A DNA stretch of 64,000 nt from Candidatus Tectimicrobiota bacterium (GTDB taxonomy: Bacteria > Tectomicrobia > Entotheonellia > Entotheonellales > Entotheonellaceae): assembly GCA_026005175.1 (NCBI GenBank), contig BPKO01000013.1, positions 1-64,000 on the forward strand, given 5' to 3'. A program made the translations under genes and the position numbers. Below, piece by piece: positions 1 to 64,000 of this stretch (positions within the stretch are counted from its first letter, which is position 1; the number at the start of each line of letters is the position of its first letter). The notes under the pieces are model-generated. The model saw only the letters and a list, made by a program, of their open reading frames with translations, was not told where the DNA came from and did not search any database.

Positions 1-1
1 T

Positions 2-148
2 GGCAAGAACAAGTGCCCGCGCATCCTGGAGATCCTCTCCGAGGAGACCAACGGCGCGCAGTTCCAGGCAGCCACGGACCGCTTCGGGGTGATCCGCATC
101 GAGGAGCGCAACAAGCCGCAGCCGCTGGTCCCGGGAGGGCAGTGGTAA
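2..148 (+). CDS. 3' end of an unidentified gene (partial)
   Basis: An open frame enters from the left edge and ends at TAA 146-148, giving the last 48 residues of a protein. The tail is charged and finishes with a proline/glycine-rich stretch (PQPLVPGGQW). I do not recognise the family. It precedes a short-chain dehydrogenase by 99 bases on the same strand, so it may belong to the same acyl-CoA-related operon, but nothing in the visible piece shows its function. Confidence 0.5.
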   Translation, partial: GKNKCPRILEILSEETNGAQFQAATDRFGVIRIEERNKPQPLVPGGQW

Positions 149-247
149 GGTGGCCATGGGCACGAGGGGCACGGCGCGAAGGAAGGCGGAAGCGCGACCG
201 GGAGCGAGGCTTTCGCAAGGGCAACGGAGCTAGAGAGGAGAGAAGCC

Positions 248-1165
248 ATGGGAAACCTGCTTGAAGGCAAAGTGGCCGTGGTCACCGGAGGGGGCAGCGG
301 CATCGGGCCCGTGCCGTATGTCTGCTCATGGCCGCCGAGGGCGCCAAAGTGGTGGTCAACGACCTGGGCACGTCGGTGGACGGCACCGGGCAGTCGCACT
401 CGGCAGCAGACCAGACGGTGGCGGCCATCAAGGAAGCGGGTGGCGAAGCCACGCCCAATTACGACACCGTGGCCACCCCGGAAGGGGGGCAGAACATCAT
501 CCAGACGGCGCTTGATACCTACGGCAAGCTCGACATCCTGGTGCACGCCGCCGGCATCCTGCGCGACCGCATGATCTTCAACATGAGCATCGAAGAGTGG
601 GACGCGGTGATCAACGTGCACCTGCGTGGCGCGTTCTGCGTCAACAAGCCGGCCTGCGTCATCATGCGGGCGCAAAAAAGCGGCTGCATCATCAACTTCT
701 CCTCGATTTCTGCCGCCGGCAACTCCGGCCAGGCCAACTACTCGGCGGCCAAGGGCCGGCATCCTGGGCCTGACGCGCACCGTGGCGCGCGACATGGCCA
801 AGTACGGGGTGCGGGCCAACGCCATCTGGCCGGCGGCCGACACGCGCATGACCGCCACCATCCCCGAAGCGGCGCGGCAGCTGCGCGCCCAGATGGGCAT
901 CGGCGAGGAAGTGCCGCGGCCGGCAGTACCGCGCAAGCCGGAAAACGTCGCTGCGGTAGTGGCCTTCCTGGCTTCGGACATGGCCCAGAACATCACCGGC
1001 TGGACCATTGGCATCAGCGGTGACCGCCTGTCGCTCATCGAGGACCCGCGGCCGGTGAAGACCATCTTCTGCCCCGGCGGCTGGACGCTGGAGAAGGTGG
1101 TGGAGTACTGGCCGCAGGCCTTCGGGCTGGAGCTGCGCCACCTGCAGCGGGGGCCCGGCCAGTAA
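248..1165 (+). CDS. short-chain dehydrogenase/reductase, 3-hydroxyacyl-CoA type (two frame breaks)
   Basis: NAD(P)-dependent oxidoreductase of about 304 residues. The N-terminus carries the cofactor motif GGGSGIG, followed by VVVNDLG, GKLDILVHAAGILRDRM, and the catalytic Ser (FSSIS) and YxxxK (NYSAAK). The VVVNDLG and AGILRDR blocks resemble the dehydrogenase part of HSD17B4/MFE-2-type 3-hydroxyacyl-CoA dehydrogenases, so a beta-oxidation substrate is likely. The start at 248 has a good ribosome site (GAGAGGAGAG). The frame breaks twice: near 308-309, where two extra C restore GIG-RAVCLLMAAEGA, and at 753-755, where one extra G restores AAK-AGILGLT. The two changes sum to three bases, so the original frame resumes. 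Sequence error is more likely than a true pseudogene. Confidence 0.8.
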
Positions 1166-1220
1166 GGGCAACCGCCGGGCACGGAAAGCCGTGCCCGGCG
1201 CCGTGCCAGAAGGGAAGCGC

Positions 1221-1899
1221 GTGATTCTCGACTTGCACGTCCACACGGCGGCTTCAGACGACAGCACCGCCACCATCGAAGGCTACATCGAGCTCATCCT
1301 TGCCTACCGTGCCGTCCATCCCTTCGACGGCTTTGTGCTTACCGAGCACCGCACCTACACCCCCGGGCTCGAGCTGAAGCGCTACTGGGACGAGTACGGC
1401 GTGCTGGTGCTGCAAGGGGGTGGAGATGGACACCAACCTGGGCCATCTTCTGGTTTACGGCCTCAGCGAGCGGGTGCTGGCGCACGTGGACATCGGCAAG
1501 CGCATGCACGACGGGCGCCGCCTTATTGCCGAGCTCGACCGCCTGGGCGCGGTGGCCGTGCCCGCCCACCCCTTTCGCGAGTCGGCTTTTGGTACGGTTC
1601 TGGAGCGTAACCTGGCAGAAGTGGCCGGGGTGCGCATCATCGAGGGCTACAATGGCCAGAACCGGCCCGAAGACAACCAGCGCGCCCTGGCTCTGGCCGA
1701 GCGCTACGGGCTGCGCTGCGTGGGCGGCAGCGATGCCCACTACCTCAGCCACAAGTGGTTTCTTACCTGCGCCACCGTCTTTGAGGAGCCTATCGCGTCG
1801 GCCGCCGACCTCGTGGAGGCGCTGCGCTACGGCACTTACCGCCCCCTTGTCCTGCCGGCGGCCGACGGCGCCGACTTGCCCGGGCCGGTGCTGCCCTAG
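1221..1899 (+). CDS. PHP-domain metal-dependent hydrolase (one frame break)
   Basis: About 225 residues of the PHP phosphoesterase superfamily. The N-terminal metal motif DLHVHTAASDDS is followed by a second cluster at VLTEHRTY, then AVPAHPF and the C-terminal GGSDAHYLSH, the normal order of PHP metal ligands. The likely substrate is a phosphate ester or related small molecule; the exact reaction cannot be read from sequence. GTG 1221 is chosen because AGAAGGGA sits just upstream and the conserved domain begins at once. The frame breaks in a G run at 1416-1420: one extra G separates VLVLQG from GVEMDTN. The gene ends 4 bases inside the convergent acyl-CoA dehydrogenase gene. Confidence 0.78.
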
Positions 1900-3071
1900 C
1901 CTTTGGGCAGGCCCAGCACGCGCTCGGCGATGATGTTTTTCTGAATCTCCGCGGTGCCCGCGGCGATGGTGGCAGCACGCGAGCGCAAAAAGCCAAACTG
2001 CCACATGCCGTCTTGCAGGGCGTAGGGCGAGCCGTGCATGAGCTGTGCGTACGGCCCTTGCAGCTCCATGGCCAGCTCGTAGGCCTGCTGCGTCAGGCGG
2101 GTAAGGCCCAGGCGGTGCACCGAGCCCTCGGGGCCGGGCGGCTGGCCGCGCAGGCGCTTGGTAAGGCAGCGGTAGCCAAAGAGCTTGATGGCCTCGGCAG
2201 CGGTGTAGAGGTGGGCCAGGCGCTGCCGGATCAGCGGGTCGCGATGGCGCCCCTGGCGCTTGGCCAGCGCCATGAGGTCCTGGAGGAGCACTTGCAGGTT
2301 GGCCTGGTAGAGAATCGAGGTGGTGGCGCGCTCGTGCATGAGCAGGCCGATGCCCACCATCCAGCCGTTGTTGAGCTCGCCCACCAGGTTCTCGCGCGGC
2401 ACGCGCACGTGATCGAAGAAGATCTCGTTGAACTCCGCCTCGCCGGTCATCTGGCGCAGGGGGCGGATGGTGATCCCCGGGCTCTTCATGTCGACGATGA
2501 AGCACGACAGCCCCTTGTGCTTGGGCGCCTGCGGGTCGGTGCGCGCCAGCAAAAAGCAAAAAGCGGCGTCGTGGGCGTAGCTGGTCCACACTTTCTGGCC
2601 GGTAATGACAAATTCGTCGCCGTCCGGCACGGCGCGCGTCTGCAAGGAGGCCAGGTCGGAGCCGGCCCCCGGTTCGGAGTAGCCCTGGCACCAGATCTCC
2701 TCGCAGGTGAGCATTTTGGGGAGGTAGCGCTTTTTCTGCGCCTCGGTGCCCACCTCGATGAGGGTGGGCCCCACCATGCCCAGGGCAATGGCGTTGTACG
2801 GCGTGGGGGCCTTGAAGCGGGCGATTTCCTCGTTGAAAATCACCTGCTCCATGAGCGTGGCGCCGGCACCGCCGTACTCTTTGGGCCAGGAGAGGCCCAC
2901 GTAGCCGGCGGCGTGTAGCTTGCGCGTCCACTCCTTGAGAAAGGCCACTTTCTCGTGCAAGTCAACCGGCTCAAAGACCGTGGTGCCCCAGCCAGGGGGC
3001 AGGTTCTCCCGCAGCCACTGGCGCAGGGTGTCGCGAAAGCGCTTCTCGCTTTCCGTCAGCTCAAAGTCCAT
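1896..3071 (-). CDS. acyl-CoA dehydrogenase
   Basis: FAD enzyme of 391 residues that introduces the alpha-beta double bond into acyl-CoA and passes electrons to ETF. It has the family signature GYSEPGAGSDLASLQTRA about one third of the way in, the beta-barrel motif VWTSYAH, and the C-terminal flavin-site motif AGTAEIQKNIIAERVLGLP. Length is normal. The start at 3071 is preferred over ATG 3077 because GAGGAG then lies 6 bases upstream; with 3077 it would abut the start codon. It is the last gene of a leftward operon after the AceE-like gene, separated by a palindromic element. ETF genes in the same window (51148-52948) are possible electron acceptors. Confidence 0.92.
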   Translation of the reverse strand: MDFELTESEKRFRDTLRQWLRENLPPGWGTTVFEPVDLHEKVAFLKEWTRKLHAAGYVGLSWPKEYGGAGATLMEQVIFNEEIARFKAPTPYNAIALGMVGPTLIEVGTEAQKKRYLPKMLTCEEIWCQGYSEPGAGSDLASLQTRAVPDGDEFVITGQKVWTSYAHDAAFCFLLARTDPQAPKHKGLSCFIVDMKSPGITIRPLRQMTGEAEFNEIFFDHVRVPRENLVGELNNGWMVGIGLLMHERATTSILYQANLQVLLQDLMALAKRQGRHRDPLIRQRLAHLYTAAEAIKLFGYRCLTKRLRGQPPGPEGSVHRLGLTRLTQQAYELAMELQGPYAQLMHGSPYALQDGMWQFGFLRSRAATIAAGTAEIQKNIIAERVLGLPKG

Positions 3072-3089
3072 GCCCATCTCCTCTTCGCG

Positions 3090-3149
3090 AAAAGGGGACA
3101 GGCTACTTTTTATTTACGGCGCAGGCAAAAAAGTAGCCTGTCCCCTTTT
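3090..3149. repeat. 22-bp perfect inverted repeat, REP-like palindromic element
   Basis: The arms at 3090-3111 and 3128-3149 are perfect complements (core GGGGACAGGCTAC / GTAGCCTGTCCCC, flanked by A and T runs) around a 16-base loop. The last codons and the stop (3114-3116, inside the loop) of the AceE-like gene come from this element, giving that protein the ending TKRGQATFLPAP. From memory, palindromes with this core are scattered in many bacterial genomes and are often linked to REP-associated Y1 transposases; no such transposase is in the window and this is the only copy I found here. It could also act as a two-way terminator because T runs end both arms. Confidence 0.75.
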
Positions 3150-5495
3150 TGTAAACAGCAGGCGGGTTAACGCTCCCAGGATGGCCTCGGCGTCGATCTG
3201 GTGCTTGTGGTAGAGGGCGGGCAGGGCCCCCGATTCGCCAAAGGCCGTGACGCCCAGGGCGTGCAGCGGCGCCTGCAGCACGTTGCCCAGCCAGGCCAGG
3301 GTCAGGGGATGGCCGTCGACCACCGTGACCGCCGGCACCTGCCGCTCTTCGGGAGGCAGGAGCTCGTCGAGGTAGCCCAGGCTGCGGGCGCCGCGGCAAA
3401 AAGCCATCCAGTCGCGGAAGAGGCGGTCGGCGCTGGTAATGTTGATGACGTTGGCGTAAATGCCGTCTTCGCGCGCCGCCTCGCTGGCTGCCAGCGCTTC
3501 GGCAAGCACGGCGCCGCTGGCAAAGAGGTGCACGCGCGGCGCCTGCCGGTAATCGGGCGCCCCGCGGTAATCGCGCAGCCAGTAGCCGCCGGCCAGCACC
3601 TGCCGCCGCCAGGCCGCCGCACCGCCGCGCACTTCCTGCGGCAGCGGCCGCGTGCTGAGGCGCAGGTAAACGCTTTCGCCGCCCTGGCGGTCCAGGAGCT
3701 GGCGCAGCGCCCAGCACAGGATGACCTCCACCTCGGCGGCATAAGCCGGCTCGTAAAAGACCAGCTGGGGCAGGCCCAGGCCCAGCAGCGGCGTGAGGAA
3801 GGACTGGTGCGCCCCGGCTTCGCGGCACAGCGCCAGGCCCGATGGCGTGCCCACGAGGATGAACTTGGCCTGGGCGTAAGTGGCGTACTTGAGGGCGTCG
3901 AGGCCGCGCCCCACAAAGGGATCGTACACGGTGCCCAGCGGCCAGAGCATTTCTCCCTGCATCTCCGGGGCCAGCCCCAGCATGGCCAGGGCCAGGAAGA
4001 AGTTGTGCTCGGCAATGCCCAGCTCGAGGTGCTGCCCGTGCGGCCCTTCCTGCCAGCGCAGCAGCGTCTCGACGCCGTGCTCCTGCCAGTAGTCGGGGCG
4101 CGGCTGCGGGGCGTAGACGCCGCGGCGGTTGATCCAGCCCCCTAGCCCGGTGGAGACCGCCACGTCGGGCGACACGGTGACCAGGCGCTCGCCGAGCACG
4201 GGCAGCTCGCTCAAGGCCACCAGCAGCTGCCCCAGCGCCGCCTGCGTGGAGGTGGTGGCCGGATGGCGCAGCCCCAGGGTCTCGGGCACCTTCACCGCCG
4301 GCAGGCGCGGCGTCAGCGCCGCCGGCGGCCCGGCAAAGCCGCGCCGCGCCAGCGACTGCTGCAGCCAGGCGTGCTCGGCGCTGCCTGGAGGAAAGCGGTC
4401 CCACTCGGCGCCCGGGGCGATGTCGTGTTCGGCCTGCAGCGCCGCCAGCTGCGCCTCGGTGAGCAGGGCGGCGTGGTTTTCCAGGTGCCCGGCCAGGGGC
4501 AGGCCCCAGCCCTTGATGGTGTGGGCGATGATCACCAGCGGCCCTTCTAGTTCCTCGGCCCGCGCCAGGGTGATAAGGATCTGCCGCAGGTCGTGGCCGC
4601 CCACGTTGTACACCAGCGCCTTGAGCGCCGCGTCGTCGAGCGAGGCCAGCAGCGGCGCCACCTCTTTCCCGTGCCTTTCGCCCCAGCGCTGCAGCGCGCG
4701 CCGCAGCGCCGCCCCTGGCAGCGTCATCAGGCTCTGGTACTCGCTGGCGTCACAGGTATCGAGCCATTCTTTGAGCCATGCCCCCTGCGGGTGGCGGAAG
4801 CAGGCCTCTTGCTGGCTGCCGTAGCGCAGCTCCAGCACCCGCCAGCCCTTGGCGGCAAACAGCGCCCCGATTTGCCGCGTCAGGGCTGCCGGCACCACGC
4901 GGTCGAGGCTCTGGCGGTTACAGTCGATGATCCACCACAGGGAGCGCAGGTCGTAGGCGCTGGCCTCGCCCAGGGCTTCGGGGATGTTGCCCTCGTCGAG
5001 CTCGGCGTCGCCCACCAGGGCCACGTAGCGGCCCGGCGGCGCGCTGCCAAAGTGATCGCGCACGTAGCGCTGCGCCAGGGCACCAAAAATCGTCGCCGCC
5101 GCCCCCAGGCCGGCGGAAGCGGTGGAGATGGTCACCCCGGGGTCCTTGACGCGGTTGGGATACGCCTGCAGGCCGCCCAAGTCGCGCAGGCTGCGCAGCT
5201 GCTCGAGCGAGATCCAGCCCAGCAAGTACTGCAAGGCGTGGAAGGCAGGAGCCGCGTGCGGCTTGAGGGCCACCTGGTCGTGGGGGCGCAGCACCACGCC
5301 GTAGAGCGCCGTGAGCAGGCTCACCAGCGAGGCGCTGCTTGCCTGATGGCCACCCACTTTCATGCCGTCGGGATTGGGCCGCAGCTTGTTGATGTCATGC
5401 AGCAAGTAAGTGGTGAGCCACAGCAGGCGCCGCTCCACGGCCTGCAAAATGGCCAGCCCTTCCTCGGTAAGCCCGTACGGCAGCGCCTCGGCCAC
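3114..5495 (-). CDS. transketolase-like / pyruvate dehydrogenase E1 (AceE-type) TPP enzyme
   Basis: 793 residues of the homodimeric AceE/transketolase group (COG2609-like). The thiamine diphosphate motif is GDAELDEGN (residues 162-170), followed by WWIIDCNRQSLD; later come AHTIKGWGLPLAGH, the ELGIAEHNFF block of the pyrimidine-binding domain, and a C-terminal transketolase domain. This suggests 2-oxo acid decarboxylation or a ketol transfer. It is about 90 residues shorter than typical AceE (from memory) and no E2 or E3 gene is nearby, so the substrate is uncertain. The start is GTG with AAGGAG upstream, 3 bases after hyuB, so the two are co-transcribed. The last dozen residues are encoded by the palindromic element at 3090-3149, which has probably replaced the original C-terminus. 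Confidence 0.85.
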   Translation of the reverse strand: MAEALPYGLTEEGLAILQAVERRLLWLTTYLLHDINKLRPNPDGMKVGGHQASSASLVSLLTALYGVVLRPHDQVALKPHAAPAFHALQYLLGWISLEQLRSLRDLGGLQAYPNRVKDPGVTISTASAGLGAAATIFGALAQRYVRDHFGSAPPGRYVALVGDAELDEGNIPEALGEASAYDLRSLWWIIDCNRQSLDRVVPAALTRQIGALFAAKGWRVLELRYGSQQEACFRHPQGAWLKEWLDTCDASEYQSLMTLPGAALRRALQRWGERHGKEVAPLLASLDDAALKALVYNVGGHDLRQILITLARAEELEGPLVIIAHTIKGWGLPLAGHLENHAALLTEAQLAALQAEHDIAPGAEWDRFPPGSAEHAWLQQSLARRGFAGPPAALTPRLPAVKVPETLGLRHPATTSTQAALGQLLVALSELPVLGERLVTVSPDVAVSTGLGGWINRRGVYAPQPRPDYWQEHGVETLLRWQEGPHGQHLELGIAEHNFFLALAMLGLAPEMQGEMLWPLGTVYDPFVGRGLDALKYATYAQAKFILVGTPSGLALCREAGAHQSFLTPLLGLGLPQLVFYEPAYAAEVEVILCWALRQLLDRQGGESVYLRLSTRPLPQEVRGGAAAWRRQVLAGGYWLRDYRGAPDYRQAPRVHLFASGAVLAEALAASEAAREDGIYANVINITSADRLFRDWMAFCRGARSLGYLDELLPPEERQVPAVTVVDGHPLTLAWLGNVLQAPLHALGVTAFGESGALPALYHKHQIDAEAILGALTRLLFTKRGQATFLPAP

Positions 5496-5498
5496 GCC

Positions 5499-7277
5499 TT
5501 ACTCCTTTCCCAGCGGTCCGCGGTCGTACGTCCAGGTAATGGGACCCCGCTGCTGCTGCAACGTGGCACGCAGGCGCTGCGTGGCGTCGCGGTCAACAGT
5601 GAGGGCGGCGTCCAGCACCACGCCGTAAAGCGCGCGCGCTGCCTCGCGGCTGACGCGGCGCGCCAGCACGTCCTGGCGTACCGCCTCCGGGTCGCGCGCC
5701 AGCGGGTCGCCGTAGCCCCCGCCGCCGGGCGTCTCCACGTGCAGGCGCTCGCCGGCGTGCAGGGTGAAGACGCGCTTGGACGGGATCTCCTCGCGGCGGC
5801 CGTCGGCGCGCTCGATCCAGGCGCGCGCCGGGGCGGCCGGCAAGCCGCCGTAGAGCCCCCAGGGTGGGGTGAAGAAGCGCTCGCCGCGAATCGACACGGT
5901 AACGTCGCCGTGGGTGGCCTCGAAGACTTTGCTGGCCCCCAGCCCGCCGCGGTAGGTGCCGGCGCCGCCGGAGTCCTGGCGCAGGCCGTAGCGGCGGATG
6001 CGCAGCGGGTAGTGCATTTCGATGGCTTCCACCGGGATGTTCATGCAGTTGGAGGGCCCCATTTCCATGACGTCGACGCCGTCCTTGGTGGGCCGCGCCC
6101 CCACGCCGCCGGCGCCCAGCTCGCTGGTGACGTATGGGGTGCCGCGGCGCGGGTCGATGCCGCCAAAGGAGGCCACCAGCAGCTGCCCCGAAGAGGCGGC
6201 CGGCAGCTTGCCGGGCAGGGCCTGCACCAGGGCGCCGTGCAGCACGTCGGCAATGCGGATGATGGTGGCGGTGCGGGCGTTCACCGCCGCCGGCGGCCGC
6301 GGGTTGACCACCGTGCCTTCGGGCAGGTGCAAGTGCACGGGGCGGTAGCAGCCGCTGTTGTTGGGGATGGTGGGGTCGGTGATGGTGCGCAGCACGTAGT
6401 AGGCGCCGGCCATCGCCGCGGTGGGCACGCAGTTGAGCGGCCCGCGCACCTGCGGGCTGGTGCCGGTAAAGTCAAAGAAAATGTCTGAGCCCTGCACGGT
6501 CACCGTGGCCCGGATGGTGATGCGCTGCGCCAAGTCGATGCCGTCGTTGTCGAGGTAATCGGCAAACGTGTAGGTGCCGTCGGGAATCGCCGCCAGCCGC
6601 TCGCGGGTCATGGCCTCGGCGCGGTCCATGAGCTCTTTGATCGCCGCCAGCACCGTCTCCACGCCGTACGCCTCGAGCAGCTCGCCAAAGCGCTGCTGGC
6701 CCACGTGGCCGGCGGCCAGCTGGCCGTGCAAGTCGCCCAGGACGATGTCGGGAATGCGCACGTTGGCGCGAAGCAAGGCGTGCAGGGTGGCGTTGGGCCG
6801 CCCGGCTTCGTAGAACTTGAGCGGCGGCAGGCGCAGCCCCTCCTGGAAGATCTCGGTGGCGTCGGTGGGCACGCTGCCCGGGGTCTTGCCACCGATGTCC
6901 TGGTGGTGGGCCATGGTGGCGCTCAGGGCCACAGGGCGGCCGCGGTAGAAGATGGGCACCACGATCACCACGTCGGGCAAGTGCGAGCCGCCGTCGTAGG
7001 GGTCGTTCATGATGTAGGCGTCGCCCGCCTGCATGCTTTCGGGAGGAAAGGCCTGCAGGAGGCGCTGCACCGCCGGCACCAGGCAGCCCAGGTGGATGGG
7101 GATGGAAGCCGCCTGGGCGATGGTTTCGCCCTGCAAGGTAAAGAGCGCCGCCGAGGCGTCCATGCCTTCTTTGACGATGCTCGAGTAAGCGCTGCGCAGC
7201 AGGGCGATTTCCATCTCGTCGGCGATGACGTCGAACTTGTTGCGCAACACCTCCAGGGTGATGGGGTCCAGCGCCAT
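5499..7277 (-). CDS. hyuB: hydantoinase B / oxoprolinase-type subunit HyuB
   Basis: 592 residues of the HyuB family, which with HyuA forms ATP-dependent hydantoinases, 5-oxoprolinases and acetone/acetophenone carboxylases. The characteristic start (DPITLEVLRNKFDVIADEME) and the motifs NDPYDGGSHLPDV, MAHHQDIGG and GGAGTYRGGLG are present. Catalytic acids and metal-binding His are within the NDPY and AHHQD blocks. ATG 7277 has GGAGGG upstream. The gene follows thiolase by 12 bases and precedes the AceE-like gene by 3. Its partner hyuA lies upstream in the same operon, but tatC and thiolase sit between them, which is unusual because these subunits are normally encoded side by side. Confidence 0.93.
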   Translation of the reverse strand: MALDPITLEVLRNKFDVIADEMEIALLRSAYSSIVKEGMDASAALFTLQGETIAQAASIPIHLGCLVPAVQRLLQAFPPESMQAGDAYIMNDPYDGGSHLPDVVIVVPIFYRGRPVALSATMAHHQDIGGKTPGSVPTDATEIFQEGLRLPPLKFYEAGRPNATLHALLRANVRIPDIVLGDLHGQLAAGHVGQQRFGELLEAYGVETVLAAIKELMDRAEAMTRERLAAIPDGTYTFADYLDNDGIDLAQRITIRATVTVQGSDIFFDFTGTSPQVRGPLNCVPTAAMAGAYYVLRTITDPTIPNNSGCYRPVHLHLPEGTVVNPRPPAAVNARTATIIRIADVLHGALVQALPGKLPAASSGQLLVASFGGIDPRRGTPYVTSELGAGGVGARPTKDGVDVMEMGPSNCMNIPVEAIEMHYPLRIRRYGLRQDSGGAGTYRGGLGASKVFEATHGDVTVSIRGERFFTPPWGLYGGLPAAPARAWIERADGRREEIPSKRVFTLHAGERLHVETPGGGGYGDPLARDPEAVRQDVLARRVSREAARALYGVVLDAALTVDRDATQRLRATLQQQRGPITWTYDRGPLGKE

Positions 7278-7289
7278 GGGCCTGCCCTC

Positions 7290-8486
7290 CTAGCGGCGCT
7301 CGAAGAGGGCGGCCACGCCCTGGCCGCCGCCCACGCACATCGTCTCCAGGCCGTAGCGCGCATCGCGCCGCTGCATCTCGTGCAGCAGGGTGGTCAGGAT
7401 GCGGGCGCCGGTGGCGGCGATGGGGTGGCCCAGGGAAATGCCCGAGCCGTTGACGTTGAGGCGGTCGAAGTGCTCCAGCTTCCACTCCCGCACCACGGCC
7501 AGCACCTGGGCGGCAAAGGCCTCGTTGAGCTCGATGAGGTCGATGTCTTCAAGGCTCAGGCCGGTGCGGGCCAGCAGCTTGTTCACCGCCGGCACCGGGC
7601 CGATGCCCATGTAGGCCGGGTGCACCCCGGCCACCGCCCAGGCCTTGAGGTAAGCCAGGGGCTTGAGCCCCAGCTCGGCCAGCTTGTCGGCCGCCACCAC
7701 CAGGCACACGGCGGCGGCATCGTTTTGCGAGCTGGCGTTGCCGGCGGTCACCGTGCCCTCGGGCATGATGGGCTTGAGCTTGGCCAGCGCTTCCAGGGAG
7801 GTGTCCTTGCGCGGCCCTTCGTCAACGGCAAAGAGGCGGGGCTCGCCGCGGCGCTGCGGCACCGGCACCGGCACGATTTCCTCGGCGAACTTGCCGCTTT
7901 CGATGGCCGCCACCGCCCGCTGGTGGCTCATCAGGGCGTAGGCGTCCTGCTCCTGGCGCGAGATGTGGTACTGCTTGGCCAGGTTTTCTGCCGTCTCGAT
8001 CATCCCCGAAATAAAGCCAAAGCGCTCCTCCGGCGACACGGTGGCGCGGGCGCGCGTCAGGCGGTCGTGCAGGGTCACCGAGCCCAGGCGGCTGCCCCAG
8101 CGCATTTCGGTGGTGTAGAACTCCACCCGGCTCATGTTTTCCACGCCGCCGGCCAGCACCACGTCGGCGTTGCCGGTCTGGATCATCATGGCGGCGTTGA
8201 GGATGGCCTGCAGCCCCGAGGCGCAGCGGCGGTCGAGCTGGTAGCCAGGCACCTCGATGGGCAAGCCGGCCTTGAGGGCGCACAGGCGGCCCACCGCCGG
8301 CTCTTCGCCGCTCGGGTAGCCGTGGCCGAGGATGACGTCGTCGATTTTGTAGGGGTCGAGGCCGGTTTTTTCCAGCACGGCTTTGATCACCGTGGCGCCA
8401 AGGTCAGCGGCGGGAACGTCTTTGAGCGAGCCGCCAAAACTGCCGACGGCGGTGCGCAGGGCGCAAGCAATGGCTACCTCTCTCAC
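7290..8486 (-). CDS. thiolase (acetyl-CoA C-acyltransferase)
   Basis: 398-residue thiolase catalysing cleavage or formation of 3-ketoacyl-CoA. The nucleophilic cysteine is Cys88 in DRRCASGLQ, followed by GGVENMS, the His motif NGSGISLGHPIAATGAR and the second active cysteine in MCVGGGQGVA near the C-terminus. All catalytic residues are intact. The start is GTG 8486 with AAGGAG upstream. Together with the acyl-CoA dehydrogenases and the short-chain dehydrogenase, this could complete a beta-oxidation-like route. No enoyl-CoA hydratase was found in the window. Confidence 0.95.
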   Translation of the reverse strand: MREVAIACALRTAVGSFGGSLKDVPAADLGATVIKAVLEKTGLDPYKIDDVILGHGYPSGEEPAVGRLCALKAGLPIEVPGYQLDRRCASGLQAILNAAMMIQTGNADVVLAGGVENMSRVEFYTTEMRWGSRLGSVTLHDRLTRARATVSPEERFGFISGMIETAENLAKQYHISRQEQDAYALMSHQRAVAAIESGKFAEEIVPVPVPQRRGEPRLFAVDEGPRKDTSLEALAKLKPIMPEGTVTAGNASSQNDAAAVCLVVAADKLAELGLKPLAYLKAWAVAGVHPAYMGIGPVPAVNKLLARTGLSLEDIDLIELNEAFAAQVLAVVREWKLEHFDRLNVNGSGISLGHPIAATGARILTTLLHEMQRRDARYGLETMCVGGGQGVAALFERR

Positions 8487-8555
8487 GGGTCGCTCCTTCT
8501 CGTTGCCTTACGGCAGTGGGGTCTGCGGGCAGCATACGCTGCCGGCGCCGGGGTG

Positions 8556-9293
8556 TCAAGCCGGCGCCGCAGAACCGTTGTCTCTTGCGGCGCGGCGCTC
8601 GGCCCAGCGCAGCACCAGAATGCTCACCTCGTAGAGCCCCAGCACCGGCACCAACAGGATGCTCATGGTAAAGGCATCGGGCGTGGGGGTGAGAATGGCG
8701 GTGGCAATTGCCCCCAGGAGCACGGCGTAGCGCCGGTGGCGGGCGAGAAAGGCGGCGCTGAGCAGCCCCAGGCGCTGCAGCACCAAAGCCAGCAGCGGCA
8801 GCTCGAAGAGGGCACCGCAGGCCGCCGCCAGGCCCAGGACGAGCGACAGGTACTTGCGCACCGAGATGCCCGGGGCAATGCGGCCGCCGCCGTAGCCCAG
8901 CAAGAAGCGCAGGGTGACGGGGAGAATGACCCCGTAGCAAAAAGCCACCCCCAGCAGGAAGAGGCCGCCGGCAGCGGCGGTGCCGCCCAGGGCGGCGCGG
9001 GGCGGCAGGCCGCAGACGCCGCGCAGGAAGCGATGGACCTCGTAAAGGAGCAGGGGGGAGGTGAGCAGGAAGCCGGCGGCCAGCGACACGGTGATGTATG
9101 CAAGAAAGCCCTCCAGAGGCGCGTACATCACCAGCGTGGCGCCCAGGGGCTGCTTGAGCAGGTGCAGCAGGCGCGGGGCAAAGGGGTACGCGAGCAGGGT
9201 GCTGCCCAGCAGCACCAGCACCAGGCGCCCCAGGGTGCGGCGCAGGCGCTCGACGTGCCCCAGCAAGCCGGTGGTGAGCAGGCTCGGTTCCAT
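8556..9293 (-). CDS. tatC: twin-arginine translocase subunit TatC
   Basis: 245-residue inner-membrane protein with six predicted hydrophobic helices, the core receptor of the Tat pathway that exports folded, often cofactor-bearing proteins. Recognisable TatC features are the N-terminal HVERLRRTLGR segment, the APLEGFLAYITVSL block, PLLLYEVHRFL, and the late ATAILTPTPDAFTM helix with its conserved prolines. The gene sits 9 bases after hyuA and is in the same leftward operon between hyuA and thiolase. No tatA or tatB is nearby, so the other subunits must be elsewhere. Why an export gene lies inside a hydantoinase/CoA operon is not evident. Confidence 0.9.
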   Translation of the reverse strand: MEPSLLTTGLLGHVERLRRTLGRLVLVLLGSTLLAYPFAPRLLHLLKQPLGATLVMYAPLEGFLAYITVSLAAGFLLTSPLLLYEVHRFLRGVCGLPPRAALGGTAAAGGLFLLGVAFCYGVILPVTLRFLLGYGGGRIAPGISVRKYLSLVLGLAAACGALFELPLLALVLQRLGLLSAAFLARHRRYAVLLGAIATAILTPTPDAFTMSILLVPVLGLYEVSILVLRWAERRAARDNGSAAPA

Positions 9294-9302
9294 AGCGCCA
9301 CC

Positions 9303-11355
9303 CTAGCGCGACGCCTCCTGCAAGAGCAGGTTGCCGCTGGCGTCCACCCGGCAGAGCTGGCCGGGGTAGACCACGGTGGTGGTGTCGGGCTGCTCGATGA
9401 TCGCCGGGCCGCGCAGCACCGCCCCCTGGGGCAAGCGGCTGCGCTCGTAAACCGGCGTGTCGCGGTAGTCCTGGTACTCGTCGAAGTAAGCGGCACGGCT
9501 GCCCTTGCGCGCCGCCTCCAGGCTGCCGTGGCCGGGCGCCAGGCGCAGCTGGGGCTGCGGCAGCGGCGCGCGGTGCACGCTGCGCAGGTTGACGAACTCC
9601 ACGGCGTGCTCGGGCCGGCTGAAGCCATACACCTGCTGGTGCAGGGCGTGGAACGCCGCCACCGCCTGCCGCAGCGCGGCAGCGTCGAGCGCTAGCGGCA
9701 AGGGGACCTCCAGCTCGTACGACTGCCCCACGTAGCGCATGTCGGCAAAGTGTGCCACCTGCACCGCCTCCAGGGGCACGCGGTCGCGCCGCATCTTTTC
9801 CTGCCCCAGGGCGTCCAGCTCGGCAAAGCGCCGCGCCAGCTCGGCGACCTCGGCTTCCTCGGCGTTTACCGCGTAGGTGCGGCTCTGGTCGTGCTCGATG
9901 CTGGCCACTAGCAAGCCAAACGCCGAGAGCACCCCCGGCGCCGGCGGCACGATGGCCACGGGCATGGCCAGCATGCGGGCCAGGCGGCCGCCGTGCACCG
10001 GGCCGGCGCCGCCCAGCAAGAGCAGCGCAAACTGCCGCGGGTCGTAGCCGCGGCGCACCGAGACAAGGCGCATCTCGTCGGCCATGCGGGCGTTGATGAT
10101 GCGGTGGATGCCAGCGGCCAGGGCCACCGGCGTCAGCTGCAAGCGGGAGGCCAGGCACGCCAGGGCTTCCTGCGCCGCGTCGACGTCCAGCCGCAGCTGG
10201 CCGCCGGCAAAGTACTCGGGGTTGAGATAGCCAAGCACCACACTGGCATCGGTCACCGTGGGCGCTTCGCCGCCGCGGCCGTAGCAGGCCGGACCAGGAA
10301 CGGCGCCGGCACTTTGCGGTCCCACGCGCAGGGCCGCCGCTGCCGTCAAGCCAGGCGAGGCTGCCGCCGCCGGCGCCCACGGTGCTCACGTCGACCATGG
10401 GCAGGCGTAGCGGAAAGGGGCCGATGCGCCCCTCGCGCGACAGCAGCGCTTGCCCCTCGCGCACCAGGGCCACGTCGCAGCTGGTGCCGCCCATGTCCAG
10501 GGTCATAACATGGCCAAAGCCGGACTGCGCGGCGGCAAAGCGGCCGCCGATCACTCCCGAGGCCGGCCCGGAAAGCAGCATGGTCACCGGCCGCGCCGTC
10601 ACCGTCTGCACCGTGGTGAGGCCGCCGCGCGACTGCATCACTTGCAGCTGCGCTGCCATCCCCAGCGCCTGCAAAGTGGCGGCCAGGCGCTCGAGGTAGG
10701 CGGCAACGATGGGGCGCACGTAAGCGTCAAAAGCGGTAACGCAGGCGCGCTCGTACTCGCGAAACACCGGGTCGACTTCGCATGACAGCGACACCGCCAG
10801 CTCGGGGAAGTGCTGCTGCAGCAGGGCGCGGGTGCGCTGCTCGTGAACCGGGTTGAGGAAAGAAAAGAGGTAGCAGACCGCTACCGCCTCGATGCCGTAC
10901 TGCTGCCGCAGCGCCGCCACCTCTGCCACCACCTGCGCCTCGTCGAGGGGCTCGAGCACCTGCCCCTGGGCGTCGAGCCGCTCGCGGATGCCCACGCGCA
11001 GCGGGCGCGGGGCAAGAAAGACCGGGGTCTGCGCGTCAAGGAAGAGGTCGTACATGTCGCCGCGCTTCTGGCGGCCAATCTCCAGCACGTCCTCAAAGCC
11101 GGCGGTCATCAGCAGCGCCATCTTTGCCCCTTTGCGCTCCAAAATGGCGTTGGTGGCCACCGTGGTGCTGTGGATGAAGCGCTCTACCGCCGGTGGTGGC
11201 TGCCCGGCCAGTGCCAGCACTTGCTGCACGCCGCGCCGCACGCCCTCGACCAGGTCGTGCGGGGTGGTGGGCACTTTGGTGAAAAAGAGCTGCTCGTCGT
11301 GCAAGCAGACCACGTCGGTAAAGGTGCCGCCGATGTCGACCGCGATTTCGAGCAT
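9303..11355 (-). CDS. hyuA: hydantoinase A / oxoprolinase-type subunit HyuA (one frame break)
   Basis: About 683 residues of the ATP-binding HyuA family, partner of HyuB. The N-terminus has the actin-like phosphate loop AVDIGGTFTDVV, followed by HSTTVATNAILERKGA, LSGPASGVIGG, TLDMGGTSCDVALV and, after the break, GPQSAGAVPGPACYGRGG. It should activate a hydantoin, oxoproline or ketone substrate by ATP-dependent chemistry. The frame breaks near 10340-10352, between GAGGGSLAWLD and ALRVGPQSAGA; one base lost or gained in a GGC-rich stretch explains it. ATG 11355 has GGAGG upstream and follows a candidate extended -10 promoter at 11388-11396. It is the first gene of the leftward operon. Confidence 0.88.
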
Positions 11356-11387
11356 GAAGCGAGCCTCCGCTGCCTGGGGACGAGCCC

Positions 11388-11396
11388 ATTGTACCA
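11388..11396 (-). promoter_or_regulatory. candidate extended -10 promoter for the hyuA operon
   Basis: On the minus strand the sequence reads TGGTACAAT, an extended -10 element (TGn followed by TACAAT) with no clear -35. The -10 ends 33 bases before the hyuA start codon. The same motif at the same distance lies before the GatC-like gene (29461-29469), which supports function. Confidence 0.45.
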
Positions 11397-11401
11397 CGGA
11401 C

Positions 11402-11430
11402 TGGATCTGGCCGCAGGGGGCTGCTATGAT
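11402..11430 (+). promoter_or_regulatory. candidate promoter for the acyl-CoA dehydrogenase/CoA-transferase operon
   Basis: TGGATC and TATGAT are separated by 17 bases. The -10 matches five of six consensus positions, the -35 is weak. It is divergent from the hyuA promoter and about 34 bases before ATG 11464, with a ribosome site (AAGGAG) between. Confidence 0.4.
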
Positions 11431-11463
11431 GGGAAAGCCCTCGCGACAAGGAGACGACGAGCG

Positions 11464-12696
11464 ATGGACTTCGAAGTGACCTATACCCCGGAGCAGGAGG
11501 CCTTTCGGGCCGAGGTGCGCGCCTGGCTGGCGGCCAACGTGCCTCCGGATCTGGAAGAGCCGGTGGACCCGGCACACCTCTCCTACGAGCAGTACGGCAA
11601 GCGGCGCGAGCTGGGGCGCAAGCTGGGCGCCAAGGGCTGGCTTTATCCCACCTATCCCCCCGAGTATGGTGGCGGCGGCCTGAGCGTAGACTTTGCCCTG
11701 ATTCTGGAAGAGGAGCTCGACCGCTACGGCCTGCACTTGCCACCCTACTACGACTCGGGCGGCCGCCTGGGCGCTGCCAGCATCCTGGTGTGGGGCAGCG
11801 AGGAACAAAAGCGCTACTTCCTGCCGCCCATGCTCACCGGGCAGTGGCGCACCTGGCAGCTGCTGAGCGAGCCGGGCGCCGGCTCCGACCTGGCGGCGGT
11901 GCAGACGCGCGCGGTGCGCGACGGCGACCACTACGTCATCAATGGCCAGAAGATCTTCATCGGCAGCCTGCACGGCTGCGAGATGATGTGGACCTTGGTG
12001 GTCACCGACCCTGAGGCGCCGCGCCACCACAACCTGAGCTGGTTCATGATTCCTGCTGACTTGCCCGGCATCGAGGTGCGCCCCATGGAGCTGCTTACCG
12101 CCGGCGGCGAAGGCGGCGCCTCGCCGGGGCTCAAGCACACGGTTTTTTTTGACAACGTGCGCGTGCCGGCGTTTCACCTCATCGGCGGCGAAAACAACGG
12201 CTGGAAGGTGGCCACCACCCACCTGGAGCTGGAGCACGGCGGCGGGGGCCTCATTCGCCGCCACCGGGTGGCGGAGCGCTTCCTCGAGTACTGCCTGACC
12301 ACCAAGCGCCACGGCGTGCCCCTGAGCCAGGATCCCGACGTGCGCGACGACATGGTGGAGGTCTACATCAAAAAAGAAATCGTGCGCCTGCTGGGGCTGC
12401 GCACCTACTGGCTAAGCCATGCCAATCGGCCGCGCTCTTACGAAGGGCCGCAGCTGTCCTACTGCCGCAAGGTGACCAACCTGGAGATTGCCGAGATCAT
12501 CCTGCGCGCCCTGGGCCCCTACACCCTCACCACCGACCCGGCCTGGGCGCCGCTGGCCGGCCTGCTCGAGCACTTCCAGCGCGCCGCGGTGGTGGGCCTG
12601 CACCCCGGGGGCACCACCGACATCCAGAAAGTGGTCATGGCGCGCCGCCTGGGCATCGGCCGCACGGTGCGCGAAGAGGCCGGGCGCCTGCGCTGA
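11464..12696 (+). CDS. acyl-CoA dehydrogenase
   Basis: 410-residue flavoprotein dehydrogenase acting on an acyl-CoA ester, with ETF as the expected electron acceptor. Family motifs are LLSEPGAGSDLAAVQTRA in the middle, INGQKIFIGSLHG, and a C-terminal GGTTDIQKVVMARRLGIG. The start at ATG 11464 follows AAGGAG by a normal distance. The second dehydrogenase begins 12 bases after the stop; such tandem pairs often encode two subunits of a heteromeric acyl-CoA dehydrogenase, as known for some steroid-degrading enzymes. Whether that applies here is inference. Two CoA-transferases follow in the same operon, suggesting activation of an organic acid and then its dehydrogenation. Confidence 0.93.
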   Translation: MDFEVTYTPEQEAFRAEVRAWLAANVPPDLEEPVDPAHLSYEQYGKRRELGRKLGAKGWLYPTYPPEYGGGGLSVDFALILEEELDRYGLHLPPYYDSGGRLGAASILVWGSEEQKRYFLPPMLTGQWRTWQLLSEPGAGSDLAAVQTRAVRDGDHYVINGQKIFIGSLHGCEMMWTLVVTDPEAPRHHNLSWFMIPADLPGIEVRPMELLTAGGEGGASPGLKHTVFFDNVRVPAFHLIGGENNGWKVATTHLELEHGGGGLIRRHRVAERFLEYCLTTKRHGVPLSQDPDVRDDMVEVYIKKEIVRLLGLRTYWLSHANRPRSYEGPQLSYCRKVTNLEIAEIILRALGPYTLTTDPAWAPLAGLLEHFQRAAVVGLHPGGTTDIQKVVMARRLGIGRTVREEAGRLR

Positions 12697-12708
12697 GGAG
12701 CTGCGGAG

Positions 12709-13836
12709 ATGGACCTCTCGCTCAGCGATGCACAGGAGCTCCTCAAGGCCAGCGTGGCCCACTTCGTGCAGCAGGAGTGCCCCAAAGAGGTGCTGCTGGC
12801 GCTGGAAATGACCCCTACCGGCACCACGCCGCAGCTCATGCGCAAGATGGCAGAGCTGGGCTGGCTGGGCATCCTCATTCCGGAAGCCTACGGCGGCGCC
12901 GGGCGCTCGTTCACCGATGCTGCGGTGCTCTTTGAGGAGCTGGGCAAGGGGCCGGTGTGCGGGCCGTACTTTACCTCCAGCGTGCTGGGGGCGCTGCTCG
13001 TCCTGCACGGCGGCAGCGAGGAACAAAAGCGCGCCCTCTTGCCGCAGGTGGCGCGCGGCACCTGCGTGTTGGGGGTGGCGGTCACCGAGGCCGACTACGG
13101 CTGGCAGCCCCAGGCGGTGCAGCTGCGCGCCCACCGCCAGGGCGACCACTACCGGCTCAGCGGCGTCAAGCTCTTCGTGCACGACGCCCAGGCTGCCACC
13201 CACTTGCTGTGCGCCGTGCGCACTGGCGACGACCCCCGCGGGGGCATCACGCTGCTCGTCGTGGAAGTCCCCACCGCGGGCCTCACGGTGCGCTCCTTGC
13301 CCGGTTGGATGGGCCAGGTGGACGAGGTGCGCTTCGAGCAGGTGCAGGTGCCGGCCACAGCGGTGCTGGGAGGCGTCGAGGGCCGCGGCTGGGACGTTCT
13401 GGAAGCGGCGGCGCTGCAGGCCATCCCCATCCTCTGCGCTTACAAAGTCGGCTCCTGCCAGGCGGTGGTGGACATGGCCCTGGCTTACAGCCGCACCCGC
13501 GTGCAGTTCGGCCAGCCCATCGGCCGCTTCCAGCGGGTGCAGGACCACATCATCGCCATGGTCAACCACCTCGATGCGGCGCGCTGGACCACGTACGAGG
13601 CGCTGTGGAAGCTCGACAGCGGGCGGCCGGCAGCGGCCAGCGTGCACCTGGCAAAAGCCGTGACCAGCGAAGCGTACGTTAAAGTGTGCGACGGCGCCCA
13701 CGAGGTGCACGCCGGGGTAGGGGTGATGCGCGAGTACGGCCTGACGCTGCACACGCAGCGCTCGCGTGCCCTTTACCACCTGCTGGGCGATCCCCGCACC
13801 CACCGCCGCCGCCTTGCCGACGCCCTGGGCTGGTAG
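12709..13836 (+). CDS. acyl-CoA dehydrogenase (second, shorter)
   Basis: 375 residues of the acyl-CoA dehydrogenase family. The N-terminal helical domain (LSLSDAQELLKASVAHF), PEAYGGAGRSFTDAAVLFEE and the C-terminal helical bundle (RVQFGQPIGRFQRVQDHI) are clear. The usual SEPGAGSD motif is replaced by VTEADYGWQPQAV, and the C-terminal GGTxEI-like flavin motif is absent: the protein ends in a histidine/arginine-rich tail after HTQRSRALYHLLGD. It therefore looks like the divergent subunit of a heteromeric enzyme formed with the gene just upstream. The start at ATG 12709 follows GAGGAGCTGCGGAG. Confidence 0.88.
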   Translation: MDLSLSDAQELLKASVAHFVQQECPKEVLLALEMTPTGTTPQLMRKMAELGWLGILIPEAYGGAGRSFTDAAVLFEELGKGPVCGPYFTSSVLGALLVLHGGSEEQKRALLPQVARGTCVLGVAVTEADYGWQPQAVQLRAHRQGDHYRLSGVKLFVHDAQAATHLLCAVRTGDDPRGGITLLVVEVPTAGLTVRSLPGWMGQVDEVRFEQVQVPATAVLGGVEGRGWDVLEAAALQAIPILCAYKVGSCQAVVDMALAYSRTRVQFGQPIGRFQRVQDHIIAMVNHLDAARWTTYEALWKLDSGRPAAASVHLAKAVTSEAYVKVCDGAHEVHAGVGVMREYGLTLHTQRSRALYHLLGDPRTHRRRLADALGW

Positions 13837-13847
13837 GAGGTCTCGCC

Positions 13848-15072
13848 GTGGTGGCAGCGCTTGCAGGGGTAAGGGTGCTGGACCTGAGCGGCGAGGCGGG
13901 GCAGTTCTGCGGCAAGCTGCTGGCCGAGCTGGGGGCCGACGTCATCAAGGTGGAGCCGCCCTGGGGCGACGAGGTGCGCTTCCTGGGGCCGTTTTACGAG
14001 GACGTGGAGGCCCCTCGACCGCAGCCTCTACTGGCATGCCCTCAACACCAGCAAGCGCGCCATCACCCTCAACCTGGAGCGGCCTGCTGGCCGCGCCTTG
14101 CTGCAGCGCCTCCTGGCTACCACCGACATCGTGCTGGAGAGCTTCCCTCCCGGCACCCTAGAGGGCTGGGGGCTGGACTTTGCGGCGCTGCACCGGCAGT
14201 ATCCCGGCCTTATCCTTACCTCCATTACTCCCTTTGGCCAGAGCGGCCCCTACCGCCACCTGCGCGCCACCGAGCTGGAAGTGCTGGCCCTGGGCGGCTT
14301 TCTTGCCGTGTGCGGCGATCCTGACCGGCCGCCACTGCGTATCAGCGCGCCGCAGGCCAACCTCTTTGCCAGCGTCTGCGCGTTCAGCGGCACCCTGCTC
14401 GCCTACTACCACCGCCTGCGCAGCGGCCAGGGGCAGCAAGTCGACGTTTCCATGCAGGAGTGCGTCACCCACCTCCACTACGCGCAGCTGCTGTGGAATA
14501 CGTACGGCATGGTGCCGCGGCGCCTGGGCACCACGCTCATCTTTGGCGGCGTCGCCATCCCCATCCTCTTTCCTTGCCGTGACGGCTACGTGCAGGCCAT
14601 TCCCTGCCTGAGCTGGGACACCTTCGTGCCCTGGATGGCCGAGCACGGCCTTGCCGGCGACTTGCTCAGCGAGGCGTGGCAGGCGCGCTTGCAGACCCTG
14701 GCCACCGAATGGACGCAGGAGGAAGTGGACCATGCCCACCAGGTGGTGGCCAACTTTCTGGCCCACTTCCGCAAGCAGGAGCTCTACGAAGAGGCGATGC
14801 GGCGGCGGCAGCTGCTCTACCCGGTGCAGACGGTGCGCGACTGCCTCGCCGACCGCCAGCTGCAGGCCAGAGAGTACTTCGTGTCGCTGCCGTGCCCGGC
14901 CCTGGGCACCACCCTCACCTATCCCGGGGCGCCGTTTCGCCTCTCCGCCACCCCCTGGCGCCTGCGCAGCCCGGCGCCGCGCCTGGGGGAGCACAACGAC
15001 GCCATTTACGGCGAAGAGCTGGGGCTGTCGGCGGCAGAGCGTGCCGCCTTGCAGCAAGAAGGGGTGATCTGA
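13848..15072 (+). CDS. CaiB/BaiF-type CoA-transferase (one frame break)
   Basis: Family III CoA-transferase of about 407 residues, moving CoA from an acyl-CoA to a carboxylic acid. It begins with LAGVRVLDLSGEAGQFCGKLL and LGADVIKVEPPWGDEVR, has TSITPFGQSGPY and the GQQVDVSMQECV block near the active site. GTG 13848 is chosen for the TAGGAGG just upstream. The frame breaks at 14011-14014: one extra C separates EDVEAP from LDRSLYWHALNTSKRA. It overlaps the next CoA-transferase by one base (TGATG), so the pair is translationally coupled. The two transferases are paralogues and may form a heteromer or act on different acids. Confidence 0.87.
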
Positions 15073-16280
15073 TGGCGGGCGTCCTGAGCGGCATTCGCGT
15101 GGTGGACTTCACCTGGGTATGGGCTGGGCCTATCATCGGGCGGTACTTGGCCGACTACGGCGCGGAAGTGATCAAAGTGGAGAGCGCCACCCGCCTCGAC
15201 CTGGCGCGCCAGCTCATTTACAAAGACGGCGTGGCCGACCCCGATATGGCGGTGGCCTACACCAACTTCAATGCCGGCAAGAAGAGCCTGCTGCTCAACA
15301 TGGCCACTTCCGAAGGCATCGAGCTGGCCAAGCGCCTCATTGCGGTGAGCGACGTGGTGCTGGAAAGCATGACCCCCAAAGTCATGCGCCAGTGGGGCCT
15401 CACCTACGAGGCGCTGCGGCGCCTCAAGCCCGACCTCATCATGCTCAGCTCTTGCATGCAGGGGCAGACGGGACCCTACTGCCTGTCGCCGGGCAACGGT
15501 GGCATTCTCCCCGCCCTTTCCGGCATCAGCGAGCTTACCGGCTGGCCCGACCGCGGCCCCACCGGGCAGGGCGGCCCCTACACCGACTTTCTGGCCGGCG
15601 CCATGGGGGCAGCCGCGGTGCTGGTGGCGCTGGTGCACCGCCAGCGCACCGGCGAGGGGCAGTACATCGACCTGTCGCAGAACGAAAGCGCCATGCACTT
15701 CATCACCACCGCCTTCCTCGACTACAGCGCCAACGGCCGCGTCGCCACGCGCATGGGCAACCGCCGTCCGGGCTTTGCCCCGCATGGGGTTTACCGCTGC
15801 CAGGGCGAAGAGGCCTGGTGCACCATCGCCGTGCGCAGCGAGGCGGAGTGGCAAGCGCTGTGCGCCGCCATGGGCCACCCGGCCTGGACGCGGGAGGCAC
15901 GCTTTGCGACGCGCGCCGCGCGCGAGGCCAACCAGGACGCCCTTGATGCCCTGATCACGGCATGGACGGCGCAGCTGCCGGCATCGGAAGTGATGGCGCG
16001 CTTGCAGCGCGCCGGGGTGCCGGCGGCGGTGGTGCACGATGCAGCCAGCCTCGCCCACGACCCGCAGCTGGCGCACCGCGGCCACTACGCGCGCCTGCCG
16101 CACCCGCGGCTCGGCGAGCATGTCATCGACAACTACGGCTTTCGCCTCAGCGCCACCCCAGGCGGGGTGCAGGGCCCGGCGCCGCTGCTGGGGCAGCACA
16201 CCGAAGAGATCCTGGGCGGATTGCTGGGCCTGTCGTCACAGGAGATCGCCCGCTTGCGAGCGGCGGGCGTGGTGGCGTGA
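15072..16280 (+). CDS. CaiB/BaiF-type CoA-transferase (second)
   Basis: 402-residue family III CoA-transferase. Clear landmarks are LSGIRVVDFTWVWAGP, YGAEVIKVESATRLDLAR, NAGKKSLLLNMAT, LSSCMQGQTGPY, and GQYIDLSQNESAM near the catalytic region. The length is typical and no break is seen. It shares one base with the upstream paralogue and one base (TGATG) with the downstream ubiB-like gene, so all three are probably translated from one mRNA. The substrate cannot be read from sequence, but the neighbouring dehydrogenases imply an organic acid entering a CoA-ester degradation route. Confidence 0.93.
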   Translation: MAGVLSGIRVVDFTWVWAGPIIGRYLADYGAEVIKVESATRLDLARQLIYKDGVADPDMAVAYTNFNAGKKSLLLNMATSEGIELAKRLIAVSDVVLESMTPKVMRQWGLTYEALRRLKPDLIMLSSCMQGQTGPYCLSPGNGGILPALSGISELTGWPDRGPTGQGGPYTDFLAGAMGAAAVLVALVHRQRTGEGQYIDLSQNESAMHFITTAFLDYSANGRVATRMGNRRPGFAPHGVYRCQGEEAWCTIAVRSEAEWQALCAAMGHPAWTREARFATRAAREANQDALDALITAWTAQLPASEVMARLQRAGVPAAVVHDAASLAHDPQLAHRGHYARLPHPRLGEHVIDNYGFRLSATPGGVQGPAPLLGQHTEEILGGLLGLSSQEIARLRAAGVVA

Positions 16281-17953
16281 TGCGCTTTTTGCCCTGGCGG
16301 CGCCTGCGCGGCCTCAAGCGCTACCGAGAAGTGGCGCAGGCGCTGGTCAAGTACGGCTACGTGGACGTCGTCGAAGCGCTGCGCCTGGACATGCCGCTGC
16401 GCTTCGGGCGGCGCCTGCTGGGGCGGCCCGAAGCGCCGCCGGTGAGCAAGCCGGTGCGCCTGCGCCTGCTGTGCGAGGAGCTGGGGCCAACGTTTATCAA
16501 GCTGGGACAGCTCCTCAGCACCCGCCCCGACCTCTTGCCCCCCGAGTACTTGCGCGAGCTGGCCCGCTTGCAAGACCATGCCCCCAGCGAGGACTTTGCC
16601 GCCATCTGCGCCACCGTGCAGGAAGAGCTGGGGCGGCCGCTCACCGAGCTGTTTGCCAGCATCGACGCCGCGCCCCTGGCGGCGGCCTCTATTGCCCAGG
16701 TCCACCGCGCCACCTTGCCCGGCGGCGAGCGGGTGATCCTCAAAGTGCAGCGGCCTGGCATCCGCCAGGTGATTCAGGCCGACCTCGACCTCCTGCGGGA
16801 TTTGGCGCGGCTGGCGGAGCGCTATCTTTCCGAGCTGCGCCCCTTGCAGCCCACCGGCCTGGTCGAGGAGTTTGCCCGCAGCATCGCCCAGGAGCTCGAC
16901 TTCCGCCACGAGCTGCGCAACCTGCAGCGCTGCGCCCAGCTCTTTGCCGACGACCCCACGGTCTACGTCCCCAAGGCCTACCCCGAGCTGAGCACGGCGC
17001 GGGTGCTCACCATGGAGTACGTAGAGGGCATCAAGATCACCGACCGCGAGGCCCTCTGCGCCGCTGGCCTCGACCCCCGTGCGGTGGCGGTCAACGGCGC
17101 CAATGCCCTGCTCAAGCAAGTCTTCGTGCACGGCTTCTTCCAGGCCGATCCTCATCCCGGTAACCTGGTGGTGCGCAAAGACAACACCATTGCCATCCTC
17201 GACTACGGCATGTTCGGCACCATCGACGCCGAAACGCGCGAGCAGCTGGCTACCCTGCTGCTGGGCCTGGTGCAGCGTGATGTGGCCAAGATCCTGCGCG
17301 CCCTGGCCGGCCTGGAGGTGCTGTCGCCAGAGCTCAACCGCCGCCAGCTGCGGCGCGATCTCACCATGCTCGCCGACACTTACCTCACCGTGCCGCTAGA
17401 GCAGCTCGATCTGAGCACGCTGGTGGAAGAAGTAATGCAGGTGGTGCGGCGCCACGGCTTGCGGTTGCCTTCGGACTTCTACTTGCTGCTGCGCGCCCTG
17501 ATTACCGCCGAGAGCCTGGGCCGCGAGCTCGATCCCTCTTTTTCCATCATGGAACACCTGCGCCCCTTTGCCGAGCGCCTGGTGATGGAGCGCTACGACC
17601 CCCGCTACCTGCTGCGCAAGCTCGGCCACACCGCCGAAGAAGCAGAGGAGCTGCTGCTGTTTCTGCCTGCCGCGGCGATGCAGATCCTCGACAAGCTGCG
17701 CCGCGGTGAACTGCACCTGGGGCTGGAGGTGCAGCAGCTCGACCGCCTCATGCGCGAGTTCGACACCGCCAGCAACCGCCTCACCCTGGCCATCATCCTG
17801 GCGGCGAGCATCATCGGCTCTTCTCTCATCCTGCTTACCGAAATGCCGCCGCTGCTCTTTGGCTACCCGGCCCTGGGCCTCATCGGCTTTACCGTCGCCG
17901 GCGTGCTTGGCTTCGGACTGGTGATTGCCATTTTGCGTTCGGGAGGCTTTTAG
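16280..17953 (+). CDS. ubiB: ABC1/UbiB-family atypical kinase/ATPase
   Basis: 557 residues of the UbiB (ADCK/COQ8) family, membrane-anchored ATPases that assist quinone biosynthesis. Diagnostic motifs are KLGQ (residues 74-77), the alanine-rich loop [11 protein letters not shown] (134-144), the ATP lysine in ILKVQRPG (Lys155), DPHPGNLVV and LDYGMFG. Two hydrophobic helices close the protein, as in bacterial UbiB. No other ubiquinone or menaquinone gene is in the window. The gene is embedded by single-base overlaps between a CoA-transferase and modA, a strange position that more likely reflects operon packing than shared function. Confidence 0.92.
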
Positions 17954-18702
17954 TGGCGGTGCTGCTCCAGGGGCTCTTTGCCTTTTGGCTGCTCGCCCTG
18001 GTAGCCGCCAGGCCGGTGACCCTGGTGGTGTCGGCGGCATCGGACCTGGCGTTTGCCTTGCCAGAACTGGCGGCGCGCTTTACCCAGGAGAGCGGCGTGC
18101 AGGTGCTGTTCAACTTCGGCTCGACGGGACAGCTGGCGCAGCAAATCGAGCGCGGCGCCCCCGTCGACCTCTTCCTGGCGGCCAACGCGGCGTTTGTGGA
18201 GCGTCTGGAGGCGCAGGGGCTGCTGCTGCCGGGCAGCCAGCGCCCTTATGCCATCGGCCGCCTGGTGTTGTGGACGCGTCCCGACAGCCCGCTGGTGCTT
18301 GCGGGCCTGGCGGACCTGCTAAAGCCGCAGGTGCGGCGCGTGGCCCTCGCCAACCCCGACCATGCCCCTTACGGCGTGGCGGCCAGGGAGGCATTGCAAG
18401 CGGCCGGCCTCTGGGAAGCGCTACAGGACAAGCTCATCTTGGCCGAAAACGTGCGCCAGGCGTGGCAGTACGCCGCCACCGGCAACGTGGACGCGGCTCT
18501 TATCGCCTTGTCGCTGGTCGTGTCGCGGCCGGGGCGCTGGTGGCTGGTTCCCGAGCACCTCCACCGCCCTATCCTGCAAGTGCTGGCCATTCCCAAGGCG
18601 GCGCGCCACGTGCCGCAAGCGCAGCGCCTGGCTGCCTTCATCACCGGGCCGCAAGGGCAGGCAGTGCTGCGCCGCTACGGCTTTGGGATCCCTGCGCCAT
18701 GA
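17953..18702 (+). CDS. modA: molybdate ABC transporter substrate-binding protein
   Basis: 249 residues. A hydrophobic N-terminus (about 1-20) is a likely signal peptide, then the ModA fold: [43 protein letters not shown] and [13 protein letters not shown], which contain the residues that bind the oxyanion. Molybdate or tungstate is the expected ligand. The GTG start overlaps the last base of the ubiB-like gene; the stop overlaps modB (ATGA). The ModABC set supplies molybdenum for cofactor-containing oxidoreductases, none of which are in the window. Confidence 0.92.
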
Positions 18703-19334
18703 GCTGGTCTCCGGTTTTGCTGTCGGCTCAGGTCACTGCGGTGGCTACCCTGCTCATCTTGGGGCTAGGACTGGCCCTGGGCTGGCTGCTGGCGCGCTGC
18801 CGCTTCCCCGGCCAGACGCTGCTCGAGACGCTCATCACGCTGCCGCTGGTGCTGCCGCCCAGCGTGGTCGGGTATTATTTGCTGCTGGCCCTGGGGCGGG
18901 GCAGCCCCCTGGTGGAGTGGCTGGGGCTGCGCTTGCTGTTTACCTGGCCCGCTGCGGCGCTGGCCGCGGCGGTGGTGGGCTTGCCGCTGATGGTGCAGGC
19001 GGCGCGCGCCGCCATTGCCAGCGTTGACCCGGCGCTGGAAAACGCCGCCCGCACCCTGGGCTCGTCGGAGCTCGAGATCTTCTGGCGCGTCACCTTGCCC
19101 CTGGCGCGGCGGGGCATTCTCGCCGGGCTGGTGCTGGGGGCAGCGCGCGCCCTAGGCGAGTTTGGCGCCACGCTCATGGTGGCGGGCAACATCCCGGGGC
19201 GCACCCAGACGCTGCCTTTGGCCATTTACGACGCGGTGCAAAACCAGCAGTACGGGGCGGCAAACCGCATGGTGCTGCTGCTGACGGCGGTGGGCTTCCT
19301 GTGCCTCTGGTGGGTGCGCCGCCTGGAGCGGTAG
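18699..19334 (+). CDS. modB: molybdate ABC transporter permease
   Basis: 211-residue membrane permease with about five hydrophobic helices. It has the ModB signature regions [15 protein letters not shown], the cytoplasmic EAA-type loop ([21 protein letters not shown]) that docks on ModC, and [20 protein letters not shown]. The ATG start overlaps the modA stop (ATGA) and modC starts 5 bases after the stop, so the three genes are coupled. Confidence 0.93.
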
Positions 19335-19338
19335 GCGG

Positions 19339-20447
19339 ATGACGGCAGCGCGGTTGACCGTGGACATTTACAAGCGCCTGGAGCACTTCCCCCTGCGCGT
19401 GCAGCTGCAAGCGGGCAGCGAGATCCTGGTGCTCTTTGGTCCTTCAGGAGCAGGCAAGAGCCTGACGCTGCACGCCATTGCCGGGCTGGTGACGCCGGAG
19501 CACGGCGAGATCTGCTTCGACGGCCACGTCTTCTTTCGCTACCGCCGCGGCGAGCCCAGTATCCACGTGCCGGCGCGCAAGCGGCGAGTGGGCTACGTTT
19601 TCCAGCACCTGGCGCTGTTTCCCCACCTGACGGCGCTGGAAAACGTCGCCTACCCCCTGTGGCGGCAGCGCCAGGGGCGCGAGCAGGCCCTGGCCTGGCT
19701 GGAGCGCATGCGCCTGGCGCACCTGGCCCACCGCTACCCGCACGAGCTCTCGGGGGGCCAGCAGCAGCGGGTGGCCCTGGCGCGGGCCCCCTGGCGGCAC
19801 AGCCGCGCCTTTTGCTCCTTGACGAGCCCTTCTCCGGGCTCGACGCGCCGGTGCGCGAGCAGCTGCAGCGCGACTTGCGCCGGCTGCAGCGCGAGCTCGG
19901 CCTGGTGGTGCTTTACGTTACCCACCACCTGGAAGAGGCCTTTGCCTTGGGCCACCGCCTGGCGCTGCTGCGCGACGGCCAGGTGGAGCAAGTAGGCCCT
20001 GTGGAGGACGTCTTCCGGCGCCCGGCCACCTCGGAGGCGGCGGCGCTGCTGGGCATCCGCAACCTGTTCCGCGCGCGCGTCGTCGACGCCTCGCCGGCTG
20101 GCCTGCTGCTCGACTGGGACGGCCTGCTGCTAGAGGCGCCGCTGCAGCGCGCCGCGGCGGGAGAGGCGGTCACGGCGTACGTGCGCCCCGAAGACGTGAA
20201 GATTCTCTATCCTGACCGGCCGCTGGGGCCTTCAGTGCGTGCCAACCAAGTCGAGGGGGTGATCGTGACACACCGAGGGCAGGGGAGCTTTCACACCCTC
20301 TACGTGGCCATCGCCAACGGGCACGAGATCGAAGTGCGCTTCCCGGCTTACGCCTACGTGCCCCTGCGCCTGGCGGCAGGCGAGCGGGTGCGGCTGTCGC
20401 TGCGCCGCGAAGGCGTGGTGCTGCTGCCCGCTAAACCGGTGGAATAA
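19339..20447 (+). CDS. modC: molybdate ABC transporter ATP-binding protein (one frame break)
   Basis: About 369 residues. Walker A is GPSGAGKS (residues 34-41), the Q-loop region reads VGYVFQHLALFPHLT, the ABC signature is LSGGQQQRVALARA, and Walker B (LLLLDEPFSGLD) follows after the break. The C-terminal third carries the TOBE-type regulatory domain usual in ModC and related importers (AYVRPEDVKIL). The frame breaks at a C run (19787-19791) between the signature and Walker B: two extra C, or one missing, restore ARALAAQPRLLLLDEP. Both halves fit one ordinary ModC, so sequence error is likely. Confidence 0.88.
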
Positions 20448-20495
20448 GGAGAGCGACGAGGGCCGTGGGCGCCCCTTCAGGAAACACCGCCCGCC

Positions 20496-20509
20496 GCGGG
20501 CTAGCCCGC
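20496..20509. other. 14-bp palindrome downstream of modC
   Basis: GCGGGCTAGCCCGC is a perfect palindrome in the 233-base gap between modC and the next gene. It could mark the end of the mod transcript, but there is no T run, so a role as a Rho-independent terminator is not supported. Nothing else stands out in the gap. Confidence 0.3.
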
Positions 20510-20680
20510 CGCAGGCACCGGGGTAGCCGGGGAAGTGCAGAGTATGGCCAAGAGCCTACCACTGGCGCAAGCCTCCGTGCAAGTCTGCCGGGTGGCGCTG
20601 CCTGCCGGAGCGGCGTAAGATAGGCGCAAGCAGGGCAGCCGCCGCTGCCTTGCTGCCCTTTCGAGAAGAAGGAGACCGAT

Positions 20681-21444
20681 ATGGAGCCCTACACGATTTA
20701 CGCCGTGCAGTACGCCCAGCGCGAGACCAATTCTACCGAGGTCTTCTACGGCGACTACCACAATACGCCCATGAAGATGGCTTACTACGTCTGGGGCCCT
20801 CAGCAACGGCGAGCACACCGTGGTCGTCGACTTGGGCTTTACCGAAGCCGTGGGCACCCGCCGCGGCCGGCAGTTCCTGCGCTGCCCGTCGCGTGGCCTG
20901 GCAGAAATCGGCATCGACTGCGCCCGCGTCGAACACGTCATCCTCACCCACTTCCACTACGACCACGTGGGCAACTACGCCCTCTTTCCCCGCGCCGTGT
21001 TTTACGTGCAAGACGACGAGATGGCCTTCTACACCGGGCGCTACGCCAACCAGCCGGCCTTTCGCCACTCGGTGGAAGTGGACGACATCGTGGCCCTGGT
21101 GCGCTACAACTACGAAGGCCGGCTGGTCTTTGTCGACGGGGACCAGGAAATCGTGCCCGGCATCTGCGTGCACAAAGTGGGAGGGCACACCGCCGGCATG
21201 CAGGTGGTTAGCGTGCACACCCGAGAGGGGCGGGCAGTGGTGGCCTCCGATGCCTCGCACTACTACCACAACTTCGAGAAGAACGTCCCCTTCATGGTCC
21301 TGCACGACTTGCCCGGGATTGTACCGCGCCTTTACCCGCCTGCGCGCCTTGGCCGAGCGGCCCGACCTCATCATCCCCGGACACGATCCGCTGGTGCTGG
21401 AGCGGCTGCGCCCGGTAGGGGAGGGCATCGTGGCCCTGGGCTAG
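20681..21444 (+). CDS. metallo-beta-lactamase-fold hydrolase, lactonase-like (two frame breaks)
   Basis: About 253 residues of the metallo-beta-lactamase superfamily. The zinc motif is LTHFHYDHVGN (HxHxDH), followed by the later ligands in GGHTAGMQ, SDASHYYHN and the C-terminal IPGHDP. The order and size match the AHL-lactonase-like N-acyl hydrolases, but the substrate is unknown. ATG 20681 follows AAGGAGA. Two breaks: one extra C at 20797-20799 (YYVWG to LSNGEHTVVVDLG) and one extra A at 21318 (HDLPG to LYRAFTRLR). Its neighbour downstream is one of the two paralogous unknown proteins. Confidence 0.8.
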
Positions 21445-21455
21445 GGCCGGGCGCG

Positions 21456-21484
21456 TTGACACCTGCGCGCCCTCAGTGTACCTT
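21456..21484 (+). promoter_or_regulatory. candidate promoter for the unknown-family gene at 21555
   Basis: TTGACA (a perfect -35 hexamer) and TACCTT (three of six for -10) are separated by 17 bases. The predicted transcription start is close to 21491, immediately before the hairpin at 21494-21520. Confidence 0.5.
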
Positions 21485-21493
21485 ACGCCACAG

Positions 21494-21520
21494 GGGTCTC
21501 CGCGGCAGTGGCGGAGACCC
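21494..21520 (+). other. 10-bp stem-loop at the predicted 5' end of the mRNA
   Basis: GGGTCTCCGC (21494-21503) and GCGGAGACCC (21511-21520) pair perfectly around a 7-base loop. The predicted transcript from the promoter at 21456-21484 would begin with this stem-loop, 34 bases before the start codon at 21555. It may stabilise the mRNA or control its translation; no T run follows, so termination is less likely. Confidence 0.55.
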
Positions 21521-21554
21521 TGCCTCGGCCACGCCTCAAGGAAGGAGCCATCCC

Positions 21555-23159
21555 GTGCCCAGCCAGACCCGCGGCGTCCCTGCCCTCTACCGCCGGCTCG
21601 AAGAGCGCATCCTGGCGCGCGACCAGCTTGGCGCCAGCCAGGTCTTCTACGACCTGGTGCGTGCCGGACGGCCCCTGCCCGAGCTGCTGCGCGAGACGGT
21701 GCGCATCCACGGCCCCTATACGCACGTGCCTTACCACCAGCGCCTCGACCAGGGCTTTGTGCGCTTTGTCAACAACGACCACTGCCTGCTCAGTGCCCGC
21801 ACCAGCCTGCGCCTGCCGGCTTTCTTGCCCTCTGAGCTGCACTACCTGCCCATGGCGCAGACCATCTGGTACGTGCCCACCGGCCTCGACCCCTGGAACC
21901 AGCTTTTGGGCAAAATGCCCGGCCACTACGCGCGCCGCACCTACCACCCGCTGCCCGATGCCCCGCCACCCCCGCCCCAGGTGCACTGGCCCGATCAAGA
22001 ACCGCGCTTCCTCGACGGCCCATACGAAGAGCGCCTCAACACCTGGCTCACCCTGGTGGAGCGCGGCCAGGTGCTCGAAGCCTACCGCGTCTTCCTGGGG
22101 CTTTTTGCCGAGCGCCGGCGGCGCCCGCAGCTCCTGGCGCACCTGGCCTTTGCCGGCCTCATCGACGTGCAGGACCGCATGCTCTACAACCGCTCGTACA
22201 CCACCGGCCACAAGGCTTACCGCGCCCGCGCCACCATCGAGCTGGGCGAGGCGGTGGGCTGGGAGCGCGCCCACCCGATCCTCTACGCCGGGGTTCCCGA
22301 CATGGCCGTGGGCCCGCGCTGGTACTCGGCGTACGAGATGGCCTGCCAGGTGAGCTGGACGCGGCTGGCAGAGGAAGAGGCCAGGCCGGCTTCCTCGCTC
22401 GACCCCAGCCCACCGGGGCCCCCCGAAGCGCGGCTGCTGGCCAACCGCACGCCCCTGACGCGCCGGGAGCGGCGGCGCCTGCTGCAAGCGCTCACCGAAG
22501 CCCACGAACCCGACTACATCGAGGAAATCACCGCCTTGCTGCGGCGTGGCAAGGACCCGCTGCAGCTTGTCGACACCTTGCAGGTAGCGGCGGCCAGGAT
22601 CCTGCTCGAGGTGGGCCAGCCGGGCAACTTCTCCATGCCCCAGCACGGCTACGAGTACACCAACACGCTGCGCTGGTTCTTCGACACCTTTGCCCACCCG
22701 CTGCGCCTGCGCTTGCTTTACGTCGCCGGCTCGTTCGTCAACCAGTGCGCCTGGTGGGTGCGCCACACCCCCGGCAACGGCGCCGCCGATGCGCGCCCGC
22801 CGCGCGGCGCTACCGACTTGGCCCCGCAGGAGCTGCTGCGGCGCCTCGACGCCGCCATGGTGGCGCTCAGACCGGCAGAGAGCGTGGCCTGGACGCGGGC
22901 CTATCTCAAAGCCGGCTACGACCGCAAGCCACTGCTGACCACCCTGGCGCTGGGGGCGGTGAAGCAAGGCAACGACCCCCACAACCAGGAAATCGGCCTC
23001 TGCCTGCTCGAGGACTACCTGCGCAGCACCGCCCCCGACCGCGATGTGCTGCTGCTTGCCTGCGCCCAGCACACCGCCGGCCACGTCAAGTACGGCGACC
23101 CGCTGGAGTGCTACCGGCGCTTTATGGAGGCCTTTGGCCTCAGCGCGCCGCTGGCGTGA
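21555..23159 (+). CDS. unrecognised 534-residue protein, paralogue of 29551-31104
   Basis: I do not recognise this family. It is soluble-looking, mostly helical by composition, with no signal peptide or membrane helix. Shared blocks with the protein at 29551-31104 are GPYTHVPYHQRL (53-64), NNDHCLL, WYVPTGLDPW, PGHYARR, GHKAYRAR (218-225), GWERAHPILYAGVPD (235-249), and a C-terminal HGYEYTNTLRWFF. Several conserved histidines (His57, His61, His76, His124, His219, His240) suggest metal or haem binding, which is inference. GTG 21555 is chosen for AAGGAG upstream and because the paralogy begins soon after. It has its own promoter and a stem-loop leader. The next gene, the SRPBCC-epimerase, starts 9 bases later. 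A proline-rich stretch (about 134-142) is unique to this copy. Confidence 0.85.
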   Translation: MPSQTRGVPALYRRLEERILARDQLGASQVFYDLVRAGRPLPELLRETVRIHGPYTHVPYHQRLDQGFVRFVNNDHCLLSARTSLRLPAFLPSELHYLPMAQTIWYVPTGLDPWNQLLGKMPGHYARRTYHPLPDAPPPPPQVHWPDQEPRFLDGPYEERLNTWLTLVERGQVLEAYRVFLGLFAERRRRPQLLAHLAFAGLIDVQDRMLYNRSYTTGHKAYRARATIELGEAVGWERAHPILYAGVPDMAVGPRWYSAYEMACQVSWTRLAEEEARPASSLDPSPPGPPEARLLANRTPLTRRERRRLLQALTEAHEPDYIEEITALLRRGKDPLQLVDTLQVAAARILLEVGQPGNFSMPQHGYEYTNTLRWFFDTFAHPLRLRLLYVAGSFVNQCAWWVRHTPGNGAADARPPRGATDLAPQELLRRLDAAMVALRPAESVAWTRAYLKAGYDRKPLLTTLALGAVKQGNDPHNQEIGLCLLEDYLRSTAPDRDVLLLACAQHTAGHVKYGDPLECYRRFMEAFGLSAPLA

Positions 23160-23168
23160 GGAGGGACG

Positions 23169-24557
23169 ATGCGGCCACGCCTCTTCGTGCGGCGCACGCG
23201 CTTGCCGGCAGCGGCGGAGGACGCCTTTCGCTGGCACGCCTGCCCCGATGCCCTGGCGCGCCTTGCGCCGCCGTGGCTGCCGGTGACGGTGCTGAGCCGC
23301 AGCGGCGGCCTGGAAGACGGCGCCCGCGTGGTCCTGGGCCTGCGCCGCGGCCCGGTACACTGGCGCTGGGTGGCCGAGCACCGCGACTGCCTCCCCGGGC
23401 GCCAGTTTTGCGACGTGCAGGTGGCCGGACCCTTTGCTTTCTGGGAACACACGCACCGCTTCGAGCCGGCCGGACCCGAGGCCTGCATCCTGGAAGACCG
23501 CATCCGCTACCGGCTGCCCTTTGGCCCGGGCGGCCAGCTCCTCGCCGGATGGCTGGTCGAGCGCCAGCTGGCGCGCCTCTTTGCCTACCGCCATGCGGTG
23601 ACGGCGCAGGACCTCGCCGCCCATGCCCCTTGCAGGGAGGGAAAGCCGATGCACGTGCTCGTCAGTGGCGCCAGCGGCCTGATCGGTTCGGCCCTGGTGC
23701 CTTTTCTCACCACCGGCGGCCACCGGGTAACGCGCCTGGTGCGCACCACCCCGCCGCCTGAGGGCGCCGTGGCCTGGAATCCGGACTACGGCGAGCTGGA
23801 AGCCAGCGCCCTGGAGGGCCTCGATGCCGTGGTGCACCTGGCCGGGGAGAACATCGCCCGCGGCCGCTGGACCCCGGAGAAAAAAGCGCGCATTCGCGAC
23901 AGCCGCGTGCACGGCACGCGCCTGCTGTGCGAAACCCTGGCCCGCCTGGAGCGCCCGCCGCAGGTGCTGGTCAGCGCGTCGGCCATCGGCTACTACGGCA
24001 ACCGCGGCGACGAGTTGCTGCGCGAAGAGAGTCCGCCCGGCGACGACTTCCTCGCCCAGGTGTGCCGCGACTGGGAAGCGGCAACCGCCCCGGCTGCTGC
24101 CCGCGGCATCCGCGTCGTCAACCTGCGCCTGGGGGTGGTGCTGAGCCCGCGGGGCGGCGCGCTGGCGCAGATGCTCACCCCCTTCCGCCTGGGCCTGGGC
24201 GGGGTGGTGGGCACGGGACGGCAGTACATCAGCTGGATCGCCATCGACGACGTGGTGGAGATCATTCACTTCTGCCTGCTCACCGAAAGCCTCAAGGGGC
24301 CGGTCAACGCCGTGGCGCCACAGCCGGTGACCAACGCCGAGTTCACCCGCACCCTGGGCCGCGTGCTGCGGCGGCCGACGCTGCTGCCGCTGCCGGCGGC
24401 GGTGGCCCGCCTGCTCTTTGGCGAAATGGCCGACGCCCTGCTCCTGGCCAGCACGCGCGTCGAGCCCGCCCGCCTGCTGGCCAGCGGCTACCGCTTTCGC
24501 TATCCGGAACTGGAAGGCGCCTTGCGCCACCTCCTGGGCAAACCGCGCGTGGCGTAG
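23169..24557 (+). CDS. SRPBCC domain fused to TIGR01777-type NAD-dependent epimerase
   Basis: 462 residues in two parts. Residues 1 to about 150 resemble an SRPBCC/START-like ligand-binding domain (a hydrophobic pocket fold). From Met161 the protein is an extended short-chain dehydrogenase: the nucleotide motif VSGASGLIGSALV, VVHLAGENIARGRW, SASAIGYYGNRGDE with the catalytic Tyr, and LRLGVVLSPRGGAL, typical of the YfcH/TIGR01777 sugar-epimerase-like family. Such fusions are known in bacteria, but the substrate is not. A plausible RBS-ATG lies inside at 23649 (GGAGGGAAAGCCG before ATG), so a separate epimerase product could also be made. It lies between the unknown-family gene and the glutamine synthetase-like gene on the same strand. 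Confidence 0.88.
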   Translation: MRPRLFVRRTRLPAAAEDAFRWHACPDALARLAPPWLPVTVLSRSGGLEDGARVVLGLRRGPVHWRWVAEHRDCLPGRQFCDVQVAGPFAFWEHTHRFEPAGPEACILEDRIRYRLPFGPGGQLLAGWLVERQLARLFAYRHAVTAQDLAAHAPCREGKPMHVLVSGASGLIGSALVPFLTTGGHRVTRLVRTTPPPEGAVAWNPDYGELEASALEGLDAVVHLAGENIARGRWTPEKKARIRDSRVHGTRLLCETLARLERPPQVLVSASAIGYYGNRGDELLREESPPGDDFLAQVCRDWEAATAPAAARGIRVVNLRLGVVLSPRGGALAQMLTPFRLGLGGVVGTGRQYISWIAIDDVVEIIHFCLLTESLKGPVNAVAPQPVTNAEFTRTLGRVLRRPTLLPLPAAVARLLFGEMADALLLASTRVEPARLLASGYRFRYPELEGALRHLLGKPRVA

Positions 24558-24579
24558 GGCGCTGCGGGAGGAAGACGCC

Positions 24580-25938
24580 ATGGAGACGCGCGATGTGGTC
24601 CGCCAGGCCATCGAGGCCGGCGTGCAGCTGGTCTTCTTCCTTTACTGCGACAACGGCGGCATCATCCGCGGCAAGGGCACCCACGTGGCCCGCCTCGAGC
24701 AGCGGCTGCGTACCGGCATCGGCCTTACCGTGGCCATGCAGGCGATGAGCGACATGGACCAGCTGCAGGCAGTGCCCGGCATGGGGCCGGTGGGCGAGGT
24801 GCGCCTGGTGCCCGACCCCCAGACGTTTACCGTCCTGCCCTATGCCCCCAAGCGCGCCGTGATGCTCGCCGACTTGCTCACCCTGCAGGGAGAGCCCTGG
24901 GGTGCCTGCCCGCGCAGCTTCCTCAAGCGCATGGTGCAGAAGGCGGCGGCGCAGGGGCTGCGCCTGCGTGCCGCCTTCGAGCCGGAGTGGACTCTGGCGC
25001 GCCGCCGCGACGACGGCACCGTGGTGCCCATCGACGACAGCCTGTGCTTTAGCAGCGTCGGCATGACCGCCGCCCAGGAGGTGGTCGACGCCATCGTGGC
25101 CGCCCTCGAAGCACAGGGGCTCGAGGTGGAGCAGTACTACCCCGAGCTCGGCCACGGCCAGCAGGAGCTCAGCATCCGCTTTGCCGACGCCCTGCGCGCC
25201 GCCGACAACCAGATCCTCTACCGCGAAACGGTGCGCAACGTGGCCTGGCAGCACGGCTACCTCGCCTCGTTTGCCCCCAAACCCTTTGCCGACCAGGCCG
25301 GCAACGGCTGCCACCTGCACTTTAGCCTCTGGGACCTGGCCGGAGAACGCAACCTCTTCTACGACCCCGAAGATCCCCTGCAGCTGAGCCAGACGGCTTA
25401 CCACTTCCTTGCCGGCGTGCTGGCCCACCTGCCAGCCCTGGTGGCCCTGACGTGCCCCAGCGTCAACAGCTACCGCCGCCTTGGCCCGCGCACCTGGAGC
25501 TCGGCCTTTGTCTGCTACGGCCCCGACAACCGCGAGGCCGCCCTGCGCATTGCCTCGCCATTCTGGGGGCAGGAGATGGCCTCGCTTAACCTAGAGCTCA
25601 AGCCGGCCGACGCCACCGCCAACCCCTACCTCGCCCTGGGCGGCCTGCTCGCCGCGGGGCTCGACGGCCTCGCGCGCGGCCTGCAGCCGGCCGAAGGACA
25701 GCGGGTGGACGTCGACCCCGCCACCTTGCCTCCGGAAGAGCTGGCCCGCCGCGGCATCCGGCGCCTGCCAGCCAGCCTGCCCGAGGCCATTGCCGCCCTG
25801 GAAAGCGACGCCACCCTCCTGGAGGCCCTGGGGCCAGCGCTGGCCACCTCGTACCTGGCGGTGCGGCGCGGTGACGCGGCGCTGTTTGCGTCGCACGACG
25901 AGGCATTCGAGCTGCGCCACCACTTCTACAAGTACTGA
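24580..25938 (+). CDS. glutamine synthetase-family enzyme (gamma-glutamyl ligase type)
   Basis: 452 residues of the glutamine synthetase family. The N-terminal beta-grasp part starts at FFLYCDNGGIIRGKG; the catalytic part has FEPEWTL, YYPELGHGQQELSIRFADAL, GNGCHLHFSLWD (metal/ATP region) and NREAALRIASP. Sequence and length resemble type III or gamma-glutamyl-amine ligases (GlnA3/PuuA-like, FluG C-terminal part) rather than housekeeping GlnA, and there is no clear adenylylation Tyr motif. ATG 24580 has GGGAGGAAG upstream. The amidohydrolase gene follows after 3 bases, the same pair of domains that is fused in FluG and plant nodulin-GS proteins. The reaction is probably ATP-dependent amide formation between glutamate and an amine. 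Confidence 0.9.
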   Translation: METRDVVRQAIEAGVQLVFFLYCDNGGIIRGKGTHVARLEQRLRTGIGLTVAMQAMSDMDQLQAVPGMGPVGEVRLVPDPQTFTVLPYAPKRAVMLADLLTLQGEPWGACPRSFLKRMVQKAAAQGLRLRAAFEPEWTLARRRDDGTVVPIDDSLCFSSVGMTAAQEVVDAIVAALEAQGLEVEQYYPELGHGQQELSIRFADALRAADNQILYRETVRNVAWQHGYLASFAPKPFADQAGNGCHLHFSLWDLAGERNLFYDPEDPLQLSQTAYHFLAGVLAHLPALVALTCPSVNSYRRLGPRTWSSAFVCYGPDNREAALRIASPFWGQEMASLNLELKPADATANPYLALGGLLAAGLDGLARGLQPAEGQRVDVDPATLPPEELARRGIRRLPASLPEAIAALESDATLLEALGPALATSYLAVRRGDAALFASHDEAFELRHHFYKY

Positions 25939-25941
25939 GCC

Positions 25942-27111
25942 ATGCGCCACCAAGCCGCCCTGGAGGCCTTCCTGGCCACCTTGCCGGTGCTCGACGGCCA
26001 CTGCCACCCGCCGCGCCGCCAGCCCCCGGCGAGCGCCGAAGCCTTCCAGCGCTTTTTCAGCGAAAGCGACGACCCGCAGCTGGCCGCCCGGCACGTGCCG
26101 CACAGCCTCTTCTTCCAGCACAGCCTGCAGCAGCTGGCCACCCTGCTGGACACCCCGGCCGAGGTGGCGGCGCTGCTCGAGCGGCGCCAAGCCCTGGGGC
26201 TGCGCGACTACCTGCACCTGCTGGTGCAGCGCAGCAACCTGCGCGGCTTGCTGGTGGACGACGGCTACCGGCCCGAGGCCAGCTACACCTGCGCCGAGCT
26301 GCAGGCCCTGCTCGCCGGCACTTCCTGCCGCGTCTGGCGCGTGCTGCGCCTGGAAACGCTGGCCGAACAGCTGCTGGCGGCGCACCCCGACTTTGCCGCC
26401 TTCCTCGACGCCTACCGCGCCGCCTTGCAAGAGCTGCGCGCGCAGGGCATAGTGGCCCTCAAGAGCATCATTGCCTACCGCACTGGCCTGGCCGTAGAGC
26501 CTCCGGACGCCAAGGCGGCGGCGCAGGCCTTTGCCCAGGCGCGGCAAGCGCTGGCCCGCGACGGCCGCGTGCGCCTGGCACACAAGCCGCTGCTCGACTT
26601 TTTGCTCGCCGTGGCCCTGGAGGCGGCAGCACAGCAGGGCCTGCCGGTGCAGCTCCACACCGGCTTTGGCGACCCCGACCTCGACCTCCTGCAAAGCAAC
26701 CCCTTGCTCCTGCGCCCCCTGCTGCACCGCGAGCCGGCCCCCCGGGTGCCCCTGGTGCTCCTGCACGCTTATCCTTACCTGCGCGAGGCCGCTTACCTGA
26801 GCAGCGTCTACGCCAACGTCTACGTCGACTTGTCGCTCGCCTTTCCCATGCTGCACCTTGCCGCCGAGCGCGCCCTGGAAGAGGTGCTGGGGCTGGCGCC
26901 GGTGTCCAAGGTGCTGTACGGCTCTGACGCTGCGGGCTTGCCCGACTGGCTGTGGCTGGGCGTCCTGGCCTGCCGCCGCGCCCTGGCGCGCCTCTTGGCC
27001 GCCTGGGTCGAGGCAGGGCTGCCCGAAGCCCAGGCCCGCGCCGTGGCCGAGGCCATCCTCTACGCCAACGGCTGCGCCCTCTACGGGGTGCCCCTGGACC
27101 CACTGCCATGA
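25942..27111 (+). CDS. amidohydrolase (FluG N-terminal domain type)
   Basis: 389-residue TIM-barrel amidohydrolase. It begins with the metal motif LDGHCHPP (His20 and His22 by position), contains KSIIAYRTGL characteristic of the FluG-type amidohydrolases, then LHTGFGDPDLDL, LHAYPYLREAAYLSS and the late LYGSDAAGLPDW with the conserved Asp. With the glutamine synthetase-like gene 3 bases upstream it forms a split version of the eukaryotic FluG protein. From that, the pair may make or hydrolyse gamma-glutamyl amides; this is inference. The stop overlaps the start of the phosphatase gene by 4 bases (ATGA). Confidence 0.88.
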   Translation: MRHQAALEAFLATLPVLDGHCHPPRRQPPASAEAFQRFFSESDDPQLAARHVPHSLFFQHSLQQLATLLDTPAEVAALLERRQALGLRDYLHLLVQRSNLRGLLVDDGYRPEASYTCAELQALLAGTSCRVWRVLRLETLAEQLLAAHPDFAAFLDAYRAALQELRAQGIVALKSIIAYRTGLAVEPPDAKAAAQAFAQARQALARDGRVRLAHKPLLDFLLAVALEAAAQQGLPVQLHTGFGDPDLDLLQSNPLLLRPLLHREPAPRVPLVLLHAYPYLREAAYLSSVYANVYVDLSLAFPMLHLAAERALEEVLGLAPVSKVLYGSDAAGLPDWLWLGVLACRRALARLLAAWVEAGLPEAQARAVAEAILYANGCALYGVPLDPLP

Positions 27112-27597
27112 GCGCCGTGCGCTGGGTGCTGTTTCTGTGCACCGGCAACTACTACCGCAGCCGCTTTGCCGAGCTGCTCTTCAACGCCCTGGCCGCCGCC
27201 CGCGGCCTGCCCTGGCGCGCCTTCTCGCGCGGCCTGGCCCTGGAGAAAGGGCGCCACAACCGCGGGCCCATGGCCCCCGTCGCCGTGGAAGCGCTGCGCG
27301 CCCGCGGCATTCCCTTGCAGGGAAGCGAGCGCCCCCCGCGCCAGGTGAGCGAAGACGACTTGCGGCGCGCCGCGCTGATCGTCGCCCTGGAGGAAGCCGA
27401 GCACCGCCCCTACCTGCAAGCGCGCTACCCCCGCCTGGGCCGAGCGCGTGGTGTACTGGCACGTCCGTGACACGCTGCCGCAGCCGCAGTACAATCCCCT
27501 GGACGTCATCGAAGCGGAAGTGCGAGGGCTGGTGGCAAAGCTAGAGGGCGAGGAGGAGCCGCCGTGTTCGACTTCGGAGGGGAAAGGCTGCGCCTGA
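27108..27597 (+). CDS. low-molecular-weight protein tyrosine phosphatase-like protein (one frame break)
   Basis: About 162 residues. The P-loop CTGNYYRSR fits CX5R(S/T) and starts at about residue 12, as in low-molecular-weight phosphatases and arsenate reductases. The C-terminal YNPLDVIEAEV may supply the general-acid region. The frame breaks at a C run (27428-27432): one extra C links EHRPYLQARYP to AWAERVVYWHVRD. After correction the frame ends at 27597, about 34 bases inside the DUF493 gene. Whether it dephosphorylates proteins or is a reductase cannot be decided. The typical second conserved cysteine two residues before Arg is replaced by Tyr-Tyr. Confidence 0.75.
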
Positions 27598-27827
27598 ACT
27601 ACCCGTGCCGCTGGGTGTACAAAGTCATCGGCTCGGGGCAAGAGCAAGTGCGCCAGGCCATTGACGAAGTGGTAGCCGGCTACGACTACACGGTCACCTT
27701 TTCCAACGCCAGCAAGACGGGAAAATACTGCTGCCTCAACGTCGAGCTCACCGTCGACAGCGAGGCCGTCCGCACCCACCTCTACCGGGCCCTCAAGCAG
27801 CACCCCCACGTGATCCTAGTGCTGTAG
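27564..27827 (+). CDS. DUF493/YbeD-family protein
   Basis: 87 residues of the DUF493 family: small ACT-like beta-alpha proteins of unknown function. The hallmarks are LNYPCRWVYKVIG at the start, SNASKTGKYCCLNVELTVDS in the middle, and HPHVILVL at the very end. The GTG start has GAGGAGGAG upstream and lies inside the end of the phosphatase gene, so the two are coupled. It ends 35 bases inside the convergent amidase gene. Confidence 0.85.
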   Translation: MFDFGGERLRLNYPCRWVYKVIGSGQEQVRQAIDEVVAGYDYTVTFSNASKTGKYCCLNVELTVDSEAVRTHLYRALKQHPHVILVL

Positions 27828-29232
27828 CCGGCCAGCGCCGGTGCCAGGAGGTGTGCTGCTCGTACGCGTAGGCCAGGCGCAGTATCGTGGCCTCGTCGAA
27901 GGGGCGGCCGGCGAGCTGCAGCCCGATGGGCAGCCCCTCGTTGCTAAAGCCGCAGGGCAGGGAGAGGGCCGGCAGGCCGGTGAGGTTGAAGGGGCGGGTG
28001 AAGCGGGCCAAGTTGGCCGCCACCACCACCTCGCTGCCGCCCAAGCGCACCACCGGCTCGTCGAGGCGCGGCGCCGGCAGCAGCGTCGTCGGCGTGGCCA
28101 GAGCGTCGACGCGCCGCAGCGCCTCGCCGACTTCCTGGCACAGCAGGGCGCGAAAGCGCTGCGCTTTCAGGTAGTGCGCCCCCAGCACCGTGCTGCCCAG
28201 CGCCAGCCGCAGGCGCACGTCGGCGCCGTAGTCCTGCGGCCGCGTGCGCAGCCAGGCCTCGTGCACGGCGTAAGCCTCAGTGACCATGATGGCCAGGGAG
28301 GCGCCGGGCACATCGCGCATCAGGGGGAGGTCGAGGTCTACGCAGGTCACGCCCAGCTCGCGCAGCACCGCCAGGGCGGCCTCCACAGCACGAGCCACCT
28401 GCTCGTCGAGCTGCTCGAAAAAGAAGGGGCGCGGCACGCCCAGGCGCAGGCCGCGCACCTCGCCGCGCAAGGCCCCGGCATAGTCAGGGACCGGCAGGCG
28501 GCGGGTAGTGGGGTCGGCGGGGTCATGGCCGGCAATGGCTTGCAGCACCAGGGCGGCGTCGGTCACGCTGCGGGTGAGCGGCCCCGGGTGGTCAAGCGAC
28601 CAGCAGAGGGGAAAGACACCGTGGCGGCTGACGCGCCCGTAAGTGGGCTTGAGGCCAACCACGCCGCACAGGGCAGCAGGAATGCGCACCGAGCCGCCGG
28701 TGTCGGTGCCCAGGGTGGCCATGGCCAGCCCGGCGCGGGTGGCCACCGCCGAGCCACCGCTTGAGCCCCCGGGAAGGCGCGTGGGGTCCCAGGGATTGCA
28801 CGGCGTGCCGTAGTGGGGGTTGATGGACGTGGCACCCCAGGCGAATTCGTGCAGGTTGAGGGTGCCCAGCAGCACGGCCCCGGCGTCTTCGAGGCGCTGT
28901 ACCACGGTGGCTTGCTGCTGCGCCACGTGCTGCGCCAGGATCTGCGAGCCGCAGGTCATGCGCACGCCGCGAATAGCAAAGAGATCTTTGACGGCCACGG
29001 GGATGCCGTGCAGGGGGCCGCGGTACTGGCCGCGGGCAATCTCCGCCTCGGCGCGCCGCGCCGCGGCCAGCGCCCGCTCGGGCAGCACGGTGAGGTAGGC
29101 CCGCAGGCGGTCGTTCTCCCGGGCGATGCGCTCCAGGTGCGCTTGTGTTACCTCCACCGGCGACACCTCGCGCCGCTGCAGCCGCGGCGCCAGCTCGGCA
29201 ATGGTAAAGCGGGTGAGTTCCTCAGCCGCCAT
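27793..29232 (-). CDS. amidase signature-family enzyme (GatA/AtzE-like)
   Basis: 479-residue amidase with an intact Ser-cisSer-Lys triad: Lys82 in IPVAVKDLFA, the serine pair in GGSSGGSAVAT (157-158), and nucleophile Ser181 in DTGGSVRIPAALCG. It hydrolyses an amide or, as GatA, supplies ammonia to tRNA-bound amino acids. ATG 29232 is preferred to the upstream in-frame ATG (29256) because AGGAGAG is correctly spaced. It overlaps the GatC-like gene by 11 bases. No gatB is in the window, so the pair may instead be an amidase with an accessory subunit, as in the AtzE-AtzG system for biuret or similar substrates. The gene's end overlaps DUF493 on the other strand. Confidence 0.9.
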   Translation of the reverse strand: MAAEELTRFTIAELAPRLQRREVSPVEVTQAHLERIARENDRLRAYLTVLPERALAAARRAEAEIARGQYRGPLHGIPVAVKDLFAIRGVRMTCGSQILAQHVAQQQATVVQRLEDAGAVLLGTLNLHEFAWGATSINPHYGTPCNPWDPTRLPGGSSGGSAVATRAGLAMATLGTDTGGSVRIPAALCGVVGLKPTYGRVSRHGVFPLCWSLDHPGPLTRSVTDAALVLQAIAGHDPADPTTRRLPVPDYAGALRGEVRGLRLGVPRPFFFEQLDEQVARAVEAALAVLRELGVTCVDLDLPLMRDVPGASLAIMVTEAYAVHEAWLRTRPQDYGADVRLRLALGSTVLGAHYLKAQRFRALLCQEVGEALRRVDALATPTTLLPAPRLDEPVVRLGGSEVVVAANLARFTRPFNLTGLPALSLPCGFSNEGLPIGLQLAGRPFDEATILRLAYAYEQHTSWHRRWPATALGSRGGAA

Positions 29233-29428
29233 CGCCCTCTCCTGGCAGGCAGGCAAAGCGCAGCGCCGGCTCTACCGCGGCCAGGTCCAGCGCCTCGAGC
29301 CGGTGCAGCTCGGCCAGCAGGGCTGCCGCCTGCGGCACGAGTTCCGCCAGCTCGGCATCGCCAAAGGGCAGCCCGGCCAGGGCAGCCAGCTGCCGCAGGG
29401 TTTCCAGGGTGACGGGGGACTCGGCCAT
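29222..29428 (-). CDS. GatC-like small subunit
   Basis: 68 residues in the GatC/AtzG mould: an N-terminal segment (VTLETLRQLAALAGLPFGDAE) and a conserved linker (LAAVEPALRF) of the kind that wraps around an amidase. It lies directly before the amidase gene with an 11-base overlap, as GatC precedes GatA. ATG 29428 is chosen over the longer frame (29470) because AGAGGAG stands before it and a promoter-like element overlaps the longer form's start. It follows an extended -10 motif at 29461-29469. Confidence 0.78.
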   Translation of the reverse strand: MAESPVTLETLRQLAALAGLPFGDAELAELVPQAAALLAELHRLEALDLAAVEPALRFACLPGEGDGG

Positions 29429-29460
29429 GAACGTCTCCTCTGTGGCAGGCATGCCGGCAC

Positions 29461-29469
29461 ATTGTACCA
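29461..29469 (-). promoter_or_regulatory. candidate extended -10 promoter for gatC-like/amidase
   Basis: TGGTACAAT on the minus strand, identical to the element before hyuA, and its -10 also ends 33 bases from the start codon. The repeated geometry makes it likely to be real. Confidence 0.45.
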
Positions 29470-29483
29470 CAGCCGCGGAGGCC

Positions 29484-29512
29484 TTGCCTCCGTCCAGGCC
29501 TTTTGCTATAAA
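29484..29512 (+). promoter_or_regulatory. candidate sigma-70-type promoter for the gene at 29551
   Basis: TTGCCT and TATAAA with a 17-base spacer. -35 matches four of six, -10 five of six. It is divergent from the amidase promoter, with a predicted start near 29519 and about 30 bases of leader. Confidence 0.6.
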
Positions 29513-29550
29513 GAGCCCGGACCGCGCAACGCCTTACGGGAGATCCCGCC

Positions 29551-31104
29551 ATGACCCGCCCCGATGCCGTGCACCTGCGCCAAATGGACGACTATATCCT
29601 CGACGGCAAGTACCACGAGGCCACCGAGCTCTTCTGCCAGCTGGCCACCGCCGGCCACCCCGTGCCCGACTTGGTGGTGCACGTGATGGAAACCGCCGCC
29701 CCTTACCTGCACGTGCCGGCGCACCAGAAGCTGCTGCCCAACGGCGAGTTTCGCAACGTCAACTACGACCATACCATTCTCGGCATTCGGGCCGGCATGC
29801 GCCTCATGCCTTACCTGTCGGACAAAGAGAAGTACCTGACCCTCGTCCAGGCCGTTTACTACGTGCCGCAGGGGCTCGACATCTGGTCGCAGCTCGACTG
29901 CGGGTTTCCCGGCCACTATTCGCGCGAGCAGGAGCGTTGCCCCGAAGACCAGATCCGCAAGGAGCTGCACTGCTACTTCGAGGATCAGGAGCCGCTGGTG
30001 GAGGGCTCGGTAGAAGAGCGCTTCCAGCGCCTGCTGTACGCCCTTACCCACGGCGACCGGGTGACCGGCTACCGCCTCTTCCTGGGGCTGGCGCAGCTGC
30101 CCGAGGTGCGCCGGCGCCTGGAGGACACCTTGCTCTTTGCCGCCATCATCGACCAGCAGGAGTTCAACTCCTTCCGCCGCGTGCGCCACATCGGCCACAA
30201 GGCCATCCGCATCCGCTCCATGTTCGATATTGCCCACTGGCTGGGCTGGGAGCGGGCCCACAGCTTTTTCTACGTCGGCGTGCCTGACTTGGCCACGCTG
30301 CCCATTTTTCACTCGCTCTATGACCACGCCAGCGTGGTGCTGGGCATGACGTTCAAGGGCGAGCAGTATACGCTGCACACCCGCAACACGGCGCTGCTCG
30401 ACCCCCAGCGGCAAGAGCGCTTCATCGGCCGCATCCTGGAAGGCGACCCCCTGGCGGTGAGCGAGGAGATCACCGCCTTGCTGCAGCAGGGCTACGCCCT
30501 GCGCAGCATCGCCGACACGGTGATGCTGGCCCACGCCCGCCACTGCGTGGAGAAGCTGCGCGCCCCTATTGCCTATACCGTGCCCACGCACAGTTTTGAT
30601 TACTGCAACGTCATCAACCACTGGCTGCGGGCGTTTCGCAACCCCCACCAGGCCAAGGCGGTCTACCTGGGGGCCTGGTTCGTCACCGACACCATCCGCG
30701 AAGTGGACTGGTATCCTGACGTGCCCGAGGTGGAAAAGCCCGACCCGGCGCCGTTTCGCCGCTGGGCCGACGGCCTGGCGCGGCGCCAGGTGCTGGCCGC
30801 GCTGGAGGAAGCCATCGCCGCCCAGGACGCCTCGCGCGCCATGGCCCTGGTGCAGTCATACGTGGAGCGCACCGCCGAGCGCGACGAGCTCATACGCCTG
30901 CTGGTGCACTGCGCCGGCAAGTTCCAGGGCGACGCCCACATCTTCCGCAATGCCCGCTCGATGATCGAGGAGTACACGGCGAGCACGTGCAGCGAGGCGC
31001 AGAAGAACGTCTTCTTTGTGGCCTGGGCCAAGTTCCTGGCGTTTTACAAAAAGCGCACCCTGTCGACAGCCTGCTATGACCTCTACCATCGCTACTTTGT
31101 CTGA
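29551..31104 (+). CDS. unrecognised 517-residue protein, paralogue of 21555-23159
   Basis: Same unrecognised family as the protein at 21555-23159: shared blocks PYLHVPAHQK (51-60), NYDHTILG, YYVPQGLDIW, PGHYSRE, GHKAIRIR (215-222), GWERAHSFFYVGVPD (232-246) and, near the C-terminus, THSFDYCNVINHWL. This copy lacks the proline-rich insert and ends with an extra C-terminal tail of about 80 residues (to DLYHRYFV). His54 and His58, His74, His122, His216 and His237 match those of the paralogue. No signal peptide or membrane helix. It has its own promoter and is divergent from the amidase pair. An acyl-CoA ligase follows 24 bases later, a hint of acyl or lipid metabolism. Confidence 0.85.
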   Translation: MTRPDAVHLRQMDDYILDGKYHEATELFCQLATAGHPVPDLVVHVMETAAPYLHVPAHQKLLPNGEFRNVNYDHTILGIRAGMRLMPYLSDKEKYLTLVQAVYYVPQGLDIWSQLDCGFPGHYSREQERCPEDQIRKELHCYFEDQEPLVEGSVEERFQRLLYALTHGDRVTGYRLFLGLAQLPEVRRRLEDTLLFAAIIDQQEFNSFRRVRHIGHKAIRIRSMFDIAHWLGWERAHSFFYVGVPDLATLPIFHSLYDHASVVLGMTFKGEQYTLHTRNTALLDPQRQERFIGRILEGDPLAVSEEITALLQQGYALRSIADTVMLAHARHCVEKLRAPIAYTVPTHSFDYCNVINHWLRAFRNPHQAKAVYLGAWFVTDTIREVDWYPDVPEVEKPDPAPFRRWADGLARRQVLAALEEAIAAQDASRAMALVQSYVERTAERDELIRLLVHCAGKFQGDAHIFRNARSMIEEYTASTCSEAQKNVFFVAWAKFLAFYKKRTLSTACYDLYHRYFV

Positions 31105-31128
31105 GCTCGCCACACGGAGGAGGCCATC

Positions 31129-32724
31129 ATGTTCTTGCCCCTGACGCCGCTGCACTTCTTGCAGCGTGCCGCGCGGCTCTTCCCCACCAAAACGGCGGTG
31201 GTGGACGGCGCGCGGCGCTACACGTACGCCACCTTGCAAGAGCGCGTCCACCGCCTGGCCAACGCCCTGCGCCAGCTGGGGGTGGGCAAAGGGGACAAAG
31301 TGGCCGTGCTCTCTCCCAACAGCCACCGCATGCTGGAGAGCTTCTTTGCGGTGCCCCAGCTCGGCGCCGTGCTCACCCCCCTCAACTACCGCCTCACCAC
31401 CCCGGAGTTTGCTTACATTCTGGAGCACTCCGAGAGCAAGGTGGTGCTCGTCGACTGGGAGTACGCCCACCAGCTGGCGCCGCTCACGTCCCGGCTGGCC
31501 GGGGTGCAACACTACGTCTTGCTGCGCGACGAAGAACCCCCTACGGCGCCGCTGCCGGCTGAGGACTACGAGGCGCTGCTGGCTGCCGCCAGCCCCGAGC
31601 CGCCGCCGCCGGTCGAGCTTGCCGAAACCGACATTGCCACCCTCAACTACACCAGCGGCACCACGGCGCAGCCCAAAGGGGTGATGCTCAGCCACCGCGC
31701 CTGCGTCATCAACGCCATCAACTACATCGTGGCGCTTCACGTGCGCCCCACCGACGTCTACCTGCACACCCTGCCCATGTTCCACGCCAACGGCTGGGGC
31801 GGCATCTGGGCCCTGGCTGGCCTGGGCGGCACGCAGGTGTGCCTGCGCAAGGTGGAGGCGCAGGCGGTCTTCGAGCTCATGGAGCGCGAAGGGGTAACCC
31901 TGGCCTGCGCCGCGCCCACGGTGCTGGTGACCCTGGCCAGCTATGAGAAGGCGCGAGACTACCGCCTGGCGCCGGGCCTGCGCATCGGCACCGGCGGCGC
32001 GCCGCCGGCCGCCGCGGTGCTGCGCAACATGGAGGCGCTGGGCATCGAGGTCATCCACCTCTACGGCCTCACCGAGACCGGCCCCTTCCTCACGTCTTGC
32101 GAGTGGCAGCCGGCCTGGGAGGCCCTGGCGGTGGAAGAGCGCTACCGCCGCAAGGCCCGCCAGGGCATCGCCCAGCTGCTCACCGACGTGCGCGTCGTCG
32201 ACGCGCAGGGGCGCGAGGTGGCCTGGGACGGCAAGACCGTCGGCGAAATCGTCGCCCGCGGCAACAACGTCATGGAGGGCTACTACAAGCAGCCCGAGGA
32301 AACCGCAAAGGTGCTGCGCGGCGGCTGGCTGCACACCGGCGACCTGGCGGTGGTGCACCCCGACGGCTACATCGAGGTGGTGGACCGCGCCAAGGACGTG
32401 ATCATCAGCGGCGGCGAGAACATCTCTTCGGTGGAAGTGGAGGCCACCCTCTACGACCACCCGGCGGTGCTGGAAGCGGCGGTGGTGGGGGTGCCCGACG
32501 CCAAGTGGGGCGAGGTGCCCAAGGCCATCGTGGTGCTCAAGCCCGGGCAGCAGGCCACGGAGGAAGAGCTCATCGCGTTCTGCCGGGCCCGCATGGCCCA
32601 CTTCAAAGCCCCCAAGTCGGTGGAGTTCGTCGCCAGCCTGCCCAAGACGGCCACCGGCAAGATCCAGAAGTTCGCCCTGCGCGAGCGCTACTGGCAAGGC
32701 TACGACAAGCGCGTGCAGGGCTAG
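31129..32724 (+). CDS. AMP-dependent acyl-CoA synthetase (medium/long-chain type)
   Basis: 531-residue member of the ANL (AMP-binding) family, which activates a carboxylic acid to acyl-CoA at the cost of ATP. The P-loop motif is TSGTTAQPKGVMLSH; then YGLTETGP, the hinge region TGDLAVVHPDGYIEVVDRAK, and the C-terminal catalytic lysine motif PKTATGKIQKFALR. All conserved residues are present. ATG 31129 follows GGAGGAGG. It follows the unknown-family gene on the same strand and ends 4 bases inside the convergent PEGA-like gene. Confidence 0.95.
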   Translation: MFLPLTPLHFLQRAARLFPTKTAVVDGARRYTYATLQERVHRLANALRQLGVGKGDKVAVLSPNSHRMLESFFAVPQLGAVLTPLNYRLTTPEFAYILEHSESKVVLVDWEYAHQLAPLTSRLAGVQHYVLLRDEEPPTAPLPAEDYEALLAAASPEPPPPVELAETDIATLNYTSGTTAQPKGVMLSHRACVINAINYIVALHVRPTDVYLHTLPMFHANGWGGIWALAGLGGTQVCLRKVEAQAVFELMEREGVTLACAAPTVLVTLASYEKARDYRLAPGLRIGTGGAPPAAAVLRNMEALGIEVIHLYGLTETGPFLTSCEWQPAWEALAVEERYRRKARQGIAQLLTDVRVVDAQGREVAWDGKTVGEIVARGNNVMEGYYKQPEETAKVLRGGWLHTGDLAVVHPDGYIEVVDRAKDVIISGGENISSVEVEATLYDHPAVLEAAVVGVPDAKWGEVPKAIVVLKPGQQATEEELIAFCRARMAHFKAPKSVEFVASLPKTATGKIQKFALRERYWQGYDKRVQG

Positions 32725-33194
32725 CGCTGCACGCGCACCACCACCGTGGTGCCTGCCGGCACCTGTACCACGCGCTCGTAAGCCCGGCCGTTGACTTGCA
32801 GGCGCACCACGTGCCGCCCTGGCGCGACCGCCAGGCGCAGCGGGCCGTGGTGTGGCAAGGGGCCCACAGAAGCCCCGTCCACGTAAAGGGCGTCGAGGGG
32901 AAAAAACAGCTCGAGGTGCAGCACCGCCCGCGGGTGCCGGTGCACGATGTGGTGCACGTGCCACCGCGGGACGTAGACGTGCTTTTCTACCACCACCACA
33001 CAGCGGGGGTGGTGCCTGTGAACGAAATGGCGGTGCGGCGGTGCCCCCAACCAGACGTCGAGGTGGAGCCCGTGGTGGTGCGCATGCCCATGGGGGCTGC
33101 GGTGCCAGGCCACGGCCGGCTGCGGTCCTAAGAGCCCAATTCCCAAAATCGCCCCGGCCAGCAGGACGAGGAACCCTTTCGCGCGCTTGCTCAT
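32721..33194 (-). CDS. secreted His-rich protein with PEGA-like domain
   Basis: 157 residues. The N-terminus is a signal peptide (hydrophobic about 9-24, AVA cleavage site near residue 29). The middle part (about 30-95) is strongly histidine-rich with many HH and HxH pairs, possibly metal-binding. The last part, DALYVDGASVGPLPHHGPL to the end, resembles the PEGA domain found in surface proteins (VDG... G... GRHVVRLQ). The start has AGGAGAAGGAG upstream. It is divergent from an ECF sigma gene; both flanks carry GGAAC-like sequence, so it may be a target of that sigma factor. Confidence 0.8.
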   Translation of the reverse strand: MSKRAKGFLVLLAGAILGIGLLGPQPAVAWHRSPHGHAHHHGLHLDVWLGAPPHRHFVHRHHPRCVVVVEKHVYVPRWHVHHIVHRHPRAVLHLELFFPLDALYVDGASVGPLPHHGPLRLAVAPGRHVVRLQVNGRAYERVVQVPAGTTVVVRVQR

Positions 33195-33233
33195 ACCGGA
33201 CTCCTTCTCCTAACGCACAGGGCTTTTGCCAGG

Positions 33234-33317
33234 GGAGTTCCCTCACGGACGCCTGGCTGCCGCGCGCCCGGGACGAAAAATTTTTTCGCTTTTGGTTACC
33301 AGGGGTTGCCGGAACTT
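33234..33317. promoter_or_regulatory. divergent region with two ECF-like GGAACT motifs
   Basis: GGAACTT at 33311-33317 faces the sigma gene, and GGAACT (read on the minus strand, 33234-33243 region) faces the His-rich gene. These resemble the -35 (GGAACTT) of ECF sigma promoters. Suitable -10 elements at the usual distance are not clear, so the call is tentative. An A/T run near 33279-33290 lies between the two. Confidence 0.3.
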
Positions 33318-33365
33318 GCCGGGGGCGACGCGACACATTTGGCCCGCTCGGGGAACTACCTCACG

Positions 33366-33935
33366 ATGAACTGGGACCGGCTGCGCCCCGCTGACCAGAG
33401 CGTGCACGAGGCCATTGCCGCCGGCGACTACCGGCGCGCCCTGGAGGCGCTGGTGGCGGGGTACCAGCACCCGGTGGTGGGCTTCTGCACGCACATGCTG
33501 GGCGATGCCGCGCTGGGGGAGGACGTGGCGCAGGACGTCTTCCTGGCTGCCTATGCGGCCATGCCCGGCTTTCACCGCCACGCCTCGGTGCGCACCTGGC
33601 TGTTTGCCATTGCCCGCAAGCGCTGCTTGCAGGTGCTGCGCAACCGCCGCCGCCAGGCCCGCCTCGCCCGGCTCAAGCAACACTGGCTGGCCGCCGGGGC
33701 CCATCGCCAGCCGCCGCCTTCCCCGGAGGCAGAAGCGGACAGCGCGGTGCAGCGCGTGCAGGCGGGGCTGCAGCGGCTCCCCGAGGCGGAGCGCGCTTTG
33801 CTGCTGATGCGCTACGAGCTGGGCTTGCCCCTGACCGAAGTGGCCCACATCCTGGGGACCTCGGTGAGCAGCGTGCGCCGGCGGCTGGCGCGGGCCCTGA
33901 GGCGGCTGCAGGAGGCGATGGCAGATGACGCCTGA
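33366..33935 (+). CDS. ECF-type RNA polymerase sigma factor
   Basis: 189-residue sigma factor with region 2 (YQHPVVGFCTHMLGDAALGEDVAQDVFLAAY) and region 4 (LPEAERALLLMRYELGLPLTEVAHILG plus SVSSVRRRLARALRRL, a helix-turn-helix). There is no extended C-terminus. ATG 33366 is preferred over the upstream TTG 33306, whose extra sequence does not look coding. The last bases overlap the following gene by 11 bases. The neighbouring His-rich secreted protein on the other strand may be its target. Confidence 0.88.
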   Translation: MNWDRLRPADQSVHEAIAAGDYRRALEALVAGYQHPVVGFCTHMLGDAALGEDVAQDVFLAAYAAMPGFHRHASVRTWLFAIARKRCLQVLRNRRRQARLARLKQHWLAAGAHRQPPPSPEAEADSAVQRVQAGLQRLPEAERALLLMRYELGLPLTEVAHILGTSVSSVRRRLARALRRLQEAMADDA

Positions 33936-34656
33936 GGAACTGGCGCGCCGCGAAGCGGCAGCACACGCGCAGGTGGCGGCGCTGCGTGCCCTGGCAGAAA
34001 CAGAGCGCGCCACCCCGGGCTTTGCCGCGCGGGTGCTGGCTGCTGCCGGGGGCGTGCGCCCGCGCCGCGCTGCGGCCCTCCCCGTGCCGGCAGGGCTCCT
34101 GGTGCTGCTGGGGCTGGCCCTCCTTGGCGCCGTGCCGCAGTACCTGGCCTGGTTCCAGGCGCTGCGCCTGAAGGTGCCGCCGGCGGCGGTGGCCGTGGCG
34201 CGCCTGCAAGAGCAGCTGTGGCAGCGCAATTTTGCCTGTGCCGGGCAGCTCGACGCGCGCTCGGGCAACTACGCGGCGCTGACCACCGAGGCGGTGGTGG
34301 TGGTGGTGTGGGCCTGCCCCTCGGGCGACGTCCTGCTCACCGTGGAGTCGCCCGCGGGGGCCTTTCCGCGGCGCAGCCTGTGGATTGCCCACGACGATCC
34401 GCTGCTGCGGCAGGGACTGGCCACCCTCTGGCCGCGCCTGCTGCCGGTGGCGCAGGCGGCGGAAAAGCCCCGGCGCCCGGCGCCCATGGTGCGCGTGCTC
34501 TGCCAGCGGTGGCTGCCGCGGCGCCTGGTCTGGCGGCACGTGCAGCTGGCCGACGGCCGCTGCCAGGAGGAAGTGGTCAATCCGCGCACCGGCCGCGTGG
34601 TGCAGCGCCGGCTGGCGCCCTGCGCCCTTGCCTGCGGCCCCCCGGGCCGGCCCTGA
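33925..34656 (+). CDS. putative membrane-anchored anti-sigma factor
   Basis: 243 residues. A charged N-terminus (about 1-48, likely cytoplasmic) is followed by one hydrophobic segment near residues 52-68 and a C-terminal part (about 75-243), probably periplasmic, with four or more Cys (WACPSGDV, VLCQRW, DGRCQEE, APCALACG). This layout and the overlap with the sigma gene fit an anti-sigma factor, but no clear family match is recognised. The cysteines might sense redox or metal, which is inference. Confidence 0.6.
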   Translation: MTPEELARREAAAHAQVAALRALAETERATPGFAARVLAAAGGVRPRRAAALPVPAGLLVLLGLALLGAVPQYLAWFQALRLKVPPAAVAVARLQEQLWQRNFACAGQLDARSGNYAALTTEAVVVVVWACPSGDVLLTVESPAGAFPRRSLWIAHDDPLLRQGLATLWPRLLPVAQAAEKPRRPAPMVRVLCQRWLPRRLVWRHVQLADGRCQEEVVNPRTGRVVQRRLAPCALACGPPGRP

Positions 34657-34662
34657 ACCCGC

Positions 34663-34691
34663 TTGCACCCGCCGGTGGCTTGCGGTACAAC
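34663..34691 (+). promoter_or_regulatory. candidate promoter for hpnR
   Basis: TTGCAC and TACAAC with a 17-base spacer (four of six for -10), 109 bases before the hpnR start. Confidence 0.4.
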
Positions 34692-34799
34692 TCTTCTTGC
34701 CTCAGGCCGCTTCTTGCCCCTCCTGCCTCCCGGTATTCCCCGTAGCGGCCGCCGCGGCTCTGGGGTGTGTCGTCCCCGTCTTGGGCAAAGGAGTGCGGC

Positions 34800-36299
34800 A
34801 TGCGCGTCCTCTTCGTGCACCCCAGCTGCTTGCTTTACTCCGAGCTCTACCTGCGGCTTGAGCCCTTGGGGCTAGAGCGCGTGGCCCAGGCGGCGCGCGC
34901 CGCCGGCCACCAGGTGCGGCTGCTCGACCTGCAGGTGGCCCGCCACCGCGACTTTTTCCGCGCCCTGGAGACTTTCCGGCCTCAGGCCATCGGCTTTTCC
35001 CTCAACTACCTGGCCAACGTGCCGGAAGTGCTCGACCTGGCGCAGGCGAGCAAGGCCCGCCTGCCCGAGTGCTTCGTCTTTATCGGCGGCCACAGCGCCT
35101 CCTTCATCGCCCCCGAGCTGCTGCAGCACGCGCCGCAGGCCGTCGACTGCGTGGTGCGCGGCGAAGGGGAGCCGGTGATCGCGCCCTTGCTTGCCGCCTG
35201 GCCCGAGGGTCCCCTGGAGCACTTGCCCGGCGTCGTTACCCGCCACGGCATGGGCCCGCCGCCGCCGCTGCTCGAGCGCCTCGACGCCTACCTGCCGGCG
35301 CGCGACTTGACACGCCGGCGCCGCAAGTACTTCATCGGCCAGCTCGACCCCTGCGCCTCGGTGGAGTTTTCCCGCGGCTGCCCCTGGGACTGCGCTTTCT
35401 GCAGCGCCTGGACGTTTTACGGCCGCGCCTACCGCCAGCTCTCCCCGGAAGCCGCCGCCGAAGACCTGGCCCGCCTGCGCGAGCCCAACGTCTTTATCGT
35501 CGACGACGTGGCCTTCGTCCATCCCGAGCACGGGCTGGCCATTGGCCGCGAAGTGGAAAAGCGGCGCATCCGCAAGCAGTACTACCTGGAGACGCGCTGC
35601 GACGTGCTGCTGCGCCACCGCGAGGTCTTTGCTTATTGGCGGCGCCTGGGCCTCAAGTACCTCTTTTTGGGCCTGGAAGCCCTCGACGAGGAAGGGCTGC
35701 GGCTGCACCGCAAGCGCGTCACCCCGGGCGAGAATTTCAAAGCCTTGGAGGTGGCCCGGCAGCTGGGCATCGCGGTGGCCGTCAACCTCATCGCCGACCC
35801 CGACTGGGACGAGCGCCGCTTTGAGATCGTGCGCGAGTGGGCCACCAGCGTGCCGGAAATCGTCCACCTTACCGTCAACACCCCTTACCCCGGCACCGAG
35901 ACCTGGTACACGGAAGCGCGCCAGCTGACCACTTACGACTACCGCCTCTTCGACGTGCAGCATGCCGTGCTGCCCACCCGCCTCCCCCTGCAGCGCTTTT
36001 ACGAGGAGCTGGTCAAGACGCAGGCGGTGCTCAACCGCAAGCACCTGGGCTTTGCTGCGCTGCGCCGCGTGGGCACCACGGCGCTCTCCTTGCTGCTGCG
36101 CGGCCAGACCAACTTCCTGCGCATGCTCTGGAAGTTCCCGCGCGTCTACAACGCGCAGCGCCAGTACGCCGACCACTTCCGCCCGGTGCGCTACGCCCTC
36201 TCGCCACCGCCGGCCACCCGCCCGGCGGCCACCGCCCTCTACGTGCACCTGCCGGCCACGGTGCAGCGCCGCGCCGCGCGCCAGGGATCCCAGGGCTGA
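34800..36299 (+). CDS. hpnR: hopanoid C-3 methylase (B12-binding radical SAM)
   Basis: 499-residue HpnR, which methylates carbon 3 of hopanoids, the sterol-like lipids of bacterial membranes. The N-terminus has a cobalamin-binding Rossmann-like fold (VLFVHPSCLLYSELYLRLEP), and the radical SAM cluster is CPWDCAFC (Cys194, Cys198, Cys201). The blocks FIGGHSASF, VVRGEGE, RRRKYFIGQLDPCASVEFSR and LTVNTPYPGTETW match what I remember of HpnR. ATG 34800 has AAAGGAG upstream. No other hopanoid gene (squalene-hopene cyclase, HpnA-H) is in the window, so hpnR is isolated here. The lipid product would be a marker of interest for 3-methylhopanoid producers. Confidence 0.88.
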   Translation: MRVLFVHPSCLLYSELYLRLEPLGLERVAQAARAAGHQVRLLDLQVARHRDFFRALETFRPQAIGFSLNYLANVPEVLDLAQASKARLPECFVFIGGHSASFIAPELLQHAPQAVDCVVRGEGEPVIAPLLAAWPEGPLEHLPGVVTRHGMGPPPPLLERLDAYLPARDLTRRRRKYFIGQLDPCASVEFSRGCPWDCAFCSAWTFYGRAYRQLSPEAAAEDLARLREPNVFIVDDVAFVHPEHGLAIGREVEKRRIRKQYYLETRCDVLLRHREVFAYWRRLGLKYLFLGLEALDEEGLRLHRKRVTPGENFKALEVARQLGIAVAVNLIADPDWDERRFEIVREWATSVPEIVHLTVNTPYPGTETWYTEARQLTTYDYRLFDVQHAVLPTRLPLQRFYEELVKTQAVLNRKHLGFAALRRVGTTALSLLLRGQTNFLRMLWKFPRVYNAQRQYADHFRPVRYALSPPPATRPAATALYVHLPATVQRRAARQGSQG

Positions 36300-36309
36300 G
36301 GCCACCGTC

Positions 36310-36338
36310 TTGCCCGCTGTGACCCGGTGTGCTATATA
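36310..36338 (+). promoter_or_regulatory. candidate promoter for the ammonium transporter gene
   Basis: TTGCCC and TATATA with a 17-base spacer (four of six each). The start codon is GTG 36396, about 50 bases beyond the predicted transcription start. No sigma-54 box (TGGCAC-N5-TTGC) was seen. Confidence 0.5.
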
Positions 36339-36395
36339 GAGCGCTGTGACGCCTGAACCGCGGCTGGCCGCAACACGAAGGGGAGGAGAAATTAC

Positions 36396-38183
36396 GTGCG
36401 CCGCCGCTCTCTGCTCACCAGCTCCGTGCTCCTTGTGGCATGGCTTTCCGAGGCCGTGGCGCAGGAAGCCCAGGGCGTGGCCGCGCTCGCCGACACCAAG
36501 GTGGCGCTCGACACCCTGTGGACGCTGCTTTGCGCCTTCCTCGTCATGTTCATGGCCCTTGGCTTTGCCATGCTCGAGTCGGGGTTTTGCCGCGCCAAGA
36601 ACACCGTCAACATCCTGGCCAAAAACCTGGTGGTCTTTGCCATCACCGCCATTGCCTTTCTCGCCGTGGGCTGGGGGCTGATGTTTGGCGACGGCACCGG
36701 GTTTATCGGCCTCAAGGGCGTCTGGTTCCTCAGCGGCCCCGACAACAGCCCGGCCACCGGCGAGGCCTACCGGGGCGTCTACGGCGCCATTGCCTGGACG
36801 GGGATCCCGCTGGCCGCCAAGTTCCTCTTCCAGATGGTCTTTGCCGCTACCGCCGCCACCATCGTTTCGGGGGCGGTGGCGGAGCGCATCCGCTTTTCCG
36901 CGTTTCTTCTCTTTTCCACCCTGATGGCTGGCCTCCTTTACCCCATCACCGGCCACTGGATCTGGGGCGGGGGCTGGCTGCAGCAGCGCGGCATGCTCGA
37001 CTTTGCCGGCTCTACCGTGGTGCACTCGGTGGGCGGCTGGGCGGCCCTGGCCGGGGCGCTTCTTTTGGGGCCGCGCCTGGGCAAGTACACGCCCGAGGGC
37101 CGCGTGCAGGCCATCCCCGGCCACAGCCTCACCTCGGCCACCATCGGCGTCTTCGTGCTGTGGTTTGGCTGGTTTGGCTTCAACCCCGGCTCGACGATGG
37201 CCGCCGACTGGCGCCTCATCGGCCACATCGCCGCCACCACCAACACCGCCGCCGCCGCGGCCACCCTCAGCGCCACCGCCACTGCCTGGGTGCTGCTGGG
37301 CAAGCCCGACTTTGCCATGATCCTCAACGGCGCCATTGCCGGCCTGGTGGCCATCACCGCCCCCTGCGCCTTTGTCAGCCTGGGCAGCGCCTTCTTCATC
37401 GGCCTTGGCGCCGGCATCCTGGTGGTGCTGGCGGTGCTCTTCTTCGACCGCATCCGCGTCGACGACCCGGTGGGCGCCATCTCCGTCCACCTCGTCTGCG
37501 GCGCCTACGGCACCCTGTGCGTTGGCCTCTTTGCCGAGCCGGCGGTGAACCCGGCGGTGACCACCGCCGGCCTCTTCTTTGGCGGCGGCTCGACGCTCTT
37601 CGGGGTGCAGCTGCTCGGCGTGGTGGCGGTGGGCGCTTTTACCTTTCTGTCTTCCCTCGTCGGCTGGTCGCTGATTAAAGGGCTGGTGGGCCTGCGCGTG
37701 CCGCCGGAAGAGGAGCTCGAGGGCCTCGACCGCGGCGAGCACGGCAACCTCGCTTACCCTGACTTTGCCCTGGTGACCACCGGCCGCGAAGTGACCGTGC
37801 CGCGGCCGGCGCCACCGGTGGCCGCGCCGGTTGCCGCCACCGCCCAGCCCGCCGCGGCGGCCCGCGGGCCACAGCCTTCTAGCCGGCGCCCGCCGCTGCG
37901 GCCAGAAGCGCCCCGCAGCCCTGCCGGCTTCCAGCACCGCCCCTTTACCCTGGTGGTGCACGGCGTCGACAAGCGCGCCCTCAAAGCGGTCTGGGAGCAG
38001 CTCTGCTACGACTACCCGGCCAAGACGCCCAAGGCCTTCAACGAGCTCTACCCGCACGTGGTCACCGTCGGCGAGCAGACCTTCACCTTCCGCCAGGGCG
38101 ATCCCCTGCTCTACCGCGAAGCGGTGGAACGCCTGCTGCGGGACTACGGGCTGGAGACGGCCCAGGTGGAAGTCACTGCCTAG
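36396..38183 (+). CDS. amt: ammonium transporter with extra C-terminal domain
   Basis: 595 residues. Residues 1-22 form a signal peptide, as in many AmtB proteins; about 11 membrane helices follow to near residue 430, with ammonium-channel motifs LGFAMLESGFCRAKN, TGHWIWGGGWL and TVVHSVGGW. After the standard end (EGLDRGEHGNLAYPDF) a proline/alanine-rich linker of about 55 residues (460-513) leads to an additional domain of about 80 residues (515-595: FTLVVHGVDKRALKAVWEQL to the end). I do not recognise this domain; it lacks the T-loop pattern of PII (GlnB) proteins. GTG 36396 has GGGGAGGAG upstream. A flotillin-like gene follows 11 bases later. Confidence 0.9.
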   Translation: MRRRSLLTSSVLLVAWLSEAVAQEAQGVAALADTKVALDTLWTLLCAFLVMFMALGFAMLESGFCRAKNTVNILAKNLVVFAITAIAFLAVGWGLMFGDGTGFIGLKGVWFLSGPDNSPATGEAYRGVYGAIAWTGIPLAAKFLFQMVFAATAATIVSGAVAERIRFSAFLLFSTLMAGLLYPITGHWIWGGGWLQQRGMLDFAGSTVVHSVGGWAALAGALLLGPRLGKYTPEGRVQAIPGHSLTSATIGVFVLWFGWFGFNPGSTMAADWRLIGHIAATTNTAAAAATLSATATAWVLLGKPDFAMILNGAIAGLVAITAPCAFVSLGSAFFIGLGAGILVVLAVLFFDRIRVDDPVGAISVHLVCGAYGTLCVGLFAEPAVNPAVTTAGLFFGGGSTLFGVQLLGVVAVGAFTFLSSLVGWSLIKGLVGLRVPPEEELEGLDRGEHGNLAYPDFALVTTGREVTVPRPAPPVAAPVAATAQPAAAARGPQPSSRRPPLRPEAPRSPAGFQHRPFTLVVHGVDKRALKAVWEQLCYDYPAKTPKAFNELYPHVVTVGEQTFTFRQGDPLLYREAVERLLRDYGLETAQVEVTA

Positions 38184-38194
38184 GAGAGACTCCC

Positions 38195-39790
38195 ATGTGG
38201 TTCCTCGTCCTCCTCGTCGTCCTTGCTGCCCTTGCGGCCTGGCTCTTCACCCGCCTCTACGTCAAAACCCCAGCCAACATGGCCTTCATCCGCACCGGCC
38301 TGGGGGGCAAGCGGGTGGTCATCGACGGCGGCGCCCTCGTCTGGCCGCTGGTGCAGCACATCCAGTGGCTTTCCCTCGAAACCTTTAAGCTCGAGGTGGT
38401 CAAAAGCGGCAAAGAGGCGTTTATTACGCGTGACCGCTTGCGCGTCGACGTGGGGGCCGAATTCTACCTCAAGATCCCGCCCGATGCCGCCGCCATCGAG
38501 CGCGCCGCCCGCTCCCTGGGCGAGAAGTCCTTTAGCCCCGAAGGCGTCCACCTCCTCATCCAGGAAAAGCTCATCTCCGCCCTGCGCGCCGTCATCGCCA
38601 CCATGGAGCTCATCGAGATGCACGAAAACCGCCGCCGCCTCGCCCTGGCGGTGATGGAGCAGCTGCAGGAGCCGCTGCTGGCGGCCAACGGCCTGATGCT
38701 CGAGGAGGTGTCGATTTTCCACCTCGACCAGACCGAGCGCGGCTTTCTCGACCCCGGCAACGTCTTTGACGCCGAGGGCCTGCGGCAAATCGCCGCCCAG
38801 GTCTCCGAGCGCGCCCGCCAGCGCAACGAGATCGAACGCAACACGGAAGTGGCCATCAAGCGCAAGGACGTGGAGGCGGTGAAGCTAAAGCTGGCCCTCG
38901 ACCAGGAACGTGCCTTTGCCGAAGCAGAGCAGGCCAAGGCGGTGGAGACTTACCGCGCCCAGCGGCTGGCCGAGACCGAGCAGTTCAAAGCCGAGCAGGA
39001 GCGCCTGGCGCGCGAGGCGGAAATCGCCAAGCGCCGCGCCATCCGCGAGGCGGAAATCGCCGAGGCGCAGGCCATCCGCGCCGCCGAGCTGCAGCGCGAG
39101 GTCTTCCTCCTGGGGCAGCAGCGCCTGCGCGAGCTGGCCGAAATCGAAAAGGCGCAGGCCGTGGAAGAGGCACAGCAGGACAAGGCCATTGCCGTGCTCC
39201 TCAAGGAGCGGGCGCGGCTAGAGGAAGAGCAGCGCCGCCTGCAGGCCGAAGCCCTCAAGGAACAGGCAGCACAGGAAGTGATCACCGCCGCCGAGCGCCT
39301 GGCCGCCGAGCGCGCCCGCGAGCTGGCGGTCATCGCCGCCCTGCAGGAGCTGGAGGTGGCCATGAAGAAAGCCGAGGCGCGCGAGCGCCTGGCCGCCGCC
39401 CGGCGCCAGGAAGGAGAGGCCGAAGCGTACGCCCTGCTCAAGCAGCGCGAGGCGGAAAACACCCTGGAGGAAAAAATCATCCGCCGCGACTTGCTTCTCG
39501 CCCTCATCGAGCGCGCCCCGCAGCTGGTGGCCGAGCTCATGGCCCCGGCCAAGCAGATCGACAGCATCCGTATCCTCGACGTGGGCGGCTGGCGCGCCAA
39601 TGGGGCCGCTGGCGAGACCTCGGCGGTGGACCGCGTCATTGCCGGCGTCCTCGGTGCTGGCGCCGCTTTGCCGCTGCTCAAGGAGCTCCTTGACTTTGCC
39701 CGCCTCGAGCCCGCCCAGCTGCTGCAGCGCCTCGCCGAGCAGCTGCCCGGGCTGCGAGAAGCCCTGGCACGCCAGGAGCCGCCCCACTGA
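38195..39790 (+). CDS. flotillin-like SPFH (band 7) protein
   Basis: 531 residues. One membrane helix (about 2-18) is followed by an SPFH/band-7 domain (about 25-190: KTPANMAFIRTG, AFITRDRLRVDVGAEFYLKI) and then a long alpha-helical, charged, coiled-coil-like region of EA/ER-rich repeats to about residue 430, as in flotillins and YqiK. Such proteins organise membrane microdomains. It lies 11 bases after the ammonium transporter, so the two are probably co-transcribed, which may mean it scaffolds that transporter. Hopanoids, made by HpnR-type pathways, are also components of such domains; the adjacency to hpnR is suggestive only. Confidence 0.88.
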   Translation: MWFLVLLVVLAALAAWLFTRLYVKTPANMAFIRTGLGGKRVVIDGGALVWPLVQHIQWLSLETFKLEVVKSGKEAFITRDRLRVDVGAEFYLKIPPDAAAIERAARSLGEKSFSPEGVHLLIQEKLISALRAVIATMELIEMHENRRRLALAVMEQLQEPLLAANGLMLEEVSIFHLDQTERGFLDPGNVFDAEGLRQIAAQVSERARQRNEIERNTEVAIKRKDVEAVKLKLALDQERAFAEAEQAKAVETYRAQRLAETEQFKAEQERLAREAEIAKRRAIREAEIAEAQAIRAAELQREVFLLGQQRLRELAEIEKAQAVEEAQQDKAIAVLLKERARLEEEQRRLQAEALKEQAAQEVITAAERLAAERARELAVIAALQELEVAMKKAEARERLAAARRQEGEAEAYALLKQREAENTLEEKIIRRDLLLALIERAPQLVAELMAPAKQIDSIRILDVGGWRANGAAGETSAVDRVIAGVLGAGAALPLLKELLDFARLEPAQLLQRLAEQLPGLREALARQEPPH

Positions 39791-39846
39791 GGCCGCCCGC
39801 CGCCGGACTTTCGCGCGGGCTGCCGCTGTGCTATGCTGGCACCACC

Positions 39847-40626
39847 ATGGTGGTGCTGGAGCATGTCAGCAAGCGCTTTGGCGCGCGCCTTGCCCTCGAC
39901 GACGTCTGCCTCTGCCTGGGGCAGGGGCGCACCCACGTGCTGCTGGGCTCGAGCGGCTGCGGCAAGACGACGCTGCTGCGCCTCGTCCTCGGCCTGGAGC
40001 AGCCCGACGGCGGCGCGGTGTACGTCGGCGGCACGCGCGTGGAGGCTGCCACCTGCCGCGCCTTGCGGCGGCAGATGGGCTACGTGGTGCAGGAAGGCGG
40101 CCTTTACCCGCACCTGACGGCGGCCCGCAACGTGACGCTGCCCGCCGAGGCGCAGCGCTGGCCGCGGCCGCGTATTGCCGCTCGCCTCCACGAGCTGGCG
40201 GCGCTGGTGGACTTGGACCTGGCCACGCTGCAGCGCTATCCCCAGCAGCTCAGCGGTGGCCAGCGCCAGCGCGTGGGCCTCATGCGCGCCCTCATGCTCG
40301 ATCCGCCGCTGCTGCTCCTCGACGAGCCCCTGGCTGCCCTCGATCCCCTGGTGCGCGCCGAGCTGCAAGCGCAGCTGCGGGCCATCTTCACCACCCTGGG
40401 CAAAACGGTGCTCCTTGTTACCCACGACCTGCGCGAGGCTGCCCTCCTTGGCGACACCGTTACCCTGATGCACGCCGGCCGCGTGGTGCAGCACGGCACG
40501 CTGGCCGACTTGGTAGAGCGCCCGGCCACGCCCTTTGTCACCGCCTTCTTGCAGGCGCAAGCGCTGCCCCCGGTGCTGGAGAAAGGGCGCCTGGCGCCTG
40601 CTGCCGGCGCAGAGGAGTCGCCCTGA
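39847..40626 (+). CDS. ABC transporter ATP-binding protein, OpuC/glycine betaine type
   Basis: 259 residues. Walker A is SSGCGKTT, the Q-loop is VVQEGGLYPHLT, the signature is LSGGQRQRVGLMRAL and Walker B is LLLLDEPLAALD, then a switch His (LVTHDLREA). It belongs with the osmoprotectant importers. It lies 4 bases before the gene for the fused binding protein and permease. A weak -10 (TATGCT, 39832-39837) would place the start of transcription at or just before the ATG, so it could be leaderless; no ribosome site is obvious. Confidence 0.9.
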   Translation: MVVLEHVSKRFGARLALDDVCLCLGQGRTHVLLGSSGCGKTTLLRLVLGLEQPDGGAVYVGGTRVEAATCRALRRQMGYVVQEGGLYPHLTAARNVTLPAEAQRWPRPRIAARLHELAALVDLDLATLQRYPQQLSGGQRQRVGLMRALMLDPPLLLLDEPLAALDPLVRAELQAQLRAIFTTLGKTVLLVTHDLREAALLGDTVTLMHAGRVVQHGTLADLVERPATPFVTAFLQAQALPPVLEKGRLAPAAGAEESP

Positions 40627-40629
40627 GCC

Positions 40630-42123
40630 ATGGGCAAAGGCGTGGCTTGCGCAGCAATGCTCTTTTGCCTGCTGTGGCTGCCGCGCAGCGCCGTCGCGCA
40701 GCCGGTGCTGCGCGTGGGCTCTAAAGCCTTCACCGAGAGCTACCTGCTGGCCGAGCTCGTGGCCCAGATCGCCGAGCAGGTGGGCGAAGCGCGGGTGGAA
40801 CGCCACCTGGGGCTGGGCGGCACCGGCATCACCTTTCAGGCCCTGGTGAGCGGCAAGATCGACCTCTACCCCGAGTACACCGGGACCTTGAGCCACGTGA
40901 TTCTCAAAGACCCCTCGCTGCGCCAGGTGGCAGCGCTGCGGGCGCGCCTTGAGCGCTGGGGGCTGACCCTCAGCGAGCCCCTGGGCTTTAACAACACCTA
41001 CGCCCTGGCAGTGCGCCGCGAGCTGGCCGAGCGCCTTGGCCTGCGCCGCATTAGCGACCTGGCCCGCCATCCCGAGCTGCGGGCTGCCTTCAGCCCTGGC
41101 TTCCGCGAGCGCGCCGACGGCTGGCCGGGCCTGCAGCGCCACTACGGCCTGCGGTTTGCCGCCGTGCACACCATGGAGCACGCCCTCACCTATACCGCCC
41201 TGGCCGAGGGGCGGGTGGAGGTGATCGACGTCTATACCACCGACGGCAAGCTCACCCGCCTCGACTTGGTGCTGCTGGCCGATGACCGCGGCTTTTTCCC
41301 CGCTTACTACGCCGTGCTGCTGGCACGGCAGGAAGCGGTACGCCGCTTTCCCCGCACCTGGCAGCGCCTGCAGCGCCAGCTGGTGGGGCGCCTCGACGAC
41401 GCCACCATGGCCCGCCTCAACGCCCGCGTCGACCTCGACGGGCAGCGCTTTGAGGCGGTGGCGGCGGAGTTCCTGCACGGCACGGCGGCGCCACGGCGCT
41501 TCTGGCGCCAGCTGCTGCGCCTCACCTGGGAGCACCTGGCGCTGGTGCTGCTGGCCCTCGCCGGCGCCGTGGCCGCAGGTGTGCCGCTGGGGGTGCTGGC
41601 CGCCCGCTGCCGCGGCCTGGGACAGCTGGAGCTCATGGCCATCGGCGGCCTGCAGACGGTGCCGGCGCTGGCCTTGCTCTGCTTCATGATTCCGCTGCTG
41701 GGCATCGGCCCGCTGCCGGCGCTGGTGGCCTTGTGGCTCTACGCCTTGCTGCCCATCGTGCGCACCACCCACGCCGGGCTTATCGCCCTAGAGCGGCAGC
41801 TTCTCGACATCGCCGACGTCCTTGGCCTGAGCCGCTGGCAGCGCCTGTGGCGCCTCGAGCTGCCGCTGGCTTCGGTGAGTATCCTGGCGGGAATCAAGAC
41901 GGCCGCGGTGTTTACCGTGGGCACCGCTACCCTGGCCGCTTTCGTCGGAGGCGGCGGCTACGGCACCCTCATCGTGCAAGGCCTGGCCCTCAACGACGTG
42001 GGGACGATCCTGGCAGGGGCGGTGCCGGCCGCGCTGCTGGCCCTTCTCATGCACGGCGCCTGCGAGCTCCTCGACCGCCTGTGCGTCCCGCGCGGCCTGC
42101 GCCAGGCGCGCGCTTCGAATTAA
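40630..42123 (+). CDS. fused substrate-binding protein and permease, glycine betaine/choline-type importer
   Basis: 497 residues. A signal peptide (about 1-23) is followed by an OpuAC-like binding domain (about 25-285: VLRVGSKAFTESYLLAEL, LGLGGTGITFQALVSGKIDLYPEYTG, VEVIDVYTTDGK) and a binding-protein-dependent permease (about 290-497: LALVLLALAGAVAAGVPLGVLA, GLQTVPALALLCF, EAA-type loop DIADVLGLSRWQRLWRLELP). The fusion of solute-binding and permease parts is known in this transporter class. The binding site aromatic residues were not checked, so the ligand (betaine, choline, carnitine or other) is open. It is co-transcribed with the ATPase gene. Confidence 0.9.
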   Translation: MGKGVACAAMLFCLLWLPRSAVAQPVLRVGSKAFTESYLLAELVAQIAEQVGEARVERHLGLGGTGITFQALVSGKIDLYPEYTGTLSHVILKDPSLRQVAALRARLERWGLTLSEPLGFNNTYALAVRRELAERLGLRRISDLARHPELRAAFSPGFRERADGWPGLQRHYGLRFAAVHTMEHALTYTALAEGRVEVIDVYTTDGKLTRLDLVLLADDRGFFPAYYAVLLARQEAVRRFPRTWQRLQRQLVGRLDDATMARLNARVDLDGQRFEAVAAEFLHGTAAPRRFWRQLLRLTWEHLALVLLALAGAVAAGVPLGVLAARCRGLGQLELMAIGGLQTVPALALLCFMIPLLGIGPLPALVALWLYALLPIVRTTHAGLIALERQLLDIADVLGLSRWQRLWRLELPLASVSILAGIKTAAVFTVGTATLAAFVGGGGYGTLIVQGLALNDVGTILAGAVPAALLALLMHGACELLDRLCVPRGLRQARASN

Positions 42124-42124
42124 C

Positions 42125-42153
42125 TTGATCTACCGGTCACGAAGGGTTACGCT
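42125..42153 (+). promoter_or_regulatory. candidate promoter for the hybrid kinase at 42205
   Basis: TTGATC and TACGCT with a 17-base spacer. The layout closely resembles the TTGACT-N17-TACGTT before the MerR gene at 61456, so both may use the same sigma factor. Confidence 0.45.
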
Positions 42154-42204
42154 TAGCTCAACCCGCGTGCCTGGCGGCAAGCTGCGGGCTTGGAAAACAA
42201 GGCA

Positions 42205-43489
42205 ATGAAGTTACTTGTGGTAGACGACAACCCGGCGCAGCGGCGCGCCTTGGCCGAAAGCCTGCGCAGCCGCGGCTTCGAGGTGGTGACGGCGAGCAGC
42301 GGCGAAGAGGCCCTGGCGCGGCTGCGCCAGGAAGGCGTTGACCTGGTGGTGGCCGATGTCTTCATGCCCCGCCTCGACGGCCTCCAGCTCTGCCACGCGG
42401 TAAAAGCCGACCCGCAGCTCTCTCGCATCCCCTGCGTGCTTTTACTCTGCCCTCTGCACCGGTGCCGAGGACGAGGCCCTGGCGCGCCAGGCCGGGGCGG
42501 CGGCGTTTGTCGCCCTGCCGGTGGATGAGGAAACGCTGGCCGCCGCCCTGCAGCAGGCGCGGCAAGCCCCAGCGGCCCGCCGCCCAGCCCTGCCCCCGCC
42601 GGCCGACGCGCCCGTGCGCCTTGAGGCGTACGACGCCCGACTCGTTCACCGGCTGGCGGCGCAGGCGCAGCGCCTGGCGCGCGCCAATGCCGAGCTGCGG
42701 GCCGAGCAGGAAGCGCTCGGCGCCACCCAGGGCCGCCTCTCGGCCCAGGTGGCGGCGCACGCGCAGGAGCTGCGCCAGGCCTACGAAGACCTGGAGGCCT
42801 TTGCGTACGCCGTGTCGCACGAGCTGCGGGCGCCGCTGCGTGCCCTGCAGGGCTTTGCCCAGGCGCTGCTCGAAGACTACGCGCCGCAGCTCGACGCCCA
42901 CGGCCAGGACTACGCCCGCCGCATCGCCCGCGCAGCAGAGCACATGGACACGCTGATCCAGGATCTGCTGGCTTACAGGCCGCCTGGGGCGCGCCGCCTT
43001 GCCGCTGCAGGCCGTGCCGCTGGCCGAAGTGGTGGCAGAAGCGCAGCGCCTGCTGCAGGCAGAAATCGCCGAGCGCCGCGCCCAGGTGACGGTGGTGCCG
43101 CCGCTGCCCGTGGTGTACGGCCACCGCACCACTCTTGTGCACGCGGTGGCCAACCTGCTCTCCAATGCCATCAAGTTCGTGGCTCCCGGGGTGCGGCCGC
43201 GGGTGCGGCTGTGGGCAGAAGTGCGCCAGGGGCGGGCACGCCTGTGGGTCGAAGACAACGGCATCGGCATCGCCGCGGAGCACCACGAGCGCATCTTTCG
43301 CGTCTTCGAGCGCCTGCACGGCACCGAGGCCTATCCCGGCACCGGCGTGGGCCCCTGGCCCTGGTGCGCCGCGGCGTCGAGCGCCTCGGCGGCCGCGTAG
43401 GGGTGGAGTCAGCGCCGGGCCAGGGCAGCCGCTTCTGGATCGAGCTGCCGCAGGCTACGGGGACGGAAAACGCGCGGGGAGGGACGTGA
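42205..43489 (+). CDS. receiver-histidine kinase hybrid (three frame breaks)
   Basis: About 427 residues. An N-terminal receiver (1-120: VVDDNPAQRRALAESL, phospho-Asp51) is followed by a HisKA domain (VSHELRAPLRALQGFAQALLEDY) and a HATPase domain (LLSNAIKFVAPGVRPRV, WVEDNGIGI). The receiver's conserved Lys is replaced by Leu (VALPVDEE), so phosphorylation may not switch it normally. The frame breaks at 42440-42443 (extra T), 42978-42979 (extra G) and 43352-43355 (two extra C); corrected, all blocks join in family order. It is the first gene of a signalling cluster that ends at 50470. Confidence 0.78.
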
Positions 43490-43498
43490 CCAGGACAT

Positions 43499-43936
43499 AT
43501 GCCCGACGTCGTCTTGCTGGTGGAGGACGATGCCAACGACGTGCTGCTCGTCGAGCTGGCGTGGCAGCGGGTGCAGCCGCCGGCGCAGCTGCAGGTGGTG
43601 CGAAATGGCGATGCCGCCATCGCTTACCTTAGCGGCCGGGGCGCTTACGCCGACCGCCAGCGCTATCCGCTGCCCGTGCTGGTGCTGCTCGACCTGCAGC
43701 TTCCCGGCCGCTCGGGCTTCGAAGTGCTGGCCTGGCTGCGGCAGCAGGCGCGCCTGCGGCGCCTGCCGGTGATGGTTTTCACCTCCTCAGGCGAGGCGGG
43801 TGACGTGAATCGCGCGTACGATTTGGGAGCCAACGCCTACCTGGTCAAGCCGGCAACGCTGGCGGCGCTGGTGGATCTGGTGCAGGTGCTGGCCGCGCAC
43901 TGGCTGCGGCTGGTGCGGCGGCCGGAGGTGGCTTAG
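43499..43936 (+). CDS. single-domain response regulator (Rcp1-type)
   Basis: 145 residues: one receiver domain with DD/E-type acidic residues (VLLVEDDANDVLLVELA), phospho-Asp65 (VLLDLQLPG) and Lys (YLVKP). It resembles Rcp1-type regulators that pair with phytochrome-like kinases, here probably with the preceding kinase gene 10 bases away. No output domain, so it would act by binding another protein or as a phosphate relay. Confidence 0.9.
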   Translation: MPDVVLLVEDDANDVLLVELAWQRVQPPAQLQVVRNGDAAIAYLSGRGAYADRQRYPLPVLVLLDLQLPGRSGFEVLAWLRQQARLRRLPVMVFTSSGEAGDVNRAYDLGANAYLVKPATLAALVDLVQVLAAHWLRLVRRPEVA

Positions 43937-43970
43937 GGATGCCGCGCCCGATGCGGGCAGGAGGGCAGCG

Positions 43971-44627
43971 GTGACGCCCGGCAAGCACCCGCAGGCCCGC
44001 AGCGCCATCGCACGGCCGGCCCAGGAGGAGCCCCAGTGGCAGCGGCTGGCGCAGCTGCTGCACGACGGCCTGGGACAGCAGCTCACCGGCGTTGCCCTGC
44101 TGGCCAAGGCCCTGGAGCAGCGCCTGGCCGACCGCGCCCTGCCAGAAGCGGCGGCGGCCGCGCAGCTGGTGGCGATGGTCAACCAGGCCGTGGATCACGT
44201 GCGCCAGCTGTCGCAGTTCCTGGCGCTGGCCCCCCTGCAGCAAGGGGACTTGCCGGCGGCGTTGGCCGCCCTGGCCGCCAGCCTGCATGGCCTCTTCGGG
44301 ATCAACTGCGCTGCACACAGCGTGCCAGGCATGCAGCCCGTGCCGGCAGAGGCGGCGCGGAGCCTGTACCGCCTTGCCCAGGAGGCCGCAGTGAGCCTTG
44401 CCGGCAGCAAGCAGGCATGCGGGGTGACCCTTGGCCTCGCGCCACACCGCGCCGGCCTGCGCCTCACCGTGGACGCCAGCGGGGAGGGGGCTCCCGCGGT
44501 GCTAAGCCGGCTGCGCCTGCGGGCGCGCTGCCTCGGTGCCCGCTTGACGGTGCGGCGGCGGCCGCACGGCCTGCGCTTGGTCTGCACCCTGCCCCTGCCA
44601 GGAGCACGCTCGGACCATGCCCGCTGA
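43971..44627 (+). CDS. NarX/DesK-type histidine kinase without sensor domain
   Basis: 218 residues. The HisKA_3 dimerisation motif is QLLHDGLGQQLTGVALL, and the C-terminal part is a HATPase-like fold, but the N-box and G-boxes (usually DNG and GxGL) are degenerate (VDASGEGAP), so ATP binding is uncertain. No membrane or sensing domain. GTG 43971 has AGGAGG upstream. It is followed at once by the NarL-type regulator gene, overlapping by 11 bases, so the pair forms a compact two-component unit. Confidence 0.82.
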   Translation: MTPGKHPQARSAIARPAQEEPQWQRLAQLLHDGLGQQLTGVALLAKALEQRLADRALPEAAAAAQLVAMVNQAVDHVRQLSQFLALAPLQQGDLPAALAALAASLHGLFGINCAAHSVPGMQPVPAEAARSLYRLAQEAAVSLAGSKQACGVTLGLAPHRAGLRLTVDASGEGAPAVLSRLRLRARCLGARLTVRRRPHGLRLVCTLPLPGARSDHAR

Positions 44628-45291
44628 CGTGCCGCCGCAGCGCTTCCGTATCCTGGTGGTCGACGACCACCCCATTGTGCGCCGGGGGCTGGTGTGGCTC
44701 CTGGCGCGCGAGCCCGACCTGGAGGTGTGCGGCGAGGCCGAAGACGCGGCGCAGGCTCTGGCCGCCGTAGAGGCGCTGCGCCCTGATCTGGCCATCGTCG
44801 ACATTGCCCTGCGCGCGAGCAGCGGCCTTGACCTCATCAAAACCCTGCACGCCCAGGTCCCGCAGCTGCCGGTGCTGGTGCTCTCCATCCACGACGAGAC
44901 CCTCTACGCCGAGCGCGTGCTGCGCGCCGGCGGCCGCGGCTACGTGATGAAGCAAGAAGCCACCGAGACCCTGCTGCAGGCCGTGCGCCAGGTGCTGCGC
45001 GGGGAGCTCTACCTCAGCCCGCGCATGGCCTCGCGGCTGCTCGCGGCCTTTGTCCAGGGGCGCCCGGCCCCGGTGGTGTCGCCGCTGCAGCGGCTCAGCG
45101 ACCGCGAGCTCGAAGTCTTTCGCCTCCTGGGACAGGGCTACAGCACGCGCCAGGTGGCCGCGGCGCTGCACGTGAGCGTCAAGACCGTAGAGACCCACCG
45201 CGCCCATCTCATGAAAAAGCTGCACTTGGCCAGCGCTGCCGAACTCCTCCGCTACGCCACCCAGTGGGTGAACCACCCCGAACGCGGCTAA
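44617..45291 (+). CDS. NarL/FixJ-type response regulator
   Basis: 224 residues. Receiver (phospho-Asp62, VVDDHPIVRRGL) followed by a LuxR-type helix-turn-helix (LSDRELEVFRLLGQGYSTRQVAAALHVS). Lys is in place (YVMKQEAT). It is a DNA-binding regulator, probably controlled by the upstream kinase. Targets are unknown. Confidence 0.93.
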   Translation: MPADVPPQRFRILVVDDHPIVRRGLVWLLAREPDLEVCGEAEDAAQALAAVEALRPDLAIVDIALRASSGLDLIKTLHAQVPQLPVLVLSIHDETLYAERVLRAGGRGYVMKQEATETLLQAVRQVLRGELYLSPRMASRLLAAFVQGRPAPVVSPLQRLSDRELEVFRLLGQGYSTRQVAAALHVSVKTVETHRAHLMKKLHLASAAELLRYATQWVNHPERG

Positions 45292-45293
45292 AT

Positions 45294-45402
45294 CTCCCCC
45301 TTGATTTGCACTCGCCCTCAGGGTTTCCCTGAGGCCACAGTCAGGAAGCGGGGCATCAAGGCAAAAGCGGCGCCGCCCGATACGTATTGCAGCAAGGGGG
45401 AG
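45294..45402 (+). ncRNA. possible structured leader RNA before the PAS kinase gene
   Basis: CTCCCCCTTG (45294-45303) and CAAGGGGGAG (45393-45402) are perfect complements 89 bases apart. Inside is a second perfect hairpin, CCTCAGGG TTT CCCTGAGG (45316-45334), and the palindrome GCGGCGCCGC (45368-45377). The outer stem ends 39 bases before the ATG of the kinase gene, whose ribosome site (GAGAGGGGAGG) follows. This is the only strong long-range stem in a leader in the window and could be a cis-regulatory RNA. I could not match it to a known riboswitch. It starts 3 bases after the upstream stop and could alternatively mark the end of that transcript. Confidence 0.45.
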
Positions 45403-45441
45403 TGAGCTGCCCCTGGCGGGAAGTGCGAGGAGAGGGGAGGC

Positions 45442-47405
<1,964 letters not shown>

Positions 47406-47409
<4 letters not shown>

Positions 47410-48626
47410 CGGCTGCCAGCGAACCGGTCAAAAAGCGTGTGCTCTTTGTCGACGACGAACCCAACGTGCTGCAGGCCCTGCGCCGCATGCTCCACACGAT
47501 GCGTCAGGAGTGGGAAATGGCCTTTGCCAGCAGCGGCGAAGAGGCCCTGCGCCTGCTGGCCGAGCAGCCCTTTGACGTCATCGTCTCCGACATGCGCATG
47601 CCGGGCATGGACGGCGTGCAGCTGCTCACGCGGGTCATGGAGCAGTACCCCGGCATCGTGCGCATCGTCCTGTCGGGCCACTCCGACCGCGACATGATCC
47701 TGCGTTCGGTCAAGCCGGCGCACCAGTACCTGGCCAAGCCGTGCGATGCCGAGCGCCTCAAAGCCACCGTGGCTCGTGCCTGCGCTTTGCGCGAGCTGCT
47801 GGCGGATCAAGCGCTGCAGCGCCTGGTTTCCGGAGTCAAGACCTTGCCGAGTTTGCCGACATTATATACGGAGGTAATTGCTGCCATTCAGGCCCCCGAT
47901 AGCTCCCTGGAGGAGGTGGGGCAAATCATCGAGCAGGACATGGCGATGTCGGCGAAGATCCTGCAGCTGGTGAACTCCGCGTTCTTTGGCCTGCGCCGCC
48001 ACGTGGCCAGCCCCACGCAGGCCGTTTGTTTGTTGGGGCTCAATACGGTGCAGGCGCTGGTGCTCTCGGTGCAGATCTTTGCCCACTTTGACCAGGCAGT
48101 GCTGCGCCGCCTGGCACTGGACACCCTCTGGCAGCACAGCCTGGCCACCAGCGTCTGCGCCAAGCAGATTGCCGCTGACCTCGCCAGCGACCGCACCACC
48201 GTCGATCACGCCTTCATGGCCGGCCTGCTGCACGACGTGGGCCAGCTCTTGCTGGCGGCTAACGTGCCCGAGGCTTACGGGCGTGCCCTGGCCCTGGCCC
48301 ACGAGGCCTCTCTTCCCTTGTGGGAAGCCGAGCAGGCCGTCTTTGGCGCCACGCACGCCGAGGTGGGGGCATACTTGCTCGGGCTCTGGGGGCTGCCCGA
48401 TGCCATTGTCGAAGCCGTGGCCTATCACCACCGCCCCGCAGCCTGCCTGCACCAGGCCTTCAGTCCCTTGGCGGCGGTGCACGTGGCCGACGCCCTGGTG
48501 CGGGAAGCCGAAGCCGGCGGCGGAGAAGACACCGGCCTCAATCCACAGTACGTGGCGGCGCTGGGCCTGGCCGAGCGCCTGGCCGAGTGGCGGGTACAGT
48601 GCCAGGGCGTGCCATCGCCTGCCTGA
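47406..48626 (+). CDS. response regulator with HDOD domain
   Basis: 406 residues. Receiver (1-125: FVDDEPNVLQALRRML, phospho-Asp62, conserved Lys in YLAKPCD) followed by an HDOD domain (about 140-340: SLPTLYTEVIAAI, VSMS-like MAMSAKILQLVNSAFFG, HAFMAGLLHDVGQLLL), a helical fold related to HD phosphohydrolases but generally without catalysis; it often regulates motility and c-di-GMP responses. GTG 47406 overlaps the end of the PAS kinase gene. It probably receives phosphate from that kinase. Confidence 0.92.
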
Positions 48627-48641
48627 CGCAGAGGAACGCCT

Positions 48642-49229
48642 ATGACCCACGCGGTGCTCCTTGTCGACGACGAACCGCACGTGCTGGCCGGCCTGCGCCG
48701 GGCGCTGCGGCGCGAGCCGCTCGAGCTTTTTTGCGCCACTTCTGCCGAAGAGGGGTTCGTCATCCTGCACGCCCGCCACATCGACGCCGTGGTCTCCGAC
48801 CAGGACATGCCGGGCATGCCCGGCACCGTTTTCCTGGCCAAAGTGCGGCAGGAGTTTCCCGACACGGTGCGCTTCATGCTCACCGGCAAGGCCACCCTGG
48901 AAGTGGCGCTGCAGGCCATCAACGAAGGCGCCATCAGCCGCTTTTTTACCAAGCCCTGCGACCACGTTGAGCTGGCCATTGCCATGCGCCAGGCGCTGCA
49001 GCACCGCGACTTGCTGGTGGCGGCCAAGCGGCTGCTTGCCGGCGTGCGGCGCCAGTCGGCAGTGCTCGAGCAGCTCGAGCGCCAGTTCCCCGGGATTACC
49101 CGGGTGCGGCGCGACCCTTCCGGTGCCGTCCTCGCCGAAGCCCAGGACGTGCCCATCGAGGAGCTGCTGCAGCAGCTGCGCGCCGAGGCGAGCCGCCTCG
49201 AGGCCCGCCTGCGCCGCTTTGATCCCTAG
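48642..49229 (+). CDS. response regulator, receiver plus short coiled-coil tail
   Basis: 195 residues. Receiver (phospho-Asp53; VVSDQDMPGMPG; TKPCD with Lys) followed by about 70 residues of helical, leucine-rich sequence (LLQQLRAEASRLEARL) with no known output domain. ATG 48642 has GAGGAA upstream. It lies between the HDOD and degenerate-HD regulators and shares with them the KPC motif after the conserved Lys, which suggests duplication within the cluster. Confidence 0.85.
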   Translation: MTHAVLLVDDEPHVLAGLRRALRREPLELFCATSAEEGFVILHARHIDAVVSDQDMPGMPGTVFLAKVRQEFPDTVRFMLTGKATLEVALQAINEGAISRFFTKPCDHVELAIAMRQALQHRDLLVAAKRLLAGVRRQSAVLEQLERQFPGITRVRRDPSGAVLAEAQDVPIEELLQQLRAEASRLEARLRRFDP

Positions 49230-49321
49230 CCCGGGTGAAGGCTTACCCCTCAAGAAGCCCGGGGGGCAAGGCGGACGCGGCGTAAGCGCTGCGCAAGCGC
49301 CCGGCAGAAGCAAGGATGGCT

Positions 49322-50470
49322 ATGAGCGACGCGATTCTCTTTGTCGACGACGACGTCAACGTCCTCGAGGCATACCGCCGCGTGCTGCGGCGGCACTTTG
49401 CCATCGAAACCGCCGCCGGCGGCGCCGCCGGTTTGGCGCTGCTGGAACAAAAAGGGCCTTTTGCCGTGGTGGTTTCGGACTTGCGCATGCCGGGCATGGA
49501 TGGCGTGCAATTCCTCACCGCGGTGCGGCAGCGGGCGCCCGATACGGTGCGGGTGATGCTCACCGGCCAGGCAGACATCACCGCTGCGATTGCCGCCATC
49601 AACGAAGGCCACATTTTTCGCTTCCTCACCAAGCCCTGCCCTCCCGAGCTGCTGCTCAGGGCCCTTGAGGACGCCCTGGCCCAGTACCGCCTGGTAACGG
49701 CAGAGCGCACCCTGCTGGAGCAGACCCTGCACGGCAGCGTCAAGGTGCTCACCGACGTCCTGGCGCTGGTCAACCCGGCGGCGTTTGGCCAGTCGGCACG
49801 CCTCAAGCACTACGTGCGCCACATCAGCGAGCGGCTGGGGCTGGCCGAGCGCTGGCAGTTCGAGCTCGCCGCCATGCTCTCCCACCTGGGCTGCGTTACC
49901 CTGCCGGCCGAGACGCTGGAAAAAGTCTACGCCGGGCAGCCGCTGAGCCCCGAAGAAGAGCGCATGTTTGCCGCCCACCCCGAAGTGGGCCACGACTTGC
50001 TGCGCCACATCCCGCGCCTGGAAGGGGTGGCCCAAATGATCGCCCGCCAGCGCGAGCCCTGCGGCGCCAACGGCGCCTGCCCGCCTCTCGAGGCGCTCGA
50101 TCCGGTCACTCTCGGTGCCCGCCTGCTCAAGGTGGTGCTGGCGTTCGACCAGCTGGTGGCCCGCGGCGTGCCCCACCGGCGCGCCGTGGCCGAGCTGCGC
50201 CAGCACCCCGAGGCGTACCACCCCGCGCTGGTCGAGGCGCTGGAGGACGTCGACGCCGCCGGCACCGCCATGGTACTGCGGCTGGTCACGGTGCGCGACC
50301 TCTTCCCGGGCATGGTCCTCGACGAAGACGTGCGCACCACCAGCGGCGTCCTCGTGCTGGCCAAAGGCCACGAGGTGACCCCGGCGCTGGTACAGCGGCT
50401 GCGCAGCTTCGCCCTCAAAGCCAAAATCGTCGAGCCCTTCCGCGTCCTCGTTCCCCGCCACGACGCCTGA
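49322..50470 (+). CDS. response regulator with degenerate HD domain (RpfG-like)
   Basis: 382 residues. Receiver (phospho-Asp53, TKPCP) followed by an HD-type domain. The metal site that reads HD in active HD-GYP enzymes (AALLHDIGK) reads AAMLSHLGCV (about residue 183-192) here, so His and Asp are both lost and c-di-GMP hydrolysis is unlikely. The C-terminus (VRDLFPGMVLDEDVRTTSGVLVLAKGHEVT) is typical of these proteins. ATG 49322 is preferred to 49316 because AAGGA is then correctly placed. The domain may bind a ligand or protein instead. Confidence 0.85.
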   Translation: MSDAILFVDDDVNVLEAYRRVLRRHFAIETAAGGAAGLALLEQKGPFAVVVSDLRMPGMDGVQFLTAVRQRAPDTVRVMLTGQADITAAIAAINEGHIFRFLTKPCPPELLLRALEDALAQYRLVTAERTLLEQTLHGSVKVLTDVLALVNPAAFGQSARLKHYVRHISERLGLAERWQFELAAMLSHLGCVTLPAETLEKVYAGQPLSPEEERMFAAHPEVGHDLLRHIPRLEGVAQMIARQREPCGANGACPPLEALDPVTLGARLLKVVLAFDQLVARGVPHRRAVAELRQHPEAYHPALVEALEDVDAAGTAMVLRLVTVRDLFPGMVLDEDVRTTSGVLVLAKGHEVTPALVQRLRSFALKAKIVEPFRVLVPRHDA

Positions 50471-50538
50471 AAAGCGCCCTCTTGCCACCTGCTTTTGGCT
50501 GGCGTAGCTTTAGGCATGCAGAAGGGAGGAGCGCAGAG

Positions 50539-51186
50539 ATGGCAGCGGAGACCACCGAGCGCGACCCGGCAGCGGTGCGCGCGGCCGTGTCGGCCATGGC
50601 GCAGCAGGCCGTGGACATGCTGCGCTTGACCTGGGAGGGGTGGAAAAAGCAAGATGAAACCCTGCTTCAGGAAGCCGGACGCCTGGGGCGCGAGCTGCAC
50701 CAGCAGGAAAAGCAGCTCACGGCGCAGCTGCTGCAGCCAGGAAGCGACACCCCGGCCGAACTCACCCTCGTGCCCTTGCACCTCGAGCGCATCGGCGACA
50801 ACGTCGAGCTGCTGGTGCGGGCCGTGCGCGGCGCCGTGCACGATGGCGTGCTCTTTACCGAGCGCGCGCGGCGCGAGCTGCACACCCTCTTCGAGAAGGC
50901 GTGCGAGCTCCTGGAGTGCGTGCGCGATGCCATCCGCACCGGCAACCGCGTGCTCATTCGCTACGTGCGCGACGAGGCGCAGCGCTACGAAGCGCTGGTC
51001 AACGCCTACGCCCTTTCCCACCAGCAGCGCCTGGTGGAAGGCGTGTGTATGCCGCGTGCCTCGTCGATTTACGTGGCCCTGCTCGACGACTTCAAGAGCC
51101 TGGTGTGGCACGCCGGCCAGATTGCCGACAAGCTGGCCGCGCCGGCCTCAGCGGCGGGCGCGCAGGGCGGCGAGGAGGGCGGGTAA
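50539..51186 (+). CDS. PhoU-like protein
   Basis: 215 residues, all helical, with the PhoU-type signature LERIGDNVELLVRAV. PhoU-like proteins bind metal clusters and modulate phosphate uptake or kinase activity. It is not next to pst genes, but follows a cluster of kinases and regulators. ATG 50539 follows GGGAGGAGC. It overlaps the convergent etfA gene by 39 bases at the 3' end. Confidence 0.72.
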   Translation: MAAETTERDPAAVRAAVSAMAQQAVDMLRLTWEGWKKQDETLLQEAGRLGRELHQQEKQLTAQLLQPGSDTPAELTLVPLHLERIGDNVELLVRAVRGAVHDGVLFTERARRELHTLFEKACELLECVRDAIRTGNRVLIRYVRDEAQRYEALVNAYALSHQQRLVEGVCMPRASSIYVALLDDFKSLVWHAGQIADKLAAPASAAGAQGGEEGG

Positions 51187-52129
51187 GACCTCTTGCCAGT
51201 CGCCGACGATGCCGTAGCGGGCAACGCGGAAGATGTGGGCCTGCGGGTCTTTGTTGATGGCCACGATCACCCGCGCCCCGGCGCAGCCTGCCAGGTGCTG
51301 GCTGGCGCCGGAGATGCCCACGGCGAGGTAAAGCTCCGGGGTGACGGTCTTGCCGGTGAGGCCGATCTGCCAGTGGCCGGGCACCCAGCCGGCGTCGACC
51401 GCCGCCCGCGAGGCCCCCACGGCGCCGCCCAGGAGGCCGGCCAGCTCTTCCAGGAGGCGAAAGGGCTCCGGCCCGCCCAGCCCGCGGCCGCCGGCCACCA
51501 CCACGCGCGCGTCTTCCAGCTTTACGCCCGGCGTGTCGTGGCGCACCACCTGCCGTACCGTCACCTGCGGGGTAACCGCGTCGAGGTCAACCTCAAAAGG
51601 CACCACTTCCCCCTGGCGGCTGGGGTCGGGGGGCAGGGGGGCATAGGCCTTGGGGCGCAGGGAAGCCATGTGCGGAAGGGTGGTGCTGCGCAGCCGCGCC
51701 AGCACGTTGCCGCCGTAAACCGGGCGCTCGGCCAGAAGCGCCCCGTCGGCATCGAGGGCCACCGCCACGCAGTCGGGCAGCAGGCTGACGCCCAGGCGTG
51801 CCGCCAGGCGCGGGCCCAGCTCGCGGCCCAGCGCCGTGCGCGCCAGCAGCACGATGCGCGGGCTGAGCTGCGCGGCACAGCGCCTCGGCCGCTGCCAGCA
51901 GCAGCGCTACCTGCCCGCCGGCAAGCCGCGGGTGGGCCACCGTGTACACGCGGTCGGCGCCGCCATGCAGCGCCGCCGTGGCGGCCGCGCTCAGTTCTGT
52001 GCCCAGCAGCGCCGCCCCTACCGCCTTGCCGGCAGCGGCCGCCAGCTGGCGCGCCGCGGCCAGCACCTCGGCAGTGGCGGCGCTCAGAGCGCCGTCTTCC
52101 ACTTCCCCCAGCACCAAAATGTCGCTCAT
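51148..52129 (-). CDS. etfA: electron transfer flavoprotein alpha subunit (one frame break)
   Basis: About 326 residues. The C-terminal FAD-binding motifs are [25 protein letters not shown] and [14 protein letters not shown], typical of EtfA, which accepts electrons from acyl-CoA dehydrogenases and hands them to the quinone pool. The frame breaks at 51877: one extra base between AAAEAL and [16 protein letters not shown]. It is 15 bases from etfB and last in a leftward operon that begins with a flavoprotein dehydrogenase. The 3' end overlaps the phoU-like gene. Confidence 0.88.
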
Positions 52130-52144
52130 CGCGTCCCTTTCGTC

Positions 52145-52948
52145 CTAAAGAAGCCCTTCGGCGTGCAGCTTGTCGAGCAGCTGCTCGACGGCAGCGGCGG
52201 CGTCGTCGGCGGCAGAAATGAGTTCGCACTGCAGCTGGCGCTCGGGCCGCCACAGCGCCACCACCTCCACGCCAGGAGTGAGCTGCGCGGCGCTTAGTCC
52301 CAGGTCGGCCAGCGTCCACACCGTGGGCCGCTTGCGGTTGGCAGCCATGATGTGGCGCATGGTGGGGTAGCGCGGCTGCCCCAGCTCGTTGCTCACCGTT
52401 ACCAGCGCCGGCAGCGGCGCCTCGGCCACCTGGTAGCCGTCGGGCAGCAGCAGCTCGGCGCGCACGCTGCCGCCTGCCACCTCGACTTTCTGCGCCAGGG
52501 GCAAGCAGGGCAGGTGCAGCAGCTCGGCCAGGTAAAGCGGCACCTGGGCGTTGTCCCAGTCCGAGGCCTGGCGGCCGCAGAGGATGAGGTCAAACGGCTC
52601 CAGCTTGGCGAGGGCGGCTTGCAGCACGCGCGCCGTCACCAGGCTGTCGGGGCTGTTGGCCAGCGCCGGGTCCTGGCACAGCACCAGGCGGTCGGCGCCC
52701 ATGGCCAGCGGCTTGCGCATCACCGCAAGGTCAAACTGCGGGCCGGCGGCCAGCACGGTAACCGTGGCGCCGTGCTGGTCCTTGAGGCGCAAGGCGGCTT
52801 CCACGGCGTACTCGTCAAAGCCGTTGACCACCGGCGGGAAGGTGGGCGGCACCGTCACCTGCCGTGCCGCGGCGTCGATGTGAAAAGCCGCCGGCGGAAT
52901 TTCCGGGTCGATCACCTGCTTGGCGGTCACCACGACGTGCAGTGCCAT
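52145..52948 (-). CDS. etfB: electron transfer flavoprotein beta subunit
   Basis: 267 residues with the EtfB landmarks VVVTAKQVIDPEI, NGFDEYAVEAALRLKD, CGRQASDWDNAQVPLYLAELL and YPTMRHIMAANRK (the ETF beta signature loop). It binds AMP and forms the electron carrier with EtfA. ATG 52948 has GGGCGGGAC upstream, 10 bases after the flavoprotein gene. Confidence 0.93.
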   Translation of the reverse strand: MALHVVVTAKQVIDPEIPPAAFHIDAAARQVTVPPTFPPVVNGFDEYAVEAALRLKDQHGATVTVLAAGPQFDLAVMRKPLAMGADRLVLCQDPALANSPDSLVTARVLQAALAKLEPFDLILCGRQASDWDNAQVPLYLAELLHLPCLPLAQKVEVAGGSVRAELLLPDGYQVAEAPLPALVTVSNELGQPRYPTMRHIMAANRKRPTVWTLADLGLSAAQLTPGVEVVALWRPERQLQCELISAADDAAAAVEQLLDKLHAEGLL

Positions 52949-52958
52949 GGTCCCGCCC

Positions 52959-54440
52959 TCAGTAGCCCAGGTCGGCAGCGGCACTGGCGCCGGCCAGGCG
53001 GCCAAACACCGCCCCTGCGGCCAACCCGGCGCCGCCGGGGTAGTTGTGGTAGAAGAGGCCGCCCACCAGCTCGCCAGCGGCGTAGAGCCCGGGAATGGGG
53101 TTGCCCTCGGTGTCGAGCACCTGGGCGCGGCTGTTGATGCGCAGGCCGCCAAAGGTAAAGGTGATGCCGCAGGTAACGGGGTAGCCCACAAAGGGCGGGG
53201 TGTCGATGGGCAGCGCCCAGTTCGACTTGGGCGGGGTGATGCCCCGCGTGCCCTTGCCGTCGAGAATCGTGGGGTTGAACTCGCCTTCCTGCACCGCGGC
53301 GTTGAACTCCCGCACCGTCTGCAGCAGGCCCTCGCGGTTAATCCCCAGCTGCTCGGCCAGCGCCTCCAGGGTCTGGGCCTCCACGCGCGTGGCCTGCGGG
53401 ATGCGGTACTCCTCGCGCAGCAAGTGCAGCACCTTGGCGTCGAAGATCTGCACCGCCACCCCCAGGGGCTGGCGCAGGATCTCGCGGCCGTACTTGGCGT
53501 AGGTGTAGTTGCGGAAGTCGGCCCCCTCGTCGAGAAAGCGCTTGCCCTCGAGGTTGACGACGATGCCAAAGGGGTAGGAGTGCTTCTGGTAGAGCTCGGT
53601 GAGGTTGCGGTCGCCGCTGGGCGGGGCGTTGATGTCCCAGGCCACGGCGTGGCAGCTGCTCCAGTGGCCGTAGGGCTGCGCCCCCACCTCCAGGGCCATG
53701 CGGATGCCGTCGCCGGTGTTGTAAGGAATGCCGCGCACTTTGGCCAGGTCCCAGCCCGGCCCCAGGTAGCGGGCGCGCATTTCGGCGTTGGCCTCAAAGC
53801 CGCCGCTGGCCAGGATGACGGCGCGCGCCGCCAGGTCTTCAAAGCCCTGCGGCCCCTGTGCCGTCACCCCCACGATGCGCCCCTGGCGGTCCTGCAGCAA
53901 GCGCACCCCTTTGGTGGCGTAGCGGATCTCCACCCCGAGGCGCTCGGCGGCTGCAAACTGCTGGTCCGAGAGCCCTTTGCCGGCACCCACCGCTTCCACC
54001 ACCAGGCCGCCCCAGAAGTGGTACTTGCCGTCGCGCTTGAAGGCCTGGCGGCCAAAGGCGAGCACGAAGCGCACCCCGTGGCGGTGCAGCCACTCCAGGG
54101 TGTCAAAAGACTGCGACACCAGGATCTGCGCCAGCTCGGGGTCGGCCAGGCCCTCAGTGACGCGCATGAGGTCGTCGTAGTACTGGTCCTCGGTGTACTG
54201 GCCGACCTCCACCGTGGCCTCTTCCTCGGGGGTAAGGTCGGGAATGAGCCGCTTGAGGTCCGCGATCCCGTTGTAGGCACAGCGGATGATGCCGCCGGTA
54301 AAATACGTGTTGCCGCCGCGAAAGTAAGCCGGCGCCTTTTCCAGAGCCAGCACGCTGGCCCCGCGCTCGCGCGCGGCAATGGCCGCACACAGCGCCGCGT
54401 TGCCAGCGCCCACAATGATCACGTCGTAGCCGTTGCTCAC
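52959..54440 (-). CDS. FAD-dependent dehydrogenase, TcuA/fumarate-reductase-like
   Basis: 493 residues. The N-terminal dinucleotide fold is DVIIVGAGNAALCAAIAARE, followed by KAPAYFRGGNTYFTGG and FGRQAFKRDGKYHFWGGLVV, resembling TcuA (tricarballylate dehydrogenase), and the C-terminal FAD motif GLYAAGELVGGLFYHNYPGG. No haem domain is present. GTG 54440 is chosen because the fold starts immediately after it and GAGG lies upstream. It is the first gene of an operon with etfB and etfA, which suggests that it donates electrons to ETF, an uncommon pairing for this family. Substrate unknown; a tricarboxylate or other oxo- or hydroxy-acid is possible. Confidence 0.88.
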   Translation of the reverse strand: MSNGYDVIIVGAGNAALCAAIAARERGASVLALEKAPAYFRGGNTYFTGGIIRCAYNGIADLKRLIPDLTPEEEATVEVGQYTEDQYYDDLMRVTEGLADPELAQILVSQSFDTLEWLHRHGVRFVLAFGRQAFKRDGKYHFWGGLVVEAVGAGKGLSDQQFAAAERLGVEIRYATKGVRLLQDRQGRIVGVTAQGPQGFEDLAARAVILASGGFEANAEMRARYLGPGWDLAKVRGIPYNTGDGIRMALEVGAQPYGHWSSCHAVAWDINAPPSGDRNLTELYQKHSYPFGIVVNLEGKRFLDEGADFRNYTYAKYGREILRQPLGVAVQIFDAKVLHLLREEYRIPQATRVEAQTLEALAEQLGINREGLLQTVREFNAAVQEGEFNPTILDGKGTRGITPPKSNWALPIDTPPFVGYPVTCGITFTFGGLRINSRAQVLDTEGNPIPGLYAAGELVGGLFYHNYPGGAGLAAGAVFGRLAGASAAADLGY

Positions 54441-54489
54441 GGTGCACCTCACGCTCAGAGAAACGCCACTCGCTTGCCGAATCCCCAAA

Positions 54490-54518
54490 AGTACAGCACA
54501 AACGCCCGCGTCGTGCAA
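54490..54518 (-). promoter_or_regulatory. candidate promoter for the flavoprotein-etfB-etfA operon
   Basis: On the minus strand TTGCAC and TGTACT are separated by 17 bases (four of six for the -10). The predicted transcript starts near 54483, about 43 bases before the GTG at 54440. Confidence 0.5.
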
Positions 54519-54626
54519 GGGCCGCCTTGCCCGGGGCGGCCAGCTGCGCTAGGCTGGACACGCGGACCCCGGCCGGTGTCAAGCAAAAGTGCAAGAAAAA
54601 CGAGGGCCTGGGGGGTTCCCCACCGC

Positions 54627-54650
54627 GGCTGTGGAAAAGCTGGGGAAAAG
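54627..54650 (+). repeat. 24-base intergenic repeat copy 1
   Basis: GGCTGTGGAAAAG then CTGGGGAAAAG; it matches 61265-61288 at 22 of 24 positions. It contains TGTGGAAAA, the complement of a DnaA-box-like TTTTCCACA. Confidence 0.55.
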
Positions 54651-54804
54651 CGGCGCTAAGCGGCTGTTTTTGGAAAGTAAAAGGCCCTTTGCCCACGGCC
54701 GCCTCACCGCCCAAGCCCTTGAAAAACCGGAAATTATACGCCTGTGACGAGCGTGGCCGCCGGGCAGGGGAGTTTTCAACACCGTTGTGCACAGGAGGAC
54801 GAGG

Positions 54805-55938
54805 ATGCGGCGTACCGCTTATATTTACACCGACGAGTATGCGCGCTTTGAGTACGGCGAGACGCACCCACTCAAGCCTTACCGCCTCAAGCTCACCCAC
54901 GCGCTGATCGAGAGCTACGGCCTGCTTGCCCTGCCCGCGTGCCGGGTGGTGGAGACGGTGCCGGCGACGCGTGCCGAGCTGGAGACGTTTCACACCCCAG
55001 AGTACCTCGACGTCCTGGAAGCCGCCGACTTGGGCCTCTACCGCCCCGATTACGCTGCTTACGGCCTGGGGCCGGGCGACAACCCCATCTTCCCCGGTAT
55101 GTACCGCTGGTCGCAGCTGTGCGCGGGCGGCACCTTGCAGGCGGCGCGCCTGGTGGCGTCGGGGGAGGTGGACGTCGCCTTTCACAGCGCTGGCGGCTTG
55201 CACCACGGCATGCCCGACCGCGCTTCGGGCTTTTGCTACATCAACGACCCGGTGCTGGCCATCGGCGAGCTGGTGCGCCAGGGCTACCGCGTGGCTTACA
55301 TCGACATCGACGTGCACCACGGCGACGGCGTGCAGGCGGCCTTTTACGACACCGACCGCGTGCTCACCATCTCCTTGCACGAAAGCGGCCGCTACCTTTT
55401 CCCCGGCACCGGCTTCCCGCAGGAAATCGGCGAGGGCAAGGGCCGCGGCTACGCCGTCAATTTGCCTTTCCCGCCGGGAATGGACGACGCGCTTTATCTG
55501 GAAGGCTTCCTGGCCATCGTGCCGCCGCTGGTGGCGGCCTACCAGCCCGACATCGTCTTTACCCAGCTCGGCGTCGACGCCTTCCACGACGACCCCCTGG
55601 CGCACGGCAACCTGACCACCGCCGGCTTCCTGCGCGTGCTGGAAGTGCTCAAAGCGCTGGCGCGGCGCTGGGTGGCCACCGGCGGCGGCGGCTACAACCT
55701 GGCCAACGTGGCCCGTGCCTGGACCCTGGCCTGGGGGGTGATGAACGACGTGGAGGTGCCCGACCCCCTGCCCGAGGCGGTGCGGCCGCTGCTGGCGCGC
55801 CAGGGCTACCACGGCCAGACGCTGCGCGACCGCCCCCTCGAGCAGCCCGTCTCGCCCCGCCAGCGCCAGGAGGTGGCCGAGGCCATTGCCTACCTCAAGC
55901 GCCACGTCTTCCCCCTCCACGGCCTGCCCAGCACCTAA
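54805..55938 (+). CDS. histone-deacetylase-family protein (AcuC-like)
   Basis: 377-residue zinc-dependent deacetylase fold. Catalytic residues are in HHGMPDRASGFCYIND and IDIDVHHGDGVQAAFYD (general-base His and zinc-binding Asp/His), then SLHESGRYLFPGTG, the zinc Asp in FTQLGVDAFHDDPLAHGNL, and the catalytic tyrosine in TGGGGYNL. Bacterial members remove acetyl or other acyl groups from lysines of enzymes (AcuC acts on acetyl-CoA synthetase) or polyamines. ATG 54805 has AGGAGG upstream. The substrate here is unknown, but an acyl-CoA ligase elsewhere in the window is a possible target. Confidence 0.93.
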   Translation: MRRTAYIYTDEYARFEYGETHPLKPYRLKLTHALIESYGLLALPACRVVETVPATRAELETFHTPEYLDVLEAADLGLYRPDYAAYGLGPGDNPIFPGMYRWSQLCAGGTLQAARLVASGEVDVAFHSAGGLHHGMPDRASGFCYINDPVLAIGELVRQGYRVAYIDIDVHHGDGVQAAFYDTDRVLTISLHESGRYLFPGTGFPQEIGEGKGRGYAVNLPFPPGMDDALYLEGFLAIVPPLVAAYQPDIVFTQLGVDAFHDDPLAHGNLTTAGFLRVLEVLKALARRWVATGGGGYNLANVARAWTLAWGVMNDVEVPDPLPEAVRPLLARQGYHGQTLRDRPLEQPVSPRQRQEVAEAIAYLKRHVFPLHGLPST

Positions 55939-55946
55939 GGCCAGGG

Positions 55947-55975
55947 TCGACACGCGCGTCGGACTCTGGTACACT
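55947..55975 (+). promoter_or_regulatory. candidate promoter for the receiver-kinase genes
   Basis: TCGACA (five of six) and TACACT (four of six; preceded by TGG, so an extended -10) are separated by 17 bases, with predicted transcription start near 55982. Confidence 0.55.
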
Positions 55976-56008
55976 GGCGCCACCCCTGCAGGGCCCGGAG
56001 AAGGCGTG

Positions 56009-57145
56009 ATGGCGGCGGAGCCCCCCACCATTCTGCACGTTGACGATTACGCCGGCACGCGCTACGCGGTGCGGCGCATTTTGCGCCGCGCCGGCTTCCG
56101 CGTCGTCAGCGCCGCCAGTGGCGCCGAGGGCCTGCGGCGAGCGCGCCAGGGCCCCAGCCTCGTTATCCTCGACGTCCACTTGCCCGACATGAGCGGCCTG
56201 GAGGTGTGCCGGCGCCTCAAGAGCGATGCGCGCACCGCCCACCTCCCCGTGCTGCATCTTTCGGCCACCTGCACCGGGGTCGAGGACCGCGTGCGCGGGC
56301 TGGAAAACGGCGCCGACGCCTACCTGGTCGAGCCGGTAGAGCCTGCCGAGCTGCTGGCCATGGTGCGCCTTTTGCTTGCCTATGACGACCGCCTCGAAGC
56401 GCTTCGGCAGCGCGTGCGCGAGCTCGAGCGCCTCCTCGCTGCCCGGCCTCCCACGCGGCTTCTTTCTTACCTGGGGCACGAGATGCGCACTCCCCTCAAC
56501 GCCATTTTGACCCTCACCCGCCTGCTTTTGGAAAGAAGCGACGGCGAGCTGACGGCGGAGCAGGAGCGGCAGGTGGCCCTTATTCGCCAGGCAGCGGCAG
56601 ACCTGTCGCGCCTGGTGGACGACACCCTCACCCTGGTGCGCGCTGCGGCCGACACGCTGCCGGTGCGGCCGGAGCGCTTCAGGGTCGGCGAGCTCTTCGC
56701 TGCCCTGGAAGGCACGTTTCGCCCCCTGCACGCCAACGCCGCCGTGGCCCTGGTCTTTGAGCCGGCCCCAGCGCTGCCGCCCCTTGTCACCGACCAGCAC
56801 AAGCTGGCGCAGATCCTGCGCAACCTCATCGACAACGCCCTGCGCCACACGGCGCGCGGCGAGGTGCGGGTGGCCGCCCGCTACCGTCCTGCCGACGACA
56901 CCGTGGCCTTTACCGTCACCGATACCGGCCCCGGCATTGCCCCTGAGGCGCAGGCGCGCATTTTCGAGCCCTTCGTGCAGCTCGAAGGCGCCGGGGAAGC
57001 CGCTGCCGGCAGCGCCGGGCTGGGGCTGGCGCTTGGCCAGGAGCTGGCCCGCCTGCTGGGCGGCGACCTTACCGTGCAGAGCCGGCCCGGGGCGGGCACC
57101 ACCTTTGCCCTCACCCTGCCGCGGGTTTACGCGGCCCGGAGGTAA
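56009..57145 (+). CDS. receiver-histidine kinase with atypical receiver
   Basis: 378 residues. Receiver 1-120 (phospho-Asp55, ILDVHLPDMSG), then HisKA (His157 in YLGHEMRTPLNAI) and HATPase (LRNLIDNALRHT, TDTGPGI, GSAGLGLALGQELA). At the position of the invariant receiver Lys the sequence reads YLVEPVEPAEL, so Glu108 replaces Lys. It lies 17 bases before a related kinase gene (57163) with the same feature, and the two receivers are clearly duplicates. No membrane helix. Confidence 0.9.
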   Translation: MAAEPPTILHVDDYAGTRYAVRRILRRAGFRVVSAASGAEGLRRARQGPSLVILDVHLPDMSGLEVCRRLKSDARTAHLPVLHLSATCTGVEDRVRGLENGADAYLVEPVEPAELLAMVRLLLAYDDRLEALRQRVRELERLLAARPPTRLLSYLGHEMRTPLNAILTLTRLLLERSDGELTAEQERQVALIRQAAADLSRLVDDTLTLVRAAADTLPVRPERFRVGELFAALEGTFRPLHANAAVALVFEPAPALPPLVTDQHKLAQILRNLIDNALRHTARGEVRVAARYRPADDTVAFTVTDTGPGIAPEAQARIFEPFVQLEGAGEAAAGSAGLGLALGQELARLLGGDLTVQSRPGAGTTFALTLPRVYAARR

Positions 57146-57162
57146 GCCGTAAGGAAAGCCGT

Positions 57163-59597
57163 ATGTCTCCTCAGCCTCTCGTTCTTCTTGTTAACGACCA
57201 CGCAGGCAGCCGCTACGCGCTGGGGCATCCCCTGCGCCAGGCCGGCTTTGCCGTCCTCGAGGCGGCCAGCGGGGGCGAAGCCTTGCGCTTGGCCCGGGAG
57301 CAACAGCCCGACCTCGTCATCCTCGACGTGTACTTGCCCGACATAAGCGGCTACGCGGTGTGCCAGCGCCTCAAGGCCGACCCGCATACCGCCGCCATTC
57401 CCGTCCTTTACGTGTCGGCGACGTTTACCAAGAGCGAAGACCGCGTGCGCGGGCTGGAAAGCGGCGCCGACGCCTACCTGGTGCAGCCGGTAGAACCCGC
57501 CGAGCTGCTGGCCACGGTGCGCCTCTTGCTACGCCGGCGCCAGGCCCTTGCCGAGCTCTACGCCGAGCTCGTGCAGCAGCGGCGGCAAGCCGAGGAGCTG
57601 GCCGCTGCCAGCCGCCTCCTGCTGGAAGAAGCCGACGTGGCCGAGGTGGCGCAGTACGTGGTCGACAGCGTCTGCCGCCTTTTTGCCGCCCAGGGGGCGG
57701 TGCTTTACCGTCTTGACGAGGCGACGCAGGAGCTGGTGGTGGTGGCAGTAAGCGGCGCCCTGCCGCAGGCCGAGCTACGCCCGGGCCTGCGGCTGCCGCC
57801 GCAGGTGGGGGCGGTGGGGCTGGCGGTCGAGCGGCGGCAGGTGGTGGCCTCGGCCGATATCTTCGCCGATTCGCGCCTTCACTTCCCTCCCGAGCTGCGG
57901 GGCCCCGCTACGCTGCAGCGCCGGCGGCGGTGCTTGCCGTGCCCTTGCTCGTCAAGGGGCGGGTCACCGGCGCCCTGGGGGTAGGAGACGCGGCCGGGCG
58001 CACGTTTACCCCGGAGGAGATGCGCCTGGCGGTGGCTTTTGCCAACCAGGCGGCCCTGGCCCTCGAGCAAGCGCGGCTCTACGCTCGCCTGCAGCGCACC
58101 GGCGACTTTCTCCTCTCGGTAATCGACCACTCCGCCGACGCCATCCTCACCACCGACTTGCACGGGCGCATCACCTTTTGCAGCCCCAGTGCCGCCGAGC
58201 TCTTTGGCTGCCGCTGCGAGGAGCTGGTGGGGCAGGCCATGGCCGCCTTCTATCGCGGCGGGCGGGCCGAGGCAGAGGGGGTAATGCGGCGGCTGCGCGC
58301 CGAAGGCACCCTGCGCGACTACGAGACGGTGCTGCGCACCCGCGACGGCCGGGAGGTGGAGGTAAGCGCTTCGATATCGCTGCTGCGCAACCTCAAAGGC
58401 GAGGTGACCGGTACCCTGGGCATCCTCAAGGACATCTCGGCGCGCAAGCGGCTCGAGGCGCAGCTGCGGCAGGCGCAGAAAATGGAGGCCATCGGCACCC
58501 TGGCCGGCGGCATCGCCCACGACTTCAACAACATCCTGGCCGCCATCATGGGCTACGCCGAGCTGGCGCAGCAGGACGTCCCCGAGCAGAGCCCGCCCTG
58601 GCACCACCTGCAAGAAGTGCTGCGCGGCTGCCAGCGCGCCCGCGACCTCATCCGGCAGATCCTTGCCTTTAGCCGCCAGGGCGAAGCAGAGCGCCGGCCG
58701 GTGGCCCTGCACCAGCTGTGCCGCGAGACCCTGCGGCTGCTGCGCGCCGCCCTGCCGGCCACCGTCACGTTGCGCGAGCACCTCGAAGAGGGCACGGTGC
58801 TGGCCGACCCCACGCAGCTGCAGCAGGTGCTGCTCAACTTGGGCAGCAACGCCGGCCACGCCATGCGCGAGGGCGGCGGCGAGCTGGAAGTGCGCCTGGA
58901 GACAGTGCAGGTAGAGGCGCCCCTGGCGGCCACGCACCCGGCGCTGCACCCCGGCCCTTACCTGTGCCTGACGGTGCGCGACACCGGCACCGGCATGCCG
59001 CCGCAAGTGCTCGAGCGCATTTTTGACCCCTTCTTTACCACCAAGGCGCCGGGTGAAGGCACCGGCTTGGGGCTGGCCACCGTGCACCGCATCGTCAGCG
59101 ACCACGGCGGCGCCATCCTGGTGGAGAGCACCCCGGGGCGGGGGACGACTTTCCGCGTCTACTTGCCGCGCCACGAGGGCACGGCGGCCAGCGAAGCGGC
59201 GCCGGCGGCGCTGTCCGGCGGCCAGGAGCGCGTCCTGTTCGTCGACGACGAGCAAGCCCTGGCCGCTTTGGGCGGCGAGCTGCTGAGCCGCCTGGGCTAC
59301 CAGGTGGTGGTGTGCAGCGACAGCCGCGCCGCCCTTGAGGTCTTCCGGGCGCAGCCGCAGCGCTTCGACGTGGTGGTTACCGACCAGACCATGCCCCACC
59401 TTACCGGCGAGGCGCTGGCGCGCGAGCTGCGCCGCCTGCGTCCCGACATCCCCCTTATTCTCTGCACCGGCCTTGGCTTCGAGCGCGCCGAGGACGCCGA
59501 CGCCGTGCTGCTCAAGCCTTACAGCGCTGCCGATCTGGCGCAGGCGATTCGGCGGGCGCTGGCGGCGCGGCGTCCAGCAGGCTCCGCAGCAGGGTGA
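57163..59597 (+). CDS. receiver-GAF-PAS-kinase-receiver hybrid (one frame break)
   Basis: About 811 residues. Receiver 1-120 (Asp55; Gln108 replaces the conserved Lys in [11 protein letters not shown], and one of the acidic pair is Asn in VNDHAG), GAF domain about 145-300 ([22 protein letters not shown]), PAS about 315-425 ([20 protein letters not shown]), HisKA ([20 protein letters not shown], His near 451), HATPase ([20 protein letters not shown]), C-terminal receiver ([17 protein letters not shown], normal Lys in LLKPYS). The frame breaks at 57899-57906 with one extra G and one extra C in the GAF domain. It overlaps the endonuclease IV gene by 86 bases at its end, which is convergent. Confidence 0.85.
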
Positions 59598-60426
59598 GGG
59601 CCTCGCGGTCTTCTTGCAAGTCCTTGCCCTTGGGCGTTTCCAGGCACATGGGCAGGCCCCAGAAGCGGCGGTCGTGCAGCAGGCGGTGGAAGAAGGCCAC
59701 CCCCAGCTGCCCTTTGCCGATGTGGGCATGGCGGTCGACGCGGCTGCCGCGGCCCTGGGGGGCATCGTTGAGGTGAAAGGCGGCCAGGCGCTCGAGGCCA
59801 ACAAGGGCGTCAAACGTGGCAAAAGCGTGCTCGTAGCCGGCGGGGGTGCGCAGCTCGTAGCCGGCGGCAAAGGCGTGCTGGGTGTCAAAGCACACGCGCA
59901 AGCGCTCGCTCTCGCGTACCAGCTCGAGCAGGCGCCGCAGGTGGGCAAAGCGGCAGCCCAGGCTGGTGCCCTGGCCGGCGGTGATTTCCAGGGCAAGCCG
60001 CACCCGGAAGCCAGGGCAGGCGGCGTGAATGGCGTCGAGGGCGCGCGCCACGCGGCGCAGTCCGGCAGCTTCGCCCTCGCCGCCGTGGGCGCCGGGGTGG
60101 AGGATGAGCAAGTCGATACCCAGCGCCTCGCAGCGCTCCAGGTCCTCGATGGTGGCGCGCAGCGAGCGCTGCCAGAGGGCCGCATCGGCGCTGGCGAGGT
60201 TGACGAGGTAAGGGGCGTGCGCCACCACGGTGGCAATGCCGGTGGCGCGGCGGGCTTCCTGCCAGGCGGCAAGCGCCGCCTGCGTCAGGGGTGGGGCCTG
60301 CCACTGGCGGCTGGGGCGGGTAAAGACTTGAACTACCTCGCAGCCCACCTGCTGGCCGCGGTAGAGGGCCTGGGGCAGGCCGCCGCTTGTGGGCATGTGG
60401 GCGCCCAGCAGCGGCGCGGCGCTCAT
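59512..60426 (-). CDS. nfo: endonuclease IV (AP endonuclease)
   Basis: 304 residues of the Nfo family, which cuts DNA 5' to abasic sites in base excision repair. The barrel and zinc residues are in LLGAHMPTSGG, ILHPGAHGGEGE, LALEITAGQG, CFDTQHAFAAGY, AFHLNDAPQGRGSRVDRHAHIGKGQLG, and CLETPKG. All motifs expected for the trinuclear zinc site are present. ATG overlaps the stop of the LivG-type ATPase gene by 3 bases, so they are co-transcribed, a combination with no obvious functional link. Confidence 0.93.
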   Translation of the reverse strand: MSAAPLLGAHMPTSGGLPQALYRGQQVGCEVVQVFTRPSRQWQAPPLTQAALAAWQEARRATGIATVVAHAPYLVNLASADAALWQRSLRATIEDLERCEALGIDLLILHPGAHGGEGEAAGLRRVARALDAIHAACPGFRVRLALEITAGQGTSLGCRFAHLRRLLELVRESERLRVCFDTQHAFAAGYELRTPAGYEHAFATFDALVGLERLAAFHLNDAPQGRGSRVDRHAHIGKGQLGVAFFHRLLHDRRFWGLPMCLETPKGKDLQEDREALTLLRSLLDAAPPAPAESPAPDRQRCKA

Positions 60427-61163
60427 GCCGCCTCTCCCAGGTAGACCCGCTGCACCTCGGGGTGGCGGCGCACCGCCTCGGGCGGGCCTTCGGCCAGCAC
60501 GCGGCCCTGGTGCAGCACGGTGATTTTTTCTGCAATGCTGAACACCACCTCCATGTCGTGCTCGGTAAAGAGCAGGGTGAGGCCGCGCTGGCGGGCGATG
60601 CGCGCAAGAAGGGCGATGGTGCTGGCCGTCTCCTGTGGAGACATGCCGGCGGTGGGCTCGTCGAGCAGCAGCAGCTCTGGCTCGCTGGCCAGGGCGATGC
60701 CCAGCTCGAGCTGCTTTTGCAAGCCGTACGACAGGGTGCCACTGGGGAGGTGGGCCACGTCGGCCAGGCCCACTGCCTCGAGGAGGGCTTCGGTTTCGCG
60801 CCGCAGCAGCTTCCGGGCCGGGGTGAAAAAGCGCAGCGTCTGGCGGTGGTGGGCGAGCACCGCCACCTGCACGTTGTCAAAGACGCTGAGGCGCGGGAAG
60901 ATGTTGGTGCGCTGGAACGAGCGGCCGATGCCCAGCCGGCAGATGCGGTGCGGGGGCAAGCCGGTGATGTCGCGGCCGCGGAAGTAAATGCGGCCGCGGC
61001 TGGGGCGCAGGTGGCCGGTGATGAGGTTGAAAAGCGTCGACTTGCCGGCGCCGTTGGGGCCAATGAGGCAGGCCAGCTGGCCTTTTTCGACGGCAAGGTC
61101 GACGCGGTCGACGGCAAGAAAGCCGTCAAACGCTTTGCTGACGCCTTCGACACGCAGCAGCAT
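60423..61163 (-). CDS. branched-chain amino-acid-type ABC transporter ATP-binding protein (LivG-like)
   Basis: 246 residues. Walker A is GPNGAGKST (35-43), the Q-loop is GRSFQRTNIFPRLSVFDN, the signature is LSYGLQKQLELGIAL and Walker B is LLLLDEPTAGM, as in LivG/urea-type ATPases. A second ATPase, permeases and a binding protein are not in the window, so it is either an isolated copy or part of a set encoded elsewhere. ATG 61163 has AGAGGAG upstream and no in-frame start upstream looks better. A transposed or orphan ATPase is possible. Confidence 0.88.
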   Translation of the reverse strand: MLLRVEGVSKAFDGFLAVDRVDLAVEKGQLACLIGPNGAGKSTLFNLITGHLRPSRGRIYFRGRDITGLPPHRICRLGIGRSFQRTNIFPRLSVFDNVQVAVLAHHRQTLRFFTPARKLLRRETEALLEAVGLADVAHLPSGTLSYGLQKQLELGIALASEPELLLLDEPTAGMSPQETASTIALLARIARQRGLTLLFTEHDMEVVFSIAEKITVLHQGRVLAEGPPEAVRRHPEVQRVYLGEAA

Positions 61164-61264
61164 GGCTCCTCTCTCATCGCGTAACACCGGGAAAGCGGGC
61201 CGGCCCTGCGGCCCGCGCACCCTGTCAGCATACCAGAAAGACAAAGCCAGCGCAGCCGGCGCCG

Positions 61265-61300
61265 GGCTGTGGAAAAGGCGGGGAAAAGGCGGGGAAAAAG
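61265..61300 (+). repeat. 24-base intergenic repeat copy 2 with added unit
   Basis: GGCTGTGGAAAAG then GCGGGGAAAAG, followed by a further GGCGGGGAAAAAG, in the gap before the MerR gene. It shares 22 of 24 positions with the copy at 54627-54650. Confidence 0.55.
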
Positions 61301-61384
61301 AGTGGCAAAAGCGGCCAAATCCGGGTATAAGTGACGGCGGAGCCTCCCCCTGTCGCCAAGGGAGAAAAAAATGCTCCACCCCCA

Positions 61385-61413
61385 TTGACTTCTGCGGGCA
61401 AACGCAGTACGTT
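61385..61413 (+). promoter_or_regulatory. candidate promoter for merR and ftsZ
   Basis: TTGACT (five of six) and TACGTT with a 17-base spacer. The predicted transcription start near 61420 is at the left edge of the palindrome at 61423-61441. Confidence 0.55.
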
Positions 61414-61422
61414 AGTCGGCAG

Positions 61423-61441
61423 TTAATGCAAGTTGCATTAA
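61423..61441. promoter_or_regulatory. 19-bp palindromic operator for the MerR-type regulator
   Basis: TTAATGCAAGTTGCATTAA is a perfect inverted repeat with a single central base. It lies at the predicted transcription start of the regulator gene (GTG 61456), so autoregulation is likely. Confidence 0.7.
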
Positions 61442-61455
61442 GTGGGGACACGCGC

Positions 61456-61953
61456 GTGGAACTCTACGACAGCCGCACGGTAGCCGCCCAGCTGGGGATC
61501 CCCTACCGCACCCTGATGTACTGGGTGGAGACGGGGCTGGTGCGTCCCCACACCTATTCGGGGCGGCGGCGCACCCCGGTGCTCTTTTCCGCCAAGGACG
61601 TCAAGGAAATCGGGCGCCTGGCGCAGCTGCGCAAGTACCTGCGCGGGCAGGCGCTGCGCGACGTGCTCAACACCCTGCGCGCCATGGGGCACAACCCCTT
61701 GTCGCAGGGCGATTTCCTCGTCCTGGAGAGCCGCCAGGGGCGGCGCAACGTCATCAAGATCATGCAGAACAACGAGGCCATCCAGCTGCTGCACGCGCAG
61801 CCCGACCGCCAGCTGCGGCTCATCCCGCTCACCGGGGACGAGGTGCAGGAGGCCATTTCGGCGGGGCGGCAAGAGGTGCTCTTCAGCACCCGCGAGAGCG
61901 AGCCTCCGGCGCGCGGCGGCGAGGCGGGACCGGCGCGGCAGGGGGAAGGGTAA
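61456..61953 (+). CDS. MerR-type transcriptional regulator
   Basis: 165 residues. The N-terminal winged helix is MELYDSRTVAAQLGIPYRT with a wing near LVRPHTYSGRRRTPVLF, then a helical segment (LRKYLRGQALRDVLNTLRAMG). The C-terminal part is not a known metal- or drug-sensing domain. GTG 61456 is preferred over ATG 61426 because GGGGA is placed correctly and the earlier codon lies inside the palindrome. FtsZ starts 27 bases downstream in the same direction, so this regulator may control ftsZ; that link is inference. Confidence 0.78.
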   Translation: MELYDSRTVAAQLGIPYRTLMYWVETGLVRPHTYSGRRRTPVLFSAKDVKEIGRLAQLRKYLRGQALRDVLNTLRAMGHNPLSQGDFLVLESRQGRRNVIKIMQNNEAIQLLHAQPDRQLRLIPLTGDEVQEAISAGRQEVLFSTRESEPPARGGEAGPARQGEG

Positions 61954-61980
61954 GGCACGGCGACAGGGGGAGGAGGGTGT

Positions 61981-63162
61981 ATGATTCAGTTTGCCGAGGA
62001 GCCGGTTAGCAACGCCCGCATCAAAGTCATCGGGGTCGGCGGTGGCGGCGGCAACGCCGTCAACACCATGATCGCCTCCGGCCTACAGGGGGTGGAGTTC
62101 ATCACCGCCAACACCGACCGCCAGGCGCTGGAGACCACGCAGGCCGAGGTGCGCCTTCAGCTCGGCGCCCACCTCACGCGCGGCCTGGGGGCCGGCGCCA
62201 ACCCGGAAATCGGCCGCAAGGCGGCGCAGGAGGACCGCGAGGCCATCCTCGAGGTGCTCGACGGCGCCGACATGGTCTTTATTACCGCCGGCATGGGCGG
62301 CGGCACCGGCACCGGCGCCGCGCCGGTGATCGCCAGCCTGGCGCGCGAAAAGGAAATCCTCACCGTGGCGGTGGTCACCAAGCCCTTTGCCTTCGAAGGG
62401 CGGCAGCGCATGCGCCAGGCCGAAGCGGGCATTCACGAGCTGCGCGAGCACGTCGACACCCTCATCGTGATTCCCAACCAGCGGCTGCTGGAGCTGGTGG
62501 ACCGCCAGACGACGCTGCGCGACGCCTTCCGCATGGCCGACGAGGTGCTGCGCCAGGCGGTGCAGAGCATCTCCGACTTGGTGCTGGTGCCGGGGCTCAT
62601 CAACCTCGACTTTGCCGACGTGCGCACCATCATGGCCGGGCGCGGCAAGGCGATCATGGGCACGGGCACCGCCGAGGGGGAGACCGGCGCCATGGCGGCG
62701 GCGCAGCGCGCCATCGACAGCCCCCTGCTGGAGGCCTCGGTGCACGGCGCCCGCGGCGTGCTCATCAACATCACCGGCGGGCCGCAGATGACCCTCATGC
62801 AGGTGCACGAAGCGGCGTCGGCGGTGCAGATGGCCGCCCACCCCGAGGCGCAGATCATCTTCGGGGCGGTGATCGACGAGCAGATGGGCAACGCCATCCG
62901 CGTCACGGTGATCGCCACCGGCTTTGACGAAGCCGCCAGCGAAGAGGCCGCAGCGGGGCTGCCGGGGCGCCGCCTCGAGCTGCCGGGACACGAAGCGCCC
63001 TCCAGCCCGCAGCCCTCCTACGAGGTGCACGAGAAGTTCAACGAGGAGGCCTACTCGCGTTGGCTGGCCTTTGCCCGCGGCAAGGAGAGCAATCCGGCGC
63101 CGGCAGACGAGCGCTTCCTGGACGTGCCCACCTTTTTCCGCCGCCGGGCGCGCCGGCGCTAG
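61981..63162 (+). CDS. ftsZ: cell division protein FtsZ
   Basis: 393-residue tubulin-like GTPase that forms the division ring. The nucleotide motif GGGTGTG is at residues 106-112; the N-terminal loop is [13 protein letters not shown] and the T7 region is [13 protein letters not shown] linker leads to the C-terminal interaction peptide [15 protein letters not shown], the usual FtsA/ZipA-type binding end. The start has GGAGGAGG upstream. It is not followed by FtsA, FtsQ or murein genes: it stands outside a division/cell-wall cluster and next to a MerR gene. It could be the main or a second copy. Confidence 0.95.
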
Positions 63163-63524
63163 GCCGCCGTCTCCTTGCCCACCGTGTGGCGGGTGACAAA
63201 GTCGGCCAGCGCCGCCTGCACCGAGGCGTCGCGCCAGCCAATCCACCAGAACTCGGCGCCCACCTCGTGGTGGGCGCCGCGCGGGCGGCACCACACCACG
63301 CGCGCCAAGGCAACAATGGGAGCGCCAAAGTCCGGGGCCTCGATTTCCAGGGTCAGCACGCTGCCTTTGGGCAAGGCAGACGCGGCTTCAAAGCAGATGC
63401 CGCCGCCGCTGATGTTGACGGCAAAGCTGCTCAAGGGGTGCTGCGCCAGGGCTTGGGAATCCACCACCTCGTAGCGCAGCCGGTACTCCCGCCGCAGGCG
63501 GGGAAACTTGCGTCGCTGCCACAC
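63159..63524 (-). CDS. PilZ-domain protein
   Basis: 121 residues. The PilZ c-di-GMP-binding signature appears as [15 protein letters not shown] (RxxxR-type) and [11 protein letters not shown] (D/NxSxxG), followed by a short beta barrel ([30 protein letters not shown]). It should bind c-di-GMP and affect motility, pili or polysaccharide. GTG 63524 is chosen because AGGAGG lies 7 bases upstream. It is convergent with ftsZ, overlapping it by 4 bases. Confidence 0.85.
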
Positions 63525-63607
63525 CGTCCGTTCCTCCTGCCAGGGACGACACCGCTCGGGCTTCTGGATCCTATCGGCAGCCGCAGCGGCCCACTTGAGC
63601 CCGCGGG

Positions 63608-64000
63608 CTAGCGCTTGCCCTGGGCGCGCAGCAGCAGCGGGTCGGGCAGGCCGGCTTCGGCAAAGCCGCGAGCGCGCAGCTGGCACGCCGGGCACTGCTG
63701 GCAGGGCGGAAAGGTGCCGGCGTAGCAGGTGTGCGAGTAGGCCAGCGCCTCGTACGCGCCTACCTCGCAGGCCAGCCGCACCGTCTGTGCTTTGGTGAGG
63801 TGCATGAGCGGCGTGTGGATGCGGAAGGGGTAGTCCATGCCCAGCTGCAGGGCCCGCTCCATGGCTGCCATGGTCTGCTGGCGGCAGTCGGGGTAGCCGC
63901 TGTAGTCGGTCTCGCAGGCGCCGATGACCAGATCGGCAATTTCGTGGTGGTAGGCAAAGGCCGCCGCCACGGTAAGAAAGAGCAGGTTGCGCCCCGGCAC
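63608..64000 (-). CDS. queC: 7-cyano-7-deazaguanine synthase (partial, C-terminal part)
   Basis: The window holds the last 130 residues; the N-terminal part with the ATP-pyrophosphatase motif lies outside. The zinc site with four Cys (CYAGTFPPCQQCPACQ) and the core sequence PGRNLLFLTVAAAFA, CETDYSGYPDCR and HTPLMHLTKAQTVRLA are typical of QueC, which makes preQ0 for queuosine in tRNA. The stop is at 63608-63610. The start is beyond 64000. Confidence 0.92.
   Translation of the reverse strand: MPGRNLLFLTVAAAFAYHHEIADLVIGACETDYSGYPDCRQQTMAAMERALQLGMDYPFRIHTPLMHLTKAQTVRLACEVGAYEALAYSHTCYAGTFPPCQQCPACQLRARGFAEAGLPDPLLLRAQGKR

Follow-up and report, generated by a model that had tools for sequence, protein, structure and literature searches.

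The stretch of DNA analysed here (the window; 64,000 nucleotides from a Candidatus Tectimicrobiota bacterium) contains two open and complete reading frames on the forward strand, encoding proteins of 534 aa (P1, 21555..23159) and 517 aa (P2, 29551..31104). The two proteins are homologues over their full length. They align end to end with 31-32% identity (E 2e-63), and a search of the bacterium's own genome with P1 returned only P1 itself and P2 (32% identity, residues 2-524, E 2e-63). The alignment contains the blocks GHKA-R-R and GWERAH---Y-GVPD as well as further ones, and eight histidines are identical between the proteins (H57, H61, H76, H124, H219, H240, H364, and H476 in P1 numbering), which bears out the original prediction that these are paralogues sharing blocks in the same order. 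They had also been assigned to an unrecognised family, and at the level of sequence this holds, as searches with each protein found no Pfam or NCBIfam family and no sequence relative in the PDB. P1 also had no relative in the plasmid collection.

Upstream of P1 there is a hydrolase of the MBL fold (Lactamase_B; 20650..21444, + strand), whose gene is apparently frameshifted across three frames. Nine bases after P1 begins a fusion of SRPBCC (Polyketide_cyc), NAD-dependent epimerase, and DUF1731 domains (23169..24557, + strand), and a split FluG-like pair consists of a glutamine synthetase (24571-25938) as its first half and an Amidohydro_2 protein (25942..27111, + strand) as its second. An AMP-binding acyl-CoA ligase (31129..32724, + strand) starts 24 bases after P2, and an amidase gene, from which P2 is divergent, is also among the neighbours. 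These domain matches broadly agree with the neighbours that had been named from the sequence (a lactonase-like hydrolase, an SRPBCC-epimerase, a FluG-like pair, and an acyl-CoA ligase). Judging from spacing alone, it is possible that the SRPBCC-epimerase fusion is co-transcribed with P1, and likewise the acyl-CoA ligase with P2. The claim that each of the two genes has its own promoter was not supported, as the only sigma-70-like site between 21200 and 31200 (at 27467) lies upstream of neither; because P2 is divergent from the amidase gene, it probably has a promoter that the sigma-70-like scan missed. Besides the MBL-fold hydrolase (20650-21444), genes for a molybdate-type ABC ATPase (19339-20447) and a low-molecular-weight phosphatase (27100-27544) appear to be split over reading frames in the window, and these frameshifts represent either assembly errors or decay.

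Distribution and conserved residues of the family

We built a profile from a six-member alignment and scanned the genomes of 84,980 species, one genome per species. Relatives are encoded at 207 loci, 80 of which were kept, and they occur in Rokubacteria, Acetobacteraceae and other alphaproteobacteria, Chloroflexota including Dehalococcoidia, and Entotheonella. In the 25 genomes searched whole there were one to four matching places per genome, some of them partial. This family, which counts its loci in the hundreds among relatives of Entotheonella, Rokubacteria, Chloroflexota, and alphaproteobacteria, has neither a name nor an assigned function. A maximum-likelihood tree of 79 proteins resolved three deep, strongly supported subfamilies, namely A (33 proteins, including P1), B (8, including P2), and C (38). 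Apart from P2, subfamily B is made up of proteins from alphaproteobacterial assemblies, with 62-65% identity. Homologues occur nearest to the window's genome in two 'Candidatus Entotheonella' assemblies (OX639990 and OY282375) of its own family, which carry two members each, one of A and one of C rather than one of A and one of B. P1 and P2 belong to two old subfamilies spread over several phyla. The duplication proposed in the original prediction is old, but it is not specific to the window's lineage, since members of both are found in several phyla and A is paired with C in the sister Entotheonella genomes. We infer that P2 is equally likely to have been acquired horizontally as to stem from an old duplication within the lineage.

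Synteny is not conserved, and the neighbours seen in the window do not recur around the relatives. Pooled neighbours of subfamily C (70 proteins) and of A and B together (77 proteins) include SDRs, luciferase-like monooxygenases, Amidohydro_2 proteins, 2OG-Fe(II)/TauD oxygenases, P450, enoyl-CoA hydratases, and transporters, and these gene contexts suggest a general flavour of oxidative catabolism rather than a defined pathway.

Conservation was counted over 63 aligned proteins of the three subfamilies, in which 38 positions are invariant. Five of these are histidines (H58, H74, H216, H347, and H463 of P2, equivalent to residues 61, 76, 219, 364, and 476 of P1; 63/63), and the others include P2 D201, Q203, K217, R220, R222, W233, Y241, D246, Y351, D461, and K501. 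Six conserved histidines had been counted in the original prediction, but that of the GWERAH block (P2 H237) is variable, being His in 49/63. The five invariant ones support the view that this is a conserved-histidine family that is probably metal-dependent. The residue three positions after P2 H463 is fixed in each subfamily, as Glu in A (28/28), Arg in B (8/8), and Lys in C (27/27).

Predicted fold and the questin oxidases

AlphaFold2 models of both proteins, built with 63-sequence alignments, are confident (pLDDT 91.9 for P1 and 91.6 for P2, pTM 0.92) and nearly all-helical; they are not fully independent, as one alignment was common to both. Foldseek candidates were re-aligned structurally, and for both models the top six solved structures were those of BTG13 (7y3w/x/y), AflY (8yxs), and PaD (8z4q/r), whose PDB titles read questin oxidase, non-heme iron dioxygenase, and hydroquinone dioxygenase. 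These matches have Z 12.8-15.6 over 335-345 residues with an rmsd of 4.1-4.8, and the next-best structures have Z 8.9 and 7.1 over ~100 residues. A PDB sequence search lists seven solved entries for the questin-oxidase family, and the top six are all among them. Plain Foldseek gave no significant E for either model and placed the relatives of BTG13 low in its ranking (8yxs, E 2.3 for P2), and no BTG13 relative was among the best 50 matches listed for P1. Although helical folds can give a Z of ~13 by chance, we find the match convincing because six of six structures come from one family, in two models. By overall predicted fold, P1 and P2 are members of the BTG13/questin-oxidase fold superfamily; we do not claim membership of PF14027. 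The original prediction of an undescribed enzyme family holds in that the proteins match no Pfam or NCBIfam family, but the fold is not wholly new, as it is predicted to be a remote relative of that of the questin oxidases and BTG13.

The C-terminal helical domain (P2 408-517; P1 420-529) resembles the C-terminal domain of the RarA/MgsA AAA+ ATPase (Z ~7, rmsd ~2.0-2.6, ~100 residues), and in P2 this region also resembles TPR/PPR-like repeats. Such likenesses would suit a helical-repeat protein with a structural or regulatory role, whose conserved histidines form no metal site and whose match to BTG13 is a generic helical resemblance. We consider this very unlikely, because the BTG13 match spans ~340 residues with all six top entries from one family, and because the invariance of five histidines and of many polar residues (GHKA-R-R, DPHNQ, NNDH) across three deep subfamilies is the pattern of an active site. 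A haem protein, as the original prediction had allowed, would fit the histidine-rich, all-helical character of P1 and P2, but Pfam, NCBIfam, and the structure search gave no haem-protein match and neither protein has a CxxCH motif, so that the suggestion finds no support and is highly improbable.

The link to the questin oxidases rests on fold and on the order of the histidine motifs, since sequence profiles do not detect it. PF14027 matched neither P1 nor P2 at E up to 10, none of the 63 homologues at E up to 1, and nothing in the window's own genome, and hhalign comparisons with 7 or 14 bacterial questin oxidases gave probabilities of about 0.5-5%. Bridging the profiles through two sister families (D and E, described below) and loci L130-L132 was also attempted; short motif matches were seen, with no statistical support. 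The invariant histidines lie in motifs that are ordered as in questin oxidases, with a pairing made partly by eye. HMMER alignments show H296-x-x-T299 and H374-x-x-K377 in BTG13. The H-x-x-T motif is found in D, E, and questin oxidases, and acidic-x-H-x-x-K in subfamily C, D, one E member, many questin oxidases, and BTG13 (H374, K377). Some weak matches pair motif 1 of the family with motif 3 of the questin oxidases, which may reflect internal pseudo-symmetry or a different motif register. The iron site of BTG13 is presumably formed by four histidines and a carboxylated Lys377. At the position of this lysine there is Glu in P1 (DPHNQE) and Arg in P2 (DAHIFR); it is Ser in rhizobial questin oxidases, so the lysine is not universal there.

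A PF14027 questin oxidase with an apparently shortened C-terminus is encoded in another genome of the same family as the window's (G001, L009:1369-2286), and the window's genome has none. On Rhizobium plasmids, the neighbours of bacterial questin oxidases are amidohydrolases, CocE/NonD hydrolases, or FAD oxidoreductases, and in the same set (L092-L096) a questin oxidase from a Streptomyces plasmid has an alpha/beta hydrolase next to it. Amidohydrolases thus adjoin bacterial questin oxidases, and Amidohydro_2 proteins also occur near members of subfamily C.

Sister families D and E

The profile of subfamilies A-C gave weak matches in four genomes, of which three represent a family that we call D (~485 aa, one ended by the contig) and one represents a family that we call E. 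The D proteins (L098:469-1926, L100:398-1852, and L118-L122) are about 485-517 aa in length and unnamed, and the first E member (L097:1023-2759) has 578 aa and an N-terminal Rieske domain. After members were added, hhalign aligned A-C with E at a probability of 99.6 (E 4e-24, 438 columns), A-C with D at 98.3 (E 1e-14, ~430 columns), and E with D at 99.1 (E 7e-19). The histidines equivalent to P2 H216, H347, and H463 are kept in A-C (32/32), D (7/7), and E (18/18), except for H347 in two E members. H74 is also present in D (7/7), and E has no equivalent of H58, with most of its members also having none of H74. Further motifs of D are DDH, DVH, and EMHAYK. No relative of D was found in the plasmid collection, and an alpha/beta hydrolase gene follows the D gene in L100 and L099.

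The Rieske [2Fe-2S] domain of E is complete (Pfam E 1e-16), and its CxH and CxxH motifs are invariant; Pfam detects no such domain in P1 or P2. Rieske [2Fe-2S] domains commonly feed electrons to iron oxygenases. Members of family E are frequent on plasmids from haloarchaea, cyanobacteria, Priestia/Metabacillus, Sinorhizobium, Microvirga, and Paraburkholderia (42-47% identity), where their annotation does not go beyond Rieske (2Fe-2S) protein or the like, and near-full-length members were found in several genomes of another 290. The E loci that we collected (L097:1023-2759, L101-L108, and L123-L131) come from haloarchaea, cyanobacteria, bacilli, proteobacteria, and Chloroflexota, and genome G115 has an adjacent pair of E genes (C1:902889-906454). 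In 5/8 plasmid loci of E there is an alpha/beta hydrolase at most a few kb away, and one of these is annotated as 2-hydroxy-6-oxohepta-2,4-dienoate hydrolase, a name for a hydrolase of ring-cleavage products.

Proposed function and comparison with known systems

We consider it likely that P1 and P2 are mononuclear non-heme-iron oxygenases, soluble and all-helical, and that they are remote members of the BTG13/AflY/PaD fold superfamily. This reading is favoured by the six top fold matches from one family, the five histidines invariant in 63/63, and the homologous Rieske-fused family E, and further by the order of the histidine motifs, the neighbours with a flavour of oxidative catabolism, and the ring-cleaving activity of fungal members. 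The fungal enzymes of the questin-oxidase family are ring-cleaving dioxygenases, and their hydroquinone substrate is made by a partner reductase (PMC9890505). Against it stand the lack of a profile link to the questin oxidases, the non-significant Foldseek E, the chance that a helical fold gives Z ~13, the Glu or Arg in place of BTG13's lysine, the absence of H58 and mostly of H74 in E, and the unconserved synteny.

In such an oxygenase, the histidines of motifs 1-4 (P2 H74, H216, H347, and H463) would bind iron in a site shaped by H58 and by the subfamily-specific residue three positions beyond H463 (A, Glu; B, Arg; C, Lys), and Glu or Arg at the lysine position would tune the iron. Ferrous iron would then activate O2 to attack an electron-rich ring or enol, as in BTG13-type enzymes, and a substrate that we guess to be phenolic or of the hydroquinone type would be oxidised and perhaps cleaved without 2-oxoglutarate. 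P1 and P2 would take electrons from the reduced substrate or from a separate donor, and E from its fused Rieske domain. The same fold and metal site could instead serve another reaction without O2 chemistry, as a histidine-rich metal-dependent hydrolase, lyase, decarboxylase, or isomerase (Zn, Mn, or Fe), and the replacement of BTG13's carboxylated lysine by Glu or Arg would then reflect a changed metal or chemistry. The subfamily-specific invariant residue at this position, the hydrolases and amidohydrolases nearby, and the lack of a consistently adjacent ferredoxin or reductase are consistent with this alternative, which we nonetheless regard as unlikely given that the nearest solved folds are titled dioxygenases and that the fusion of E to a Rieske domain implies electron delivery. 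Placing the family beside the BTG13-type dioxygenases gives it a testable activity and would take deep into the bacteria a type of enzyme that is mostly known from fungi.

In a broader proposal that could go either way, A-C, D, and the Rieske-fused E may together constitute a single large, unnamed superfamily of non-heme-iron oxygenases whose catalytic domain is all-helical and histidine-rich. It would include a new Rieske oxygenase architecture, with the Rieske domain on a BTG13-like fold, present in archaea and several bacterial phyla. Its members are presently annotated only as 'Rieske protein' or 'hypothetical'. If the proposal is true, E would represent a second scaffold for catalysis in Rieske-driven oxygenation, and an unexpected one.

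Compared with known systems, the questin oxidases (PF14027; BTG13 7Y3W, AflY 8YXS, PaD 8Z4Q) resemble P1 and P2 in predicted fold (~340 residues, Z 13-16) and in the order of histidine motifs, and subfamily C shares the acidic-x-H-x-x-K of BTG13. They differ in that A-C have no detectable profile similarity to them or PF14027 match, an extra invariant H58 and GHKA-R-R block, and, at the lysine of BTG13, Glu in P1 and Arg in P2. Family E (~580 aa; WP_266080305.1, WP_208648181.1, BAZ78429.1) is homologous to A-C by profile over ~430 columns with three of the five histidines, but it has the N-terminal Rieske domain and H-x-x-T rather than H-x-x-[DE] in motif 3, and its C-terminal domain is likewise unnamed in Pfam. 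Family D resembles A-C in conserving H74, H216, H347, and H463, with H-x-x-K in 6/7, and is distinguished from A-C by a different N-terminal block (PPGHHGGPLHP) and from E by having no Rieske domain. The catalytic part of classical Rieske non-haem iron oxygenases is a helix-grip domain. Their Rieske domain is shared by the sister family E only and not by P1 or P2, and the catalytic part here is a predicted histidine-rich helical domain rather than a helix-grip domain.
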